This document shows, piece by piece, positions 1 through 64,000 of a DNA stretch of 64,000 nt. Location: positions 1-64,000 of the forward strand of contig NZ_JAOTBE010000011.1 in the NCBI RefSeq assembly GCF_026162645.1, in the 5' to 3' direction. Below the pieces are notes generated by a model. It saw nothing but the letters and a program-made list of their open reading frames with translations. It did no database searches and was not told the DNA's origin. A program made the translations under genes and the position numbers. Every line of letters begins with the position of its first letter. Within the stretch, counting starts at the first letter, position 1. The DNA is from Paracoccus rhizosphaerae (GTDB taxonomy: Bacteria > Pseudomonadota > Alphaproteobacteria > Rhodobacterales > Rhodobacteraceae).

Positions 1-1
1 C

Positions 2-159
2 CGGAAATCGATCAAGACCCGTGGGTCATTCCCGACGGATGAGGCCGCGACCAAGCTGATCTACCTGACCATCCGAAACTACGAGAAGGACGGCCGGAAT
101 GTCCGCGAGTGGTTCGCAGTCAGTTCGCCATAACGTTTAGCGAACGCTTCGACGCTTGA
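2..159 (+). pseudogene. IS256-family transposase, C-terminal remnant (frameshifted, cut by window edge)
   Basis: Reading from base 2 gives a peptide containing KTRGSFPTDEAATKLIYL and NVREWFAV, the typical C-terminal end of alphaproteobacterial IS256-family (mutator) transposases. That frame hits TAA at 131-133. The expected family ending continues in another frame from base 121, as QFAITFSERFDA followed by TGA at 157-159. The reading frame therefore breaks around 119-120 (a small deletion), and this copy is probably inactive. The rest of the element lies left of the window. The family call rests on remembered conservation of this C-terminus; the frameshift is visible directly. Confidence 0.8.
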
Positions 160-183
160 GTGTCCCAAACGGCATGGACCGGG

Positions 184-211
184 CCAGATACACAAAGTTC
201 AGGACACTCCC
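184..211. repeat. Probable right terminal inverted repeat of the IS256 remnant
   Basis: About 25 bases after the transposase stop, the stretch around ATACACAAAGTTCAGGACAC resembles terminal repeats of alphaproteobacterial IS256 elements. The left end is outside the window, so the repeat cannot be matched to its partner and the exact boundary is a guess. Confidence 0.4.
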
Positions 212-578
212 AGGCAGTCGCCACTGGCACCCTCGCACCGACGGCCCTTGGTCCGGGTGTTTCAGTCTGCGAACTAGCTCCGCGCCACCTGCCGCGACCT
301 TCCGCAAAGACGGCTGGACTGCCTTCGCTGCCAGTTGAGGATGCCAAACGAGCATCGCCAGCAGCCGCCTTACCGCCAACCGGACCCGGCCGCTGGCTGG
401 CCCTCCGCAATCGTCCCACCCTTGGCTGGCGCCGCCCGAGGTGCCAAGCCGATCGATGTCGCGCGGAACCGGAAACCCCAGGAACATCCGACAGATCAAG
501 CTGTTGGTAGGACTATGAACCTTATCCGACCGGAGGCTCCCGTCAGGCGCGAGAGAGCCTGAACCAGACGAGGCAGGA
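212..578. other. Gene-free stretch between IS256 remnant and AI-2E transporter gene
   Basis: About 370 bases without a recognisable gene. Short open frames exist on both strands, but none has a ribosome binding site or a recognisable family motif. The promoter of the downstream membrane-protein gene should lie here. A ribosome binding site (GAGGCAGGA) sits at 569-577. Confidence 0.5.
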
Positions 579-1748
579 ATGAACGACCAGACAAACCCGC
601 AGCGGACCCGCCATTCCCTTTTGCTGTTGCTGGGCACCATCACCGTGATTCTGACCGGCTGGGCGCTGCATGCGACGGCGGCATTCATGGTTCCGGTGGT
701 GTTTTCGGTATTTCTCGCCCTGCTGGTCGCGCCGCTGGACCGGATGGTGTCAGAAAGGGTGCCGGACAAGGTCAGCTGGCTGGGCCATCTTGCGGCAATC
801 GGCGCAGTCGTGGTCGCGCTGCTGGTCTTCGCCGCGATGATCTGGGTGGCGGCTCAGCAGGTGGTCGAGAGGTTCCCCGACAGCAGCGGCAGCGGCGGCC
901 TCCTGCCGCAGTTCGGACAGGAAATACGTGACCCGGCCGGAGGGTCCACCAGCGGCGCGGGTGCCACCGGCAGTGACCGGGCCACCCCCTCCTACGGCAT
1001 GATGGAGGGACTTCGGGAACTTCTGCCCGACGCCGGCAGCACGGTCGTCGAGAACCTGGGCAGCTGGGCATCCGGCATTGCGATGCAGATCCTCAGGGCG
1101 GCCAGTTCGGCTCTGTTCGCGACGGTTCTGGTGATCTTCCTGACCCTGATCATGCTGATCGAGGCGCCCAAGTGGCAAAAAAAGGTCGCCGCCGTGTCCG
1201 ACGGCGGAACGCGCCAGGATGTCCACGAGTCAACGGCCGTCATCGCCAGCCTGTTGCGCCGGTATCTTCTGGCCCGCACGATCCTGGGCGTGCTGACGGC
1301 GATCCTCTATGTCGCATGGTTGTGGATCTTCGGGATCGACCTGCTGGTGGTCTGGGCCCTGCTGACGGTCCTTCTGAACTATATCCCCACACTCGGCTCG
1401 CTCATTTCGGGGGTGCTGCCGGTGCTTTATGCTCTGGTCCAGAAGGATCCCGGCACGGCGGTCATGGTGGGTGCCGGCATCTTCGCGATCGAACAGGTGA
1501 TGGGCAACTATGTCGACCCGCGCGTGCAGGGCCGGCAGGTGTCGCTGTCATCGTTGGTGGTGCTGATCACGCTGCTGGTCTGGGGCTGGATCTGGGGCAT
1601 CGCCGGGGCCGTCCTTGCCGTGCCCGTTACGATCGCCACGATGATCATCTGCGCCCATATCGAATCGCTGCGCCCCTTCGCCCTGATGCTGAGCAATGAG
1701 ACGGACATGGAGGGGTTGGACCGGCGGGCCAGCCAGTCTGGCGGCTGA
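579..1748 (+). CDS. AI-2E family transporter (PF01594-type membrane protein)
   Basis: 389-residue polytopic membrane protein. Two hydrophobic segments lie in about residues 10-55 and a third near 65-90. A Gly/Ser-rich soluble insert follows (about 100-150), then a C-terminal block of hydrophobic helices (about 170-360) with the family-typical LNYIPTLG and a later region reading GNYVDPRVQGR. The family was named after TqsA, an AI-2 exporter in E. coli, but many members move other small molecules or ions, so the substrate is unknown. The ATG is preceded by GAGGCAGGA. It lies 70 bp upstream of the YihY gene on the same strand and is probably co-transcribed with it. Confidence 0.88.
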   Translation: MNDQTNPQRTRHSLLLLLGTITVILTGWALHATAAFMVPVVFSVFLALLVAPLDRMVSERVPDKVSWLGHLAAIGAVVVALLVFAAMIWVAAQQVVERFPDSSGSGGLLPQFGQEIRDPAGGSTSGAGATGSDRATPSYGMMEGLRELLPDAGSTVVENLGSWASGIAMQILRAASSALFATVLVIFLTLIMLIEAPKWQKKVAAVSDGGTRQDVHESTAVIASLLRRYLLARTILGVLTAILYVAWLWIFGIDLLVVWALLTVLLNYIPTLGSLISGVLPVLYALVQKDPGTAVMVGAGIFAIEQVMGNYVDPRVQGRQVSLSSLVVLITLLVWGWIWGIAGAVLAVPVTIATMIICAHIESLRPFALMLSNETDMEGLDRRASQSGG

Positions 1749-1818
1749 GGGGCTTCGGCACCGGTCCACAGGCTTTCAAGGACATCGAGGCTGACTGATG
1801 TGAAAAAGGAGGTCCGCA

Positions 1819-2694
1819 GTGATCCGGATCCAAGACCTCGGGCCCAAGCGGTTCCTTCGCGAACTTGTCGCCTCGATCAACGACGACAATGTCTTCAATG
1901 GCGCAGCGGCGCTTGGTTTCTTCCTGACCATGGCAATCTTTCCGGGGCTGATCGTCCTGATGAGCGTCATTCCCTATCTTCCGATCGCCGACATCGACAC
2001 CACCATCATGGACCTGCTTCGGCAGGCCCTGCCAAGTGAGGCTGCGGTCCTGCTTCAGGATGTGGTGACCGAGGTGACGCAGCAGCAGCGTGGCGGCGCG
2101 CTGTCCTTCGGCTTGCTTGCGACGCTGTGGATCGCGTCATCGGGGATGTATGCGATCATGCAGCAGCTCAACATCACCTATGGCGTCAAGGAGGCGCGCA
2201 GCCTGGTCCGTGGCCGCTTCACCGCGATCGTGCTCAGCCTGCTGTTCGGGGTCTTCGTCCTGGGTGCGATGTCGCTGATCGTCGCCGGCGGCAGCTTGGA
2301 ACACTGGGTGACCGAGAGGTTCGGCACATCGGCGTCACTGGCCACCGCCTTCGCTGTCCTGCGCTGGATCGTCATCCTCTGCGCGCTGCTTCTGGGACAC
2401 GCCTTCTTCTACAAGTTCGGTCCGAACGTCGAGCAGCGCTTCCGCTTCATCACGCCTGGCAGCGTATTCAGCACCATCGTCCTGGTCGTCGCGTCGCTGC
2501 TCTTTTCCCTCTATATCAGCAACTTCGGCACCTATGACGCAACCTATGGCAGCATCGGAGCGGTCATCATCCTGATGTTCTGGCTGTATATCGCGGGCTT
2601 CGTGATGCTGGTCGGCTCCGAGATAAATGCCCTGCTGGAGCATCACAGCAAGGAAGGGAAGCGGAAGGGGGAAAAGGAACTGCCCGACCCCTGA
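1819..2694 (+). CDS. YihY/BrkB family inner-membrane protein (GTG start)
   Basis: 291 residues with about six membrane segments, matching the YihY/virulence factor BrkB family (PF03631). The N-terminal part contains NVFNGAAALGFFLTMAIFPG, and the family-typical SIGAVIILMFWLYIAGF lies near residues 240-255. Early reports called these ribonuclease BN, but that activity belongs to an unrelated protein, so the function is open. The start is GTG at 1819, supported by a very strong AAGGAGGT at 1806-1813. The tail is lysine/glutamate-rich. Confidence 0.88.
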   Translation: MIRIQDLGPKRFLRELVASINDDNVFNGAAALGFFLTMAIFPGLIVLMSVIPYLPIADIDTTIMDLLRQALPSEAAVLLQDVVTEVTQQQRGGALSFGLLATLWIASSGMYAIMQQLNITYGVKEARSLVRGRFTAIVLSLLFGVFVLGAMSLIVAGGSLEHWVTERFGTSASLATAFAVLRWIVILCALLLGHAFFYKFGPNVEQRFRFITPGSVFSTIVLVVASLLFSLYISNFGTYDATYGSIGAVIILMFWLYIAGFVMLVGSEINALLEHHSKEGKRKGEKELPDP

Positions 2695-2806
2695 TGGAGA
2701 CACCGAGATCGAGCTGATACGCTGGAGGTCCCGTCAAGACGTCCAGCGGGCATGTGGAAGGTCACGCCTGATCATGCGTGATCGTCGCAGCAGGAGACAG
2801 TTGGCG

Positions 2807-3118
2807 TCAGTGCGTCCAGGGTGTGCGCCGGTCGGTGGCGAAGTTCTCTCCATAGCCACGCGGGCGGACGTTGGCACTGCGGCGATGGGGCTCTTGCACG
2901 ACGAAGTCCAGCCCATGCTCCTTGGCATAGTCTTCGGCCTGCTTGCGGCTGTCGAAGCGCAGGCGGACCTGGCTTTGCGTGTCCTGGCTGCTGGTCCAGC
3001 CCATCAGCGGGTCAAGCTCGCGCGCGTCGGCGGGCGGAAACTCGAGGATCCAGCCCTTTGTGCGGGCGGTCCCGGACTGCATGGCGTTCCTGGATGGCTG
3101 ATAGATGCGCACGAGCAT
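2807..3118 (-). CDS. NDUFS4-like NADH dehydrogenase (complex I) accessory subunit
   Basis: 103 residues matching the ETC complex I conserved-region family (PF04800), the bacterial counterpart of mitochondrial NDUFS4/AQDQ. Visible family features are an N-terminal [13 protein letters not shown], then [29 protein letters not shown] and a helix reading [11 protein letters not shown]. It is expected to sit on the peripheral arm of complex I on the cytoplasmic side and stabilise assembly. It is a lone gene, away from any nuo cluster in this window, as is usual in alphaproteobacteria. AAGGA lies upstream of the ATG at 3118. Confidence 0.9.
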
Positions 3119-3237
3119 GGGGCTGTCCTTCGGCTTCGGTCACCGGTATATCGCGAAATAGCCGGTCCGGATCAAGCCCCGGGAACATCGCACGCCTACA
3201 GACGTTCAGACTGCTGAACGCGACTGAGGAGTTTCCG

Positions 3238-3762
3238 ATGACCGACAAAATTCTCTCCGCCAGCCTTGCCGTCCTGATGCTGTCCGCAGGCGCCGTCAGT
3301 GCCCAGGACGCCGCCTCCGAAAGCTTTACCGCGCAGGTCGCTGCGGCGGACGGCACCGACCACGGAACCGTGACGGTTCAGCCGACCGCGTCGGGCTATG
3401 CCCTGGTCACGCTGGATCTGCAGGGCCTGCCGCCCGGCCAGGTCGCTGTCCACCTGCACCAGACCGGCGCCTGCGAGGGCCCCAGCTTCGAAAGCGCTGG
3501 CGGCCACCTGGCGCTTGAAGGGCAGGACCACGGCATCATGACCGAAACCGGCCCGCATGTGGGCGATCTGCCGAACCTGCACGTCCCCGACAGCGGCGAA
3601 GTAATGGTCGAACATTTCGCGCCCGAACTGACAGCCGATGTGATCAACGATGATGATGGCACGGCCTTCATCATCCACGGCGGCACTGACGACTATGAAA
3701 GCCAGCCGTCCGGCGATGCCGGCGACCGGATCGCCTGCGGCGTCCTGGCCGCTGCGGAGTAA
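3238..3762 (+). CDS. sodC: Periplasmic Cu/Zn superoxide dismutase family protein
   Basis: 174 residues with a signal peptide (about residues 1-22, cleavage after VSA). It converts superoxide to peroxide and oxygen in the periplasm. The metal-site pattern is nearly complete: H72 and H74 in VHLHQTG (copper), H90 in SAGGH (bridge), H98 and H107, D110 in GDLPN (zinc) and H147 in FIIHGG (copper). C79 and C167 fit the conserved disulfide, and R164 in DRIACGV fits the substrate-guiding arginine. The frame is open further upstream, but the ATG at 3238 follows GAGGAG and starts the signal peptide exactly. Confidence 0.93.
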   Translation: MTDKILSASLAVLMLSAGAVSAQDAASESFTAQVAAADGTDHGTVTVQPTASGYALVTLDLQGLPPGQVAVHLHQTGACEGPSFESAGGHLALEGQDHGIMTETGPHVGDLPNLHVPDSGEVMVEHFAPELTADVINDDDGTAFIIHGGTDDYESQPSGDAGDRIACGVLAAAE

Positions 3763-3769
3763 GCCCGCC

Positions 3770-3791
3770 CCCCCGCCCGACAGGGCGGGGG
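3770..3791 (+). terminator. GC-only hairpin after sodC (weak terminator or mRNA stabiliser)
   Basis: Perfect 9-bp stem CCCCCGCCC / GGGCGGGGG with loop GACA, starting eight bases after the sodC stop. No T-run follows, so it is not a classical intrinsic terminator. It may reduce transcription into the next gene or protect the sodC mRNA 3' end. Confidence 0.5.
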
Positions 3792-3817
3792 CGCCCGCCT
3801 GAAAGCCGAGGATCACC

Positions 3818-4108
3818 ATGACCGCCCTGCCCCGTTTCGCCCGCCGCATCGGTGCCGCCACCCTCCCCGCCGCCCTGTTGGCGGTATCGGCCTGCGGCGG
3901 CAACCCCTATGACGTGGCGTCCCGCAGTTGCGATCCCGCCGAGCATCAGGCGCTGGTCGGCCGCAACGTCGGAGAGATCCTGCTGCCGCCGAGCCTTCGC
4001 GTTCGAGAGGTGATGACCCCAGGCGTCATGACCCGCGACTATAACCCGGCCCGGCTGACGATGTATGTCGACCCCAAGGGCTGGGTCACGGGCATTGCCT
4101 GCGGCTAA
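3818..4108 (+). CDS. Small lipoprotein of the I78 peptidase-inhibitor family
   Basis: 96 residues. It has an N-terminal signal with a lipobox-like LAVSAC (lipidated cysteine C26), so it is predicted to be membrane-anchored in the periplasm. The mature part has the I78 inhibitor pattern (PF11720): C-x-x-A-E-H-Q-x-L-V-G-R-N, a central R-V-R-E-V-x-x-[14 protein letters not shown] and a final GIACG. Family members inhibit serine peptidases; the target here is unknown. Its TAA shares four bases with the stop of uvrB on the other strand. Confidence 0.82.
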
Positions 4109-6291
4109 CGACCGCGCTTCGACCGCTTGTTGCCGCCACGCTGTCCCGCACGACCGGCCGTCGAACGACCCGAGCTGCGTACTGCAGCCTCGGCCGCCTC
4201 GTCGATGGCGGATTGCCGCGCCATCGGATCGTCGGCGATCGCCAGATCCACCGCCTCCAGACGCTTGACCTCGTCTCGCAGCCGCGCGGCCTCCTCGAAC
4301 TCAAGGTTCTCGGCGGCCTTGCGCATCTGAGCGCGCATCGCTTCGAGGTGAGCGGCCAGGTTCGCGCCGATCAGCGGCTTGTCGACCTTGGTGGTGATGC
4401 GCGACTGGTCGGTATCGCCCTGCCACAGTCCCGCGAGCACATCCTCGACGTTCTTGCGGACGGTCTGCGGCGTGATCCCGTGCGCCTCGTTGTATGCCAT
4501 CTGCTTCTCGCGCCGCCGCTCGGTTTCGGCGATGGCACGCTCCATGCTGCCGGTCATACGGTCGGCATAGAGGATCACCCGCCCGTCGGCATTCCGCGCC
4601 GCCCGGCCGATCGTCTGGATCAGCGAGGTCTCTGACCGCAGGAAGCCCTCCTTGTCGGCGTCCAGGATGGCGACCAATCCGCACTCGGGAATGTCCAAAC
4701 CCTCGCGCAACAGGTTGATGCCCACCAGCACGTCGAAGGCTCCAAGGCGCAGGTCGCGCAGGATCTCGATCCGTTCGATGGTGTCAATGTCGCTGTGCAT
4801 GTAGCGGATCTTGATGCCCTGCTCGTGCAGGTACTCGGTCAAATCCTCGGCCATGCGCTTGGTCAGGGTGGTGACCAGCGTGCGATAACCCGCCGCCGTC
4901 ACGCGCCGCACCTCATCCAGAAGGTCGTCCACCTGCATCTCGACGGGCCTGATCTCAATCTGCGGGTCCAGAAGGCCGGTCGGGCGGATGATCTGTTCGG
5001 CGAAGACGCCGCCGGTCTGGTCCATCTCCCATTGGGCGGGAGTTGCTGATACAAAGACGGACTGGGGCCGCATGGCGTCCCATTCTTCGAACTTCAGGGG
5101 GCGGTTGTCCATGCAGCTGGGCAGGCGGAAGCCGTGTTCCGCCAGCGTGAACTTGCGCCGGAAGTCGCCCCGGTACATGCCGCCAATCTGCGGCACGCTG
5201 ACATGGCTTTCGTCAGCGAAGACGATGGCGTTGTCGGGGATGAACTCGAACAGCGTGGGGGGCGGCTCGCCCGGTGCGCGCCCGGTCAGATAACGCGAAT
5301 AGTTCTCGATGCCGTTGCAGACGCCGGTGGACTCCAGCATCTCGATGTCGAAATTCGTCCGCTGTTCAAGCCGCTGCGCCTCAAGCAGCTTGCCCTCATC
5401 CTGAAGCTGCTTCAAGCGGCCCTGAAGCTCGGCCTTGATGCCCTTGATGGCCTGCTGCATCGTCGGGCGCGGTGTCACGTAGTGGCTGTTGGCATAGATG
5501 CGGATCTGCTTGAAGCTGTCGGACTTTGTCCCTGTCAGCGGATCGAATTCCGTGATCGCCTCCAATTCGTTGCCGAAGAAGTCGAACCGCCAGGCCCGAT
5601 CCTCAAGGTGGGCGGGCCAGACCTCGACAAGATCGCCGCGCACACGGAAGCCGCCACGCTGGAAGCTGGCATCAAGGCGCTTGTATTGCTGCGCGACCAA
5701 CTGGGCCAGGAACTCTCGCTGGTCATAACTTTGACCGACGATCATGTCTTGTGTCATGGCAGAATAGGTCTCGACCGAGCCGATACCATAGATGCAGCTG
5801 ACCGAGGCGACGATGATCACGTCGTCACGCTCCAGCAGCGCACGCGTGGCGCTGTGGCGCATCCGGTCGATGGCCTCGTTGATCTGGGACTCCTTCTCGA
5901 TATAGGTGTCCGACCGCGCGACATAGGCCTCGGGCTGGTAGTAGTCGTAGTAGCTGACAAAGTATTCGACGGCGTTGTCGGGGAAGAAACCCTTAAACTC
6001 TCCATAGAGCTGCGCGGCCAAGGTCTTGTTCGGGGCCAGGATGATCGCGGGGCGCTGAGTCTCCTCGATCACCTTGGCCATCGTATAGGTCTTGCCGGTG
6101 CCAGTCGCGCCCAGCAGCACCTGGTCGCGCTCCCCCTGCATCACGCCCGCCGCCAGTTCGCGGATCGCCGTCGGCTGGTCGCCGGCGGGCGAGAATTCTG
6201 ACTTCATCACGAAACGCTTGCCGCCTTCCAGCTTGGGGCGGGTGACTTCCGGAAAGCGCAGCACGGGGGCGCTGGTGTTGTTGTGACCCAT
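4105..6291 (-). CDS. uvrB: Excinuclease ABC subunit B
   Basis: 728 residues, the usual length plus a short N-terminal extension. Part of nucleotide excision repair: it receives damaged DNA from UvrA, verifies the lesion and recruits UvrC. Visible features are Walker A GATGTGKT, the beta-hairpin region with [15 protein letters not shown], helicase motifs including [12 protein letters not shown], and [19 protein letters not shown] and [11 protein letters not shown]-terminal UVR motif (about residues 630-665) is followed by a basic tail ending KRSKRGR. It stands alone, converging with the I78 gene and about 55 bp downstream of the DadA-like gene. Confidence 0.97.
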
Positions 6292-6346
6292 GGGGTTCCT
6301 GATCCGTTCGGAGTTGACCCCAAGATGTGCGCGACCTGCGCGAACT

Positions 6347-7564
6347 TCAACCGCGTTTCAGGCGCGCCGGCTGAAGTTCCTGCCAGCCGGGCTTTCCGTC
6401 CAGCTCATCGGCCAGGATCTCGGCCGTGACGGGGCCGAGGGTGAAGCCCTGGTGCCCATGCCCGAAATGCGCCCACAGGTTCGGCTGGTCAGGAACGCGG
6501 CCCACCAGCGGCAGCATGTCGGGCATGCATGGGCGGCGGCCAGTCCAAGGCTCGGCCTCGACCGGGGCGCCGATGTCGAACAGCTCGCGCGCGGCCCTCT
6601 CGCCATGCTTCAACTGCGGCGGGGACAGCCGCGGATGCGGGGTCAGCTCTGCCGCGGTGGCGATCCGCAGGCCACGGCGCATGGGCGACAGCACGACCGA
6701 GTTGCCGAAGTCCGCGATCGGGTGATGGGGCGGCATCTCCATGTGGTAATGCCGGTGATAGCCGCGCTTGTAGACCATCGGCACGCGCAGCCCGAAGCGT
6801 TCCGTCACCATGGGCGACCACGGGCCAAGTGCCACAACGGCATGTTCGGCGCTGACCTCGTCTGCGACCCAGGCCGCGCCCTTGCGGTGCAGATCGCCCG
6901 CGTCGCCGTTAACGATCCGGCCGCCGCGCTTCTGGAAAAGCGCCGCATAGGCCGCGACAAGCCCGCCCGGATCGGCGCAGTTCCAGCTGTCGGACCAGTG
7001 GGTCGCGCCCTCGACGCGGGTCCTGATCGACGGCTCCAGCGCCTGCAGCTCTTGCCTGTCCATCAGCCGCGCCTCGACGCCGAATTCGCTCCGGAACCGC
7101 TCGGCCGTCTGCCGCGCCTTGTCCATCTTGGCGGGCGTTCGGTGAAGCTCGATGTAGCCGTTGCGGCGGATAATGTTGTCGGCGCCGGCTGCCGCGATCA
7201 ACGGGCCATGGCGTTCGGTCGACTGCCGGATCAGCTTGCCCCAGGTCACCGAGGCACGCCTGTGCGCCGCCGGCAGAGAGTTGCGTGCATAGGTCAGCAC
7301 CGCGCCCAGCTGCGACATCAGCCCCTGCGGCGTCCACTTGACGTCATAGCCCCGCCCCATGGCGATCTGCAGAAGCGCACCGGGGGCCAGCGGCATGGCA
7401 TAGGGCTCGACCGCTTCGGTCTGGATCAGGCCGGCATTGCCATAGCTGGTCTCACGGCCCGGCACGCCGCGCTCGACGATGGTAACGTCATGCCCCCGCG
7501 CCTGCAGCGCCAGCGCCGTGCTGACGCCCACCATACCCGCACCCAGAACCAGAACCTCGGCCAT
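6347..7564 (-). CDS. DadA-like FAD-dependent D-amino acid dehydrogenase/oxidase
   Basis: 405 residues of the DAO superfamily. The N-terminus carries the dinucleotide-binding [18 protein letters not shown] followed by a glutamate (VERG). [10 protein letters not shown] is the DadA-type continuation, and the C-terminus has [15 protein letters not shown] and [12 protein letters not shown], which close the FAD site. Likely oxidative deamination of D-amino acids or a related amine, on the cytoplasmic face. The exact substrate cannot be read from sequence. It lies 98 bp downstream of sufS and 55 bp upstream of uvrB, with no obvious functional tie to either. Confidence 0.85.
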
Positions 7565-7662
7565 GCCTGCCCCCTTGCTGATAGGTCAGGGATGCAGACA
7601 TTGCCGGCGCCGGGCAAGTTTTTTCGGGCAATCTTCGGCGTGCGCCCGAATCTTTGCAAGAT

Positions 7663-8874
7663 TCAGGCGAAAAGCTCGCGGCAGAAGGTCAAACTTTCGA
7701 CAAGAGCGTCAATATCCTCATGGGTGTTGTACATGGCAAAACTGGCCCGCGCGCTGGCGCTGATTCCCAGATGCTCCATAAGCGGCATGGCACAATGGGT
7801 GCCGGCCCTGACCGCGATGCCCTTCTTGTCCAGGATGGTCGAGATGTCGTGGGCATGCGCGCCCTCCATCGTCATCGAGAAGATCGCCCCCTTGCCGGGC
7901 GCGTCCCCCTGGACCTGCAGCCAATTCAGGCTGCGCAGCCGGTCGCGCGCATGGTCTCGCAACCCGCGTTCATGTGCGGCGATGTTCTCCATGCCCAAGT
8001 CCATCAGATATTCCAGGGCGGCACCAAGCCCGATCTGGTTGACGATGCCGGGGGTGCCAGCCTCGAACTTCAGCGGCGGGTCGGCATAGGTCACGGCGTC
8101 GCGCGTGACGGTGCGGATCATGTCGCCGCCGCCGATGAAGGGCCGCATCTCGGCCTGCCGGTCGGCGCTGATCCAGATCGCCCCCGACCCAGACGGACCA
8201 TAGAGCTTGTGTCCCGTGATGCAGTAGAAATCCGCCCCCAAGGTCGAAAGGTCCACCGGCATGTGCACCGCAGCCTGGCTGCCATCCACCACCATCGGCA
8301 GGTCGGTGCCCGCCCTGATGCCGGCGATATCGACCACGGTCCCGGTGACGTTCGACATATGCGTGACGGCGATCATCTGCGTGCGCGGGCCGATGGCGGC
8401 CAGAACCTTTTCCGGCGGCAGGCTGCCGTCAGGTTCAGGCTCGACCCATTTCAGGACCACACCCTGGCGTTCCCGCAGGAAATGCCACGGCACGATGTTG
8501 GCATGATGCTCCAGCAGGGACAGCACGATCTCGTCCCCGGCCTGCAGGCGCGGCGCGGCCCAGCCATAGCTGACCATGTTCAGCGCTTCCGTCGATCCCG
8601 AGGTGAAGATCACCTCATCCTCTCGCGGAGCGTTCAGGAACCTCGCGATGATGCCGCGGACGCGTTCGTAATTGTCGGTCGCCAGGTTCGACAGGAAGTG
8701 CAGGCCGCGGTGCACATTGGCATATTCGCCCTCATAGGCGCGGGTGATTGCCTCGATCACCTGACGCGGCTTCTGCGCACTGGCGCCGCTGTCCAGATAG
8801 ACCAGCGGGCGGCCGTTCACCTGCCGCGACAGGATCGGAAAGTCGGCTCGGACGGCGTTGACGTCAAAGCTCAT
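7663..8874 (-). CDS. sufS: Cysteine desulfurase SufS
   Basis: 403 residues, a group II cysteine desulfurase. It is PLP-dependent, removes sulfur from cysteine and passes it to Fe-S assembly. The PLP lysine lies in TGHKLYGP, the active cysteine in RAGTHCAMPLM, and the family-typical LVYLDSGASAQKP is near the N-terminus. The frame is open far upstream, but the ATG at 8874 starts the standard SufS N-terminus (MSFDVNAVRADFP) and overlaps the upstream stop as ATGA, so translation is coupled. It is the last suf gene of the operon. No sufE, sufT or sufA follows. Confidence 0.95.
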   Translation of the reverse strand: MSFDVNAVRADFPILSRQVNGRPLVYLDSGASAQKPRQVIEAITRAYEGEYANVHRGLHFLSNLATDNYERVRGIIARFLNAPREDEVIFTSGSTEALNMVSYGWAAPRLQAGDEIVLSLLEHHANIVPWHFLRERQGVVLKWVEPEPDGSLPPEKVLAAIGPRTQMIAVTHMSNVTGTVVDIAGIRAGTDLPMVVDGSQAAVHMPVDLSTLGADFYCITGHKLYGPSGSGAIWISADRQAEMRPFIGGGDMIRTVTRDAVTYADPPLKFEAGTPGIVNQIGLGAALEYLMDLGMENIAAHERGLRDHARDRLRSLNWLQVQGDAPGKGAIFSMTMEGAHAHDISTILDKKGIAVRAGTHCAMPLMEHLGISASARASFAMYNTHEDIDALVESLTFCRELFA

Positions 8875-9464
8875 TGCGGCATCTCCGGCATGAGGCCGAG
8901 CGCGGCCAGAATGAAGGACAGCACGAAGCCCATGGCCAGCAGCGTGGCGAACATCACCAGCAGCACCTTGGGTCCGCTGGTGAAGCCGTGCAGCGCCTTG
9001 GTGAACTGCACCGTCAGCCACAGGAACAACGCCACCGCAAGGATGCCCAGAATGCCCGCCAGCGCGGGCAGCGCCAGTGACAGGACGATCTGGGCCGCCT
9101 GGACGATCAGCAGCATGATCTCGATCCAGACGGTCAGCAGCAGCGCGTCCTCGAACCGGCCGTGGCCGCCGAACATGCGTCCCACACCGGCCATCAGCCC
9201 CGCGCCCAGGACGATCGCGACCATCTGCATGCCCGCCAGCACCAGGGGCTGGCGGCTCATGCCCAGCATGGCCGGAACCTCGCCTTCGGGAACGGGGAAG
9301 GCCAGCGTCGAGACATAGGCCAGCACACCCGACACGGACACGGCCAGAACCAGCGCCATCCAGCGCGCCTGCATCGGCCAATCCTGCGCGATCAGCCAGC
9401 GGGCAGCCTGTTCAGGCTCGGACAGGGTCCGGCGCGCCAGCGTCTTGAAGTCGTCAGAGGTCAT
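8871..9464 (-). CDS. Yip1-domain family membrane protein (second of two)
   Basis: 197 residues: a short charged cytoplasmic N-terminus (DDFKTLARRTL), then about five hydrophobic helices. The pattern fits the YIP1 family (PF04893) of small polytopic membrane proteins. The function is not known; the family recurs inside suf operons of Rhodobacteraceae. The ATG at 9464 overlaps the preceding Yip1-like gene as ATGA, and the stop overlaps the sufS start in the same way, so three consecutive genes are translationally coupled. The open frame extends upstream of 9464, but that part is a shadow of the neighbour. Confidence 0.7.
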   Translation of the reverse strand: MTSDDFKTLARRTLSEPEQAARWLIAQDWPMQARWMALVLAVSVSGVLAYVSTLAFPVPEGEVPAMLGMSRQPLVLAGMQMVAIVLGAGLMAGVGRMFGGHGRFEDALLLTVWIEIMLLIVQAAQIVLSLALPALAGILGILAVALFLWLTVQFTKALHGFTSGPKVLLVMFATLLAMGFVLSFILAALGLMPEMPQ

Positions 9465-9934
9465 GCACGTCTCGCAAGGGCCGAGATGCCGGAACACCAG
9501 ATGAAGAAAAACCCCGCGCCGGCGATGGCGCGCGTCAGCGTCAGTTCGGGCCCCGGACCAATGAGCCCGGCCACCAGCCCCGCCAGCAGCGTCGCCGGAG
9601 AGGCCGCAAGCAGCGCCCAGAACAGCGCCACCCGCGACCGGCGGCTGTCGATGTGCCAAGGCGTCGCCCGCGACAGCACCGATATCAGCCCGGCCACTGC
9701 ATATGACAGAAGCGGCATCATGAAGATCGTACCGAGCACCGCGCCACCCATGCGGGCATCCATTGGAATCGACGGGTCCAGCTGCGCCGCCCTGGCGTGG
9801 CCGGGGGCTTGCGCCACCAGCGTGATCAGCATCGCCAGCATCAGCACGATCAGCAGCACCCGGTCAGGCATGCCGGACAGGCCCCGCACCACCGGGCGCG
9901 GCGCCCACCAGCTGCGCAGCACGCGCTGCGCCAT
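9461..9934 (-). CDS. Yip1-like membrane protein (first of two)
   Basis: 157 residues from the ATG at 9934. It starts with VLRSWWAPRPVVR, followed by four or five hydrophobic helices with a family-like DPSIPMDARMGGAVLG. It resembles the adjacent gene in topology more than in sequence, so an old tandem duplication is possible but not shown. A GTG at 9976 would add 14 residues and overlap sufD by 28 bases. I prefer the ATG, which lies 14 bases after the sufD stop. The role in Fe-S assembly is unknown. Confidence 0.65.
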   Translation of the reverse strand: MAQRVLRSWWAPRPVVRGLSGMPDRVLLIVLMLAMLITLVAQAPGHARAAQLDPSIPMDARMGGAVLGTIFMMPLLSYAVAGLISVLSRATPWHIDSRRSRVALFWALLAASPATLLAGLVAGLIGPGPELTLTRAIAGAGFFFIWCSGISALARRA

Positions 9935-9948
9935 GCCGCCGCGTGGCG

Positions 9949-11279
9949 TCAGATCTGCGGTCGGGTCGTCAGCCACGCGTCCAGCCGCTCGTTGATCTCG
10001 TCGCGCAGGCTCTCATCCTCGACCTCTTCCAGCGCGTCGGCCAGGAAGGACAGGACCAGGAAGACGATCGCCCGCTCTCTCGGCACCCCCCGAGAGCGGA
10101 GGTAGAAGAGTGCGTCCTCGTCAATGGCGCCGGTGGTCGAACCATGCGAGCACTTGACGTCGTCGGCATAGATCTCAAGCTCTGGCTTTGCCAGGAACTG
10201 GCTCGCCTCGTCCAGCAGCAGCGCTTGGCTGATCTGATAGCCGTCGGTCTTCTGTGCGCCGGGCTTGACCAGGATCTTACCCTGGAAGACGCCCGTGGCC
10301 CCGTTCTTCAGCACCTTCTTGAACACCTGCCGGCTTTCGCCGCGCTCGGCGCCGTGGGTGATGAAGACCGTGTCGTCGTGGTGGAACGGCCCGACATCGC
10401 CATCGCCCAGGACGGCCGCCGCCACATGGGCCACCGCATCGTCGCCGGCCATGTCAATCACAGCCTCGTTGCGCATGTGCTGGCCATTGACGGCGAGGGT
10501 AAAGCTTTTCAGCGCAGCACCCTCGGCCACATGCGCGAAGACATGCGACAGGCCGACGCGCGGATCGACCGCCCGCTTGGCCGCCACGTGGTGCAGCTTG
10601 GCGCCAGGCGCCAGATCGACCTCGACCACGCCGTTCGACCGAGCGCCGACCATGCCGCTTTCCAGCAACGTCAGCTCGGCCCCGGATTCGACGCGGACGA
10701 CGTGGTGCCACATCGCATCGGCATCGGCGGCGCGACGACGATGAAGCACGTGCACGGGCTTCGACGGCTTGCCGGTCACTCGGATCAGCAGGCCGTCATG
10801 CGCGGCGGCTGTGTTCAGCGCGGCGAACGGGCGCTCGACCGGCTTTTGACCCGCGGCCTCCAGCCTGCCGAACAGGTCCGCGGCCCAGTGGCCGTCGCCG
10901 GCCTGGGCAAGCGTGTCAATCTCGACCCCTTCCAGCGTCAGGTCGTCCGAGGACGCCGCGTCGAACCGGCCGTCCACGAAGACGATCGTCAGCTTGTCGC
11001 GCTCCGCGAACAGCGGCGATTCCAGCGCGGCCTCGACGGTCAGCGGCGAAGGTTCGGGCGCGTTGAACGGGCGCGGGTCGGTATAGCGCCAGTACTCGTC
11101 GCGCGGCCCCGGCAGGCCCATATCGCGAAAGCGCGCCAGCGCCTCGGCCCGCGCCGGGGCGAAAGCGCCCTGCGGCAGGTCCAGCGCAGCCAGCCGCGCG
11201 TCCAGCGCGTCGGCGGGCTTTGGCGCGCCGGACACCTGGGGCGTCTGCTGAACCTTGGTCTTGACGGCGGTATCGGACA

Positions 11280-11280
<1 letters not shown>
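9949..11280 (-). CDS. sufD: Fe-S cluster assembly scaffold subunit SufD
   Basis: 443 residues of the SufB/SufD family. SufD pairs with SufB and the ATPase SufC to build and transfer Fe-S clusters in the cytoplasm. The N-terminus includes PGPRDEYWRYTDPRPF, and the conserved C-terminal core contains CSHGSTTGAIDEDALFYL, with the histidine and glutamate region that contributes to the SufB-SufD interface. The ATG overlaps the sufC stop by one base. Length and order (sufB, sufC, sufD, sufS) are standard. Confidence 0.95.
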
Positions 11281-12035
<755 letters not shown>

Positions 12036-12045
12036 TCTTCTGACC

Positions 12046-12360
12046 TCAGTCGATGGTGACGGCGGTGCCGGAGGCCGACACCATCAGCATGGAATCCGCG
12101 ACGACCTCGTAATCCAGATCGACGCCGACGACGGCGTTGGCGCCATGGGCGCGCGCACGCTCCTCAAGTTCGCGAAAGGCGATCGCCCGCGCATCGGCCA
12201 GCTTGGCCTCGTATGCACCCGAGCGGCCGCCGACGATATCGGTTATCTGCGCAAAGAAATCGCGCACGACATTGGCACCCATGATCGCCTCGCCGACCAC
12301 GACACCGTGGTAGGCGGTGATGCGATGGCCCTCGATGTTGTTCGTGGTGGTGACGATCAT
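12046..12360 (-). CDS. YbjQ family (UPF0145) heavy-metal-binding domain protein
   Basis: 104 residues matching the YbjQ/PF01906 family: an N-terminal [10 protein letters not shown], then [29 protein letters not shown], and a C-terminal [15 protein letters not shown]. Members form pentamers of unclear function; metal binding was proposed from structure. It sits between sufB and sufC. Its ATG at 12360 overlaps the sufB stop as ATGA, so it is co-translated with the suf genes. A metal-related accessory role is inference only. Confidence 0.85.
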
Positions 12361-13877
12361 CCGACCGACCCTTCCAGCGAGATCGCGACCAGCGACTGCG
12401 CTTCCATGGCGAATTCCATCGGCAGCGCCTGCAGCACCTCGCGGCAGAAGCCGTTCACGACCAGGGCAACGGCCTCTTCCTCGTCCATGCCGCGCTGACG
12501 GCAGTAGAACAGCTGGTCGTCGTCCACCTTGCTGGTCGTGGCCTCGTGCTCTACGCGGCTGCTGGTGTTCTTCACCTCGATATAGGGGACGGTATGCGCC
12601 CCGCACTTGTCCCCGATCAGCAGGCTGTCGCACTGGGTATAGTTGCGGCTGTTCGTCGCGCGCGGGTGCATGGTGACCAGACCGCGATAGGTGTTCTGCG
12701 CCTGCCCCGCCGAAATCCCCTTCGACACAATGCGTGACCGGGTGTTCTTGCCAAGATGGATCATCTTGGTGCCCGTATCAGCCTGCTGGAAGTTATTCGC
12801 GATGGCGATGGAATAGAACTCGCCCTGGCTTTCGTTGCCGCGCAGGATGCAGGACGGGTATTTCCAGGTGATCGCCGATCCGGTCTCGACCTGCGTCCAC
12901 ATGACCTTCGCCCGGTCACCCCGGCAATCGGCGCGCTTGGTGACGAAGTTGTAGATGCCGCCCTTGCCTTCCTCGTCGCCGGGGAACCAGTTCTGGACGG
13001 TGGAATACTTCACCTCGGCATCCTCGAGGATCACGATCTCGACCACGGCCGCATGCAGCTGGTTCGTGTCACGCTTGGGTGCCGTGCAACCTTCCAGATA
13101 GCTGACATAGCTGCCCTTGTCGGCGATGATCAGCGTCCGTTCGAACTGGCCGGTGTTCTCCGCGTTGATGCGGAAATAGGTCGACAGCTCCATCGGGCAG
13201 CGTACGCCCTCAGGGATGTAGACGAAGCTTCCGTCCGAGAACACGGCGCTGTTCAGCGTCGCGAAGTAGTTGTCGGACTGCGGCACGACAGAGCCGAGGT
13301 ATTTCTTCACCAGTTCGGGATGCTCGCGGATCGCCTCCGAGATCGAGCAGAAGATGACGCCGGCCTTCGCCAATTCATCCTTGAAGGTCGTGCCCACGCT
13401 GACGCTGTCGAAGACGGCGTCCACGGCGACCTTGCGGCCCTCGGCCGGCGCGGCCTCTGCGCCCTCGACCCCGGCCAGGATCATCTGCTCGCGCAGCGGG
13501 ATGCCCAGCTTGTCATAGGTCGCCAGCAGCTTGGGATCGACCTCGTCCAGCGACTTGGGCTTGTCTTCCATGCTTTTCGGGCGGGCGTAGTAGTACTGAT
13601 CCTGATAGTCGATCCTGGGATAGTTCAGCATCGCCCATTTTGGCTCGGACATGGTGACCCAACGGCGATAGGCCTCCAGCCGCCATTCGGTCATCCATTC
13701 CGGTTCCCGGTTCTTCTTGGAGATCAGACGGACGATATCCTCGTTGACGCCCTTGGGGGCGTACTCCATCTCGATCTCGGTGTTCCAGCCATATTTATAG
13801 CTGCCCATGTTCTGAACGGCCTCGACCGTTTCGCGGTCGACGCCTTCGCGCACGTCAAGATCGGTGGTCGCCGTCAT
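12357..13877 (-). CDS. sufB: Fe-S cluster assembly protein SufB
   Basis: 506 residues from the ATG at 13877, chosen because GAGGAAGGA lies just upstream. A TTG at 13949 would add 24 residues that do not look like SufB. SufB is the scaffold on which the cluster forms, together with SufC and SufD. The conserved core includes [13 protein letters not shown], the central [39 protein letters not shown] and the C-terminal [20 protein letters not shown] 68-base gap separates it from the iscS-like gene upstream. Confidence 0.96.
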
Positions 13878-13945
13878 CCTGTATCCTTCCTCGGTCGCGG
13901 GCCCCTGCCCGGACATGTCCTCACGCGGGCCGATATCGGCCGTCG

Positions 13946-15001
13946 TCAAACCGACGCCGCCGCCATATTCCTGTCGCGCCAGCGTGCATAAGCCTTTTCC
14001 CAGGCATCCGCAAATCGGTTGATCTGATCGTCGCCCAAAGTGGGGCTTATCGAGATCCGGATCGCCGATTGCGAAAGCTGATTGTCGTAACCCATCGCCT
14101 GCAGCGTCCCGCTGGCCCTGACCTTGCCCGACGAACAGGCTGAGCCTGCCGATATGGCAAAGCCCGCCAGATCCATCTGCATGACCTGCGTTTCACCCTT
14201 CCACCCCGATGTAAGAAGGCAGGTGGTGTTCGGCAAGCGCCGGGCGCCTTTTCCGGCGATGATCGCCTGCGGCGCAATGTCCAGCAGCCGCGCCTCCAGC
14301 GCGTCCCGGCGCGCCTCGACCTCGGCCCAGAGGCCCGCGTCCAGGTCGCGTTGTGCCGCCGTGGCGGCCGCGGCAAAGCCCATGATGCCGATCAGGTTCT
14401 CGGTCCCGCCGCGGCGGCCCTGCTCTTGACCGCCGCCACGGATCAGCGGCGCCATGTCGGTGCCCTTCCGCAGGATCAGCGCGCCGATCCCCTTGGGGCC
14501 GCCCAGCTTGTGCGCGCTGACGAACCCCGCCGTCACGCCCAACCAGTTGAAGGCGAAGGGCACCTTGCCGAAAGCCTGCGTCAGGTCGCTGGAACCCAGA
14601 CCCTGCGGCAGGTCCTGCATGACACCGGTTTCGTTGTTGGCCAGCTGCAGGCTAGTCGTCGCCGGGTCATCGACCGTTACGACCCCGTCCGGGTCCACCG
14701 GCAGCGTCGCATTGCACCAGGCCTTCACCGCGCTGTGCTCGACGGCGGCACAGCGGACCTCGCGCCCCGCCAGCACCATGGCCGCCGCCTCGGTCGCGCC
14801 CGAGGTGAAGACGACGTCCGCCCCCTCGGCCCCAAGTGCGGCTGCGACCTGTTCGCGGGCGCGTTCCAGCGCCCTCTTGGCCGCGCGCCCCTCGGTATGG
14901 ACCGATGACGGATTGCCGCCGATCTCCATCGCCTCGACCATCGCGGCCTTCACCTCGGGGCGCAGCGGCGTCGTGGCGTTCCAGTCCAGGTATGTTCTCA
15001 T
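13946..15001 (-). CDS. Cysteine desulfurase, IscS/NifS type
   Basis: 351 residues, a group I cysteine desulfurase. It begins [17 protein letters not shown] and has the PLP-contacting H in VEHSAVK, the lysine in [10 protein letters not shown], and the mobile active-cysteine loop [10 protein letters not shown]. It is somewhat short for IscS (about 400), mainly in the middle, as is common in the sufB-linked alphaproteobacterial form. The ATG at 15001 overlaps the coaBC stop as ATGA. Together with SufS the operon encodes two different desulfurases. No iscR precedes it; coaBC does. Confidence 0.9.
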
Positions 15002-16188
15002 CCGATGGTCTCCGCAATGCGGGCGGCCAGGCGGGCCGCCACGGCGCCCTTGGCCATGCGCGGCCAATCCTCGGCCCCCTCGGCGGTGATCAAGGTCACT
15101 GCGTTCTCCGAGCCGCCCATGATGCCGGTGCCGGGGCTGACATCGTTGGCGACGATCCAGTCGCAGCCCTTTCGCGCCCGCTTGGCGGTCGCATTTGCCG
15201 TCACGTCATCCGTTTCCGCGGCAAAACCCACAACAAGGCGCGGGCGCTGCGGCGCCTGGCTGATCCAGGACAGGATGTCGGGATTCTCGGCCATCTCAAG
15301 CGCCGGCGGACGGCCGCTGCCATCCTTCTTCAGCTTCCGTTCGCTGCCGTTCAGGACGCGCCAGTCCGCCACGGCGGCGGCCATCACGGCGGCGTCTGCG
15401 GGTAGCGCGGCCTCGACCGCGTCGCGCATCTGCTGCGCCGTCTCGACCGCAACCACGTCAACGCCCTGTGGCGGCGGGACCAAGGCCGGACCCGTCACGA
15501 AGCTGACCCGCGCACCCAGGTCGCGCAGCGCCGCGGCCACCGCCGCCCCCTGCGCGCCGCTGGAGCGGTTGGCGATATAGCGCACTGGGTCGATCGGCTC
15601 ATGCGTGGGACCCGAGGTGACGATCACGTGCCGGCCTTTCAGCGGCCCGTCGGCCAGCGCCAGCCTGATCGCGGCCAGGATCGCCTCGGGCTCGGCCATC
15701 CTGCCGAGGCCGTATTCGCCGCAGGCCATGTCGCCGCTGTCTGGGCCGACCGTCAGGATGCCGTCGCCCTGCAGCGTCGCCAGGTTGCGTCGCGTCGCCG
15801 GATGGTCCCACATCCGGACGTTCATCGCCGGCGCGATCAGCACCCGCTTGTCCGTCGCCAGCAGCAGGGTCGCGGCGAGATCGCCCGCCGCCCCCTGCGC
15901 CATCTTCGCCATCAGGTCCGCCGTTGCCGGCGCCACGACGACAAGATCGGCTTGGCGCGACAGCTGGATGTGTCCGATCTCGGCCTCGGAATTGCGGTCC
16001 CACAGCGTGTCGTGCACCGGCTCTCCGGCCAGAACCGACAATGTCATGGGCGTAGTGAACTGTGCGCCCGCCGTCGTCAGGACCGGCGTCACCGCCGCAC
16101 CCGCGCCGCGGATCAAACGGACCAGCTGCGGGATCTTGTAGGCCGAGATCCCCCCGCCCACGATCAGCAAGATGCGTTTGCCCTGCAT
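14998..16188 (-). CDS. coaBC: Bifunctional phosphopantothenoylcysteine decarboxylase / phosphopantothenate-cysteine ligase
   Basis: 396 residues with two domains. The N-terminal flavoprotein decarboxylase (CoaC, about 1-180) has LLIVGGGISAYK, an APAMNVRMW active-site segment and the GPDSGDMACGEYGLGRM cysteine-containing flap. The C-terminal ligase (CoaB, about 185-396) has VTSGPTHEPIDPVRYIANRSSG and AAAVADWRV. It catalyses two consecutive steps of coenzyme A synthesis. The ATG at 16188 follows GAGGGA; a GTG at 16209 is less likely. It heads the minus-strand block that runs into the suf genes and diverges from comM. Confidence 0.95.
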   Translation of the reverse strand: MQGKRILLIVGGGISAYKIPQLVRLIRGAGAAVTPVLTTAGAQFTTPMTLSVLAGEPVHDTLWDRNSEAEIGHIQLSRQADLVVVAPATADLMAKMAQGAAGDLAATLLLATDKRVLIAPAMNVRMWDHPATRRNLATLQGDGILTVGPDSGDMACGEYGLGRMAEPEAILAAIRLALADGPLKGRHVIVTSGPTHEPIDPVRYIANRSSGAQGAAVAAALRDLGARVSFVTGPALVPPPQGVDVVAVETAQQMRDAVEAALPADAAVMAAAVADWRVLNGSERKLKKDGSGRPPALEMAENPDILSWISQAPQRPRLVVGFAAETDDVTANATAKRARKGCDWIVANDVSPGTGIMGGSENAVTLITAEGAEDWPRMAKGAVAARLAARIAETIG

Positions 16189-16258
16189 AGTTCCCTCGGC
16201 CCGCGTCACGCTGCACAGATAGCGCCGCCCCGGCCCTCCCGCAAGGAAGCCTTGGCCG

Positions 16259-16292
16259 TTAACGCTTTCTTAAGCGGCTGGCCGTTAACCAT
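16259..16292 (+). promoter_or_regulatory. CtrA-type binding sites upstream of comM
   Basis: TTAA at 16259-16262 and TTAA at 16270-16273 are separated by exactly seven bases, matching the CtrA full-site pattern TTAA-N7-TTAA. Twelve bases on, TTAACCAT at 16285-16292 matches the extended CtrA half-site. The sites end 24-43 bases before the comM ATG and about 70 bases from the coaBC start on the other strand. In Rhodobacter capsulatus, CtrA controls com genes needed to receive GTA DNA, including comM. The match is seen; binding is inference. Confidence 0.7.
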
Positions 16293-16315
16293 TCCGCATC
16301 TTGAACGGGGGTTTC

Positions 16316-17830
16316 ATGGTCGCCATCGCCTATTCGGTCGCCTTCGTCGGGGTCGAGGCCAGACTGGTCGAGGTGCAGTGCGCCGTCGCCGCGGGACTGC
16401 CAGGGTTCTCCATCGTCGGTCTGCCCGACAAGGCCATCAGCGAGGCGAAGGAACGTGTCCGCGCGGCCTTCGGCGCCTTGGCGATCGCGCTGCCGAACAA
16501 GCGGCTGACGGTCAATCTGTCGCCAGCCGACCTGCCCAAGGAAGGTTCGCATTTCGACCTGCCGATCGCGCTGGCGATCCTGGCGGCGCTGCAGATCGTG
16601 CCGGCGGAAGAGGTCGCCCGCTGCGTGGCCCTGGGCGAACTGGCGCTTGACGGACGGCTGGTGGCCGTCACAGGTGCCCTGCCCGCCGCCGTCGCCGCGT
16701 CCGAGGAAGACCGCGCCCTGATCTGCCCCCGCGCCTGCGGCGCTGAAGCCGCATGGATCGACGCGGTCCCGGTCTTCGCCCCCGATACGCTGCGCGCCGT
16801 CGTCGACCACCTGACCGACCGCAGCCCCTTGTCCCCCGCCCGACCCGGAGACATGGCAGACCCCGCCGACCACCGCTGCCTGTCCGAAGTGCGCGGCCAG
16901 GAACGCGCCAAGCGCGCCTTGGAGATTGCCGCCGCGGGGCGACACCATCTGCTGATGGTCGGGCCGCCCGGTGCTGGCAAGTCGATGCTGGCGCAGCGGC
17001 TGCCGGGGCTGATGCCGCCCCTGACTCCGCAGGAGGCGCTGGAAACCTCGATGGTCCATTCGGTGGCCGGTCTTCTGAAGAACGGCCGCATCTCGCGCCA
17101 GGCGCCCTATCAAAGCCCGCATCACACCGCATCCGGCCCCGCAATCACCGGCGGCGGCGCCAAGGCCCGACCCGGAGAGATCAGCCTGGCCCATAACGGC
17201 GTCCTTTTTCTGGATGAACTGCCCGAGTTCGAGGCCAGGGTCCTCGACAACCTGCGCCAGCCCATCGAGACCGGAGAGGTCTTCGTGTCTCGCGCCAGCG
17301 CCCATGTCCGATATCCGGCGCGCTTCCTGCTGGTGGCGGCCGCGAACCCCTGCCGCTGCGGCTATCTGGCCGATCCGGCCCGCGCCTGCGCACGCGCGCC
17401 CGTCTGCGGTGGAACCTACATGGGTAAGATCTCGGGGCCGCTGATGGACCGGTTCGACCTGCGGTTGGAGGTTCCGGGCGTCGGCCTGCACGACCTGGAC
17501 CTGCCGCCGACAGGTGACAGCACGGCGACGGTCGCGGCGCGCGTGGCCGCCGCGCGTCAGATCCAGACGCGCCGCTTCCGCGATCACCCCGGCGTCGCCG
17601 TCAACGCCGACATGCCGGCCGCGCTGCTGGACCAGCTCGTCCTGCCAGACGATGCCGGCCGCGCGCTGCTGCACAAGGCCGCCGAGAGGCTGGGCCTTAC
17701 CGCCCGCGGCTATCACCGCATCCTGCGCGCCGCGCGGACGATCGCCGACCTCGAGGCATCCGAACGCGTGCTGACCCACCATCTGGCCGAGGCAATCAGC
17801 TATCGCTTGCCATTCGTTGCCGGCGGCTGA
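16316..17830 (+). CDS. comM: ComM/YifB family AAA ATPase (competence-linked branch-migration helicase)
   Basis: 504 residues. An N-terminal ChlI-like fold (about 1-170) begins VAIAYSVAFVGVEARLVEVQ. A Mg-chelatase-type AAA domain (about 190-400) has Walker A GPPGAGKS, Walker B NGVLFLDELPEF and the cysteine cluster NPCRCGYL. The C-terminal helical domain ends SYRLPF. ComM is a hexameric helicase that extends recombination tracts during natural transformation. In Rhodobacter it is needed to acquire GTA-delivered DNA. The ATG at 16316 follows GGGGGT. No other com gene is in the window. Confidence 0.93.
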   Translation: MVAIAYSVAFVGVEARLVEVQCAVAAGLPGFSIVGLPDKAISEAKERVRAAFGALAIALPNKRLTVNLSPADLPKEGSHFDLPIALAILAALQIVPAEEVARCVALGELALDGRLVAVTGALPAAVAASEEDRALICPRACGAEAAWIDAVPVFAPDTLRAVVDHLTDRSPLSPARPGDMADPADHRCLSEVRGQERAKRALEIAAAGRHHLLMVGPPGAGKSMLAQRLPGLMPPLTPQEALETSMVHSVAGLLKNGRISRQAPYQSPHHTASGPAITGGGAKARPGEISLAHNGVLFLDELPEFEARVLDNLRQPIETGEVFVSRASAHVRYPARFLLVAAANPCRCGYLADPARACARAPVCGGTYMGKISGPLMDRFDLRLEVPGVGLHDLDLPPTGDSTATVAARVAAARQIQTRRFRDHPGVAVNADMPAALLDQLVLPDDAGRALLHKAAERLGLTARGYHRILRAARTIADLEASERVLTHHLAEAISYRLPFVAGG

Positions 17831-18412
17831 AATGACCGGCTCGTGTTGCCTGCACTGGATCAAATCGGTCACCAGCACCGGCACATGGTCGCCGAGGCTG
17901 ATAGCATTTTTCTGCCCTTCAGTCTGCCGATCCTTGGGTGTGATTCCCCTATCAGGTGAGCAGAATTCCTGAGCTTGTCGGAATGCACGAAGCGTCGACA
18001 GTCGCAGTCGCGCATAGACAACAATTCATCCACTCAAGCGGATGCTCCGCGCCTCATACCGCCATGACATTGCTGTTGGTGGCACTGCCCAAAGCCACAT
18101 AGCTGATGCAGCGTAATTTGCGGCTTTGCTATGAAGGATCTCGGGCGCTCATCGCCCCCGCTTCGCAGTCACTTGTTCCGCCGCATATGTATGATGCAGT
18201 CCACTGGCATCCGTACCGGGTACCTTGGACAGGCTCGGGCAGCGTGAGGCGCGATCTGTCAATCACCTGCGATCGTGACTTTGGCACGGCGCTGCAGAAA
18301 CCCTGGTCCGCCAGGAATGCCTGCTCCGCCCACACCGGAAGGCCGTCGCTATAGCTTAGGAAACCACCGTGCCGCAGGTGAAGCCTCCAAGGCGCAGCGT
18401 GCAAGAACAGCC
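17831..18412. other. Gene-free stretch between comM and gshB
   Basis: About 580 bases with no gene I can support. By eye it is less GC-rich than its surroundings and has stop codons in most frames. Short open frames of 50-90 codons exist on both strands but lack ribosome binding sites and family motifs. In this tightly packed region such a long gap suggests decayed or transferred DNA. I could not recognise a transposase, tRNA or phage attachment site in it. Confidence 0.5.
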
Positions 18413-18448
18413 GCCGGCAAGACCGCTGCCGGCAAGACCGCTGCCGGC
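18413..18448. repeat. 15-bp tandem repeat, 2.4 copies, next to the gshB 3' end
   Basis: GCCGGCAAGACCGCT at 18413-18427 is repeated exactly at 18428-18442, followed by GCCGGC at 18443-18448. Each GCCGGC is itself palindromic, so the array can form alternative stems. It begins about ten bases after the gshB stop when read on the minus strand and could influence transcript ending. No T-run follows. Confidence 0.75.
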
Positions 18449-18458
18449 GTGAGAAGGT

Positions 18459-19409
18459 TCAGCCGCGGGCCAGGATGCGACGCTCGATGGCCTGCCAGAT
18501 GGCCTCGGCGGCGTTGATGCCGTCGAACCGTTCCAGCTCCTGGATGCCGGTGGGCGAGGTCACGTTGATCTCGGTCAGCCAGCCGTCGATCACGTCGATG
18601 CCGGTGAAGATCAGGCCCTTCTCGCGCAGGACCGGGGCAATGCGGGCGCAGATCTCGCGCTCGCGCTCGGTCAGGCCGACCTGTTCGGCGCGTCCGCCGA
18701 CATGCATGTTCGACCGGGCCTCGCCTTCCTGCGGGACGCGGTTGATCGCGCCGACAGGCTCTCCATCCACCAGGATGATGCGCTTGTCCCCCTTGACGAC
18801 GGCGGGCAGGTACTTCTGCGCGATCATTGGCTCGCGATTGATGCCTGCGAACGTTTCCAGCAGCGCCGACAGGTTCGGATCGCCCGGGCGCAGGTGGAAG
18901 ACCCCTGCCCCGCCGTTGCCATAAAGCGGCTTGACGATGATCTCTCCGTGGCGGGCGCGGAAGGCGCGGAAGGCCGCCGGATCGCGAGCAATCATCGTGG
19001 GCGGCGTAAGGTCGGGGAAATCCAGCACCATCAGCTTTTCGGGGCAGTTCCTGACCCAGAACGGATCGTTCACGACCAGCGCCTGGTTGTGCACCCGGTC
19101 CAGAAGGTGGGTCGAGGTGACATAGGCCATGTCGAAGGGCGGGTCCTGGCGCAGCCAGATCACGTCGAAATCGGTGGCGTCGACGTCGGCCCAGTCGCCG
19201 AAATCGACATGGGCGCCAGCCTCTCGGCGCAGCGTGATGGGCCGGCCGCGCGCGATCACGCGGCCCTCGTCATAGCGCAGCTGGTCGACGGTGTACTGGA
19301 ACAGCCGGTGACCCCGGACCTGGGCCTCGAGCCCGATGCGGAAGGTGCTGTCGGCATGGATCGAGACATGCTCGACCGGGTCCATCTGCAAGGCGACGTA
19401 AAGGCTCAT
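18459..19409 (-). CDS. gshB: Glutathione synthetase
   Basis: 316 residues, an ATP-grasp enzyme that joins gamma-glutamylcysteine and glycine in the second step of glutathione synthesis. Visible features are [19 protein letters not shown] at the N-terminus, [31 protein letters not shown], the ATP-grasp loop [32 protein letters not shown] and the metal-site EINVTSPTG. The ATG at 19409 follows AGGAGGTGCAG. It is followed only by the tandem repeat and the gene-free stretch. Confidence 0.95.
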
Positions 19410-19469
19410 CTGCACCTCCTGAAATGCGCGCCTGTTGTGGCCCGCGGTCCGGACGGATGCAAGCCTGCG

Positions 19470-19841
19470 TCAGAACTCTCCAAAGGCGTTCCTCAGCAGA
19501 TCGACGCGGCCCGTCGCATCAACCAGCGCCGCGTCGAACCGCATGGTGACCTGACCAAGCCCCTGCGTCTCGCAGTATTCGCAGGCGGCCAACATGATCC
19601 GGCGCATCTGGGCGGGCTGCAGGCGTGCGGCGGCCTCGGCATGGGTGGCGGCGGCCTTCACCTCGACGAAGACAATGTCGTCACCGTCACGGAGGATCAG
19701 GTCGATCTCTCCGGCCCGGCCGCGCCAGCGTTCGGCCAGAAGATCGGCGCCCGCGCCTTTATAGGCACGCAGGACGTTCTCCTCGGCCATGCGCCCTGCG
19801 GTGGCGGCCACGCGGCCGCGCTGGCGGCGAAGCTGCGTCAT
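19470..19841 (-). CDS. YraN family (UPF0102) endonuclease-like protein
   Basis: 123 residues of the YraN family, which has a restriction-endonuclease-like fold related to Holliday-junction resolvases. The pattern G-E-I-D-L-I-x-R-D-x-x-x-I-V-F-V-E-V-K supplies the putative catalytic acidic residues and lysine. Biological role is not settled. It overlaps rsmI as ATGA (start at 19841), the usual rsmI-yraN pairing, and lies 60 bp upstream of gshB. Confidence 0.9.
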   Translation of the reverse strand: MTQLRRQRGRVAATAGRMAEENVLRAYKGAGADLLAERWRGRAGEIDLILRDGDDIVFVEVKAAATHAEAAARLQPAQMRRIMLAACEYCETQGLGQVTMRFDAALVDATGRVDLLRNAFGEF

Positions 19842-20743
19842 TCGCCCGACAGCGCCAGCGCGCGCTGATAGACGTCGCGCCGGGGCAGGCCCAGTTCCTT
19901 TGCGGTTTCGCGGGCAGCGTCCTTGACCGACATCGTGGCCATGTGGCGCAAAAGGACGGTGCGCAGGCGGTCGTCGTCCACCTCGACGGCCGAGGGACGG
20001 TCGAGGACCATGACCACCTCGCCCTTCAGCGCCTCCATCCGGGGATCGGAGGCAAGGTCGCCGGCGGCGCCCCGGATCACCTCCTCGAACTTCTTGGTCA
20101 GCTCCCGGGCGACGACTGCGATGCGGGCCGGGTCGATCGCGGCAATGTCCTGCAGGCAGCGCGAAACGCGGCGCGGGCTTTCATAGAGGATCAGCGTCGA
20201 ATCGACCGCCATCCAGCCTCGCAGCCAGGTCTGCCGTGCCGTGGCGGTCGAGGGCGGGAAGCCCAGGAACAGGAAGCGGTCGCTTGGCAGGCCCGCCACG
20301 CTCAGCGCCGCCAGCGCGGCCGAGGGGCCGGGCAAAGCGTGGACCCGCGCCCCCGCCTCGGCCGCATCCAGCGCCAGGCGATATCCGGGGTCGGCCACCA
20401 GGGGCGTTCCCGCGTCCGAGCAATAGGTCACGCTGCCTCCGTCAGCCAGCGCCGCCAGAAGCGCCGGGCGGGCGCGGTCGCCGTTATGGTCGTGATAGGA
20501 CAGGATCCGCCGCCCCCGCAGGGGAATGCCGTGGATGTCCATCAGGTGGCGCAGCACGCGCGTATCCTCGGCCGCCAGCAGGTCGGCGCTGTTCAGCACA
20601 TCAAGCGCCCGCAGGGTAATGTCGCGCGCAGCCCCGATGGGGGTCGCGACCAGATACAGCCCCGGATCAAGACGCGCGGCTTCGACATGCGCGGATAGTC
20701 GGCGCGGAGGTTCGCCCAAGGGTCTGTCGCTGCGGTCGCTCAT
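19838..20743 (-). CDS. rsmI: 16S rRNA (cytidine-2'-O)-methyltransferase RsmI
   Basis: 301 residues, a tetrapyrrole-methylase-fold enzyme that methylates the 2'-O of C1402 of 16S rRNA using SAM. Visible motifs are GLYLVATPIGAARDITLRAL, AAEDTRVLRHL, SYHDHN, YCSDAGTPLVADPGY and ALPGPSAALAALSVAGLP. The ATG at 20743 follows GGAGG; the open frame continues upstream without family similarity. It diverges from the LpoA-like gene across about 110 bases. Confidence 0.95.
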   Translation of the reverse strand: MSDRSDRPLGEPPRRLSAHVEAARLDPGLYLVATPIGAARDITLRALDVLNSADLLAAEDTRVLRHLMDIHGIPLRGRRILSYHDHNGDRARPALLAALADGGSVTYCSDAGTPLVADPGYRLALDAAEAGARVHALPGPSAALAALSVAGLPSDRFLFLGFPPSTATARQTWLRGWMAVDSTLILYESPRRVSRCLQDIAAIDPARIAVVARELTKKFEEVIRGAAGDLASDPRMEALKGEVVMVLDRPSAVEVDDDRLRTVLLRHMATMSVKDAARETAKELGLPRRDVYQRALALSGE

Positions 20744-20853
20744 CCTGCCTCCGTTCGGCGCCGGAGGGGGCCGGCGCTGATTGCCAATCGCGGATGCAGG
20801 TCCTAGGCTGCCGTCATCCGCGAGCGTTCTTATCACAAAGCAGGAAGTTTCAC

Positions 20854-22062
20854 ATGTTCGCCTTCGCCACAACCCGGCCTGCCCAGGGTCTGCACCGCGC
20901 GCTGCTGAAAACGGCCACGGTGGTCTCGGCCCTGTTCCTTGCGGCATGCGAACCCATGGGCGGGGCCGGTCAGGCCACGGGCCCCGAGACCGGGCCGATG
21001 ATCGACCCGTCCGAGCCTGTCCAGATTGCGCTTCTGGCGCCCGGCGGCACCGGCTCCCAAGACCTCGAATGGCTGGCGCGCAGCATCAAGAACGCCGCTC
21101 GGATGGCGGCGGCCGACGCGCAGGGGGCGACAATCGACCTGCGGATCTATGATGTCGGCGCCTCGACCGAAACGGCGGTCGCGCAGGCCAACGCCGCCGC
21201 CGACGCCGGCGCGCAGATCATCCTCGGGCCGCTGTTCGCCGAGGGCGCGAACGCGGTCGGCAACGCGATGCTGCCGCGCAACATCAACGTCCTGACCTTT
21301 TCCAACAACACCCAGGTGGCCGGCGGCAACGTCTTCATCCTGGGCAACAGCTTCGAGAACATCGCCGACCGGCTGGTCGGCTATGGCGTGGACCAGGGCA
21401 AGCGGAACGTGCTGGTCGTGGCCGAGGACGACATCGCGGGCCAGTTGGGCGGCCGCGCGATCGAGACCGCCATCGCCCGCAACGGGGCGCGGCTGGCGGG
21501 GCGCGTGAACCATCCGGTGTCGATCTCGGGCATCGACGCGGTCACGCCGCGCATCGCCGAGGCCGCGAAGTCCGACCAGGTGGACGCCATCTTCATGACC
21601 GCCAACAACCAGGCCGTCCTGCCCTACCTGACCGAGCAGCTGGCCGAGGCGGGCGTCCGGTCGCCCGTCGCGCAGATGATGGGCCTGACCCGGTGGGACC
21701 AGCCGGCCGACCGCCTGCAGCTGCCGCAACTGGCCGAGGGGTGGTTCGCGATCCCCGACCAGACCCTGCAGCGCCAGTTCGAGGCCCGCTATGCCCAGGC
21801 CTATGGCGAGGCGCCGCACCCGCTGGCGTCATTGGGCTATGACGGCGTCGCCGCCGTGTCGTCGCTGGTACGCAACGGACAGCGCAATGCGCTGGCGACG
21901 TCGGGTCTGACGCAGCCGGCCGGGTTCTCGGGCGTGGGCGGCATCTTCCGGCTGCAGCGCGACGGCACGGTCCAGCGCGGGCTTGCGGTTGCCACCATCC
22001 GCAACAACCAGCTTGTGGTGCTCGACCCCGCGCCGCGCAGCACCCGAGGCTTCGGGTCGTAA
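20854..22062 (+). CDS. LpoA-like penicillin-binding protein activator lipoprotein
   Basis: 402 residues with an N-terminal signal and lipobox LFLAAC, so an outer-membrane-directed lipoprotein is predicted. The body has the type I periplasmic binding fold used by LpoA C-terminal domains and by branched-chain amino acid binding proteins, with AQIILGPLFAEG and the segment LTFSNNTQVAGGNVFILGN. It probably regulates a peptidoglycan synthase. The alternative is an orphan solute-binding protein, which is less likely without transporter genes nearby. The ATG at 20854 follows CAGGAAG. Confidence 0.82.
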   Translation: MFAFATTRPAQGLHRALLKTATVVSALFLAACEPMGGAGQATGPETGPMIDPSEPVQIALLAPGGTGSQDLEWLARSIKNAARMAAADAQGATIDLRIYDVGASTETAVAQANAAADAGAQIILGPLFAEGANAVGNAMLPRNINVLTFSNNTQVAGGNVFILGNSFENIADRLVGYGVDQGKRNVLVVAEDDIAGQLGGRAIETAIARNGARLAGRVNHPVSISGIDAVTPRIAEAAKSDQVDAIFMTANNQAVLPYLTEQLAEAGVRSPVAQMMGLTRWDQPADRLQLPQLAEGWFAIPDQTLQRQFEARYAQAYGEAPHPLASLGYDGVAAVSSLVRNGQRNALATSGLTQPAGFSGVGGIFRLQRDGTVQRGLAVATIRNNQLVVLDPAPRSTRGFGS

Positions 22063-22078
22063 GGGACAGTCCACGCAG

Positions 22079-24859
22079 ATGACAAAGGTCATGAACAGCA
22101 GCGCCCCGGCATCGGCCGGGGCGCTTCCCGTTCCCGAAATCGGTCCGCTGCTGGGCCGGCTGGACCAGGCCCTGGCCGACCTGACCGAGCCGCGGCAGAT
22201 CCGCGCCGCCACGGTCGCGATGCTGATGCAGACGCGGACCGAGTCGATGGCCGCGATCGAGGCGTCCTTCGCCACGCATCCGCGCGCCGCGCGAGAGACG
22301 GTCCGCGCCATCGCCTCGCTGACGGACGTGGTCGTGACGGCGGTGCACCACGTGGCCAGCACGCGGCTGCACCCGCAGCAGTCGCCGTCGGAAAGCGAAC
22401 GTCTGGCCGTCCTGGGCGTCGGCGGCTACGGCCGGGCCGAGATGGCGCCGCATTCGGACGTGGACCTGCTGTTCCTGACGCCGTGGAAGATCACCCCCTG
22501 GGCCGAGAGCGTCGTTGAATCGATGCTCTACATGATGTGGGACCTCAAGTTGAAGATCGGCCATTCGATCCGCAGCGTCGACGACTGCCTGCGGCTGGGT
22601 GGCGCCGACATGACGATCCGGACCTCGCTGGTGGAGCACCGGGTGGTGACCGGTCACGCGCCACTGGCCGAGGAACTGCGGACGCGTCTCTGGACCGAGC
22701 TGTTTGCCGGCACCGTCCCCGAATTCATCGAGGCGAAGCTGGAGGAGCGCGCCAACCGCCACGCCCGTCAGGGCGGCCAGCGCTATGTCCTTGAACCGAA
22801 CGTCAAGGAGGGCAAGGGCGGGCTGCGCGATCTTCAGACCCTCTATTGGATCGCCAAGTACATCCACCGCGTGGACCGTGCGGTGGAACTGGTGGATCTG
22901 GGCGTCTTCACCCGCGACGAGCATCTGGCCTTCTGGCAGGCCGAGGATTTCCTCTGGGCCGTGCGCAGCCACCTGCACCTGATCGCCGGCCGGCCGGTCG
23001 AGGTGCTGTCCTTCGACATGCAGGTCGAGGTGGCCCGCCGGATGCACTATGCCGACACCGCCGCTCGGCGCGGGGTCGAATACTTCATGCAGGATTATTT
23101 CCGCCACGCCACCCGCGTCGGTGAGCTGACCCGTGTCTTCCTGACCGAGCTCGAGGCGCGCCATGTCCGCACGGCGCCCTTCCTTGGCCGGTTCTTCCGC
23201 CGCCGCCGCAAGATGCGTCCGGGCTTCATCGACCGGGCCGGCCGGCTGACATTCGAGGACAGCAGGCAGTTCCTGTCGGACCCGCTGAACATCCTGCGCC
23301 TGTTCGAGGAGGCGCTGCGCAGCGGCGTCCTGATCCATCCCGATGCGATGCGCGTGGTGACCGCGAACCTCGACCTGATCGACGAGAAGGTGCAGAACGA
23401 CCCCGAGGCGATCCGCATCTTCATGGACCTGCTGCTGAAGCACGGGAACCCGGAACGCGCCCTGCGGCGGATGAACGAACTGGGTGTGCTGGGGGCTTTC
23501 ATCCCCGAATTCCAGCCCGTCGTGGCGATGATGCAGTTCAACCTGTATCACCACTATACCGTCGATGAACATTCGATCCAGTGCGTTGCCGCCCTGGCCG
23601 AGATCGAACGCGGCGAGCATCCTGACGACCTGCCCCTGTCCAGCGAGATCATCGACGCCGGCGTGAACCGCCGCGCACTCTATCTGGCGACGCTGCTTCA
23701 TGACATCGGCAAGGGGCGGCGAGAGGATCACTCGATCCTCGGGGCCCGCATCGTGCGGCGCATCGCGACGCGCTTCGGCTTTCCGCAGGACGAGGTCGAT
23801 ATCGTCGAGTGGCTGGTCCGTAACCACCTGCTGATGTCCGACGTGGCGCAGAAGCGCGACATCAGCGACCCGCGCACGCTGCGAGACTTTGCCAAGGCGG
23901 TCAAGACCCGCAAGCGGCTGGACATGCTGCTGGTGCTTACCGTCTGCGACATCCGTGGCGTCGGCCCCGGCACATGGAACAACTGGAAAGCCATGCTGCT
24001 GCGCAAGCTGCACCAAGAAACGGCCGCCGCGCTGGAAAACGGGCTGGAGGAGCTGAACCGCGACCGCCGCCAAGCCGAGGCCAAGCGCAGCCTGCGCCAC
24101 ATGCTGGTCGCCAAGGGCTGGGACGCTCGCGCCATCCGGTCCGAGATGCAACGCCACTACGATGCGTACTGGCCGGGGCTGCCGACCCAGACGCAGGCGG
24201 TCTTCGCCGAACTTCTGTCGGGCCTGGGCGCCGACGAGATCCGCATCGACCTGCGTGCTGACACGGACCGGGACGCCACCAGGGCGGCCTTCGTGCTGTC
24301 TGACCATCCCGGCATCTTTTCCCGGCTGGCGGGGGCGCTGACCTTGACCGGGGCGAACGTGGTCGATGCGCGGACCTACACCACCCGCGACGGCTATGCG
24401 ACCGCGGTGTTCTGGGTCCAGGACAGCGAGGGTCATCCCTTCGCCGAGGATCGCCTGCCCCGCCTGCGCCAGACCATCCTGCGCACCCTGGCCGGCGAAA
24501 TCGTCGCCCGCGAAGCCTTCGCGACCCGCGACAAGCCCAAGAAGCGCAACCGGGAGTTCAAGTTCCCGACCCACATCACCTTCGACAACGACGGCAGCGA
24601 CATCTATACGATCATCGAGGTGGACACCCGCGACCGTCCGGGCTTGCTCTATGACCTGACGCGGACGCTGGCGGCGAACCACATCCAGATCGTCAGCGCG
24701 GTCATCGCCACCTTCGGGGCGCAGGTCGTGGACAGCTTCTACGTCAAGGACATGTTCGGGCTGAAGCTGCACAGCCCGGCCAAGCGGGAAGCGCTGGAAA
24801 AGAAACTGCGCGCGGCGATCGCCGACGGCGTCAAACGGGCCGAGGCTGAACAGGCATGA
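22079..24859 (+). CDS. glnD: Bifunctional uridylyltransferase / uridylyl-removing enzyme (PII regulator)
   Basis: 926 residues. It adds UMP to PII proteins when nitrogen is low and removes it when glutamine is high. The nucleotidyltransferase domain has GVGGYGRAEMAPHSDVDLLFL (G-x-G plus D-x-D, about 115-135). The HD hydrolase domain has LATLLHDIGKGRREDHS. Two C-terminal ACT domains (about 745-820 and 855-920) sense glutamine. The first Met (22079) and a second at 22091 are both possible starts. The stop overlaps the murJ start as ATGA. Confidence 0.96.
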   Translation: MTKVMNSSAPASAGALPVPEIGPLLGRLDQALADLTEPRQIRAATVAMLMQTRTESMAAIEASFATHPRAARETVRAIASLTDVVVTAVHHVASTRLHPQQSPSESERLAVLGVGGYGRAEMAPHSDVDLLFLTPWKITPWAESVVESMLYMMWDLKLKIGHSIRSVDDCLRLGGADMTIRTSLVEHRVVTGHAPLAEELRTRLWTELFAGTVPEFIEAKLEERANRHARQGGQRYVLEPNVKEGKGGLRDLQTLYWIAKYIHRVDRAVELVDLGVFTRDEHLAFWQAEDFLWAVRSHLHLIAGRPVEVLSFDMQVEVARRMHYADTAARRGVEYFMQDYFRHATRVGELTRVFLTELEARHVRTAPFLGRFFRRRRKMRPGFIDRAGRLTFEDSRQFLSDPLNILRLFEEALRSGVLIHPDAMRVVTANLDLIDEKVQNDPEAIRIFMDLLLKHGNPERALRRMNELGVLGAFIPEFQPVVAMMQFNLYHHYTVDEHSIQCVAALAEIERGEHPDDLPLSSEIIDAGVNRRALYLATLLHDIGKGRREDHSILGARIVRRIATRFGFPQDEVDIVEWLVRNHLLMSDVAQKRDISDPRTLRDFAKAVKTRKRLDMLLVLTVCDIRGVGPGTWNNWKAMLLRKLHQETAAALENGLEELNRDRRQAEAKRSLRHMLVAKGWDARAIRSEMQRHYDAYWPGLPTQTQAVFAELLSGLGADEIRIDLRADTDRDATRAAFVLSDHPGIFSRLAGALTLTGANVVDARTYTTRDGYATAVFWVQDSEGHPFAEDRLPRLRQTILRTLAGEIVAREAFATRDKPKKRNREFKFPTHITFDNDGSDIYTIIEVDTRDRPGLLYDLTRTLAANHIQIVSAVIATFGAQVVDSFYVKDMFGLKLHSPAKREALEKKLRAAIADGVKRAEAEQA

Positions 24860-26385
24860 AAAGCGGACTTGTGCGGGGGTTCCTCTCGGTGGGGCTCTGG
24901 ACGCTGATCTCGCGTGCGTCGGGCTTCGTGCGCGACATCCTGATGGCGGCATGGCTGGGCACCGGTCCGGTCGCCGAGGCTTTTCTGATCGCCCTGTCGC
25001 TGCCCAACATGTTCCGGCGCTTCTTCGCCGAGGGCGCGTTCAACACCGCCTTCGTGCCGATGTTTTCAAAAAAAATCGAGAACATCGACGAGGCACGGGG
25101 CTTTGCCCAGGACGCGTTCTCGGGCCTCTTCATGACGGTGCTGGCGCTGTCGGCGCTGGCGATGATCTTCATGCCGGGGCTGGTCTGGCTGATGGCCTCG
25201 GGCTTCGTGGGCGATCCGCGGTTCGACCTTGCGGTGGAATACGGTCGCATCACCTTCCCCTACATCCTGCTGATCTCAATGGCGTCGATGATCTCGGGCG
25301 TGCTGAACGCCAACGGGCGCTTCACCGCCGCCGCTGCGGCGCCGGTGCTGCTGAACCTGCTGTTCATCGTGGCGATGTATCTGGGCCGCTGGCAGGGGTG
25401 GGACCTTGGCTTGACGCTGGCTTGGGCGACGCCGGTCACCGGCATCGCCCAATTGGGGCTGGTCTGGTGGGACGCGCGCGGCTCGGGTTATGTCTTCTGG
25501 CCGCGCCGCCCGCGGCTGACACCGGACATGCGCCGGCTGGTCGCCGTCGCCCTGCCAGCGGCCTTCGCCGGCGGCGTCGTCCAAATCAACCTGCTGATCG
25601 GCCGTCAGGTGGGATCGCGGTTCGAGGGTGCGATCGCCTGGCTGTCCTATTCCGACCGTCTTTACCAGCTGCCGTTGGGGGTCGTGGGGGCAGCGGTGGC
25701 GGTCGTCCTGCTGCCGGAACTGGCCCGCCGCATCCGTGCCGACGATCATGCCGGCGGCCAGTCCGCCTATTCCCGCGCGACGGAATTCGGGCTGTTCCTG
25801 ACCCTGCCCGCCGCCTTCGCGATCGCCGTCATCGCCGAGCCGATGGTCTCCACCCTGTTCCAGCGCGGCGCCTTTTCGGCCTTCGACACGCAGCAGACCT
25901 CGGCGGCGCTGGTGGTCTATGCGCTCGGCCTGCCGGCCTTCGTGCTGCAGAAGATCCTCCAGCCGCTCTATTTCGCGCGCGAAGATACGAAGACGCCGTT
26001 CCGCTATGCGCTGTTCTCGATGATCGTGAATGCGGTGGCGGCGTTCGGCTTGATGCCGGTCTTCGGCTTCCTGGCCGCGGCGCTTGGCACCACGATCGCG
26101 GCCTGGGTCATGGTTGCGCAGCTTTGGTGGGGCACCCGCAGCATGGGGGCTGCGGCACGTGCCGATGCGCGGCTGCGCCGGGCTTTTCCGCGCATCCTGG
26201 CCGCTTCGGCGATCATGGCCATGGCCCTTTGGGTGATGCGCGGGTGGCTGGCGGGTGCAGAGTTGGGGCGCGGCGTCTCTCTGGCGATCCTGGTCTTCGG
26301 CGGGGCGGCGATCTATTTCGCGCTGGCCTACCTGGTCGCCGGCTATCGCCCGTCAGAACTGCGCGCGGCGGTCCGGCGGGGCTAA
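24856..26385 (+). CDS. murJ: Lipid II flippase MurJ
   Basis: 509 residues with about 14 hydrophobic helices, a MOP-superfamily flippase that moves lipid II to the periplasmic side for cell-wall synthesis. The N-terminus has ISRASGFVRDILMA and LPNMFRRFFAEGAFNTAFVP, both strongly conserved in MurJ/MviN. It overlaps glnD as ATGA, the common alphaproteobacterial glnD-murJ pairing. Its stop (CTAA) is shared with the convergent rhomboid gene. Confidence 0.96.
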   Translation: MKSGLVRGFLSVGLWTLISRASGFVRDILMAAWLGTGPVAEAFLIALSLPNMFRRFFAEGAFNTAFVPMFSKKIENIDEARGFAQDAFSGLFMTVLALSALAMIFMPGLVWLMASGFVGDPRFDLAVEYGRITFPYILLISMASMISGVLNANGRFTAAAAAPVLLNLLFIVAMYLGRWQGWDLGLTLAWATPVTGIAQLGLVWWDARGSGYVFWPRRPRLTPDMRRLVAVALPAAFAGGVVQINLLIGRQVGSRFEGAIAWLSYSDRLYQLPLGVVGAAVAVVLLPELARRIRADDHAGGQSAYSRATEFGLFLTLPAAFAIAVIAEPMVSTLFQRGAFSAFDTQQTSAALVVYALGLPAFVLQKILQPLYFAREDTKTPFRYALFSMIVNAVAAFGLMPVFGFLAAALGTTIAAWVMVAQLWWGTRSMGAAARADARLRRAFPRILAASAIMAMALWVMRGWLAGAELGRGVSLAILVFGGAAIYFALAYLVAGYRPSELRAAVRRG

Positions 26386-27083
26386 CGCTGCCGGATCTGC
26401 GCCAGAGCCCGGCGGATGCCGCCGTCGACCAGCAGGAAAGACAGCGCAAATCCCGTGGCGAAGCCCGCAATCTCGGCGATCCAGCCCTGCCCGGCGCCGC
26501 CGAAGATCAGCCCGAAGACCAGCTGGAACGCCAGCAGCACACCGATCAGCACGAATGCGCGCAGGCGGTTGGCATTCTCGGCCGCAAGCCTTGTCCACAG
26601 AAGGAAGGTGAACGCCCCGACCAGCCCATAGACCGCCGGATAGCCGCCGATCAGCGGCGACGGCCGCGCCCCGATCAGCGGCAGGACCGCCGCATAGACC
26701 AGCGCCCCGCCGATGGCCGAACCCAGATACAGCGCCAGCACCGCCGCGGGTCGCAGGTTCTGGGCGACCATGTTGCCGAGCGCCAGCGTGAAGACCACGA
26801 CGAACAGGGCATGGGTCAGCGACACGTGGATGAAGCTGTAGCTGAGGATGCGGTAGAACTGGTCCAGGTCCAGCACGCCGAAGCCCCAGGCCCTCTGCGC
26901 CAGTTCGGGCGGGAAGGCAGTCATTCGGATCGCCGACAGGCGCAGGCCGACGCCCTCGGCCCCGCCGATCAGGCCGGCGCTGCCAAGGGCGAACACTGCC
27001 TCGGATGCGATGACGGGAAGGGCCAGCAGCCAGATCACCGGCGGCAGCGGATTCAGCGGGGATTCAGTCAGGCCGGGGCGCAT
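26382..27083 (-). CDS. Rhomboid-fold membrane protein lacking the catalytic Ser and His
   Basis: 233 residues with six or seven predicted membrane helices and rhomboid-like features: [14 protein letters not shown] in an early helix and a glycine-rich helix at about 143-160. Where active rhomboids have G-x-S-G, this reads GGYP (146-149), so serine is replaced by Y148. Where they have the catalytic histidine before GGF, this reads AEIAGF (203-208), with glutamate at 204. It is therefore predicted to be an inactive pseudoprotease. The ATG at 27083 has AAGGA at proper spacing; another ATG six bases upstream abuts it. Confidence 0.8.
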
Positions 27084-27159
27084 GGGCATTCCTTGGCGGT
27101 TGCGGAGGTTCCGACCAACCGCTAAGCCAGCGGCCAGGAAATTCCAAGGCAGGCCCGTC

Positions 27160-28194
27160 ATGTCCGACCAGATCAACGCCCAGTTTCGTCAGCGCATCTT
27201 CTCGGGGATCCAGCCGTCTGGCGGGCTGACGCTTGGCAACTATCTGGGCGCGCTGAAGCGGTTCGCGGCCCTGCAGGGCGGAGAGGCCGAGACGATCTAT
27301 TGCGTCGTTGACCTGCACGCCATCACCGTCTGGCAAGACCCTGAAGTCCTGCGCGTCCGCATCCGAGAGGCGGCGGCCGCCTTCATGGCGGCGGGTGTCG
27401 ATCCCGCGCAATCGGTCCTGTTCAATCAAAGCCAGGTCAGCGCCCATGCGGAAATGGCGTGGCTCTTTAACACGGTCGCCCGCGTCGGCTGGATGTACCG
27501 GATGACGCAGTTCAAGGACAAGGCCGGCAAGAATACCGAAAACGTCAGCCTGGGCCTGCTGGCATATCCGGCGCTGATGGCGGCCGACATCCTGACCTAT
27601 CAGGCGACCGCGGTTCCCGTGGGCGAGGATCAGAAGCAGCACCTGGAGCTGACCCGCGACATCGCCGCCAAGTTCAACCACGACTACGGGGTCGAGCATT
27701 TCCCGATGACCGAGCCGCTGATCGAGGGCGTGGCGACACGCGTGATGTCGCTGCGGGACGGGTCGAAGAAGATGTCCAAGTCAGATCCCTCGGACGCCAG
27801 CCGGATCAATCTGACCGACGACGCCGACACCATCGCCCAGAAGATCCGCAAGGCCCGCACCGATGCCGATCCCCTGCCCGGCCAGATGGAGGGCCTGAAG
27901 GACCGCCCCGAGGCGAAGAACCTGGTCAACATCTATGCCGCCCTGGCGGACGAGACGCCCGATCAGGTCCTGGCGCGGTTCGAGGGTCAGGGCTTCGGCG
28001 CCTTCAAGCCGGCCCTGGCCGAGATTGCGGTCGAGGCGCTGGCGCCCATCACCCGCCGGATGGCCGAATATACCGCCGACCCGGCCCAGATCGACCGCAT
28101 CCTGGCCGACGGCGCCGACCGCGCCGCAGCCATCGCCAATCCCATCCTCGATCGCACCAAGGACATCATGGGACTGCTGCGCACCCGCGCCTGA
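27160..28194 (+). CDS. trpS: Tryptophanyl-tRNA synthetase
   Basis: 344 residues, a class I synthetase charging tRNA-Trp. The HIGH-equivalent is in [18 protein letters not shown] and the KMSKS loop is [12 protein letters not shown] (about residues 204-215). [15 protein letters not shown] is also family-typical. The frame is open upstream, but the ATG at 27160 begins the usual N-terminus and follows CAAGGC. A clear intrinsic terminator follows, so it is likely monocistronic. Confidence 0.96.
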
Positions 28195-28199
28195 GAACG

Positions 28200-28227
28200 C
28201 GCCACCCGCCGCGGGTGGCGTTTTCTC
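28200..28227 (+). terminator. Intrinsic terminator of trpS
   Basis: Stem CGCCACCC (28200-28207) pairs with GGGTGGCG (28213-28220), loop GCCGC, followed by TTTTCTCC. It begins three bases after the trpS stop codon. Confidence 0.85.
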
Positions 28228-28236
28228 CTCAAAGTG

Positions 28237-28266
28237 TTGCCTTGCCGCACCTGCTGCGGCTATCAG
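28237..28266 (+). promoter_or_regulatory. Possible promoter of the SulP operon
   Basis: TTGCCT at 28237-28242 and TATCAG at 28261-28266, 18 bases apart, lie just after the trpS terminator and before the structured leader. The -10 match is weak and only position supports it. Confidence 0.3.
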
Positions 28267-28282
28267 ACGCGCAATCGCATGG

Positions 28283-28391
28283 ACCCGGTGAGATTCCGGG
28301 TGGCTACTCCGGCCGCCGATCCGCCGGACAATTCGAACCTTTCGCAAGAACATGCTGGGCCGCATCTCTGCCGGCCGGGAACGGATATCTC
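28283..28391 (+). promoter_or_regulatory. Structured leader RNA candidate upstream of the SulP transporter
   Basis: Three hairpins precede the SulP start. They are ACCCGG/CCGGGT with loop TGAGATT (28283-28301), TCCGGC/GCCGGA with a 9-base loop (28308-28328), and GGCCG/CGGCC (28358-28376), which ends next to the ribosome binding site GGGAACGGA. CCGGCC of hairpin 2 can instead pair with GGCCGG of hairpin 3, giving a possible switch. Alphaproteobacterial sulfate-transporter genes are known to carry a conserved cis-RNA called sul1. I cannot confirm that this belongs to that family. Confidence 0.45.
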
Positions 28392-29888
28392 ATGTTTTCG
28401 ATGACACGTTACAAGAACGAATGGCTGGGCAATGTCCGCCCGGACCTTCTGTCGGGGCTGGTGGTGGCGCTGGCCCTCATCCCCGAGGCCATCGCCTTTT
28501 CCATCATCGCGGGCGTCGACCCCAAGGTCGGGCTCTATGCCAGCTTCTCGATCGCGGTGATCACGGCGATCACCGGCGGGCGACCGGGCATGATCTCGGC
28601 CGCGACGGCGGCCACGGCGGTCCTGATGGTCACGCTGGTGCGAGACCACGGGCTGGAATACCTGCTGGCGGCCACGGTGCTGGCCGGCCTGATCCAGATC
28701 GCCTGCGGCGCGCTGAGGCTGGGCTTCGTCATGCGCTTCGTGTCAAAGTCGGTGATGACCGGCTTCGTGAACGCGTTGGCGATCCTGATCTTCATGGCGC
28801 AGCTGCCGGAACTCGACCCCTCGACGCCGGGGGTCGGCTGGTTCACCTATGTCCTGGTCACCGCATCGCTGGCGATCATCTATCTGTTCCCGCGCCTGAC
28901 GACGGCGGTCCCGTCACCCCTGGTCACCATCGTCGTGATGACCGCGCTGGCCATGGCCTTGGGATGGGACGTGCGGACAGTGGGCGACATGGGCGCGCTG
29001 CCCGATACGCTGCCGGTCTTCCTGCTGCCCAACGTGCCGCTGAACCTCGATACGCTGCGGATCATCCTGCCCTATTCCTTCGCTGTAGCAATCGTCGGCC
29101 TGCTGGAAAGCCTCATGACGCAGAACCTGGTGGACGAGCTGACCGACACCCGGACGAACCGCAACCAGGAGTGTATCGGCCAGGGGCTGGCCAACACCGC
29201 CACCGGCTTCATCGGCGGCATGGCGGGCTGCGCAATGATTGGTCAGTCGATGATCAACGTGAAGTCCGGCGGGCGCGGCCGCCTGTCGTCCTTCGTTGCC
29301 GGGGTGGCCCTGCTGATCCTGGTCGTGGGGCTGGGCGATCTGGTCAGCCGCATCCCCATGGCGGCGCTTGTCGCGATCATGATCATGGTCTCGATCGGCA
29401 CGTTCAGCTGGTCGTCGATCTCCAATCTGCGCACTCATCCGCGATCGTCCTCGGTCGTGATGCTGGCGACGGTGGCGACGGTGGTCTGGACGCACAACCT
29501 GGCCATTGGGGTGCTGGTCGGGGTGCTTCTGTCGGGGATATTCTTCGCCGCGAAGATCGCGCAGCTGTTCCGCGTCACCTCAGTGCTGTCGACTGACGGG
29601 CGCAGCCGGACCTATGTGGTCGAGGGGCAGATGTTCTACGGCTCGGTCGAGGATTTCATGGCGGCTTTCGACTTCTCGGAAGCGCTTGATCATGTCACCA
29701 TCGACGTCAGCCGGGCGCATATCTGGGACATCAGCTCGATTCAGGCATTGGACATGGCGATCCTCAAGTTCCGCCGCGACGGGGCCGAGGTCGAGCTGGT
29801 CGGCATGAACGAAGCCTCGGAAACGCTGGTCGACCGGCTTGCCATGCATGACAAGCCCGGCGCGCTGGATAAAATGGTTGCACACTAA
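28392..29888 (+). CDS. SulP family inorganic anion transporter
   Basis: 498 residues. The transmembrane domain (about 1-400) contains [23 protein letters not shown] and the SLC26/SulP-typical [31 protein letters not shown]-terminal STAS domain (about 415-498) includes [19 protein letters not shown]. Likely substrates are sulfate, bicarbonate or another anion; sequence alone does not decide. ATG at 28392 is preceded by GGGAACGGA; a second ATG lies three codons later. It is followed 17 bases later by a universal stress protein gene, probably co-transcribed. Confidence 0.93.
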
Positions 29889-29889
29889 A

Positions 29890-29899
29890 GGGGGGGGGG
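29890..29899. repeat. G10 homopolymer occupying the ribosome binding site of the Usp gene
   Basis: Ten consecutive G residues lie between the SulP stop and the Usp start, ending six bases before the ATG. It sits where the Shine-Dalgarno sequence belongs and probably serves as it. Length changes by strand slippage would alter spacing and translation. Confidence 0.8.
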
Positions 29900-29905
29900 A
29901 CGACC

Positions 29906-30760
29906 ATGACGGACAAGATCATCGCGCTGGTGGACGGTTCGACCTATGCGGCGTCGGTCTGCGAACATGCGGCCTGGATGTCGGCGCGCAGCGGCAGTCC
30001 GGTGCACCTGCTGCACGTCCTCGGACGCCGGGAAGCGGCGGGCGCGCAGGACCTATCGGGTGCGATCCGGCTTGGCGCGCGCAGCGCCCTGCTGGAAGAG
30101 CTGTCGACGCTGGACGCGCAGCGGTCCCGAATCGCGAATGCCCAGGGGCGGGCGCTTCTGGAGGACGCCCGGGCGCTGGCCGAATCGACTGGCGCCGTCG
30201 ACGTCACGACGCGACTGGATCAGGGCGACCTGATCGACCGCGCCGCCGGCCGGGAAACGGATGCGAAGATGATCGTCATCGGCAAGCGGGGCGCCGCGGC
30301 GGATTTCGCGCGGGGCCACCTGGGCTCCAACCTGGAACGCATCGTGCGTGCGGCGCGCGTGCCTGTCCTGGTGGCGGCCCGAGCCTTCCGCCCGATCTCG
30401 CGCGTGCTGATCGCCTTCGACGGCGGGTCCTCGGCCGTGAAGGCGGTCGATCACATCGCCGCCGATCCGGCATTCCAAGGCCTTGCCATCGAGGTCGCGA
30501 TGGTAGCGCCCGGCCCCCGCAATGCCGACAGCCACCTGGACGAGGCGATCCTGCGGCTTCGCGCCTCGGGTCTGGATGCGCAGCAGGTCGTGCTGGACGG
30601 TCAGCCCGAAGCCGCGCTGATCAACCGCATCGAGGAGCGGGACCACGACCTGTTGGTGATGGGCGCCTACGGCCATAGCCGGATCCGCCAACTGATCATC
30701 GGATCGACGACAACGCAGATGCTGATCGAATCGCGCAGGCCCGTCCTGCTGTTCCGGTGA
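29906..30760 (+). CDS. Tandem-domain universal stress protein (UspA family)
   Basis: 284 residues with two Usp domains. Domain 1 (about 1-150) begins IIALVDGSTYAASVCEHAAW and ends near VIGKRG...GSNLERIV. Domain 2 (about 155-284) begins RVLIAFDGGSSAVKAV and ends MGAYGHSRIRQ...GSTTTQML, the G-x2-G-x9-GS/T ATP-binding pattern. Its placement behind SulP suggests a regulatory link between stress and anion transport. The ATG at 29906 follows the G10 tract. It converges with the cyclase gene 15 bases away. Confidence 0.92.
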   Translation: MTDKIIALVDGSTYAASVCEHAAWMSARSGSPVHLLHVLGRREAAGAQDLSGAIRLGARSALLEELSTLDAQRSRIANAQGRALLEDARALAESTGAVDVTTRLDQGDLIDRAAGRETDAKMIVIGKRGAAADFARGHLGSNLERIVRAARVPVLVAARAFRPISRVLIAFDGGSSAVKAVDHIAADPAFQGLAIEVAMVAPGPRNADSHLDEAILRLRASGLDAQQVVLDGQPEAALINRIEERDHDLLVMGAYGHSRIRQLIIGSTTTQMLIESRRPVLLFR

Positions 30761-30775
30761 CCATTCCCGCGGGCG

Positions 30776-31765
30776 TCATCTGATCGTGGCTCGGCTTCGC
30801 CCGCTGCGCTTCGACGCATAAAGCGCCTCATCCGCCAGGGCCAGCACCTCGTCTGGGTGCTCGGCCCCGTCGGTGGGCCAGACCACGATCCCCAGGCTGG
30901 TGGAAACTGGCAGCCCTGGCAGTTCCGGCGGCGTCAGGGCATTGATCGCACCGATGATGCGGGCGGAAAGCTGTTTCAGCGCAGGGCGCGAGGTCATGCC
31001 CGGCAGCAGCAGCACGAATTCGTCGCCGCCGATCCGGGTTGCCGTATCCGCGTGCCTGATCTGGTCGCGCAGCACCTTGCCGACCGCGCGGAGAAGATCA
31101 TCCCCCGCCTGGTGGCCCAGCAGGTCGTTCACCTGCTTGAAGTTATCCAAATCCAGATGCACCAGCGCGAAGGGCCTGATCTCGCCCGTCTCTGAGGTCT
31201 TCAGCGCCGCCGAAAGCGTCGACTCCAGCTTTCTCCTGTTGCCCAGCCCGGTCAGTGGATCTGTCTGGGCCTGCAAAAGCGCCCGCGCACGCGACTGCTC
31301 CAGCTGTTCGTTGAAGCGCGACAGCTCATTCAGAACGCCGCGGTTGGCCTCTTGCAGGAACAGAAGTTCCATCGCCAGATCCGAGGGCGCGAAGTCGTCG
31401 TCGGTCAACGCGGCCTGCCGGATCGCATGGTGAAGCCCGATGCCGAAACCCAGGTTCAGCAGCACCGACCCGCCCGCAACCCGCACCCCGTGGCCGCGAA
31501 GGACAAGCTGGCTGCCCTCGACGCGCAGGAACAGCCTCCGACGGCCGTCCACCGCGCCGCGGATCGCGGTCATCGGGTCCGAGGGCTCACCCGGACGCGC
31601 CCCCGAAAGCCTGCCGACGAGCCCATCGTCCAGATCCGGCAGCAGCTTTGCCAAGGTCCGCCCGGCCGAGATGAGGGTTCCGTCTTCGCGCAGCCACAGG
31701 TGCATGGGCAGAAGCTGCGCCAGCGCAGAGGCCGGCATAAGGCATGAGGTTTCGGCCATGCTCAT
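30776..31765 (-). CDS. HNOBA-GGDEF diguanylate cyclase
   Basis: 329 residues. The N-terminal part (about 15-145) matches the HNOBA domain (PF07701), the partner domain of H-NOX sensors: LLPMHLWLREDGTLISAG, then LRGHGV and a late LTDDDFAPSDLAMELLFLQE. A short coiled coil (about 145-165) leads to the GGDEF domain (168-329) with GGDEF at 246-250 and an inhibitory site RHAD at 237-240. It makes cyclic di-GMP and should be feedback-inhibited. The ATG at 31765 overlaps the H-NOX stop as ATGA, so both are made together. Confidence 0.9.
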   Translation of the reverse strand: MSMAETSCLMPASALAQLLPMHLWLREDGTLISAGRTLAKLLPDLDDGLVGRLSGARPGEPSDPMTAIRGAVDGRRRLFLRVEGSQLVLRGHGVRVAGGSVLLNLGFGIGLHHAIRQAALTDDDFAPSDLAMELLFLQEANRGVLNELSRFNEQLEQSRARALLQAQTDPLTGLGNRRKLESTLSAALKTSETGEIRPFALVHLDLDNFKQVNDLLGHQAGDDLLRAVGKVLRDQIRHADTATRIGGDEFVLLLPGMTSRPALKQLSARIIGAINALTPPELPGLPVSTSLGIVVWPTDGAEHPDEVLALADEALYASKRSGRSRATIR

Positions 31766-32328
31766 GTCGTCCCCAGCATGACGGACGCCCCCTCAAGGCT
31801 GAACAGGCGTCCTTCCGCAAACTGCTCGTCCCAGATGTCGATCCGGATAGATACCTCATCGATGGCGATGAGGCAGAGCGCACCATAGTCGTCGGCCATG
31901 CCGCGGATCAGGCCGACGAGCAGGAACTGCCATGCTGATTTCGGGTCAGGATCAATGATCATCACCTGGACGCCACGCTCGGACGTCCGGACCTGAAGCC
32001 GCGGAACGGGCAGCGTCGGCAGGACCAGGTTCGCCCGCCCCGGCAGTTCATCCAGGCGCAGCAGGAAATCCTTGAAGTCGCGCCCCGAAAATCGCAGCAG
32101 CCGCCGGATCGGTTCGATACGTGTCATCCAGCCGCCCATATCCTCGAGCATCTCGGACAGCGGCTTCGATAGGCGGCATCCAGCGCGCGAGAGGCCCGAG
32201 ACGTCGATCCGCGCGGGGTCGGTGACGCCGGCCTCTGCCTCCGGCGTCCCGTCAAGCTCTTGCACCAGTTCCTCGCCGTAGGTGGAGCGCAGAAACTCCT
32301 CGATCGCCCGGCTGACCAACCTGTTCAT
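31762..32328 (-). CDS. H-NOX-fold (heme NO-binding family) protein without any histidine
   Basis: 188 residues of the HNOB family (PF07700) by the N-terminal VSRAIEEFLRSTYGEELV, the middle IRRLLRFSGRDFKDFLLRLDELPGR, and FLLVGLIRGMADDYGALCL. The proximal heme ligand histidine, expected after the L-D-x-L motif, is P96, and the Y-x-S-x-R propionate motif is absent. The whole protein has no histidine, so classical heme ligation is impossible. It may sense something else or act as a structural partner of the HNOBA cyclase. GAGGTG precedes the ATG at 32328. Confidence 0.82.
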   Translation of the reverse strand: MNRLVSRAIEEFLRSTYGEELVQELDGTPEAEAGVTDPARIDVSGLSRAGCRLSKPLSEMLEDMGGWMTRIEPIRRLLRFSGRDFKDFLLRLDELPGRANLVLPTLPVPRLQVRTSERGVQVMIIDPDPKSAWQFLLVGLIRGMADDYGALCLIAIDEVSIRIDIWDEQFAEGRLFSLEGASVMLGTT

Positions 32329-32399
32329 GCTTCACCTCGATTCGAGTCGAGGTTACCCGTGCGGCGGTAAAGAAACCGGTAACGGCCGGCGGATTTCCG

Positions 32400-32690
32400 C
32401 TAGTCGGCGGACCATCCATAGCTGCCTGGTCCGGACAGCGCCGTCCGGGCTGACATGATGTCCTGGGGCCGCACATCGACGGCATCTGCAAAGGCACAGA
32501 GCCTCTCATCATCCTCGACAAGAAAATCTAGCAGGAACAGTGCCATGTCAGGCCGGTCAGCGAAGGCGCGCAGGTCGGATGGCTGGAGACCCGCACCGTC
32601 CAGGAACCGCACAAGATCATCCCGTCTTTCGGCCATGGCGATCAGGACGCGCGTCGCGATATCATGTGCCTGCTGCATACCTACCGCCAT
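32400..32690 (-). CDS. DUF3572 family protein
   Basis: 96 residues, mostly helical and acidic, matching the alphaproteobacterial DUF3572 family: an N-terminal DIATRVLIAMAERRDDLVRFL, then GLQPSDLRAFADRPDMALFLLDFLV and DERLCAFADAVDVRPQDI. The function is unknown. The ATG at 32690 has GGAG six bases upstream. In this family it is commonly next to a PleD-type gene, as here, where the cyclase diverges about 110 bases away. Confidence 0.82.
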   Translation of the reverse strand: MAVGMQQAHDIATRVLIAMAERRDDLVRFLDGAGLQPSDLRAFADRPDMALFLLDFLVEDDERLCAFADAVDVRPQDIMSARTALSGPGSYGWSAD

Positions 32691-32798
32691 TCAAGTCTCC
32701 GATCGGGATTTCGCGCCGGGGCCAGGCCGCCGAGAAACCCTTTGTTAAGCATTTGCAGCGAAATTGGAACCTAGATGTCGAGATTCCCGGGTTAGCAG

Positions 32799-34187
32799 AT
32801 GACGGCACGCATCCTTGTTGCAGACGGCACGGCGACGGCGCGGATCACCCTCAAGGTCCGTCTGTCTGCGGTATGCTATGACGTGGTGGCGGTCGGCGCG
32901 CTGGAGCAACTGACCGCCCAGCTTGCTATGGCCCGTCCGGACCTGATCATCATCGGCGGCGGGCTGTCGGACTGTCCGGCGATCGATGTCTGCAGGCAGC
33001 TGACCTCGGACATGCGCTACGCTGACATCCCCGTCCTGATGCTGGTCAGGCCCGAGGCCAGGCTGGCGGCGCTGCAGGCCGGCGCGACGGCCACCCTTGG
33101 CGCGGATGTCGAGGATCAGATGCTGATGGCGAGGGTCAGGGGCATCCTGCGCGATTCGCAGAACCCGCAAGAGGCGCAGCTGGGGCTGGCCGAAGCGCCC
33201 GCCGCATTCAGCCACGTCGCCCTGCCGCAGATCGTGCTGATCGCCGACAGTATCGGCCGGGCGCTGCGCTGGCGGCAGATGCTGTCGACGCGGATGGCGG
33301 GCCGGTTCGACATCCGCGACCCCGACGAGGCGCTTGGCGCCGCGGCCTCGGGGCGGACGGCCGACCTCTATCTGATCGCCGCCGACATTCGTGGCCGCGG
33401 CGACGGCCTGCGCCTTCTGTCCGAACTGCGGTCCCGCCAGGGGTCTAGGGATGCGGGCTTCGTGATCGCCATCGCACCCGAGCGCGAGGAGCTTGCCTCG
33501 ATCGCGCTCGACCTTGGCGCCGGCGACGTGCTGTCGGACACGTTCGGTGGGGCCAGCGGGGCGCAGGCTGCCGTCGTGTCGCTGCAGCGCCTGCTGTCGC
33601 GAAAGACCAAGAGCGATCAGCACCGGGCCGAGGTGCAGCGTCACATGGTCTGGGCCATGACCGACCCGCTGACCGGCCTGTCGAACCGCCGCCACGCGCT
33701 GCCGAAGCTGGCCGAAATCGCGCGGGACGCGATGATCTCGAAGCACGGGTTCTGCGTCCTGGCCATCGACCTCGACCACTTCAAGTCGGTCAACGACAAG
33801 CACGGGCACAACGCCGGCGACGCCGTCCTGGTCGAAGTTGCGCAGCGGCTGCGCAACACGGTCGGCGGTGCCGGCCTTGTCGCCAGGATGGGGGGCGAAG
33901 AGTTTCTCTGCGCCCTCAGCGACTGCGACGCCGACTGCGGGCTCCGCATGGCCGAGGAACTGCGCCGCGCGGTCCAGGACAAGCCGGTGGCCCTTCCCGG
34001 CCTTTCCGGCGGAGGAGAGATTCGCGTGACCGCCTCGGTCGGCCTTGCCACCGTCCCGTCAGGCGGTGACGGCTGGCCGGACCAGATCGCGCAGCTGGCG
34101 ATGGAGCGGGCGGATCGCGCGTTGCGCTCGGCCAAGGCCAGGGGCCGGAACCGCGTCGTTTCCGCCCCTTTTGAACAGGCGGCGTGA
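32799..34187 (+). CDS. PleD-like diguanylate cyclase with degenerate receiver domains
   Basis: 462 residues: receiver 1 (about 1-118), receiver 2 (about 143-268) and GGDEF (about 285-458, with GGEEF at 365-369). In receiver 1 the phospho-accepting aspartate is G53 (IIIGGG), and the switch residue and conserved lysine are also lost. Receiver 2 is off-register (LIAADIRGRGDG) and doubtful as an acceptor. The inhibitory RxxD site before GGEEF is missing; it reads GGAG. The catalytic loop looks intact, so it should be an active cyclase that is not controlled by phosphorylation. The start has only a weak ribosome binding site. Confidence 0.88.
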   Translation: MTARILVADGTATARITLKVRLSAVCYDVVAVGALEQLTAQLAMARPDLIIIGGGLSDCPAIDVCRQLTSDMRYADIPVLMLVRPEARLAALQAGATATLGADVEDQMLMARVRGILRDSQNPQEAQLGLAEAPAAFSHVALPQIVLIADSIGRALRWRQMLSTRMAGRFDIRDPDEALGAAASGRTADLYLIAADIRGRGDGLRLLSELRSRQGSRDAGFVIAIAPEREELASIALDLGAGDVLSDTFGGASGAQAAVVSLQRLLSRKTKSDQHRAEVQRHMVWAMTDPLTGLSNRRHALPKLAEIARDAMISKHGFCVLAIDLDHFKSVNDKHGHNAGDAVLVEVAQRLRNTVGGAGLVARMGGEEFLCALSDCDADCGLRMAEELRRAVQDKPVALPGLSGGGEIRVTASVGLATVPSGGDGWPDQIAQLAMERADRALRSAKARGRNRVVSAPFEQAA

Positions 34188-34262
34188 CCGGGTCTTTCAA
34201 TGACACGCCGCACCGCCTAGATTATCGGCAGCCGGAGCGGCCCGTCTTCGAAGGAGAACCCG

Positions 34263-34679
34263 ATGAGCTATGGCGACAGCATGATGTCCCCCGACGATCA
34301 GGACGAGCGTCCGACCGGTATTGCCATGCGCCGCGCCGCGCTTGGCCGTTGCCCCGCCTGCGGACAGGGGCGCATCTTCAGCAGCTATCTGAAGGTCGCC
34401 GACCACTGCCCCAGTTGCAACGAGGCGCTGCATCACCAACGCGCCGACGACGGCCCGGCCTATCTGACGATCCTCATCGTTTCTCACCTCGGCGCGCCGC
34501 TGCTTCTGGCGTCGTTCGTGGCTTGGCGGCCAAGCGCGATGACGCTGCTTCTGGCCTTCGGCATCGGGTCAATAGTGCTGTCGCTGGCAATGCTTCCCGT
34601 CATCAAGGGCGGGTTCATCGGGCTGCAATGGGCGCGGCGGATGCATGGCTTTGATAACCGGTCCAAGGCCGGGGCATGA
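34263..34679 (+). CDS. DUF983 family membrane protein with zinc-ribbon cysteines
   Basis: 138 residues of the DUF983 family (PF06170). Two C-x-x-C pairs (CPACGQG and CPSCNEA, about 37-60) form a likely zinc ribbon. Two membrane helices (about 74-95 and 100-120) follow, then a basic end. The function is unknown; the family is frequent in alphaproteobacteria. AAGGAGAACCCG precedes the ATG. It overlaps the NUDIX gene as ATGA. Confidence 0.88.
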   Translation: MSYGDSMMSPDDQDERPTGIAMRRAALGRCPACGQGRIFSSYLKVADHCPSCNEALHHQRADDGPAYLTILIVSHLGAPLLLASFVAWRPSAMTLLLAFGIGSIVLSLAMLPVIKGGFIGLQWARRMHGFDNRSKAGA

Positions 34680-35371
34680 CATCTGACGCCGCTTTGCCTG
34701 TGCGCGACGCGGCCACGATCGTGGCCCTGCGCCGTACGGGAAGTGGCACCTCGGTCCTGATGGGCATGCGCGGCGCCAAGGCGGTGTTCATGCCGTCGAA
34801 GTTCGTCTTCCCCGGCGGCGCCGTGGATCCCGAAGACGCGGCCGTCACGCTTGCAAAGCCGCTTCCGCCGCTCTGCCGCGAACGCCTGATGGCCGAACCC
34901 GCGGCAGGCCATGCTCCTGACCCGAATGCCCTGGCGGCCGCAGCCCTGCGAGAGCTGGCCGAGGAGACGGGCCTGCTGATTGGCCAGCCGGATGGATCGC
35001 CTTGCCCTTGGCCGGGCTATCGCGATGCCGGTCTGACACCTGATGCTAGTGCGTTGACCTATGTCTTCCGCGCAATCACCCCGCCTGGCCGCCCGCGCCG
35101 CTTCGATGCCCGTTTCTTCGTTGCGGATGCGGCGCACATCGTCGGTGATCCGGACGATTTCAGCATGGCCTGTGACGAGCTTTCGCACCTGCAATGGGTG
35201 CCCCTGCCCGAGGCACGCAATCTGGACCTGCCATTCATCACCGAGGTCGTTCTGGCCGAACTGGCCCGGTTGGTCGCAGGTGTCCCGCCCGAACAACCCT
35301 TGCCCCAGCCCCCGACCTTGCCCTTCTTCGACAACCGCGGGCCGGTGCCCCGGTTCTGCCAGATCCCCTAA
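34676..35371 (+). CDS. NUDIX hydrolase
   Basis: 231 residues with an N-terminal MutT-like fold. The Nudix box is stretched: GGAVDPEDAA is followed after an insert by ALRELAEETGLLIG, where RELAEETG is the catalytic helix. This long-insert form resembles NUDT19/coenzyme A pyrophosphatase-like members. It hydrolyses a nucleoside-diphosphate-linked substrate that cannot be named from sequence. The C-terminal tail is proline-rich. It is translationally coupled to DUF983. Confidence 0.88.
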   Translation: MTSDAALPVRDAATIVALRRTGSGTSVLMGMRGAKAVFMPSKFVFPGGAVDPEDAAVTLAKPLPPLCRERLMAEPAAGHAPDPNALAAAALRELAEETGLLIGQPDGSPCPWPGYRDAGLTPDASALTYVFRAITPPGRPRRFDARFFVADAAHIVGDPDDFSMACDELSHLQWVPLPEARNLDLPFITEVVLAELARLVAGVPPEQPLPQPPTLPFFDNRGPVPRFCQIP

Positions 35372-35503
35372 CCAGCGTTTGACGACGGCACATCAAACGG
35401 GGGACTAATCTGAATACCGCCCCAGGACGCCGGCAGCGCTTTCGAATGGTGCCGCCCCAAAGGCGAACACGGCACGAACCATCAGATCATCCCGGATCCC
35501 GCG

Positions 35504-35977
35504 TCAGCCCCCGCGCATGATCTCATCAAGCCGCTTCTTTTCAGCCGCGTCCAGCGCCGGGGTTTCCGTGGGGGCGCGGTCGCGGCTGCGCAAGAAGCGC
35601 CACGCCACAAGCGCCGCGATCAGCGCCATCAGAGGCCCGGCCAGCCACAAAATCAGCCCGCTGCCAGTGGCGCGTGGCTCGAAGAGGACGAACTCGCCGA
35701 AGCGGTCGACGACGTTGTCGATCACCTCGGGGTCGGTGTCACCGGCGACAAGACGTTCGCGAACATAGAGCCGAAGGTCGCGGCTGATTGCGGCGTTGGA
35801 ATCATCGATGGTCTCGCCCTGGCAGACGGGACAGCGCAACTTGCGCGAGATTTCGCGCGCCCGCGCTTCGAGACCCGCATCTTCCAGCACCTCGTCTGGC
35901 TGAACGGCGAAAGCCGGCACGGAGAGGGGACCGGCCAGCGCCAGCACCAGCAGAAGGCCACGCAGCAGCCGCGTCAT
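35504..35977 (-). CDS. ccmH: Cytochrome c maturation protein CcmH (CcmL type)
   Basis: 157 residues with a signal sequence (about 1-25), a periplasmic domain with the redox motif LRCPVCQG (cysteines about 49 and 52), a membrane helix (about 107-127) and a cytoplasmic acidic/basic tail. It keeps apocytochrome c thiols reduced and hands them to the CcmF heme lyase. The start overlaps the ccmF stop as ATGA. It is the single-module short form; no ccmI is adjacent. Confidence 0.93.
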   Translation of the reverse strand: MTRLLRGLLLVLALAGPLSVPAFAVQPDEVLEDAGLEARAREISRKLRCPVCQGETIDDSNAAISRDLRLYVRERLVAGDTDPEVIDNVVDRFGEFVLFEPRATGSGLILWLAGPLMALIAALVAWRFLRSRDRAPTETPALDAAEKKRLDEIMRGG

Positions 35978-37938
35978 TCCGCGGCCACCGCCGTCGTGGG
36001 CGCAGCGCGTCGGGCGCCGGCAGCGACGCGATAGCGGCGGTCTGTCAGGCTGATCAGACCGCCAAGAGCCATCAGCATCGCACCGCCCCAGATCCAGTTG
36101 GCGAAGGGCTTGACATAGGTCCGCAGAGCCCAGCCTCCGTCCGGCTGTTCGTCACCCAGGACGACATAGAGATCGCGCCAGAAGCCATAGTCGATCGCCG
36201 CCTCGGTCGTGGGCATGCCCTGCACCGGATAAACGCGCTTTTCCGGATAAAGAGTTGCCACGTCGCGTCCGTCCCGCGTCACCTCGACCACGGCGCGCTG
36301 CGCCAGATAGTTCGGCCCGTCGTTCCGATCCACCGACCGCAGCACCATCTGATAGGGTCCGATTTGGAAGGGCTGGTCAACCTCCGCCACGCGGACATCC
36401 TCGATTTGCCACGCTTGGATCAAGGCGACGGCCACGAAGGTCACGCCAAGGCCGGCATGGGCGACGGCCTTGCCCCAATCCGCCCGCGGCAACCGCAGCA
36501 GGCGTCCCGCACCGGCCGAACCCGTCCGCAGCCACAGTTCGGAAAAGGCGCCGAACACCAGCCAGGACCCCAGCCCTGCGCCGATCACAGCCAGCGCCGA
36601 ATGCCCGGTCGAGACGGCGAAGACCAGGGCCATGACCGCCGCCGCCAGCACCAGTGCCTCGCGGAGCGGCCTCAGGCTGCGGGCCAGTGTCGCGCGCTTC
36701 CACGGCATCAGCGAACCGACCGGCAGCACGATTGCAAGGACGATCATGAAGGGCGTGAAGGCCTGGTCGAAGAACGGCGGTCCGACCGACAGGACTCGGC
36801 CCCAGAACATCTCGGCCACCAAGGGCCAGATCGTGCCGATGAAGACCACGAAGGCGGCCACGGCCAACAGCACGTTGTTCAACACCAGCGCGCCTTCGCG
36901 TGACAGCGGCGCGAACACCCCTTTCGCCGTCATGGCCGAGGCGCGGAAGGCGTAAAGCGTCAACGCGCCGCCGATGAAGACCGCCAGGATCGCCAGGATG
37001 AACACCCCGCGTTCGGGGTCGTTGGCAAAGCTATGGACCGAGGTGATGACGCCCGACCGAACGATGAATGTCCCGATCAGCGAAAATCCAAAGGCCATGA
37101 TCGCCAGAAGGATGGTCCAGCTTTTCAGGGCCTCGCGCTTTTCGACGACGATGGCGGAATGCAGAAGCGCCGCTGCCAGCAGCCACGGCATGAAGCTGGC
37201 ATTCTCGACCGGGTCCCAGAACCAGAAGCCGCCCCAGCCCAGCTCGTAATAGGCCCACCAGGACCCGAGCGCGATGCCGATGGTCAGGAAGATCCATGCC
37301 GCCAGCGTCCAGGGACGCACCCACCGCGCCCAGGCCGCATCCACACGGCCCTCGATCAGGGCAGCGACCGCGAAGCTGAATGCCATCGAGAGGCCGACAT
37401 AGCCGAGGTAAAGAAACGGCGGATGGAACGCCAGGCCCGGGTCCTGCAGCAGCGGGTTCAGGTCGCGGCCGTCGAAGGGCGGATTTCCCATCCGCCAGAA
37501 CGGGTTCGAAGTGAAGATGATGAAGGCATAGAAGGCCACGCTGACCGCCGCCTGCACCCCCAGGACACGCGCCCGAAGGCTGGGCGGAAGGTTGCCTCCG
37601 AACAGCGCCGCCGCCGAACCGAACAGCGCCAGGATCAGCACCCACAGCAGCATCGAGCCTTCATGATTCCCCCAGACGCCGCTGATCTTGTAGATCAGCG
37701 GCTTCGAGGTATGCGAATTCTCATAGACGAGGCTGACCGAGAAGTCTGACGTGACAAAGGCAACCGTCAGCGCCCCGAAGCTGATCGCCATCAGCAGCAG
37801 CTGCGCCAGCGCCGCGGGGCGCGCGCTGTCCATCCAGCCCTGCCATCCCTTCGCGGCACCCACCATGGGCACCGTCATCTGATAGACGGCGACCGCGAAG
37901 GCCAGGATCAGGGCGAAATGGCCGTATTCAGCGATCAT
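35974..37938 (-). CDS. ccmF: Heme lyase CcmF
   Basis: 654 residues with about 15 membrane helices. It attaches heme from holo-CcmE to apocytochrome c. The tryptophan-rich WWD-type signature reads LGWGGFWFWDPVENASFMPW (about 230-250). A periplasmic loop carries SGVWGNHEGSMLLWVLIL. The ATG at 37938 follows GGAGGA; a TTG one codon upstream is unlikely. It lies 92 bases downstream of the holin gene, separated by a long inverted repeat. Confidence 0.95.
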   Translation of the reverse strand: MIAEYGHFALILAFAVAVYQMTVPMVGAAKGWQGWMDSARPAALAQLLLMAISFGALTVAFVTSDFSVSLVYENSHTSKPLIYKISGVWGNHEGSMLLWVLILALFGSAAALFGGNLPPSLRARVLGVQAAVSVAFYAFIIFTSNPFWRMGNPPFDGRDLNPLLQDPGLAFHPPFLYLGYVGLSMAFSFAVAALIEGRVDAAWARWVRPWTLAAWIFLTIGIALGSWWAYYELGWGGFWFWDPVENASFMPWLLAAALLHSAIVVEKREALKSWTILLAIMAFGFSLIGTFIVRSGVITSVHSFANDPERGVFILAILAVFIGGALTLYAFRASAMTAKGVFAPLSREGALVLNNVLLAVAAFVVFIGTIWPLVAEMFWGRVLSVGPPFFDQAFTPFMIVLAIVLPVGSLMPWKRATLARSLRPLREALVLAAAVMALVFAVSTGHSALAVIGAGLGSWLVFGAFSELWLRTGSAGAGRLLRLPRADWGKAVAHAGLGVTFVAVALIQAWQIEDVRVAEVDQPFQIGPYQMVLRSVDRNDGPNYLAQRAVVEVTRDGRDVATLYPEKRVYPVQGMPTTEAAIDYGFWRDLYVVLGDEQPDGGWALRTYVKPFANWIWGGAMLMALGGLISLTDRRYRVAAGARRAAPTTAVAAE

Positions 37939-37969
37939 CAAGGGGTGTCCTCCGTTGATCGCAGCATAA

Positions 37970-38011
37970 GGCCGCGACGGCAGAGGTAAAAGTCCCTCGT
38001 TCGTCGCGGCC
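37970..38011 (-). terminator. Long inverted repeat between holin and ccmF
   Basis: Perfect 10-bp arms GGCCGCGACG (37970-37979) and CGTCGCGGCC (38002-38011), with an inner GAGG/CCTC pairing (37983-37986 with 37995-37998). It lies just after the holin stop on the minus strand. No proper T-run follows, so it may partly terminate or process the endolysin-holin transcript before ccmF. Confidence 0.55.
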
Positions 38012-38030
38012 GGTCAGATTCGCGTGCGTC

Positions 38031-38549
38031 CTAATCGCGCAGGGTCTGCAGCCAGTCGCGCAGCGCCGCGTTGTCCTCGAAGCTGTCGTCGGGGCGCGGG
38101 GGCTGCTGGACGGCCACGACAGTCTGCTCGGCCACGGCGCTGGAGGGCCAGACCCGGTGGCGGAAGTAATGCGCCTCTCGCGCCCCGAAATAGAAGCCGA
38201 CGATCGCGCCCAGCAGCCACCAGAGAGGCTCGGGGACCATCTGCAGACCCTGCATGCGGATGCCGAAGCCTACCGGCTCGACCATGGCATAGATGAACAG
38301 GCCCATCGTCCCAAGGGCCAGCAACGGTCGCGGCAGACGGTTCAGGCCGTTCACGAAATGGTCGAACCAGCCGGACCGGGGGCCGGTAAATTCTTGGCCC
38401 AACTGACCGATGGCGCGGGCATAGGCCTCTTCGTCCAGTTCCATCCGGCGGGTGGCGTTCTGCGTGAAGATCTCGGCCACGCCGGACGCGGCGCTGCCGA
38501 GGGCGGTGACGGTCGGGGCGACCCCGATGAAGCGGTCGATCAGGCCCAT
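38031..38549 (-). CDS. Holin of the GTA-linked 3TM family
   Basis: 172 residues matching the GTA_holin_3TM family (PF11351). A helical N-terminus is followed by a hydrophilic stretch (about 35-65) and hydrophobic segments at about 73-92 and 107-125 with LPRPLLALGTMGLFIYAMV and EPLWWLLGAIVGFYFGAREA. The tail is charged. Such holins open the inner membrane so that the endolysin can reach the wall, letting GTA particles out. It overlaps the endolysin gene by 10 bases and no phage structural genes are nearby. Confidence 0.9.
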   Translation of the reverse strand: MGLIDRFIGVAPTVTALGSAASGVAEIFTQNATRRMELDEEAYARAIGQLGQEFTGPRSGWFDHFVNGLNRLPRPLLALGTMGLFIYAMVEPVGFGIRMQGLQMVPEPLWWLLGAIVGFYFGAREAHYFRHRVWPSSAVAEQTVVAVQQPPRPDDSFEDNAALRDWLQTLRD

Positions 38550-39151
38550 TTGGCGATCCTCGCGCGGTGTTCGGCGTCGGTCAGGCGATAGCGCGGCTGG
38601 ATGAACTCCTCGGCACGCGTGATCCAGCCGCCCTTGCCGCCTGCGCGGGTGCGGGCATATTTGCGGCTGGCGGGACGCTGATCGGCCAGTGCGTAGTAAT
38701 AGTTGCGCCGCGCGATCCCATAGGCGTCCGCCAGGTGCAGCGGCGCAGCCTGCGCGGCGTCGCGCACGGCGGCGATGGTCATCGGCCCCACCACACCGTC
38801 GTCGGCCGTCCTGAAGCCCATCCGTGTGATCAGCCGCTGCAGGATCTTGATCGCATTGCCGCCCGCGTTGACATACATGTCGAAGACGCTCGGCTGCAGC
38901 GCCTCTGGCAGCTCGGACAGGCGCGGCTTGCGGAAATAGTGCTCGACGAAGACCTGCTCGGCCTGGGCGCGTGTCAGGGCACGAACGTCGGCGGCATCGA
39001 CCCGGCCGTCCCGGTTCAGGTCCATCCCCAGCAACTTCATCGTGCCGGTGGTCACGCCGTGATTGGTGGCACCCCCCGGATCGTCGGGATCGTTGACGTA
39101 TCCACCCTCGCGCGCCACGATCTCTCGGGCAATCTGTTCGACGCTTGGCAT
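38540..39151 (-). CDS. Holin-associated N-acetylmuramidase (GH108-type endolysin)
   Basis: 203 residues. The N-terminal glycosyl hydrolase 108 domain has the catalytic glutamate E15 in AREGGYVNDPDDPGGATNHG. A C-terminal peptidoglycan-binding part includes DDGVVGPMTIAAV and a final basic region. An insert at 44-55 reads DLNRDGRVDAAD, a perfect 12-residue EF-hand calcium loop. In Rhodobacter capsulatus a matching endolysin/holin pair outside the main GTA cluster is required for particle release and depends on CtrA. No signal peptide is visible, fitting holin-dependent export. Confidence 0.92.
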   Translation of the reverse strand: MPSVEQIAREIVAREGGYVNDPDDPGGATNHGVTTGTMKLLGMDLNRDGRVDAADVRALTRAQAEQVFVEHYFRKPRLSELPEALQPSVFDMYVNAGGNAIKILQRLITRMGFRTADDGVVGPMTIAAVRDAAQAAPLHLADAYGIARRNYYYALADQRPASRKYARTRAGGKGGWITRAEEFIQPRYRLTDAEHRARIAKWA

Positions 39152-39210
39152 TGGTTCCCCATGACTGGTCCGACCGGGATCGGTCGCCGGGGGATGCTGC
39201 GCTGGCGCGC

Positions 39211-39225
39211 TTAACCGTTCGTTAA
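39211..39225 (-). promoter_or_regulatory. CtrA-type binding site upstream of the endolysin-holin pair
   Basis: TTAA at 39211-39214 and TTAA at 39222-39225 are exactly seven bases apart. Read on the minus strand this is TTAACGAACGGTTAA, ending 60 bases before the endolysin ATG. It is a perfect match to the CtrA pattern TTAA-N7-TTAA in an otherwise TTAA-poor sequence. Activation by CtrA is inferred from the Rhodobacter precedent. Confidence 0.7.
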
Positions 39226-39241
39226 CCCTGCGCGCGTTGCG

Positions 39242-39700
39242 TCAGGCGCCGGGCTCCTGATAGACGCCGGTCTCCTTCAGCGTCTCGACGACCTCTCGCG
39301 GCATGTAGGTTTCGTCGTGCTTGGCCAGAAGCTCTCGCGCCTCGAAGCGGCCGTCGCGGTACCAGCCCTTGGCGATGGTGCCCTGGCCTTCGCCGAACAA
39401 GTCCGGGCGCGGGTCGCCGCCGACATAGGTCACGGGGATCTCGACCGCGCCGTCGGTGATGACGAAGTCGAAGGCGACGCCGGCGCCGTTCACGATCGAG
39501 CCGTCCTTGACCAGACCGCCCAGTTGGAAGAACTCGTCAGGTTCGGGCGCGGCCTCGCTGACCTGGGTAGGCGAGCGATAGAGGTTGATCCCGTCGCTGA
39601 ACCCATAGCCGATCAGGACGACGGCGATGACCAGCGCGACCGCCGCCGAGGCGATGACCTGGATGCGGCGCTGCTTCTTGAGGGATTTCATTCCGGCCAT
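39242..39700 (-). CDS. ccmE: Heme chaperone CcmE
   Basis: 152 residues: a basic cytoplasmic start, one membrane anchor (about 13-34) and a periplasmic OB-fold domain. The covalent heme-binding histidine is H128 in LAKHDETYMP, with Y132 behind it. It receives heme from CcmABCD and carries it to CcmF. The ATG at 39700 follows GAGGAGCATGCA. Normally ccmF follows closely; here the endolysin and holin genes lie in between. Confidence 0.95.
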   Translation of the reverse strand: MAGMKSLKKQRRIQVIASAAVALVIAVVLIGYGFSDGINLYRSPTQVSEAAPEPDEFFQLGGLVKDGSIVNGAGVAFDFVITDGAVEIPVTYVGGDPRPDLFGEGQGTIAKGWYRDGRFEARELLAKHDETYMPREVVETLKETGVYQEPGA

Positions 39701-39715
39701 TGCATGCTCCTCGGT

Positions 39716-40528
39716 TCAGGCGGCCTCGAAGGGGATGGGCCGGCGCAGGAACTGGGTGGCCTTTCCCGAAACCCGCGCGGGATCCCCCGTGGTCAGATAC
39801 TTGCTGACGGTTCCCGACCCCAGGAATTCGGGCCGGCGCGTCAGGTAATCGGCAAGGCTTTCGGCCACAAGCCCCGCCTGGCTAAAGACCTTGACGCCGG
39901 GGCCAAGCGCGCGCTGGAACGCGGACTCCATCAGCGGATAGTGCGTGCAGCCCAGAACCGCGGCCTCGGGATGCGGCATCCGGCGCAGCAGGGCCTCGAC
40001 GTGGCTGGTCACCAGCGCTTCGGCCAGCATCTCGTCGCCCATCTCGATCGCATCGACGACGCCGCCGCAGGGCTGCGCCTCGACATCGACGCCCACGGCG
40101 CGGAACGCGAGTTCGCGCTGGAAGGCGCGGCTGGCGACAGTCGCTGGCGTGGCGAACAGGGCCACGTTGTTCACCGCCACCCGTCGGGGCGGCGAATTGT
40201 CGCCCCAACGCCGCTCGGTCAGCGCCTCGATCATCGGCACGAAGACACCGAGGACGCGCTTGTCCTGCGGCAGCCATGTCTCCTGCATCCGCTTCAGGGC
40301 GGCGGCGCTGGCGGTGTTGCAGGCCAGGATGACCAGGTCGCAGCCCTCGGTCCACAATCTCTCGACGGCCCGGCAGGTCAGATCGAAGATGTCGTCGGCG
40401 GTGCGGACGCCGTAAGGCGCGTGCGCGTTGTCGCCAAGATAGACCAGGGGCAGATCGGGCAGCCGGGCGGCAATGGCCTGATGCACCGTCAAACCGCCCA
40501 GACCCGAATCGAACACCCCTACCGCCAT
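39716..40528 (-). CDS. murI: Glutamate racemase
   Basis: 270 residues, interconverting L- and D-glutamate for peptidoglycan. The N-terminal [12 protein letters not shown] carries the catalytic-region Asp/Ser. The two active cysteines are C70 in ACNTASA and a second near 185 in LGCTHYPL, followed by the expected histidine. It lies immediately upstream of ccmE (15 bases) and could share its transcript. Confidence 0.95.
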
Positions 40529-40595
40529 GGTCGCATCTCCTGCCTCGCGTGGCGCCCTTCATAGGACGCCGCGCGCGGGTTGGAAATGATTCAGA

Positions 40596-43500
40596 TCATT
40601 CAGCGGCTTCACGGATGGGTGCATGGCCGCTGCGGAACTGCGCCAGCAGCTCGGCGCGCCGTTCGGCGGCGCGGGCGGCCGCCTGTTCCTTGACGGGACC
40701 GTAACCGCGCACCGACAGCGGCAGCGCCGCCAGTTCAAGCGCTACAGGCATGGTGTGGTCGGTGACCGAGGCGAAGACCTCCTCCATGTCGGCCTCGAAT
40801 TCTCGGATCATGGCGCGCTCGCGCTTGCGTTCGGCGGAGTGGCCGAAAGGGTCCAGCGGCGTGCCACGCAGTCCCTTCATCGCTGCCAGCACCCGGAACG
40901 CCCGCAGCATCCAAGCCCCGAACTCGCGCTTTCTTGGGCGGCCGTTCGAGTCGGTGCCGTTCAACATCGGCGGCGCCAGGTGCAACGACAGTTGCACGTC
41001 TCCTTCCCACTGCTCGGCCACCTGCTGCGCCGTCGTCAGGTGCAGTCGCGCAACCTCATATTCGTCCTTGTAGGCCAGCAGCTTGTAGTAGCTTCTTGCG
41101 ACTGCTTCGCGCATCGGCTCCGGGGCGCGGTCGACCAGTTGCCGGAAGCGGCGCGACAGCCGGCGACCCTGATAATCGACCAGCCGCTTGGCCCGATAGT
41201 CGACAGGATCAACGGGCATTGGTGCCACTTCGGCCGGCTTGCGAACCTGATCGGGGAAGGCCATGGCCCACCGGCCAATCTGGAAGGCGCGCTGGTTTTG
41301 CGCTACCTTGGCGCCGTTCAGGCGGATCGCCTCCATGATCGCCTGTTCGGTCAGCGGGATCAGGCCCTGCTGCCAGCAGGCGCCCAGGACCAGCATGTTG
41401 GAATAAATCGAATCGCCCAGCATCCGCAGTGCCAGGTCGTTGGCATCGAAAAATGCCACCCGGTCCTGCAGCCGCGCCTGCAGCGACATCCGCAGGCGGT
41501 CGGACGGCACCTGGAAATCCCGGAACCGGGTGAAGTCGCCGGTGATGATCTCGTGGTCGTTGACCACGGCGCCGGTGCGTCCCTGGGTCATCAGGCCAAC
41601 CGTCTTGGCGCCTGCGGTTACCACAAGATCGCCCCCGATGACGCAGTCGGCCTCACCCACGGCGACGCGGATGGCGCTGATGTCCTCCGGGCGGTTCGCC
41701 AGGCGCAGGTGGATATGGACCGCGCCGCCTTTCTGGGCCAATCCCGCCATCTCCATCATCCCGGCACCCTTGCCGTCCATATGGGCCGCCTGCGCCAGCA
41801 CCGCGCCGATGGTCACGACGCCGGTGCCGCCGACGCCAGTGATGACGACATTGTGGGTGCCGTCGATGACCGGCAAAGCGGGCGCCGGCAGGTTGGGCAG
41901 GTCAAACGCTTCGGCCTTGGGCTTGCGCAGCTTGCCGCCCTTGACGGACACGAAACTGGGGCAGAAACCCTTCACGCAGCTGTAGTCCTTGTTGCAGCTG
42001 GACTGGTCGATCTGCCGCTTGCGGCCAAGTTCAGTGTCCAGCGGCACGACAGATACGCAGTTCGACTGGACCGAGCAGTCGCCGCAGCCTTCGCAAACCT
42101 CGGGGTTGATCCAGATGCGGCGGTCGGGGTCCGGGAACTGGCCCTTCTTGCGCCGCCGCCGCTTCTCGGCCGCGCAGGTCTGAATATAGAGGATCGCGCT
42201 GACGCCCTGGGCGGTCTCCAGCTCTCGCTGGACGGCGATCATCTCGGCCCGTTCCTCGAATCGCAGGCCGGCGGGGAACTGGCCGCGGTCCACGTCCTCC
42301 TTCTCGTCATAGACGACGACCAGCGGCGCCACGCCCATCGCCTGCAGCTCGCGCGCGATCTGCGGCGCGGTCAGCCCGCCCTCGTTCGGCTGCCCGCCAG
42401 TCATCGCGACGGCGTCGTTATAGAGGATCTTGTAGGTAATGTTGGTCCCCGCAGCCAGCGCCGCACGGATCGCCAGGATGCCGGAGTGGTTATAGGTTCC
42501 GTCGCCGAGGTTCTGGAAAACATGATCTCTCTTGCTGAACGGCGCCTCGCCGATCCAGTTCGCGCCCTCGCCGCCCATATGCGTGAAGCCTTCGGTTTCG
42601 CGGCCCATCCACTGCACCATGTAATGGCAGCCGATGCCTGCATAGGCGCGACTGCCCTCCGGCAGACGGGTCGAGCTGTTATGCGGGCAGCCGGAGCAGA
42701 ACCAAGGCGTGCGGGTCGCGATCTCGGGGGCGTTGTCGTTGCGGCGAACCTCGTTCAGCCGCGCCAGTCCGGCTCGCACATGCTCGGTTCCCCGGCCCTC
42801 CTCGATCAGGATGTCGCCGATCTTCTGCGCGATCATCACCGGGTCCAGCGCATAGCGGGTCGGGAACAGCTCCTCGCCCGTGAGATCGTGCTTCCAGCCG
42901 TGGACGCGGCGGCCGCGGCGCTTGTCGAAGATTGCTTCCTTCAGCTGCACCTCGATCAGCTTGCGCTTTTCCTCGACGCAGACGATCAGCTCCAGGTCCT
43001 CGGACCATTCCTGGATCGACTTCATGTCCATGGGCCAGGTCTGCCCGACCTTGTAGGTGGTCAGGCCCAACCGCTCGGCCTCGGCCTCGTCGATGCCCAG
43101 AAGCGACAGGGCGTGGACCAGGTCCAGCCAGTTCTTGCCGGCGGCGACGAAACCGATCCGCGCACCGGGCCTGCCCCAGACGCGATGGTCGATGCGGTTC
43201 GCACGGCTGAACGCCTCGGCCGCCCACCGCTTGTGGTCGATCATCCGCGCTTCCTGCGCGACGGGCGTGTCGCCAAGCCGAATGTTCAGCCCGCCGTCGG
43301 GCATGTTGAACTGCTGCGGCTGGACGAACTGAAGCCGGTGCGGGTCGCCATCGACGACAGCCGTCGCCTCGACCGTGTCCTTCATCGTCTTCAGGCCGGT
43401 CCAGACACCGGCATAGCGTGACAGCGCGAAACCGTATAGGCCATAGTCCAGGATCTCCTGCACGCCGGCTGGCGACAGGACAGGAATATAGGCGTCGATC

Positions 43501-43988
43501 ATCGCCCAGTCCGACTGGTGCAGCACGGTCGAGCTTTCGCCCGTGTGATCGTCGCCCATGGCCATGACCACGCCGCCATGCCGTGACGATCCCGCCATGT
43601 TGGCGTGCCGCATCACGTCGCCAGTGCGGTCGACGCCGGGCCCCTTGCCGTACCACAGCGCGAAGACGCCGTCGTGGCGACCCTCGCCCCGAAGTTCCGC
43701 CTGCTGGCTGCCCCAGATCGCCGTGGCGGCAAGATCCTCGTTGAGGCCGGGCTGGAAGATGACGCCGGCCTCTGACAGCCGCTTGCCCTCGCGCATCATC
43801 TGCAGGTCGACACCGCCGAGCGGGCTGCCGCGATAGCCCGTCACCAGGCCGGCGGTATCAAGCCCTGCATGCTTGTCGCGTGCCGATTGCATCAGCATCA
43901 GGCGCACCAGTGCCTGCGTGCCATTCAAAAGAACGTGTCGCTTCGACAAGTCAAAGCGGTCGGCGAGCGTAAATTCCTGCTGGCTCAT
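40596..43988 (-). CDS. Indolepyruvate ferredoxin oxidoreductase, fused alpha-beta (IorAB type)
   Basis: 1130 residues. The N-terminal two-thirds is the TPP-dependent alpha part, starting with DKHAGLDTAGLVTGYRGSPL and carrying TPP-site segments around GGEGANWIGEAPF and GDGTYNHSG. A ferredoxin-like cysteine cluster follows (NPEVCEGCGDCSVQSNC, then CNKDYSCVKGFCPSF). The C-terminal gamma/beta-like part begins VVITGVGGTGVVTIGAVLA. It oxidatively decarboxylates aryl pyruvates to acyl-CoA with ferredoxin. FdxA, elsewhere in the window, is a possible electron acceptor (inference). The gene diverges from lsrB. Confidence 0.93.
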   Translation of the reverse strand: MSQQEFTLADRFDLSKRHVLLNGTQALVRLMLMQSARDKHAGLDTAGLVTGYRGSPLGGVDLQMMREGKRLSEAGVIFQPGLNEDLAATAIWGSQQAELRGEGRHDGVFALWYGKGPGVDRTGDVMRHANMAGSSRHGGVVMAMGDDHTGESSTVLHQSDWAMIDAYIPVLSPAGVQEILDYGLYGFALSRYAGVWTGLKTMKDTVEATAVVDGDPHRLQFVQPQQFNMPDGGLNIRLGDTPVAQEARMIDHKRWAAEAFSRANRIDHRVWGRPGARIGFVAAGKNWLDLVHALSLLGIDEAEAERLGLTTYKVGQTWPMDMKSIQEWSEDLELIVCVEEKRKLIEVQLKEAIFDKRRGRRVHGWKHDLTGEELFPTRYALDPVMIAQKIGDILIEEGRGTEHVRAGLARLNEVRRNDNAPEIATRTPWFCSGCPHNSSTRLPEGSRAYAGIGCHYMVQWMGRETEGFTHMGGEGANWIGEAPFSKRDHVFQNLGDGTYNHSGILAIRAALAAGTNITYKILYNDAVAMTGGQPNEGGLTAPQIARELQAMGVAPLVVVYDEKEDVDRGQFPAGLRFEERAEMIAVQRELETAQGVSAILYIQTCAAEKRRRRKKGQFPDPDRRIWINPEVCEGCGDCSVQSNCVSVVPLDTELGRKRQIDQSSCNKDYSCVKGFCPSFVSVKGGKLRKPKAEAFDLPNLPAPALPVIDGTHNVVITGVGGTGVVTIGAVLAQAAHMDGKGAGMMEMAGLAQKGGAVHIHLRLANRPEDISAIRVAVGEADCVIGGDLVVTAGAKTVGLMTQGRTGAVVNDHEIITGDFTRFRDFQVPSDRLRMSLQARLQDRVAFFDANDLALRMLGDSIYSNMLVLGACWQQGLIPLTEQAIMEAIRLNGAKVAQNQRAFQIGRWAMAFPDQVRKPAEVAPMPVDPVDYRAKRLVDYQGRRLSRRFRQLVDRAPEPMREAVARSYYKLLAYKDEYEVARLHLTTAQQVAEQWEGDVQLSLHLAPPMLNGTDSNGRPRKREFGAWMLRAFRVLAAMKGLRGTPLDPFGHSAERKRERAMIREFEADMEEVFASVTDHTMPVALELAALPLSVRGYGPVKEQAAARAAERRAELLAQFRSGHAPIREAAE

Positions 43989-44152
43989 TGCTGCGTCTCC
44001 TCCTATGCCTTACGGCCCCTCAAGGGAAGTATAGGTCAGAGTAGCTGACTTACGAACAGAAAAATCTGCGCTTGACGAACACGGTTTCGGTGCGCAGGTG
44101 AAAGTCAGGTCTGCAAAATTCGCATGGCTGTTATGACAGGAATGTAACGGGG

Positions 44153-45058
44153 ATGGACTGGGACAAGCTTAGAATCTTTCACGCGGTGGCCGACGCGGGC
44201 AGCCTGACCCATGCCGGCGACACGTTGCACCTGTCGCAATCGGCGGTCAGCCGCCAGATCCGCGCGCTCGAGGAGTCGCTTGGCGCGACCCTGTTTCACC
44301 GCCACGCCCGCGGTCTGATTCTGACCGAGCAGGGAGAGCTGCTGTTCGAAGCCACCTCGTCCATGGCGCGCAAGCTGGACAGCGCCTCGGCCCGCATCCG
44401 CGACAGCGAGGAGAACGTCTTCGGCGAACTGAAGGTGACCGCGACGGTCGGCTTTGGCACGCTGTGGCTCGCGCCGCGGTTGGTGAAACTCTATGAGAAG
44501 TTCCCCGACCTGCGCATCGACCTGATGCTGGAGGAGCGGGTGCTGGACCTGCCGATGCGAGAGGCCGACGTGGCGATCCGCATGAAGGAACCCAGCCAAT
44601 CCGACCTGATCCGGCGGCGCCTGCTGAACATCCGCATGCGGCTTTACGCCAGCCCCGAATATCTGGCGGCGCGGGGCGTCCCGGCCACGCTGGCCGAACT
44701 GGGCAAGCACCGCCTGATCTGCCAGAAGCCCGACCTGCCGCAGGTCGCCGCGGGCGCCCGGCTGGTGCAAGAGCTGATGTCGCAGAACGTCGGATCGACG
44801 CTGACCGTGAACAACTATTTCGGCGTCCTTCAGGCCGTGCTGGCGAACCTTGGGATCGGTGTGCTTCCGGACTACCTGACGGCTGACCATCCGAACCTGG
44901 TCCGGGTCTTTCCCGACGTCGAATCTGGTGAGGTTCCCGTCTTCCTCGCCTATCCCGAGGAACTGCGTCAGACGCGGCGCGTGGCCGTTTTCCGCGACTT
45001 CGTCCTCGAGGAGATCCAGGCCTATCGCCGCTTTCAGAGCGACGCCGGAGCCGCCTGA
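44153..45058 (+). CDS. lsrB: LysR-type regulator, LsrB family
   Basis: 301 residues with an N-terminal winged helix (1-60) reading MDWDKLRIFHAVADAGS, HAGDTLHLSQSAVSRQIRAL and LFHRHARGLILTEQGELL. This is nearly the rhizobial LsrB signature. The C-terminal effector domain (about 90-295) has GIGVLPDYL. In rhizobia LsrB regulates oxidative-stress and surface-polysaccharide genes and is followed by AbcR small RNAs. Here too an sRNA-like element with a strong terminator lies downstream. Its promoter region is shared with iorAB. Confidence 0.85.
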   Translation: MDWDKLRIFHAVADAGSLTHAGDTLHLSQSAVSRQIRALEESLGATLFHRHARGLILTEQGELLFEATSSMARKLDSASARIRDSEENVFGELKVTATVGFGTLWLAPRLVKLYEKFPDLRIDLMLEERVLDLPMREADVAIRMKEPSQSDLIRRRLLNIRMRLYASPEYLAARGVPATLAELGKHRLICQKPDLPQVAAGARLVQELMSQNVGSTLTVNNYFGVLQAVLANLGIGVLPDYLTADHPNLVRVFPDVESGEVPVFLAYPEELRQTRRVAVFRDFVLEEIQAYRRFQSDAGAA

Positions 45059-45139
45059 CACGCGGCCGCGCCTCAACCGCTAGGTGCAGCCATTACGCCA
45101 CTGCATGGCGGCTATGACATCTCGGCGGGCGCAATTGTC

Positions 45140-45167
45140 TTGAAGAGTTCACAGACTGCACATAGAT
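45140..45167 (+). promoter_or_regulatory. Candidate promoter of the sRNA behind lsrB
   Basis: TTGAAG at 45140-45145 and ATAGAT at 45162-45167 are 16 bases apart and would start transcription near 45174, at the base of the first predicted stem. Confidence 0.4.
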
Positions 45168-45173
45168 CGGGCT

Positions 45174-45257
45174 TCGAAGGCGATGGTCCGCTTAATCGCG
45201 CATCACCTTCTACCTCCCTGTTGGACTTAGGCCGGGCCTCGTGCCCGGCTTTTTTTT
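45174..45257 (+). ncRNA. Candidate small RNA between lsrB and purL (AbcR-like position)
   Basis: Three structural parts are visible. First is a 5' stem, GAAGG-C-GATG (45176-45185) with CATC-A-CCTTC (45201-45210), 9 bp around one C/A mismatch and a 15-base loop. Next is an unpaired stretch (45211-45230) containing ACCTCCC, an anti-Shine-Dalgarno motif typical of alphaproteobacterial trans-acting sRNAs. Last is a perfect 7-bp terminator with eight T. The 84-nt length is set by the predicted start and the terminator. Position after lsrB matches AbcR (alpha-r15) sRNAs of rhizobia. It could instead be the lsrB 3' UTR. Confidence 0.55.
45231..45257 (+). terminator. Strong intrinsic terminator (sRNA and/or lsrB)
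   Basis: GCCGGGC (45231-45237) pairs with GCCCGGC (45243-45249) around loop CTCGT, followed by eight T (45250-45257). It is the best intrinsic terminator in the window and lies 85 bases before purL. Confidence 0.93.
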
Positions 45258-45342
45258 GTCCGTTTCCCGCTGCCTGCGGCCTTCCCATGCGGGATGCCAG
45301 CGCCTAAAAGGCCGGTGATTTCACGCGCAGGAAGGCAGGATC

Positions 45343-47519
<2,177 letters not shown>

Positions 47520-47523
<4 letters not shown>

Positions 47524-48662
47524 GGCTCTGCGCTCCGGAAGGTTTCGCCGCGCTGATCACGGCGGCCGGACGCGGAAGCCGCGCCGGCGGCGGCCAGCCC
47601 AAGCAGTGGCGCCACCTTGCTGGACGTCCGGTTCTGGACCGGACGATCGACGCCTTTCGCGGCTTCCAGCGCATCGTCCTGGTGGTACATCCCGACGACA
47701 TGGCCGAGGCGATGGCCCGCTATGCCGGAGAGGTGACCATCGTCACCGGCGCCGACACGAGGACCGCCAGCGTCCGCGCCGGGCTGGCGGCGCTCGACGG
47801 TCAGTCAAACCATGTCCTGATCCATGACGGCGCACGCCCCCTGGTGTCGGCCAACGTGATCCGCGGCGTCATCGACGCCTTGCAATCGGGTGCCGAGGCT
47901 GCGGCGCCGGCCCTGCCCGTCTCGGACGCGCTGTGGCGCGGGGCGCAGGGGCATGTGACGGGGACGACGCCGCGCGACGACCTTTTCCGTGCGCAAACGC
48001 CGCAGGGCTTCGTGCTGGACCGCATCATCGCCGCCCATGACCAAGGCGCCGAGGCTGCCGATGACGTCGAACTGGCCCGGCAGGCCGGGATGACGGTTGT
48101 CATCACGCCCGGCTCGGAAGACAATCTGAAGATCACCTGGCCCGCCGATTTCGCGCGCGCCGAACGCATCCTGGGAGGTGCCATGGATATCCGCCTCGGC
48201 AACGGTTACGACGTCCACGCCTTCGGGCCGGGCGACCACGTGACGCTCTGCGGCGTCAGGATGGCGCACGACGCGGGCTTGGTCGGCCACTCCGACGCCG
48301 ATGTCGGCATGCATGCGCTGACCGACGCGATTTACGGGGCGCTGGCGCAGGGCGATATCGGACGGCATTTCCCGCCGTCGGACCCGCAGTGGAAGGGCGT
48401 CGACAGCGCGATCTTTCTGACGCATGCTGCCGATCTCGCCCGCTCGTCCGGGTTTCGCTTTGGCAATGCCGATGTCACCCTGATCTGCGAGGCCCCAAAG
48501 ATCGGCCCCCATGCGATGGCCATGCAGGACCGCCTGTGCGCCATCATGCAGATCGAACCGGGCCGCGTCAGCGTCAAGGCCACCACGTCAGAACGTCTGG
48601 GCTTCACCGGGCGCCGCGAAGGCATTGCCGCCATCGCGACAGTGACACTCATCAAGGATTAG
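47520..48662 (+). CDS. ispDF: Bifunctional IspD/IspF (MEP pathway)
   Basis: 380 residues. The IspD domain (about 1-220) has [20 protein letters not shown] and [10 protein letters not shown] and makes CDP-methylerythritol from MEP. The IspF domain (about 222-380) has [22 protein letters not shown] with the zinc D-x-[21 protein letters not shown], and ends [15 protein letters not shown]. IspF forms the cyclodiphosphate. The fusion is standard in alphaproteobacteria. Translationally coupled to purL; pgpA follows three bases later. Confidence 0.96.
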
Positions 48663-48665
48663 GAC

Positions 48666-49160
48666 ATGGAGCGCCTGCTCTGCATCTGGTTCGGCGCCGG
48701 GCTGCTGCGCCCCGGACCCGGCACCTGGGGATCGATCGTTGCCGTCGCGTTGGGGCTGGTCCTGCACCGCATTGGGCACTTTCCCCTGCTGGCCCTTGCG
48801 ACCGGGCTGGTGATCCCCCTGGGCTTCTGGGCAGTGGGCCGGCACACCGCTGGCATGACCAATCCCGACCGCCCCGAGATCGTCATCGACGAGGTCGGCG
48901 GCCAGTGGGTGGCACTGCTGTTCCCGTCATTCGGGTTCTGGATGATGGGACTGCCCAATGAAAGCTTCCCCTATCCGGGATGGGTTGCGGCCTTCCTCTT
49001 CTTCCGCCTGTTCGACATCTGGAAGCCCGGCATCATCGGTCGAGTCGACCGGCGGCATGACGTGCGCGGCGTGATGGTCGACGACCTCTGGGCCGGGATC
49101 TTCGCGGGCCTTGCCACCATGATGGCGGCGGCGGCGTTCCACATCCCGATGATGCTATGA
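48666..49160 (+). CDS. pgpA: Phosphatidylglycerophosphatase A
   Basis: 164 residues. It removes the terminal phosphate of phosphatidylglycerophosphate to give phosphatidylglycerol, in the inner membrane. Family marks are FGAGLLRPGPGTWGS, PEIVIDEVGGQWVAL (metal-binding acidic residues) and FFRLFDIWKPGIIGRVDRRHDVRGVMVDD, with three or four hydrophobic segments. The stop overlaps the CinA-like gene as ATGA. Confidence 0.93.
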   Translation: MERLLCIWFGAGLLRPGPGTWGSIVAVALGLVLHRIGHFPLLALATGLVIPLGFWAVGRHTAGMTNPDRPEIVIDEVGGQWVALLFPSFGFWMMGLPNESFPYPGWVAAFLFFRLFDIWKPGIIGRVDRRHDVRGVMVDDLWAGIFAGLATMMAAAAFHIPMML

Positions 49161-49627
49161 CCCTGGCGTCCGAGGTTCTGGACGCCGCCCGCGCACGTCG
49201 CGTGATGATCGCCACCGCCGAAAGCTGCACCGGCGGCCTGATCGCCGGCGCATTGACCGAGGTTTCTGGTTCGTCAGACGTGGTTGATCGCGGTTTCGTC
49301 ACCTATTCGAACGCTGCCAAGATGCAGATGCTGGGCGTGTCGGCCGACACGCTGTCGGACCACGGCGCCGTCAGCGAGGAGGTGGCTGCGCAAATGGCGA
49401 CCGGTGCCCTGCGCCACTCGGATGCCGGGATCGCGGTGTCGGTCACCGGCATCGCGGGACCCGGCGGGTCCGAACATAAGCCCGAGGGTCGCGTCTGCTT
49501 CGGCATTGCACAGCCCTTCGGTGTCACCACTTCGACAGTCGAGTTTGGCGCCATTGGCCGTCACCGTGTCCGTGCGGCGACGGTGGAACACGCGTTGAAC
49601 CTGCTGCTGGGCGCGTTGCGGGCCTAG
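49157..49627 (+). CDS. pncC: CinA C-terminal family amidohydrolase (nicotinamide-nucleotide amidase, PncC)
   Basis: 156 residues, the stand-alone CinA C-terminal domain. It deamidates nicotinamide mononucleotide to recycle NAD. Motifs are ATAESCTGGLIAGALTEVSGSS, VDRGFVTYSNAAKMQMLGV and SVTGIAGPGGSEHKPEGRVCF. The N-terminal CinA domain is absent, as usual when pgpA-linked. Its stop CTAG is shared with ltaE on the opposite strand. Confidence 0.92.
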   Translation: MTLASEVLDAARARRVMIATAESCTGGLIAGALTEVSGSSDVVDRGFVTYSNAAKMQMLGVSADTLSDHGAVSEEVAAQMATGALRHSDAGIAVSVTGIAGPGGSEHKPEGRVCFGIAQPFGVTTSTVEFGAIGRHRVRAATVEHALNLLLGALRA

Positions 49628-50664
49628 CCGCGCAGGATCGCCGCCAAGGCCTCGACATCCTCATCCGGACTGTCCCAGGCACAGACAAGGCGCAACGGCA
49701 CCGGGTCCATCCCCTCGGCCGACTTGTCGGGCCAGAGGTGATAGACAGCCCCGGCCGCCCGCGCCCGCGCGTGCGTTTCGGCCGGAACGGTCGCGAAGAC
49801 TGCATTGGACTGCACCGGCTGCAGCAGTTGCCCGCCCCCGGCCTCGACCGCGGCGGCCAATGTCCGGGCCTTGGCATTGGCGGCATCGGCCAAGGTCAGC
49901 CACAGCCCGTCGCTGGCCAAGGCCAGCATCTGCGCCGCCAGAAAACGGCTTTTCGAGAAGACATGGCCGGACTGCTTGCGGCGATAATCGAACGCCTCCG
50001 CCCGAGCCGGGTCGAAGAAGATCACCGCCTCGGCGGCCATGGCGCCGTTCTTGGTGCCGCCGAAGCAGAGCGCATCGACCCCCGCCCGCCACGTCACATC
50101 CGCGGCCGAACACCCCAGTGACGCGACTGCGTTCGCGAATCGGGCACCGTCCATGTGCAGCGGCAGCCCGGCCTCATGCGCGACCGATGCCAGCGCCGCC
50201 ACGTCATCGGCAGTATACACGGTGCCCCACTCGGTCGCGTTCGTGATCGAAACCATGGCGTTTCGCCCGCCATTCAGGCCCCCGCCCGCGCCGATGCGGA
50301 TGGCGTTGGACAGAACCGCTGGCAGCAGCTTGCCGCCGCTGCCTGGCAGCGTCATGAGCTTTGCGCCATGCGAGAAAAATTCGGGCGCCGCACATTCGCT
50401 GGTCTCGATATGCGCGTCCTCGTGGCAATAGATCCGCCCGAACGCGGGCGACAGCTGCGCGCAGACCAGCGCGTTGGCCGCCGTCCCGGTCGCCACGAAC
50501 CGCACCACTGCATCCGGCGCGTCCAGAAGGTCGCGCATGGCGGCCTCGGCCTCGGCGGTCACGGGATCGGCGCCATAGCCCATCATCGCCCCCGAATTCG
50601 CCCGCGCCAGAGCGGCCATGACGGCAGGATGGGCAGCATAGGCATTGTCAGAAGCGAAATTCAT
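49624..50664 (-). CDS. ltaE: Low-specificity L-threonine aldolase family
   Basis: 346 residues, PLP-dependent fold type I. It cleaves L-threonine/allo-threonine to glycine and acetaldehyde. It begins FASDNAYAAHPAVMAAL, has ICHEDAHIETSE-type text (RIYCHEDAHIETSECAAPEF), PLHMDGARFANAVASLG with the PLP-binding Asp/Arg, and the PLP lysine in CFGGTKNGAM. Translationally coupled with the ycgN gene upstream through ATGA. Confidence 0.9.
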   Translation of the reverse strand: MNFASDNAYAAHPAVMAALARANSGAMMGYGADPVTAEAEAAMRDLLDAPDAVVRFVATGTAANALVCAQLSPAFGRIYCHEDAHIETSECAAPEFFSHGAKLMTLPGSGGKLLPAVLSNAIRIGAGGGLNGGRNAMVSITNATEWGTVYTADDVAALASVAHEAGLPLHMDGARFANAVASLGCSAADVTWRAGVDALCFGGTKNGAMAAEAVIFFDPARAEAFDYRRKQSGHVFSKSRFLAAQMLALASDGLWLTLADAANAKARTLAAAVEAGGGQLLQPVQSNAVFATVPAETHARARAAGAVYHLWPDKSAEGMDPVPLRLVCAWDSPDEDVEALAAILRG

Positions 50665-51101
50665 GACAGGTCCTCGATGATGTGGTGTTCCCAGTCGTCT
50701 TCGCTAACCGTCACTTCGCTCACGGTCCAGCCGCGGACGCTGGCACCCGCCTTGTGCACGCTGTCCGGATCGCCCGAGATCAGGTGATGCCAGTCGTAAA
50801 GCGGCTTGCCCTCGTGCCGCAGGCGATAGGCGCAGGTGGCCGGCAGCCACCAGGCGATCTCGCTGATCTTGGCGGGGGTCAGGACCACGCAGTCGGGGAC
50901 ATAGTCGTGGCGATTGGCATAGCTGCTGCAGCGGCAGGCCTCGCCATCCAGCAGCTTGCAGGCGACGCGCGTGAAGGCCAGCTCGTTCGTGTCCTCGAAC
51001 TCGATCTTGTTCAGGCAGCACTTGCCGCAACCGTCACAGAGCGCCTCCCACTCGTCGGGCGTCAAGTCGGGAAGCGGCAGTTCCCAGAAGCCCTCCCGCA
51101 T
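50661..51101 (-). CDS. YcgN family cysteine-cluster protein (UPF0260)
   Basis: 146 residues with a conserved cysteine pattern: CDGCGKCCLNK (about 24-34), then CKLLDGEACRCSSYANRH and a later CVVLTP. A tryptophan-rich centre includes IAWWLPATCAYRL. The cysteines suggest an Fe-S or zinc site; the function is not established. Its start overlaps the ribF stop by one base, and ltaE follows by ATGA. Confidence 0.9.
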   Translation of the reverse strand: MREGFWELPLPDLTPDEWEALCDGCGKCCLNKIEFEDTNELAFTRVACKLLDGEACRCSSYANRHDYVPDCVVLTPAKISEIAWWLPATCAYRLRHEGKPLYDWHHLISGDPDSVHKAGASVRGWTVSEVTVSEDDWEHHIIEDLS

Positions 51102-52030
51102 CAGCGCCCCGCCAGCAGGCGACGCGCATCCTGCGCGTCCTGCGCGATCTGGGCGATCAGCGTGTCGACATCGGCAAAGCTCGCCTCGTCGCGCAGAAAG
51201 TCCACCAGCGCGACCGACAGGTGCTGGCCGTATAGATCGCCTGAAAAGTCAAAGAGGTGCACCTCGAGGTTGGGTGCATTCCTGCCGAACATCGGCCGCA
51301 CGCCAAGCGAGGCGACGCCCTGACAGGATAGCCGGTCGGGGCCGGTCAGTACGTCGACCAGTACCGCATAGACACCCAGACGCGGCAGGTGCAGCCCGTC
51401 CATGCGCATGTTCGCCGTGGGCCAGCCGAAGTCGCGGCCGCGCTTGTGGCCATGCACGACCTCGCCCTCGATGCGGTGCCAATGGCCCAGCATGCGTTCC
51501 GCGTCATGGGTGCGGCCGTCGGTCAGCGCCTGGCGGATGGCGGTCGAGCTGTATTCCGCCCCCGCACCACCAACCAGCGGCACGATCGTCACGCCGAAGC
51601 CCATCTGCCGGCCAAGCGCGCGCAGCGTCTCGGCGGTGCCGGCGCGGTTCTTGCCGAAGCAGAAGTCGGCGCCGACGGTGACATTGGCCACGCTCAGGCC
51701 GTCCACCAGAACCTCTTGCGCGAAGGCTTGAGGCGACAGTCCCGCCAGGACAGGGCCGAACGGCAGTTCATAGAGCTGGTCCACGCCAAGACGCGCCAGA
51801 CGGTTCGCCCGCGCCTCGGCGTTCATCAGACGGAAGGGCGGCGCGTCACTTGCGAAGTACTCGCGCGGATGCGGTTCGAAGGTCAGGACGCCCAATGGCG
51901 CATCGGCCGCGTTCCGCGCCGCCTCGATGACCGCCCGGTGGCCCTTGTGGACGCCGTCGAAGTTGCCCATGGCGATCGTCGCGCCGCATGCTTCTTTCGG
52001 AAGTCCGGTCCAGTCGCGATGGATTTGCAA
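51101..52030 (-). CDS. ribF: Bifunctional riboflavin kinase / FMN adenylyltransferase
   Basis: 309 residues. The N-terminal FAD synthetase domain (about 15-180) has AMGNFDGVHKGHRAVIE, equivalent to H-x-G-H, and TVGADFCFGKNRAG. The C-terminal flavokinase (about 185-309) has GRDFGWPTANM and the later GVASLGVRPMFG. It makes FMN and FAD from riboflavin. It is the first gene of the ribF-ycgN-ltaE set. Confidence 0.95.
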   Translation of the reverse strand: MQIHRDWTGLPKEACGATIAMGNFDGVHKGHRAVIEAARNAADAPLGVLTFEPHPREYFASDAPPFRLMNAEARANRLARLGVDQLYELPFGPVLAGLSPQAFAQEVLVDGLSVANVTVGADFCFGKNRAGTAETLRALGRQMGFGVTIVPLVGGAGAEYSSTAIRQALTDGRTHDAERMLGHWHRIEGEVVHGHKRGRDFGWPTANMRMDGLHLPRLGVYAVLVDVLTGPDRLSCQGVASLGVRPMFGRNAPNLEVHLFDFSGDLYGQHLSVALVDFLRDEASFADVDTLIAQIAQDAQDARRLLAGR

Positions 52031-52064
52031 TGCGCCCCCACTGGGACGCCGGTTGCACGCCCCT

Positions 52065-52508
52065 TCAGTCGAACTTGCGGCTTGGGGCCAGCACGACCGC
52101 CTCGCCTTTCAGCACGACCGTATCACCCACGAGACACCGGGTTGCAAGCGTGACCCGCCGTTTTGCATGGTCGATCGTCTCGACGGTCACTTCCGCACGC
52201 ACCAGGTCGCCCGGGCGCACTGGCGCCATGAACTTGAGCGTCTGACCCAGATAGACCGTCCCGTGCCCTGGCAGCTGTTCTCCAATCACGGCCGACACGA
52301 GGCCAGCCGTCAGCATCCCGTGAGCGATCCGACCCTCGAAGATCGTGTCCTGCGCATAATTGTCGTCCAGATGGACAGGATTGCGGTCGGTAGACACCTC
52401 GGCGAACAGTTCGATATCGCGATCGGTAATCCGCTTCTGCAGGTAGCGCGTCATCCCGATCTCAAGATCCTCGACGACAATCGTGCCGCGGGGAAGATTA
52501 TCCAGCAT
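52065..52508 (-). CDS. MaoC-like dehydratase (hot-dog fold)
   Basis: 147 residues of the R-hydratase/MaoC family. The hydratase motif region reads DRNPVHLDDNYAQDTIFEGRIAHGML, with the catalytic Asp (or Asn) and His pair. It hydrates trans-2-enoyl-CoA to 3-hydroxyacyl-CoA, useful for fatty-acid degradation or polyhydroxybutyrate supply. The ATG at 52508 has GGAG seven bases upstream; a GTG at 52520 is less likely. It stands alone between ribF and the HAD gene. Confidence 0.9.
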   Translation of the reverse strand: MLDNLPRGTIVVEDLEIGMTRYLQKRITDRDIELFAEVSTDRNPVHLDDNYAQDTIFEGRIAHGMLTAGLVSAVIGEQLPGHGTVYLGQTLKFMAPVRPGDLVRAEVTVETIDHAKRRVTLATRCLVGDTVVLKGEAVVLAPSRKFD

Positions 52509-52625
52509 CCTACGCTCCACTTGCGTGACCCGTTCGCGTTCAGTTTCTGCATAGCAGCAACCGATACGCGTGGCAACAATATTTCGCCACCGGAGCGCAA
52601 GGGATAAAAAGATTACTCGTTGGAT

Positions 52626-52647
52626 CGACGCGCCATGAAGCGCGTCG
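52626..52647 (-). terminator. Hairpin after the ppaC-HAD gene pair
   Basis: CGACGCGC (52626-52633) pairs perfectly with GCGCGTCG (52640-52647), loop CATGAA. It begins six bases after the HAD stop on the minus strand; a T-rich stretch follows only after about a dozen bases. Confidence 0.5.
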
Positions 52648-52652
52648 CCTGA

Positions 52653-53522
52653 TCAGCGCAGGCGCCCGATGGCAAAGGTCGGCGCGCGCTGCTGCACGGC
52701 CAGCCACTCGCGCAACAGCACTGCATCAGGCTGTTCCACATCGCTACCAAAGGCATCGGCGGCAAGCCCACCCGTCACGAAGATCGAGTCGATGCCCTGC
52801 GCCTCGGCGCCCTTGATGTCGGTCGCGATCCCGTCGCCGACCGCCAGATACCGTGCGTCCGGTCCCAGGCCCATCAGCCTGCGGGCCCGGTCATAGATCG
52901 GCGCATGGGGCTTGCCGAAATAAAGCGCCTTGCCGCCCATGCTCTCGTAGTATTCAGCCAGCGCGCCGGCGCAGTAGATCCGCGTTTCTCCCAAGTCGAC
53001 AACGATATCGGGGTTGGCGCAGAGCATCGGCAGGCCGCGATCCCGCGCCGCCAGGAAGCGTTCGCGATAATCCTCGGGCGTCTCGTGCAACTCGTCGAAG
53101 GGGCCTGAGGCGACGATGCCTTCGGCTTCTTCCAAGGGCACCCGGACGACCGGCGTGGCGTCGCGGTGCTCATCGGGGACGTCGGTGAAGAACCCGAGGT
53201 CCTTCTCGGTCCCTATATGCCACAGGCGGCGGCCGACAGCGCCGTCGAACATAGCGTCCTGCGCGGCGTCCCCTGAACTCACCACCAAGTCCCAGCAGTC
53301 GCGGGGAACGCCCATCCGGTCCAACTGTCGGATGACATACTGGTTCGGGCGCGGGGCGTTCGTCATCAGGCAGACCTTGCCGCCCTGCGTCCGGAATGCC
53401 TGCAGTGCCGCGACGGCTGCCGCAAAGGGCTGCTTGCCGTTGTGCAGGCAGCCCCACAGGTCGCAGAACAGCGCGTCGTAGCCGGCCGAAATCTCGGCCA
53501 GCGAGGCGATGATGCGGGTCAT
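52653..53522 (-). CDS. HAD-IIA family sugar/nucleotide phosphatase (TIGR01459 type)
   Basis: 289 residues of the NagD-like class IIA HAD superfamily. The nucleophile motif I reads YDALFCDLWGCLHNGKQPF, with the second Asp replaced by Trp-Gly-Cys-Leu as in this subfamily. Motif II is CLMTNAPRP and motif III includes KPHAPIYDRA with the lysine, then YLAVGDGIATDIKGA. It dephosphorylates a small metabolite; substrate unknown. Its start overlaps the ppaC stop by one base. Confidence 0.88.
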   Translation of the reverse strand: MTRIIASLAEISAGYDALFCDLWGCLHNGKQPFAAAVAALQAFRTQGGKVCLMTNAPRPNQYVIRQLDRMGVPRDCWDLVVSSGDAAQDAMFDGAVGRRLWHIGTEKDLGFFTDVPDEHRDATPVVRVPLEEAEGIVASGPFDELHETPEDYRERFLAARDRGLPMLCANPDIVVDLGETRIYCAGALAEYYESMGGKALYFGKPHAPIYDRARRLMGLGPDARYLAVGDGIATDIKGAEAQGIDSIFVTGGLAADAFGSDVEQPDAVLLREWLAVQQRAPTFAIGRLR

Positions 53523-54439
53523 CAGACCGCCAGGACCGGGATGATCTGCTTCTTGCGGCTCATGACGCCCGGCAGGACGACGGTATCGCCGGTGACAGTG
53601 GCGCCGAAGCTGCGTTCGGCCACGGACTTGACGAAATTGTTCGGAACCAGCAGCGTCGCCTCCTCGCGCAGGATGTCGACGATGAACAGAAGCACCTCGT
53701 CGGCGCCATCCTCGGCGGCGACTGCGGGCATTGCCGCCATCAACGCGCCCTTGCGGTCCAGCAGGACCTGCGGGGCCGTCGTCTCGAGCACAGAGACGCG
53801 CAGCTGCTTGCCCCCGAGGTCGTATTCCTTGCTATCCATGCGCAGAAGCGCCGCGTCGCTGAACGCGCTGACATCGGACTTGGCCGCAAACATCTCGGCC
53901 GCGAACTCGCTGACGTTCACGCTCAGGTCGGCCGCCAGCTTCTCGGCCACGGCGCGGTCGTGGGGCGTCGTCGTCGGGCTACGGAACTCCAGCGTGTCGG
54001 ACAGGATGCAGGTCAGCATCGCGCCCTTGATACCTTCGGGCGCGCGCGCCATGTCGTCGCCGATCAGGTCGTGCATGATGGTGGCGGTGCAGGCCAGCGG
54101 GCGGATCGTGATGTTGATCGGCGCCCGGGTCTTGATGCCGCCGGCCAGCAGGTGGTGGTCGATGATCTCGATCACCTCGGCCTCGCTGATCGAGGCGGGC
54201 AGTTCGGCGGAGTTGTTCGTATCTACGACCACGCAGCGGTCGCCAGCGGCGACGTCGTCGATGATCTGCGGCTTGGTCAGGCTCCAGCGGTCCAGCATCC
54301 AGGCGGCTTCGGTGTTGGGTTCACCCTGCAGCACGGCCTCGGCCGGAGTCTTGCGGCACTCGGTCAGGTACCAGGCCCAGATGATGGGCGAGCCGGTCGA
54401 ATCCGTATCCGGAGAGGTGTGGCCGAAAACCTTGATCAT
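53522..54439 (-). CDS. ppaC: Manganese-dependent inorganic pyrophosphatase (family II)
   Basis: 305 residues, DHH superfamily. Metal-binding motifs are GHTSPDTDS near the N-terminus, VVVDTNN, IIDHHLLAGG and LSDTLEF. The C-terminal DHHA2 domain ends with the substrate-binding SRKKQIIP. It hydrolyses pyrophosphate with Mn or Co. Family II is common in Paracoccus and Rhodobacter but not universal in alphaproteobacteria. It forms a two-gene unit with the HAD phosphatase. Confidence 0.95.
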   Translation of the reverse strand: MIKVFGHTSPDTDSTGSPIIWAWYLTECRKTPAEAVLQGEPNTEAAWMLDRWSLTKPQIIDDVAAGDRCVVVDTNNSAELPASISEAEVIEIIDHHLLAGGIKTRAPINITIRPLACTATIMHDLIGDDMARAPEGIKGAMLTCILSDTLEFRSPTTTPHDRAVAEKLAADLSVNVSEFAAEMFAAKSDVSAFSDAALLRMDSKEYDLGGKQLRVSVLETTAPQVLLDRKGALMAAMPAVAAEDGADEVLLFIVDILREEATLLVPNNFVKSVAERSFGATVTGDTVVLPGVMSRKKQIIPVLAV

Positions 54440-54529
54440 GATGTGCCTCAGATGCTGTGCGGGAACGTTGGCGCCTTATACCAGCCGGGTCAGCGTTGTC
54501 CACGACCGGAACAACGCCTTTGGAATGCA

Positions 54530-54552
54530 AAGAGGCGCCCCAAGGGCGCCTC
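54530..54552 (-). terminator. Terminator of carD
   Basis: GAGGCGCCC (54532-54540) and GGGCGCCTC (54544-54552) form a perfect 9-bp stem with a 3-base loop. Read on the minus strand it is followed by TTTGC, a short T-run, about 20 bases after the carD stop. Confidence 0.75.
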
Positions 54553-54573
54553 TGGTCATCAATCTGACGCGGA

Positions 54574-55083
54574 TCAGGCCGCGCGGGTCATCAGGACTTC
54601 CTCGACCCGCTTCTGCGCGCCGCCTTCGTCCAGACCGCCCACCGCCGCGACCTCGCGGGTCAACCGGTCCAGCGCAGCCTCATAGAGTTGACGCTCGGAA
54701 TAGGACTGCTCGCGCTGGTCGTCACTGCGGTGAAGGTCGCGCACAACCTCGGCAATGGACATCAGGTCGCCCGAGTGGATCTTCTGTTCGTATTCCTGCG
54801 CCCGGCGCGACCACATCGCACGCTTGACGCGGGCCTTGCCCTTCAGCGTCTCCAGCGCGCGGTCGATCAGATCCGGGGTGGAGAGGCTCCGCATGCCGAT
54901 CTCGCTGGCGCGGGCAGTCGGCACGCGCAACGTCATCTTGTCCTTGTCGAACGAAATCACGAACATTTCCAGCCGAAGCCCGGCGACTTCCTGCTCTTCG
55001 ATCGAAACGATCCGGCCCACGCCATGGGCAGGATAAACGACAAAATCATCGGGACGGAATTCGTTCTTCTTGGATTTCGACAT
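54574..55083 (-). CDS. carD: CarD family transcriptional regulator
   Basis: 169 residues. The N-terminal RNA-polymerase-interacting domain (about 8-65) reads FRPDDFVVYPAHGVGRIVSIEE. A C-terminal helical DNA-binding domain (about 70-165) contains MWSRRAQEYEQKIHSGD. CarD binds the polymerase beta subunit and stabilises open complexes; in Rhodobacter it compensates for promoters lacking the -7 thymine. The ATG at 55083 follows GAGGAAGCCAG. It has its own long leader with a hairpin and its own terminator. Confidence 0.94.
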   Translation of the reverse strand: MSKSKKNEFRPDDFVVYPAHGVGRIVSIEEQEVAGLRLEMFVISFDKDKMTLRVPTARASEIGMRSLSTPDLIDRALETLKGKARVKRAMWSRRAQEYEQKIHSGDLMSIAEVVRDLHRSDDQREQSYSERQLYEAALDRLTREVAAVGGLDEGGAQKRVEEVLMTRAA

Positions 55084-55129
55084 CTGGCTTCCTCTGAAAC
55101 GCGCCCGCATGACGGGCACAAAGGGCCGC

Positions 55130-55148
55130 AGGGAGGCGGCGCCTCCCT
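55130..55148 (-). promoter_or_regulatory. Hairpin in the carD 5' untranslated region
   Basis: AGGGAGGC (55130-55137) pairs with GCCTCCCT (55141-55148) around a GGC loop, about 50 bases upstream of the carD ATG. It could affect leader stability or translation. No T-run follows. Confidence 0.45.
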
Positions 55149-55240
55149 CGGTCCATCTTGATCCTGACAGCTATCTCCGGTCCGGCAGCGGGCACGGAGG
55201 TGGCATCCACTGAGATGCGCAACTTAAGGAACCATAACAC

Positions 55241-55265
55241 AAAAATGACGCGAAAAAAAGCGTCA
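55241..55265 (-). terminator. Terminator of the fdxA transcript
   Basis: On the minus strand TGACGC and GCGTCA form a 6-bp stem (55260-55265 with 55246-55251) around a T-rich 8-base loop, followed by TTTTTG. It lies about 100 bases after the fdxA stop. Confidence 0.65.
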
Positions 55266-55368
55266 GGAATGGTGCCAATTCCCGCGACTGGAACGTAGGG
55301 TCGCGGAACCTAATCAACGTCTTACGACCAGCCGGTCATGATGGCCGCCACCGAATCACCCCGGCCGG

Positions 55369-55707
55369 TCAGTCGCCCTCGCCCGGCGCTTCCGAAAAGT
55401 ACTTGTCCAGCTTGCCGTCCTGCCCGTCCATCTCGGCGGCCGTCGGCAGCGGGTCCTTCTTGCGGGTGATGACCGGCCACATCTCGGAGTACTTGCGGTT
55501 GAACTCGACCCACTTCTCCATGTCCGGCTCGGTGTCGGGGCGGATCGCGTCGGCCGGGCATTCAGGTTCGCAGACGCCGCAGTCGATGCACTCGTCCGGG
55601 TGGATGACCAGCGTGTTCTCGCCCTCATAGAAGCAGTCGACGGGGCAGACCTCCACGCAGTCCGTGTATTTGCACATGATGCAGTTGTCGGTCACCACAT
55701 AGGTCAT
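55369..55707 (-). CDS. fdxA: 7Fe-8S ferredoxin FdxA
   Basis: 112 residues. The N-terminal half holds the clusters: [23 protein letters not shown], then [20 protein letters not shown], giving one [3Fe-4S] and one [4Fe-4S] cluster as in Azotobacter FdI-type ferredoxins. The C-terminal extension contains [16 protein letters not shown] and an acidic end. It carries electrons in the cytoplasm; a partner such as IorAB is possible. It lies 30 bases downstream of the S4 gene. Confidence 0.95.
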
Positions 55708-55737
55708 CTGGTCGCTCGCGTCTTGATGTTCGGGGTG

Positions 55738-56040
55738 TCACCTAGTCGCTTCGGCGGGATCAATCAACCCGTCGCGATCTTCGGTGTAAAGCTGCTGCGC
55801 CTCAACCGCGGGGCCGCGACGTTCGGCGAGACCAGCAACGGTCAGAACGCGAACCCGGCCATGCGCGGAAATCGTCAGCCGGTCGCCGGGGCGCACTGTG
55901 CGGCCCGGCTTGCGGCAGGGCTGGCCGTTCACCCTGACGCCGCCGCCCTCGATGCGGTCGGCGGCCAGACCTCGCGTCTTGAAGACACGCGCGAAGAACA
56001 GCCACTTGTCCAGCCGCAGGCCGCCGGCCGCCTCGGTCAC
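55738..56040 (-). CDS. S4-domain RNA-binding protein (Hsp15-like), GTG start
   Basis: 100 residues. The S4 RNA-binding domain (about 7-65) begins GLRLDKWLFFARVFKTRGLA and includes GGVRVNGQPCRKPGRTVRPGD. Related to Hsp15, which binds 50S subunits carrying stalled nascent chains; a ribosome-rescue role is plausible but unproven here. The GTG at 56040 lies one base after the helicase stop and no ATG fits better. Confidence 0.88.
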   Translation of the reverse strand: MTEAAGGLRLDKWLFFARVFKTRGLAADRIEGGGVRVNGQPCRKPGRTVRPGDRLTISAHGRVRVLTVAGLAERRGPAVEAQQLYTEDRDGLIDPAEATR

Positions 56041-56041
56041 G

Positions 56042-58978
56042 TCAGGTCTTGTCCTTCAGCGCAGCAAGGATCGCGAACGGGCTGTCGGGATCGGCCTTCT
56101 TCTCAGGGCGAGAGGAGAAGGTCTTGGGACCCTGCTGCGCCGGCTTGCCGCCCTTCTTCGGGCCGCCGAACTTGCCGCCCGGCTTGCCCTGCCGGCGTTC
56201 GCCCTTCCCCGCGTCGTTCCGCGGATTCTCGGACCGCTGCCCGTCACGGTGCGCAGCTTCAGGCTTCTGCCCTTCGCGCGGGCCCTCACGGCGCTGGCCG
56301 CCACGGCGACCTTCGCCTTGCGGACGGTCGCCCTGCGGACGGCGATTGCCGCGCGGCTTGGGCGCCCAACGAAAGGTATAGAAGGTCTCCATCTCGGGCG
56401 CGGCGGCTTCCTCGGGAGTGGCGGCCTCCTCGGGCGTAGCGTCCGCCTCTGGAGCGGCATTTGCCTCGGCGCGGCGCTTCTCGGCCTGCTCGGCCTCCCA
56501 CCGGGCGCGGGTCTCGGCAGCCAAGACCGATTCTTCCTCGGTCATCGGCGCGTCAGAGGTTTCACCTTCGGGCGCGGGCGTGGCCGCGACCGGCGCTTCG
56601 GCCGCCTTGACCTTGACCCGCTCGCCCTTCTCGGCGGCATAGCCCAAGCCCTGCATCAGGCCCGAGAACTGCTCCAGCGTCATGCCGGTGATCGACAGCA
56701 TGTCAGGATTCGCCTCGAAGCCGCCGCGCGTGTCCTGCGCGCGCAGCAGGTCCGCCAGCCGTTCGAGCATGTCGATGCGGATCGCCCGGTCGCCCGCGGG
56801 CCGATAGCCCGAGAGCGCGTAGACCTGGTCAGGCACCTCGGCAAGGTGCGGGATCGTCACCAGGCCCGGCGGCGGGCTTTCGGGAAACTCGGCCAGACCT
56901 TCGGCCAGCGACCACAGCACCAGCCGCAGGCGCGTCGGCGCAGGCTTCAGCAGCGCCGGCATGAAGATGGTGAACTGGCCGAAGCGGACGCCGTGCTTGC
57001 GCAGCGCGCCGCGGGCGTCCTGGTCAAGCTCCTTCACCTCGGCGGCGATGCCGTCGCGGGGCAGGATGCCAAGCGCCTCGACCAGCCGGAAGGCGAAGCC
57101 GCGGGCCAGGCCGGTCAGCGCCTCGTCCTTCTGCAGCGTGATCAGCGGCTCGAACAACGCCGCCACCTTGCGGTCGATGAAGTGCTGCGCCCGCTTGCGG
57201 ACCTTGTCGGCGATGTCGGGTCCGGCCTCTTCGTCCACGAAGACCTCGACAGCCGGATGCAGCGGGTCAGAGCCCTTGACCAGCTTGCCGACGGCCTGGT
57301 TGCCCCACATCAGGCCGCCCTGCTCGGTATAGTCCATCTCGGTGTCGGGCGCATTGTAGAACCGGTCCGCGCGCAGGTGGAACTCGGGGCGCAGCGCCTC
57401 GTAGCTGGCGCGGTTCAGCATCTTCGCCTCGTCCGCCGTCGCGGTCTGGTCGGGGCGGAAGCGGAATCCTTCAAGCCGACCGGCGAATTCGCCCTCGACC
57501 GTCACTTCGCCCTTGTCATTCACTTCGGCCACAAGGCTCTCCTTCTGGTTGAGCCGGCGCAAAAGCACTGACGTGCGCCGGTCCACAAATCTCTGGGTCA
57601 GCGCCGCATGCAGCGCATCTGACAGGCGGTCTTCTACAGCGCGAGTCTCGGCTCGCCAATGCTTTTCGTCCGCAACCCAGTTCGTTCTTTGCGCGACATA
57701 GGTCCAGGTCCGGATATAGGCCAGCCGCTTCGAGATCGCGTCGATGTCGCCATGCGTCCTGTCGATCCGCTTGATCGCGCGGTCCAGCCAGTCGGCGGGA
57801 ATATGACCATCCTGCAGGAAACCGAAGATTCGCGCCAGCAGCGTCGCATGCTCCATCTGAGAGATGCCGCGGAAATCGGGGACGCGGCAGACCTCCCACA
57901 GCAGCCGGACGTCCTTGCCGCCGCGCACGCGGTCGCGGATCTCAGGCAGTTCCCGCAGGATCTTCAGCGCGGCGACGTCATCGGCCTCGCGGCCGCGGGC
58001 CAGCAGCTCGTGGCCGGACGCGGCCTCCAGGCTGTCCACCAGCCGGTCCATCGTGCCGAATTCCAGGGCCGTGTTGCGCCAGGTCAGCCGCTGGATCGGC
58101 GCGAAGCGGTGATTTTCCAGCGCGTCGATCAGGCCTTCGTCCAGCAATTGCGCATCCCCGGTGACGCCAAAGGTGCCGGATTCGGTATGCCGCCCGGCCC
58201 GGCCGGCGATCTGGCCCATCTCATGCGGGAACAGCGGTCGCACGCGGCGGCCGTCGAACTTGTGCGTGGCGCTGAAGGCGACGTGGCGGATGTCCAGGTT
58301 CAGGCCCATGCCGATGGCGTCGGTGGCGACCAGGTAATCGACCTCGCCGTTCTGGTACATCTCGACCTGGGCGTTGCGCGTGCGCGGCGACAGAGCGCCC
58401 ATGACGACGGCGCACCCGCCCTTCTGGCGGCGGATCAGCTCGGCCATGGCATAGACGTCATCGACGCTGAAGCCGACGATGGCGCTGCGGGCGGGCATCC
58501 GCGACAGCTTCTTCGACCCCGACCAGCTGAGGGTCGAGAACCTCTCGCGCCGGACGAACTGCGCTTCGGGGACCAGCGCCGCGATGGCGGGACGCATCGT
58601 GTCGCTGCCTAGGAACAGCGTCTCGTGCAGCCCGCGCATGTTCAGCAGGCGGTCCGTGAAAACGTGACCGCGTTCGGGGTCGGCACACAGCTGGATCTCG
58701 TCGATTGCGACGAAATCGGCGGCGATGTCGGGCATCGCCTCGGTCGTGGCCACCCAGTACTGGACGCGGTCGGGAACGATCCGCTCCTCTCCGGTGACCA
58801 GGGCCACGACGGACGGTCCCCTCGCCTTGACGATCCGGTCATAGACTTCGCGCGCCAACAGCCGAAGCGGCAGGCCGATGACCCCCGTCCGGTGGCCCAG
58901 CATCCGCGAGATGGCGTGATGCGTCTTGCCCGTGTTGGTGGGCCCCAGGATGGCGGTGATCCGCCCGCGCGTCGTCAT
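56042..58978 (-). CDS. SUV3-like ATP-dependent RNA helicase with disordered tail
   Basis: 978 residues. The helicase core (about 1-350) has Walker A GPTNTGKTHHA, motif II VAIDEIQLC (DEIQ instead of DEAD), FSATHKFDGRRVRPLF and the motif VI-type QIAGRAGRH. The nearest eukaryotic relative is mitochondrial SUV3, a degradosome helicase. After about residue 790 the sequence turns into Ala/Glu-rich, then Arg/Gly/Gln/Lys-rich low complexity, probably a disordered RNA-binding tail. The ATG at 58978 has AGGGA at proper spacing; the one at 58984 abuts it. Confidence 0.9.
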   Translation of the reverse strand: MTTRGRITAILGPTNTGKTHHAISRMLGHRTGVIGLPLRLLAREVYDRIVKARGPSVVALVTGEERIVPDRVQYWVATTEAMPDIAADFVAIDEIQLCADPERGHVFTDRLLNMRGLHETLFLGSDTMRPAIAALVPEAQFVRRERFSTLSWSGSKKLSRMPARSAIVGFSVDDVYAMAELIRRQKGGCAVVMGALSPRTRNAQVEMYQNGEVDYLVATDAIGMGLNLDIRHVAFSATHKFDGRRVRPLFPHEMGQIAGRAGRHTESGTFGVTGDAQLLDEGLIDALENHRFAPIQRLTWRNTALEFGTMDRLVDSLEAASGHELLARGREADDVAALKILRELPEIRDRVRGGKDVRLLWEVCRVPDFRGISQMEHATLLARIFGFLQDGHIPADWLDRAIKRIDRTHGDIDAISKRLAYIRTWTYVAQRTNWVADEKHWRAETRAVEDRLSDALHAALTQRFVDRRTSVLLRRLNQKESLVAEVNDKGEVTVEGEFAGRLEGFRFRPDQTATADEAKMLNRASYEALRPEFHLRADRFYNAPDTEMDYTEQGGLMWGNQAVGKLVKGSDPLHPAVEVFVDEEAGPDIADKVRKRAQHFIDRKVAALFEPLITLQKDEALTGLARGFAFRLVEALGILPRDGIAAEVKELDQDARGALRKHGVRFGQFTIFMPALLKPAPTRLRLVLWSLAEGLAEFPESPPPGLVTIPHLAEVPDQVYALSGYRPAGDRAIRIDMLERLADLLRAQDTRGGFEANPDMLSITGMTLEQFSGLMQGLGYAAEKGERVKVKAAEAPVAATPAPEGETSDAPMTEEESVLAAETRARWEAEQAEKRRAEANAAPEADATPEEAATPEEAAAPEMETFYTFRWAPKPRGNRRPQGDRPQGEGRRGGQRREGPREGQKPEAAHRDGQRSENPRNDAGKGERRQGKPGGKFGGPKKGGKPAQQGPKTFSSRPEKKADPDSPFAILAALKDKT

Positions 58979-58987
58979 GTTCATTCC

Positions 58988-59566
58988 CTAGATATCGGTG
59001 CCGAGGCGCTTGCGTTCCAGACGTGCCGCACCGTCAATTGCCTCTTGCTGGTGCGGATGGATCTCCAGGCTTTGACGATAGGCGGCAAGCGCCCGGTCGT
59101 CCTGGCCCATCTCCTCCAGCATCACACCCAGTTGCGTCAGGGCTGCGAAGTGGCGCGGTTCCAGCTGCAGGGTCCGCGCAAGATCGGCAAGCGCCGGGCC
59201 GAACTGGCCAGCGGCGGCATAGGCTGCGGCCCGCGCCTGGAAGCCAGCGGCAAAATCGGGCGCATGGTCGGTCAGCGCCGTCAGGTGGCCGATGGCCGAG
59301 GGTATGTCGCCCATGTCCAGCGCGGCCTCTCCCCTCTGCAGCAGCAGGTCCATCGCGGGTGACCCCGACCGCGACCATTCGCGCAGGATGTCACTTTCGG
59401 CGATGCGCCAGCCTTCACCTTCCGGTTGGGCCAGGCGTTCGAAGGCATCCTTCAGGCTGTCTTGTGCGAAGGCCGGTAAGGCGATAGCTAATAGAAAGAA
59501 GATCGTCAGCAGATTGTGACGCAGTACCGCGACGGCATCATGGATAATGTTACGGTCCGGGCGCAT
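58988..59566 (-). CDS. Periplasmic TPR-repeat protein
   Basis: 192 residues. A hydrophobic segment with signal-like end (TIFFLLAIALPAFAQDS, about 20-36) predicts export. Then comes a run of tetratricopeptide repeats (about 65-175): AMDLLLQRGEAALDMGD, FAAGFQARAAAYAAAGQFGPALADLARTL and ALTQLGVMLEEMGQDDRALAAYRQSLE. It is probably a scaffold for protein contacts; the partner is unknown. It ends nine bases before the helicase start. Confidence 0.85.
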   Translation of the reverse strand: MRPDRNIIHDAVAVLRHNLLTIFFLLAIALPAFAQDSLKDAFERLAQPEGEGWRIAESDILREWSRSGSPAMDLLLQRGEAALDMGDIPSAIGHLTALTDHAPDFAAGFQARAAAYAAAGQFGPALADLARTLQLEPRHFAALTQLGVMLEEMGQDDRALAAYRQSLEIHPHQQEAIDGAARLERKRLGTDI

Positions 59567-59627
59567 ATCATTCGTGTAACCCAGCCCGCAGGTCGGGCGC
59601 CAGACAAAGCGCGTTGAAAGGATCAAA

Positions 59628-59912
59628 ATGAGCGATGTTGTGAATGCCGCCGTCGAAAAGCTCAGCCAGAAGATCGGCACGTTCGGGTCGACCGCCAAGT
59701 TCGTGATCAAGGACGAGGGCGCTATCATGATCGACGAAAGCGGCGTGCGCGAGGGCGACGAAGAGGCCGAGGTAACGCTGATCGCCAGCCGCGAGACGTT
59801 CGAGGGGATCCTGAACGGCGACGTGAACCCGGCCACCGCCTTCATGACCGGCAAGCTGAAGATCGACGGCTCGATGGGCGTGGCGATGCAGCTGGGCCAG
59901 GCCCTGTCCTAA
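59628..59912 (+). CDS. SCP2 sterol-binding domain protein
   Basis: 94 residues, a single SCP2 domain: AKFVIKDEGAIMIDESG, then DVNPATAFMTGKLKIDGSMGVAMQL, the typical ending. Bacterial members bind lipids or acyl-CoA in a hydrophobic tunnel. It lies four bases upstream of the alpha/beta hydrolase gene, suggesting joint lipid handling. It diverges from the TPR gene. Confidence 0.93.
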   Translation: MSDVVNAAVEKLSQKIGTFGSTAKFVIKDEGAIMIDESGVREGDEEAEVTLIASRETFEGILNGDVNPATAFMTGKLKIDGSMGVAMQLGQALS

Positions 59913-59916
59913 CCTG

Positions 59917-60858
59917 ATGGAGCGGGCGCCGTTCCACCAGCTGCCCGATGACACGAAGGCGCTTGCCAGTGCCTTCTTCGTCACGGCAGAGGATGGGGTC
60001 CGCCTGCGCCTTGCGCATTGGGCAGCGCAGGATGGCGGCCTGGGCACGGTCCTGCTGTTCCCCGGACGCACCGAATACATCGAAAAATACGCGCCGATCG
60101 CCGCCAGGCTGACCGCCCAGGGCTATGACGTGCTGGCCATCGACTGGCGCGGTCAGGGCCTGTCGGACCGGCTTCAGGCCGACCCGCGGCCCGGCCACGT
60201 CCGCGAATTTTCGGATTATCAGCATGACGTGGTGGAGATGGTGGTCGCGGCTGAGGCGCTGGACCTGCCCAAGCCCTGGCACCTGCTGGCCCATTCCATG
60301 GGCGGCTGCATCGGGCTGGCCGCGCTGGAGGGTGACCTGCCCGTGCAGACGGCGGTCTTCTCGGCACCCATGTGGGGGATCAACCTGCGGCGGGCGCAGC
60401 AGGGGATCGCGCTCGGGATCGCCTATCTGGCGGGACGACTGGGGCGCGGTGGGCTCGCCGCACCGCGCAGCGGCGGGTCCGCGACCACCTACTTCCTGGA
60501 CGAGTGTTTCCACGACAATCTATTGACCCACAACGTCGACGAATGGGCGCGGCTGCTGCGCGAGGCGGCGACCTGGCCCGACCTGACCATCGGCGGCGCC
60601 AGCTTCGACTGGGTGTCGAAGGCGCTGAACGAATGCGCACGGCTGTCGCGCATCCCGTCACCGCAGACGCCGATGCTGGTCGCCGTCGGTACCGAGGAGA
60701 AGGTCGTCTCGGTCCAGGCCATCCGCGACCGCGCGTCCCGCTGGCCGGGCGGCGACCTTCTGGAGGTCGCTGACACCCGTCACGAGGTCATGATGGAGCT
60801 TCCCCCGGCCCGAGAAACGTTCATCGCCGCGATGCTGGACCGCTTCGCCACGCGCTGA
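59917..60858 (+). CDS. Alpha/beta hydrolase, lysophospholipase L2-like
   Basis: 313 residues. The serine-hydrolase core has LLFPGRTEYIEKY as oxyanion region, IDWRGQGLSDR, the nucleophile elbow LLAHSMGGCIG (serine about residue 127), and late Asp and His (VADTRHEVMME). It resembles PldB-type lysophospholipases and monoglyceride lipases. It is paired with the SCP2 protein and converges with corC five bases away. Confidence 0.88.
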   Translation: MERAPFHQLPDDTKALASAFFVTAEDGVRLRLAHWAAQDGGLGTVLLFPGRTEYIEKYAPIAARLTAQGYDVLAIDWRGQGLSDRLQADPRPGHVREFSDYQHDVVEMVVAAEALDLPKPWHLLAHSMGGCIGLAALEGDLPVQTAVFSAPMWGINLRRAQQGIALGIAYLAGRLGRGGLAAPRSGGSATTYFLDECFHDNLLTHNVDEWARLLREAATWPDLTIGGASFDWVSKALNECARLSRIPSPQTPMLVAVGTEEKVVSVQAIRDRASRWPGGDLLEVADTRHEVMMELPPARETFIAAMLDRFATR

Positions 60859-60863
60859 CGGGT

Positions 60864-61766
60864 TCAGCCAGCTTCGGCCACTTCGGAAGGGGTGGCGGCG
60901 GTCGCGACGCTTGGCAGCCGCAGCCTGATCCGCTTGAGCCGGCGCGGATCGGCATCCACAACCTCGAACTCGACGCCCGACGGGTGGGCAATGACCTCGC
61001 CGCGCAGTGGCACCCGCCCGGTCAGCATGAAGATCAGGCCGCCCAAGGTATCGACCTCTTCGTCCTCTTCGTCGGCCAGCCGGGTCCCGGTTTCGGATTC
61101 AACGTCGCGCAGGTCGGCCCGGGCCTGGATCAGCCACTGGCCGGGCTTCTCATGGACCCACAAGCCGCCTTCGTCCTCGTCATGCTCGTCCTCGATCTCG
61201 CCGATGACCTGCTCGATCAGATCCTCGATCGTCACCAGCCCGTCGACCCCGCCGTATTCGTCGATGACCAGCGCCATGTGGATGCGCTTTGTCTGCATCT
61301 GCTGCAGCAGGACGCCGATCGGCATCGATGGCGGAACGTAGAGCAGCGGCCGCAGCATCGGCCGCAGGGTGAACTTGCCCCCCGCCCCGAAGCCATGCTT
61401 CAGCGCCAGATCCTTGAGGTGGATCAGCCCCAACGGGCTATCCAGGGTGCCGCGGAAGACCGGGATGCGCGAAAATCCATGTTCGCGGAACATCGTCACC
61501 AGATCGTCCAGCGTCACATTCAGCGGCGCCGCGATGATCTCGACCTTGGGGATAGCCACGTCGTCGACCCGCATCCGGCGCAGGTTCAGAAGGCCCGGCG
61601 CGCCGGCGACATGGCGCTCGCCCTGCCCCTCGGCCTGGTCCTGATCCTCTGCTCCGGTCAGGGCGTGGAACACGCGCCCGAAGAATCCGCGGGGACTCGG
61701 CGGCTCCTCGTCATGGCTTTCATCGTGGTCATAATCGGTATCAGGTAATCGGGCCTCGGAATTCAT
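60864..61766 (-). CDS. corC: CorC/HlyC family CBS-domain protein
   Basis: 300 residues without membrane helices. Tandem CBS domains (about 65-200) include MRVDDVAIPKVEIIAAPL, FSRIPVFRGTLDSPLGLIHLKDL and LVIDEYGGVDGLVTIEDLIEQVIGE. A C-terminal CorC/HlyC domain (about 215-295) carries GEVIAHPSGVEFEVVDADPRR. Involved in magnesium/cobalt efflux control or membrane protection. The start overlaps ybeY as ATGA. An lnt gene usually follows in this family but is absent. Confidence 0.92.
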   Translation of the reverse strand: MNSEARLPDTDYDHDESHDEEPPSPRGFFGRVFHALTGAEDQDQAEGQGERHVAGAPGLLNLRRMRVDDVAIPKVEIIAAPLNVTLDDLVTMFREHGFSRIPVFRGTLDSPLGLIHLKDLALKHGFGAGGKFTLRPMLRPLLYVPPSMPIGVLLQQMQTKRIHMALVIDEYGGVDGLVTIEDLIEQVIGEIEDEHDEDEGGLWVHEKPGQWLIQARADLRDVESETGTRLADEEDEEVDTLGGLIFMLTGRVPLRGEVIAHPSGVEFEVVDADPRRLKRIRLRLPSVATAATPSEVAEAG

Positions 61767-62260
61767 TGCTCGGTCTCCAGGTAGGGATCGGGGACGCCGA
61801 TCGCCTGCAGGATGGCGCGCTCGGTCGCTTCCATCCGCTCGGCGTCGGGGTCGTTCTCGTGGTCATAGCCCAGCAGGTGCAGCGTCGCGTGGACGAGCAG
61901 ATGCAGGACGTGATGATCGAAGGGCTTGCCCTGCGCCTGCGCTTCCGCCACGCAGGTCTCGAAGGCGATGGCGATGTCGCCCAGTTCGTCCTCGTCGGGA
62001 AGGTCCGGCGCGGCGCCCGGCTGCCTTGGGGTGTGCTCGACCGAGGGCCATGACAGCACGTTGGTGGCCCTGGGCTTGCCGCGGAAGTCGGCGTTCAGGC
62101 TGGCGATGCGGGCATCGCCGCAGCCCATGACCACGACCTCGCCGCCGATGCGGTGCCAGGACAGGGTCGCATCCACGGCACGGGCCGCCAGGCCTTCAAG
62201 CCCGGCGGCCTGCCATCTGCCATCCTCGATGACACAGTCGGCAGAGATCTGGTCAGGCAT
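61763..62260 (-). CDS. ybeY: Endoribonuclease YbeY (16S rRNA maturation)
   Basis: 165 residues from the ATG at 62260. The zinc site is HATLHLLGYDH (canonical H-G-x-L-H-L-x-G-Y-D-H with Ala at the Gly position). LNADFRGKPRATNVLSWP and LGDIAIAFETCVAEA precede it. It processes the 3' end of 16S rRNA and takes part in ribosome quality control. It overlaps phoH by eight bases; the longer upstream frame lies inside phoH. Confidence 0.95.
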   Translation of the reverse strand: MPDQISADCVIEDGRWQAAGLEGLAARAVDATLSWHRIGGEVVVMGCGDARIASLNADFRGKPRATNVLSWPSVEHTPRQPGAAPDLPDEDELGDIAIAFETCVAEAQAQGKPFDHHVLHLLVHATLHLLGYDHENDPDAERMEATERAILQAIGVPDPYLETEQ

Positions 62261-63329
62261 CGTTCCGCATCGCACGGCGCGGCACATACTGGCCGCGCGG
62301 CTCCTCTGCTTCGCCACGGGCCAGCGCCGCGACCTCCTCGGCGTCATAGGCCTTGATGATCCGCGCGACAAGCGGGTGGCGCACGACGTCGTCGGCGGTG
62401 AAATAGCTGAAGCTGATGCCCTTCACGTCCTTCAGGATCTTTTCGGCGTCCACCAGCCCCGACTGCATCCCGCGCGGCAGGTCGATCTGGGTGCGATCGC
62501 CGGTGATGACCATGCGCGACCCTTCCCCAAGGCGGGTCAGGAACATCTTCATCTGCATGCTGCTGGCATTCTGCGCCTCGTCCAGGACGACGAAGGCGCG
62601 CGACAGGGTGCGGCCGCGCATGAAGGCCAGCGGCGCGATCTCGATGCGCTTCTCCTCCATCAGCTTCTGCATCTGCTTGCCGGGAAGGAAGTCGTTCAGC
62701 GCGTCATAGAGCGGCTGCATGTAGGGATCGACCTTCTCCTTCATGTCGCCGGGAAGGAAGCCCAACCGCTCGCCCGCCTCGACGGCGGGGCGCGACAGGA
62801 TGATCCGGTCGACATGGCCACCGATCAGCATGGTCACGCCGACGGCCACCGCCAGATAGGTCTTGCCGGTGCCCGCCGGGCCGATGCCGAAGGCCAGCTC
62901 GTTCTGGAACAGCGACCGGACATAAGCCTTCTGCGCGTCAGTCCGCGGCTCGACCGACTTCTTGCGGGTTCGAAGTTCATAATTGCCCTGCGCGAACATC
63001 TCGAGCTGCTCGGCCGGGCTGACGTCGGTCACCGGCTCGACGCCCATGCGCAGGGCGGCCTCGATCTCGGCCAGACTGACGGGACGCTGCTGCTCCAGGC
63101 GCGCATAAAGTCCGCGCAGAAGCTGCGCGGCCTCGGCCTGCGCCTCGGGTCCGCCGACGATGCCAAGCTGGTTGCCGCGCCGCAGGATGTGGACGCCAAG
63201 CGCCTCCTCGATGCGGGCCAGGTGCCGGTCATTGGCACCGCAGAGGTCGATCAGCAGCCGGTTGTCAGGAAATTCCAGCAGAGTTTCCGCCGAGGGGGTG
63301 GTCACGGGGGGCGTGGGGGTCAGACCCAA
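62253..63329 (-). CDS. phoH: PhoH family ATPase (TTG start)
   Basis: 358 residues. An N-terminal KH-like domain is followed by the P-loop core: GPAGTGKTYLAVAVG, LSRPAVEAGERLGFLPGD, FVVLDEAQNASSMQMKMFLTR and MVITGDRTQIDLPRG. It is paired with YbeY (ybeZYX order phoH-ybeY-corC). The start is TTG at 63329 with AGGAG six bases upstream; no ATG lies in frame nearby, so a rare start codon appears to be used. Confidence 0.94.
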   Translation of the reverse strand: MGLTPTPPVTTPSAETLLEFPDNRLLIDLCGANDRHLARIEEALGVHILRRGNQLGIVGGPEAQAEAAQLLRGLYARLEQQRPVSLAEIEAALRMGVEPVTDVSPAEQLEMFAQGNYELRTRKKSVEPRTDAQKAYVRSLFQNELAFGIGPAGTGKTYLAVAVGVTMLIGGHVDRIILSRPAVEAGERLGFLPGDMKEKVDPYMQPLYDALNDFLPGKQMQKLMEEKRIEIAPLAFMRGRTLSRAFVVLDEAQNASSMQMKMFLTRLGEGSRMVITGDRTQIDLPRGMQSGLVDAEKILKDVKGISFSYFTADDVVRHPLVARIIKAYDAEEVAALARGEAEEPRGQYVPRRAMRNDA

Positions 63330-63476
63330 ATCTTTCTCCTGCTCAGGCGTCTGTTTCTATCGTGGCAACTTGCCGGGATTCGCACAAGATCTTGTCAAGG
63401 ACAGATAGGAACGACCTCTGCTGTTTTACAGCAGAACGCGACAATGGTGTAAAAGTTGCATGGCACGGGGGCAACG
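63330..63476. other. Intergenic region upstream of phoH
   Basis: Holds the palindrome CTGCTG-TTTTA-CAGCAG (63418-63434) and, on the minus strand, TTGACA at 63398-63393, a possible -35 box for the phoH operon without a matching -10. The miaB gene often upstream of phoH is absent; the mlaF-like gene is there instead. Confidence 0.4.
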
Positions 63477-64000
63477 TCAGGCCAGGAAATGCGCCAGCGC
63501 CGGTGCCTGGTCCATCGACGCGACCGGGCCGTCATGGACGATCCGCCCGCCCTGCAGCAGCGCCACCCGGTCGCCGATCGCGCGGACCGACGCCATGTCA
63601 TGGGTGATCGTCACGGCCGTTGCGCCGGTTTCGGTGACGATGCCGCGGATCAGCCCGTCAATGGCGCGCGCCCGGATCGGGTCGAGGCCGGTCGTCGGTT
63701 CGTCGAAGAAGATGACCGCCGGATCGTCGGCAATGGCGCGGGCAAGACCGACGCGCTTGGCCATGCCCCCCGACAGTTCGGCCGGCATCAGGTCGGCAAC
63801 ATTGCGGTCCAGTCCGACGCGGGCCAGTTTTTCCAGCGCAATCGCACGGGCGGCGCGGTCGGACATGCGCTGGCGCAGGCGGAAGGCGACGTTCTGCCAG
63901 ACCGACAGGCTGTCGAACAGCGCAGCCCCTTGGAACAGCATCCCGAAACGCCGCATGAATCGATAAGGCTCCAGCGGCTGCCCCTGCGAGAGGATCACCC
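63477..64000 (-). CDS. ABC transporter ATPase, MlaF type (5' part beyond the window)
   Basis: At least 173 residues from the window edge. Visible are the Q-loop GMLFQGAALFDSLSVWQNV, the signature LSGGMAKRVGLARAI, Walker B VIFFDEPTTGLDP and the H-loop TITHDM. Walker A lies outside the window. The wording matches MlaF, the ATPase of the Mla system that moves phospholipids between the inner and outer membranes. The C-terminus is short, ending ALAHFLA. mlaE and mlaD would be expected nearby but cannot be seen. Confidence 0.9.
   Translation of the reverse strand, partial: VILSQGQPLEPYRFMRRFGMLFQGAALFDSLSVWQNVAFRLRQRMSDRAARAIALEKLARVGLDRNVADLMPAELSGGMAKRVGLARAIADDPAVIFFDEPTTGLDPIRARAIDGLIRGIVTETGATAVTITHDMASVRAIGDRVALLQGGRIVHDGPVASMDQAPALAHFLA

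Follow-up and report, generated by a model that had tools for sequence, protein, structure and literature searches.

A putative CtrA promoter with a predicted leader hairpin before the GTA endolysin-holin pair of Paracoccus rhizosphaerae and related bacteria

A population with GTA lysis genes must be kept from lysing by accident, and the means by which this is done is a central issue in GTA evolution. The stretch of DNA analyzed, referred to below as the window, consists of 64,000 nucleotides of Paracoccus rhizosphaerae. The genes in question are ordered murI, ccmE, endolysin, holin and ccmF on its minus strand, and the sequence TTAACCGTTCGTTAA (39211-39225), a CtrA-type box, lies in the 90 bp that separate ccmE from the endolysin gene, which is of the GTA type. 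Because the lysis pair lies behind ccmE, and in the window between ccmE and ccmF, some lock against read-through from the housekeeping genes would be needed. We think it probable, from comparing sequences, that the box is the CtrA-binding element of the endolysin-holin promoter and that a hairpin in the mRNA leader serves as the lock against ccmE read-through. The features are listed in Table 1.

Table 1. Predicted features of the lysis locus and its flanking genes (positions in the window)
Feature	Positions	Strand	Remarks
CtrA-type full box TTAA-N7-TTAA	39211..39225	-	perfect; halves at 39222-39225 (upstream) and 39211-39214 (downstream)
Upstream element GCAACGCGCG, family form CGnRCG	39231..39240	-	near-invariant in 32 Paracoccus loci
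Predicted -10 element CAGCAT	39194..39199	-	A at +16, T at +20 from downstream TTAA
Predicted transcription start	39187	-	about +27 from TTAA, +/-2; inferred from -10 position
Left arm of predicted leader hairpin, UCCCC	39190..39194	-	window RNA fold; starts at last base of -10 element
Inner loop hairpin CGACCG/CGGTCG	39171..39186	-	window RNA fold
Right arm, GGGGA, with Shine-Dalgarno-like GGGG	39156..39160	-	window RNA fold
GTA-type endolysin, glycosyl hydrolase 108 (GH108), rcc00555-type	38540..39151	-	NF040573 354 bits, cut-off 240
GTA holin, 3 TM	38031..38549	-	PF11351 94.5 bits, cut-off 24.8; 10-base overlap with endolysin
ccmE	39242..39700	-	directly upstream of endolysin, co-directional
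ccmF	35974..37941	-	downstream of lysis pair

The lysis cassette is of the RcGTA type, as both the rcc00555-type muramidase and the GTA holin score over their cut-offs. The nearest named relative of the endolysin, among the best 80 of 578 matches, is from Paracoccus beibuensis (90% identity). The same genome encodes a CtrA equivalog (NF045991, 402 bits, cut-off 350) and a GTA structural cluster, in which TIGR02218 is over its cut-off and the adjoining gene run was named by eye.

For comparison, 210 endolysin loci were collected: the best 80 of the 578 matches and 130 loci from other members of the family, each genus being represented by roughly one genome and some genomes contributing two endolysin copies. 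Thirty of the 130 came directly from the first matches and 100 were added; G030, G095 and weak or partial matches were left out. A first count used 110 loci minus L117 (at a cut contig end) and three duplicates, that is, 34 Paracoccus loci and 72 others, and the same removals leave 206 loci in the full set (34 Paracoccus and 172 others). Membership of Paracoccus follows the annotation and, for L018, the genus label.

The gene order seen in the window is widespread in this collection. The ccmE gene is upstream of the endolysin gene and in the same direction in 178 of the 210 loci, an order that would permit read-through, and it lies within 120 bp in 148 of the 176 loci measured. In 182 of 200 loci the first bases of the holin gene overlap the last ones of the endolysin gene, and ccmF is downstream in 47 of the 77 loci with at least 3000 bases on that side. 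A constant position of the lysis pair between ccmE and ccmF was considered and rejected, since both genes flank it in 41 of these 77 loci; the placement is common, not general.

As to the box itself, the initial annotation placed it 60 bases before the endolysin start, and 59 bases separate it from the ATG (39149-39151). The window was also thought to contain about nine TTAA tetramers, a figure that has to be raised to 11 (about 20 are expected), and only two TTAA pairs with seven-base spacing, one here and one at comM. Exactly these two were found, the second at 16259-16273, and TTAA-N7-TTAA is absent from all 100 dinucleotide shuffles of the window. In the whole genome the pattern occurs 13 times, compared with once for a reversed control pattern. 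Of the 41 TTAA pairs with spacings of 0 to 20, 13 are at N7, and the 20 other spacings average 1.4 pairs each (Poisson P about 3e-9 for the N7 excess). In this genome the N7 pairs therefore reflect a genuine signal. The site before the endolysin gene is thus confirmed as real. The 11 boxes beyond those at the endolysin and comM genes stand at other genes, most of which have, to our knowledge, no link to GTAs.

The box is kept in the genus. It is perfect before 32 of the 34 Paracoccus endolysin genes and has one mismatch before the other two. All 32 copies of TTAA-N7-TTAA in the 218,619 bases of these 34 loci fall within 150 bp before the endolysin gene, and those 150 bp contain no TTAA pair with a spacing of 0-6 or 8-20. 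The seven-base spacer varies among the 32 loci, in which the bases of the box itself are fixed by the selection of the loci. A box this short might have arisen by chance or been retained by simple descent without any function; given the genome-wide excess at N7 and its retention in 32 of 34 loci despite divergent spacers, this explanation is hardly credible and is contradicted by the conservation. Outside Paracoccus, the full box occurs at one locus only, L163. A TTAA half-site stands 28-90 bases before the endolysin gene in 149 of the 172 non-Paracoccus loci (random windows: mean 3.7, maximum 8), and TTAAC stands there in 117 (mean 1.0, maximum 5). A lack of conservation before orthologous genes, which the initial annotation had named as a ground for rejecting its reading, was therefore not observed.

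The surroundings of the box display a fixed geometry. In the 32 Paracoccus loci, A at +16 and T at +20, counted from the downstream TTAA, are invariant, and GCAACGCRCG at -26 to -17 is nearly so. The alignment of full-box loci (A2) has 31 rows, i.e., the 33 full-box loci minus L054, a near copy of L053, and minus L163. In the full set the choice of the anchor favored a TTAA with A at +16 and T at +20, a bias that was countered by counting only loci with a single TTAA (n = 136 outside Paracoccus). These have A at +16 in 108 cases and T at +20 in 115 (background A 0.21, T 0.18), and 114 of them have CGnnCG at -22. The A at -11 and the T at -7 of the bacterial -10 element are four bases apart. 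The same distance separates A+16 from T+20; on this basis transcription would start near +27, and the box would extend from about -38 to -24. Thus, relative to the predicted start, the box is near -35 with an A at -11, and the predicted layout is that of a CtrA-activated promoter. The CtrA full site is described as TTAA-N7-TTAA, and in CtrA-driven fla2 promoters the CtrA site is reported to stand near -35, with A always present at -11 and G at -4 (PMC6180460).

Taken by itself, the upstream element GCAACGCRCG occurs in the window about as often as expected (2 copies, 1.64 expected). We know of no factor for this element or for its family form CGnRCG; GafA is a candidate. In R. capsulatus, endolysin expression is reported to require both CtrA and GafA, overexpression of ctrA alone does not raise the lysis genes and the lysis promoter is bound by GafA (PMC6363796), while putative CtrA half-sites at that promoter are given in PMC9638019. 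The DNA elements of GafA are stated in PMC11150451 to be unmapped at nucleotide resolution. When a 52-base promoter element was searched in its own genome, with 150 of 1853 first-look candidates scored, the lysis promoter came first (E 3.6e-11), and the next match (E 0.0098) was partial, reverse-oriented and before dprA. GCAACGCRCG with TTAA at the right distance and at most one mismatch occurs twice in the genome, at the lysis promoter and at one other place; at up to two mismatches the combination is not in excess genome-wide (24 matches, compared with 29 of the reversed control). Inspection by eye of the promoter region of the GTA cluster showed no obvious copy of the upstream element. The PF08299 profile has three matches in the genome, one of them over the cut-off, and we read that one as dnaA; gafA was not located by PF08299.

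The second box in the window precedes comM, which the initial annotation took to be another CtrA target, serving uptake where the endolysin serves release. The comparison used 29 comM loci of the family (30 minus L337, which is too short). TTAA occurs in the upstream 150 bp of 26 of them, and a box with at most one mismatch occurs in 18; random stretches of the same loci contain one in 0.7 loci on average and in 4 at most. A CtrA-like site is thus kept at comM too, but the perfect form was found in only one of the 29, the window's own. The common form at comM appears by eye to be TTAAC-N5-TAAACC rather than perfect TTAA-N7-TTAA. In Dinoroseobacter shibae, com genes are reported to have predicted CtrA sites, and the section on these sites does not name the endolysin pair Dshi_1756/1757 (PMC6473078); the omission fits a half-site below that study's threshold and does not support the CtrA reading. 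On these sequence comparisons, the CtrA/GTA interpretation of both boxes is supported.

Some other sites in the genome may be mentioned here. The match beside dprA, which came from the lysis-promoter model in reverse orientation, contains CTAA-N7-TTAACC shortly before a gene read by eye as dprA (L228:1500-1560, on contig C55). A TTAA-N7-TTAA stands 28 bases before a gene for a 537-aa PAS-domain protein (L007/L248, contig C125, near 32713), which we take to be possibly DivL, a regulator of CtrA phosphorylation; its neighbor looks like regB. The perfect boxes L005, L006, L001 and L013 are near genes for RTX calcium-binding, Hint-domain and RF-1-domain proteins and near a response regulator/DsbD pair.

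From seven genomes two full-length endolysin copies were available for comparison. TTAA stands before one copy only in five of them, before both in one and before neither in one, and where both have it, the TTAA of the second copy lacks the -10 bases. The copies without an upstream ccmE in these genomes are L134, L187, L196, L202, L204, L210 and L218; TTAA is absent before the gene in six of them, and L218 is the one whose TTAA lacks the -10 bases. In several of the seven a small hairpin was seen by eye at the ribosome-binding site. Viral and prophage homologues were also compared (41 non-redundant ones, from 52 used out of 80 kept). Only three of these have the TTAA and none has the -10 geometry, and neither ccmE nor ccmF was matched in the sequence stretches examined around them. 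The promoter is therefore a feature of the lysis locus in its domesticated form.

An inverted repeat lies between the -10 element and the ATG, with its left zone at +15 to +31 and its right zone in the 20 bases before the ATG. In the anchor-based tests of this repeat, 183 loci were used, since 23 of the 206 have no TTAA in the stretch searched. The two arms of a locus pair at a mean of -13.76 kcal/mol, compared with -9.79 (sd 0.19) when arms are swapped between loci, and none of 5000 swapped-arm permutations reached so low a value. The set with about one genome per genus gives the same picture by itself (n = 107; -13.55 and -9.36), and the signal holds in full-box (n = 33) and half-site (n = 150) loci and in loci behind ccmE (n = 161) and not behind it (n = 22). 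Because the last group keeps the hairpin, it is not strictly tied to ccmE. Sliding either window is a control that preserves relatedness: the difference between own and swapped arms is 1.5 to 4.0 kcal/mol (maximum 3.99) with the left window at +12..+32 and the right at -20..+10, and it is at most 0.62 elsewhere, the larger of these remainders (z to -4.9) being in windows that abut or overlap the arms.

One may ask whether CtrA control is the whole story, the hairpin being a by-product of a G-rich Shine-Dalgarno sequence opposite a C-rich -10 region. CtrA control of the lysis genes has been published (PMC6363796, PMC9638019), many of the arms are CCCC/GGGG and the stem in the window's own sequence is weak, all of which is in keeping with such a by-product. 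However, swapping arms between loci leaves the composition as it was and yet weakens the pairing greatly, and at least seven perfect pairs are formed in 32 loci, which have 32 different arm sequences, when 5.0 such loci are expected from swaps. We consider this explanation possible but doubtful.

The kind of mismatch inside the stems bears on the nature of the repeat. When stems were picked by a symmetric score that does not favor G-U, own stems contained 61 G-U and 15 A-C mismatches, compared with 15.35 and 10.2 in swapped sets (P 0.0002). This excess points to a sense-strand RNA rather than a DNA operator. An operator at the start site, for example for GafA, would agree with the reported binding of GafA to the R. 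capsulatus lysis promoter (PMC6363796) and of its C-terminal part to the -10/-35/start region of the R. capsulatus GTA promoter (PMC9638019). An operator would presumably keep its sequence, whereas here the sequence varies and the pairing is kept, and a DNA dyad would not be expected to prefer G-U over A-C; such an operator is thus very unlikely. The comparisons instead indicate an RNA hairpin with covarying arms, in which the -10 region forms the left arm and the right arm holds the ribosome-binding site of the endolysin.

The hairpin signal is uneven from locus to locus. Fold z-scores (n = 183) average -2.04, with 127 below -1 and 88 below -2, and own arms are within the best 10% of swaps in 86 of the 183 loci (18.3 expected). 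RNAalifold found no pair in a MAFFT alignment of 98 leaders, a result that we ascribe to variable loops putting the arms out of register. An Rfam search of 38000-40600 gave two matches at E up to 1 (mir-31_2 and HgcC), both far below their gathering scores. The candidate that the hairpin is an old phage trait was set aside, as the 41 viral and prophage homologues are only borderline in this respect (own -9.35, swapped -8.69, 99 of 2000 permutations as low).

The left arm has a median span of +15 to +28, and the predicted start is at +27, so that the arm overlaps the -10 element and ends at about the predicted start. Over the 183 loci, the predicted openness of the Shine-Dalgarno sequence increases from 0.26 on read-through RNA to 0.47 on RNA that begins at the predicted start, and it rises by more than 0.2 in 96 loci and drops as much in 2. 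The values for the 33 full-box loci are 0.27 and 0.49. Ordinary starts have an openness of 0.38 (holin, n = 196) and 0.45 (ccmF, n = 73); the read-through form is thus more closed than these, though only to a moderate degree. A further explanation is that transcription begins upstream of the left arm and that the mRNA started under CtrA contains the whole hairpin, which would time lysis either by sensing temperature or by being bound by a ligand, a protein or a small RNA. This would suit a hairpin that is RNA-like in its G-U excess and a start site that is a prediction; but A+16 and T+20 are fixed within an otherwise varying arm, as they would be in a -10 element, and with the -10 element so placed transcription would start close to where the left arm ends. 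We judge the sensor explanation to be unlikely.

The hairpin signal belongs to the set of loci and is weak in the window's own sequence. There the stem is short (UCCCC/GGGGA), the fold z-score is about 0, the arms rank 0.38 among swaps and the openness of the Shine-Dalgarno sequence hardly changes (0.42 on read-through RNA, 0.49 from the predicted start). Among four near relatives, L044 and L047 open, L045 is unchanged and L046 closes. The extra hairpin in the loop also appears in some of these relatives (L045-L047 by eye, L047 also folded), and this inner hairpin may explain the longer distance from box to start in the window and in those relatives.

Our preferred reading, the CtrA promoter with a leader hairpin as its lock, would work as follows. 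CtrA on the box would recruit RNA polymerase to the -10 element 11 bases past the box, possibly assisted by another factor bound at CGnRCG upstream. The leader hairpin would be the lock in the family, with its left arm in the -10/start region and its right arm over the endolysin Shine-Dalgarno sequence. A read-through mRNA from ccmE would carry both arms and be poorly translated, while an mRNA begun at the CtrA promoter would lack most of the left arm and be translated; translation of the holin would then follow through the overlapping start. Promoter conservation and geometry, arm covariation and gene order are shown by the sequences; CtrA binding, the start point, transcription by read-through and the effect on translation are proposed. 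In a stricter form of the proposal, the lock behind ccmE has two layers and the hairpin masks the endolysin ribosome-binding site unless transcription began at the CtrA promoter; we rate this as slightly better than an even chance. By analogy with T4 gene e, a single stretch of DNA would then be both a transcriptional switch and a translational fail-safe, under a host cell-cycle regulator.

If true, a promoter within a hairpin throughout the family would be a concrete safety catch. It would account for lethal genes that lie behind, and partly within, a housekeeping operon, and it would represent the T4 lysozyme arrangement in a domesticated phage under host control. The change from a half-site to a full CtrA box in Paracoccus would be a natural experiment on CtrA's need for a partner.

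CtrA control of the R. capsulatus lysis genes and a putative half-site were known already; the full box in Paracoccus and the fixed promoter geometry are new here. The open-license literature searched on GTA lysis genes yielded no report of a hairpin in the leader or of the position downstream of ccmE. The hairpin is less expected than the CtrA promoter, and an earlier mention of it may exist.

Compared with known CtrA promoters, namely the full site of Caulobacter crescentus and fla2 of R. sphaeroides (PMC6180460), the lysis promoter has the same box, predicted to lie near -35, and a conserved A, predicted to be at -11. Unlike these CtrA-activated promoters, it adds the CGnRCG element, and its -10 region would be one arm of an mRNA hairpin; unlike the C. 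crescentus full site, only one half of the box is kept outside Paracoccus and L163. The conserved G at -4 reported for fla2 (PMC6180460) has no counterpart here, as C is the commonest base at +23 (47-59%). The R. capsulatus genes rcc00555/rcc00556 belong to the same endolysin-holin family, and they are described as CtrA-dependent with a putative half-site (PMC6363796, PMC9638019, PMC3423380), whereas Paracoccus has the full box; R. capsulatus is not among the named loci compared.

The closest likeness outside the CtrA systems is the lysozyme gene e of T4, in which longer upstream transcripts are reported to mask the start in a hairpin, T4-type late promoters encoding the 5' strand of the masking structure (PMC3014915). 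In both cases the gene encodes a lysis enzyme, and the start would be masked in longer upstream transcripts. We claim no homology between the two, which differ in that the GTA promoter would be regulated by the host, with CtrA in place of the phage late sigma factor, the phage is a domesticated one and the gene upstream is a housekeeping gene.
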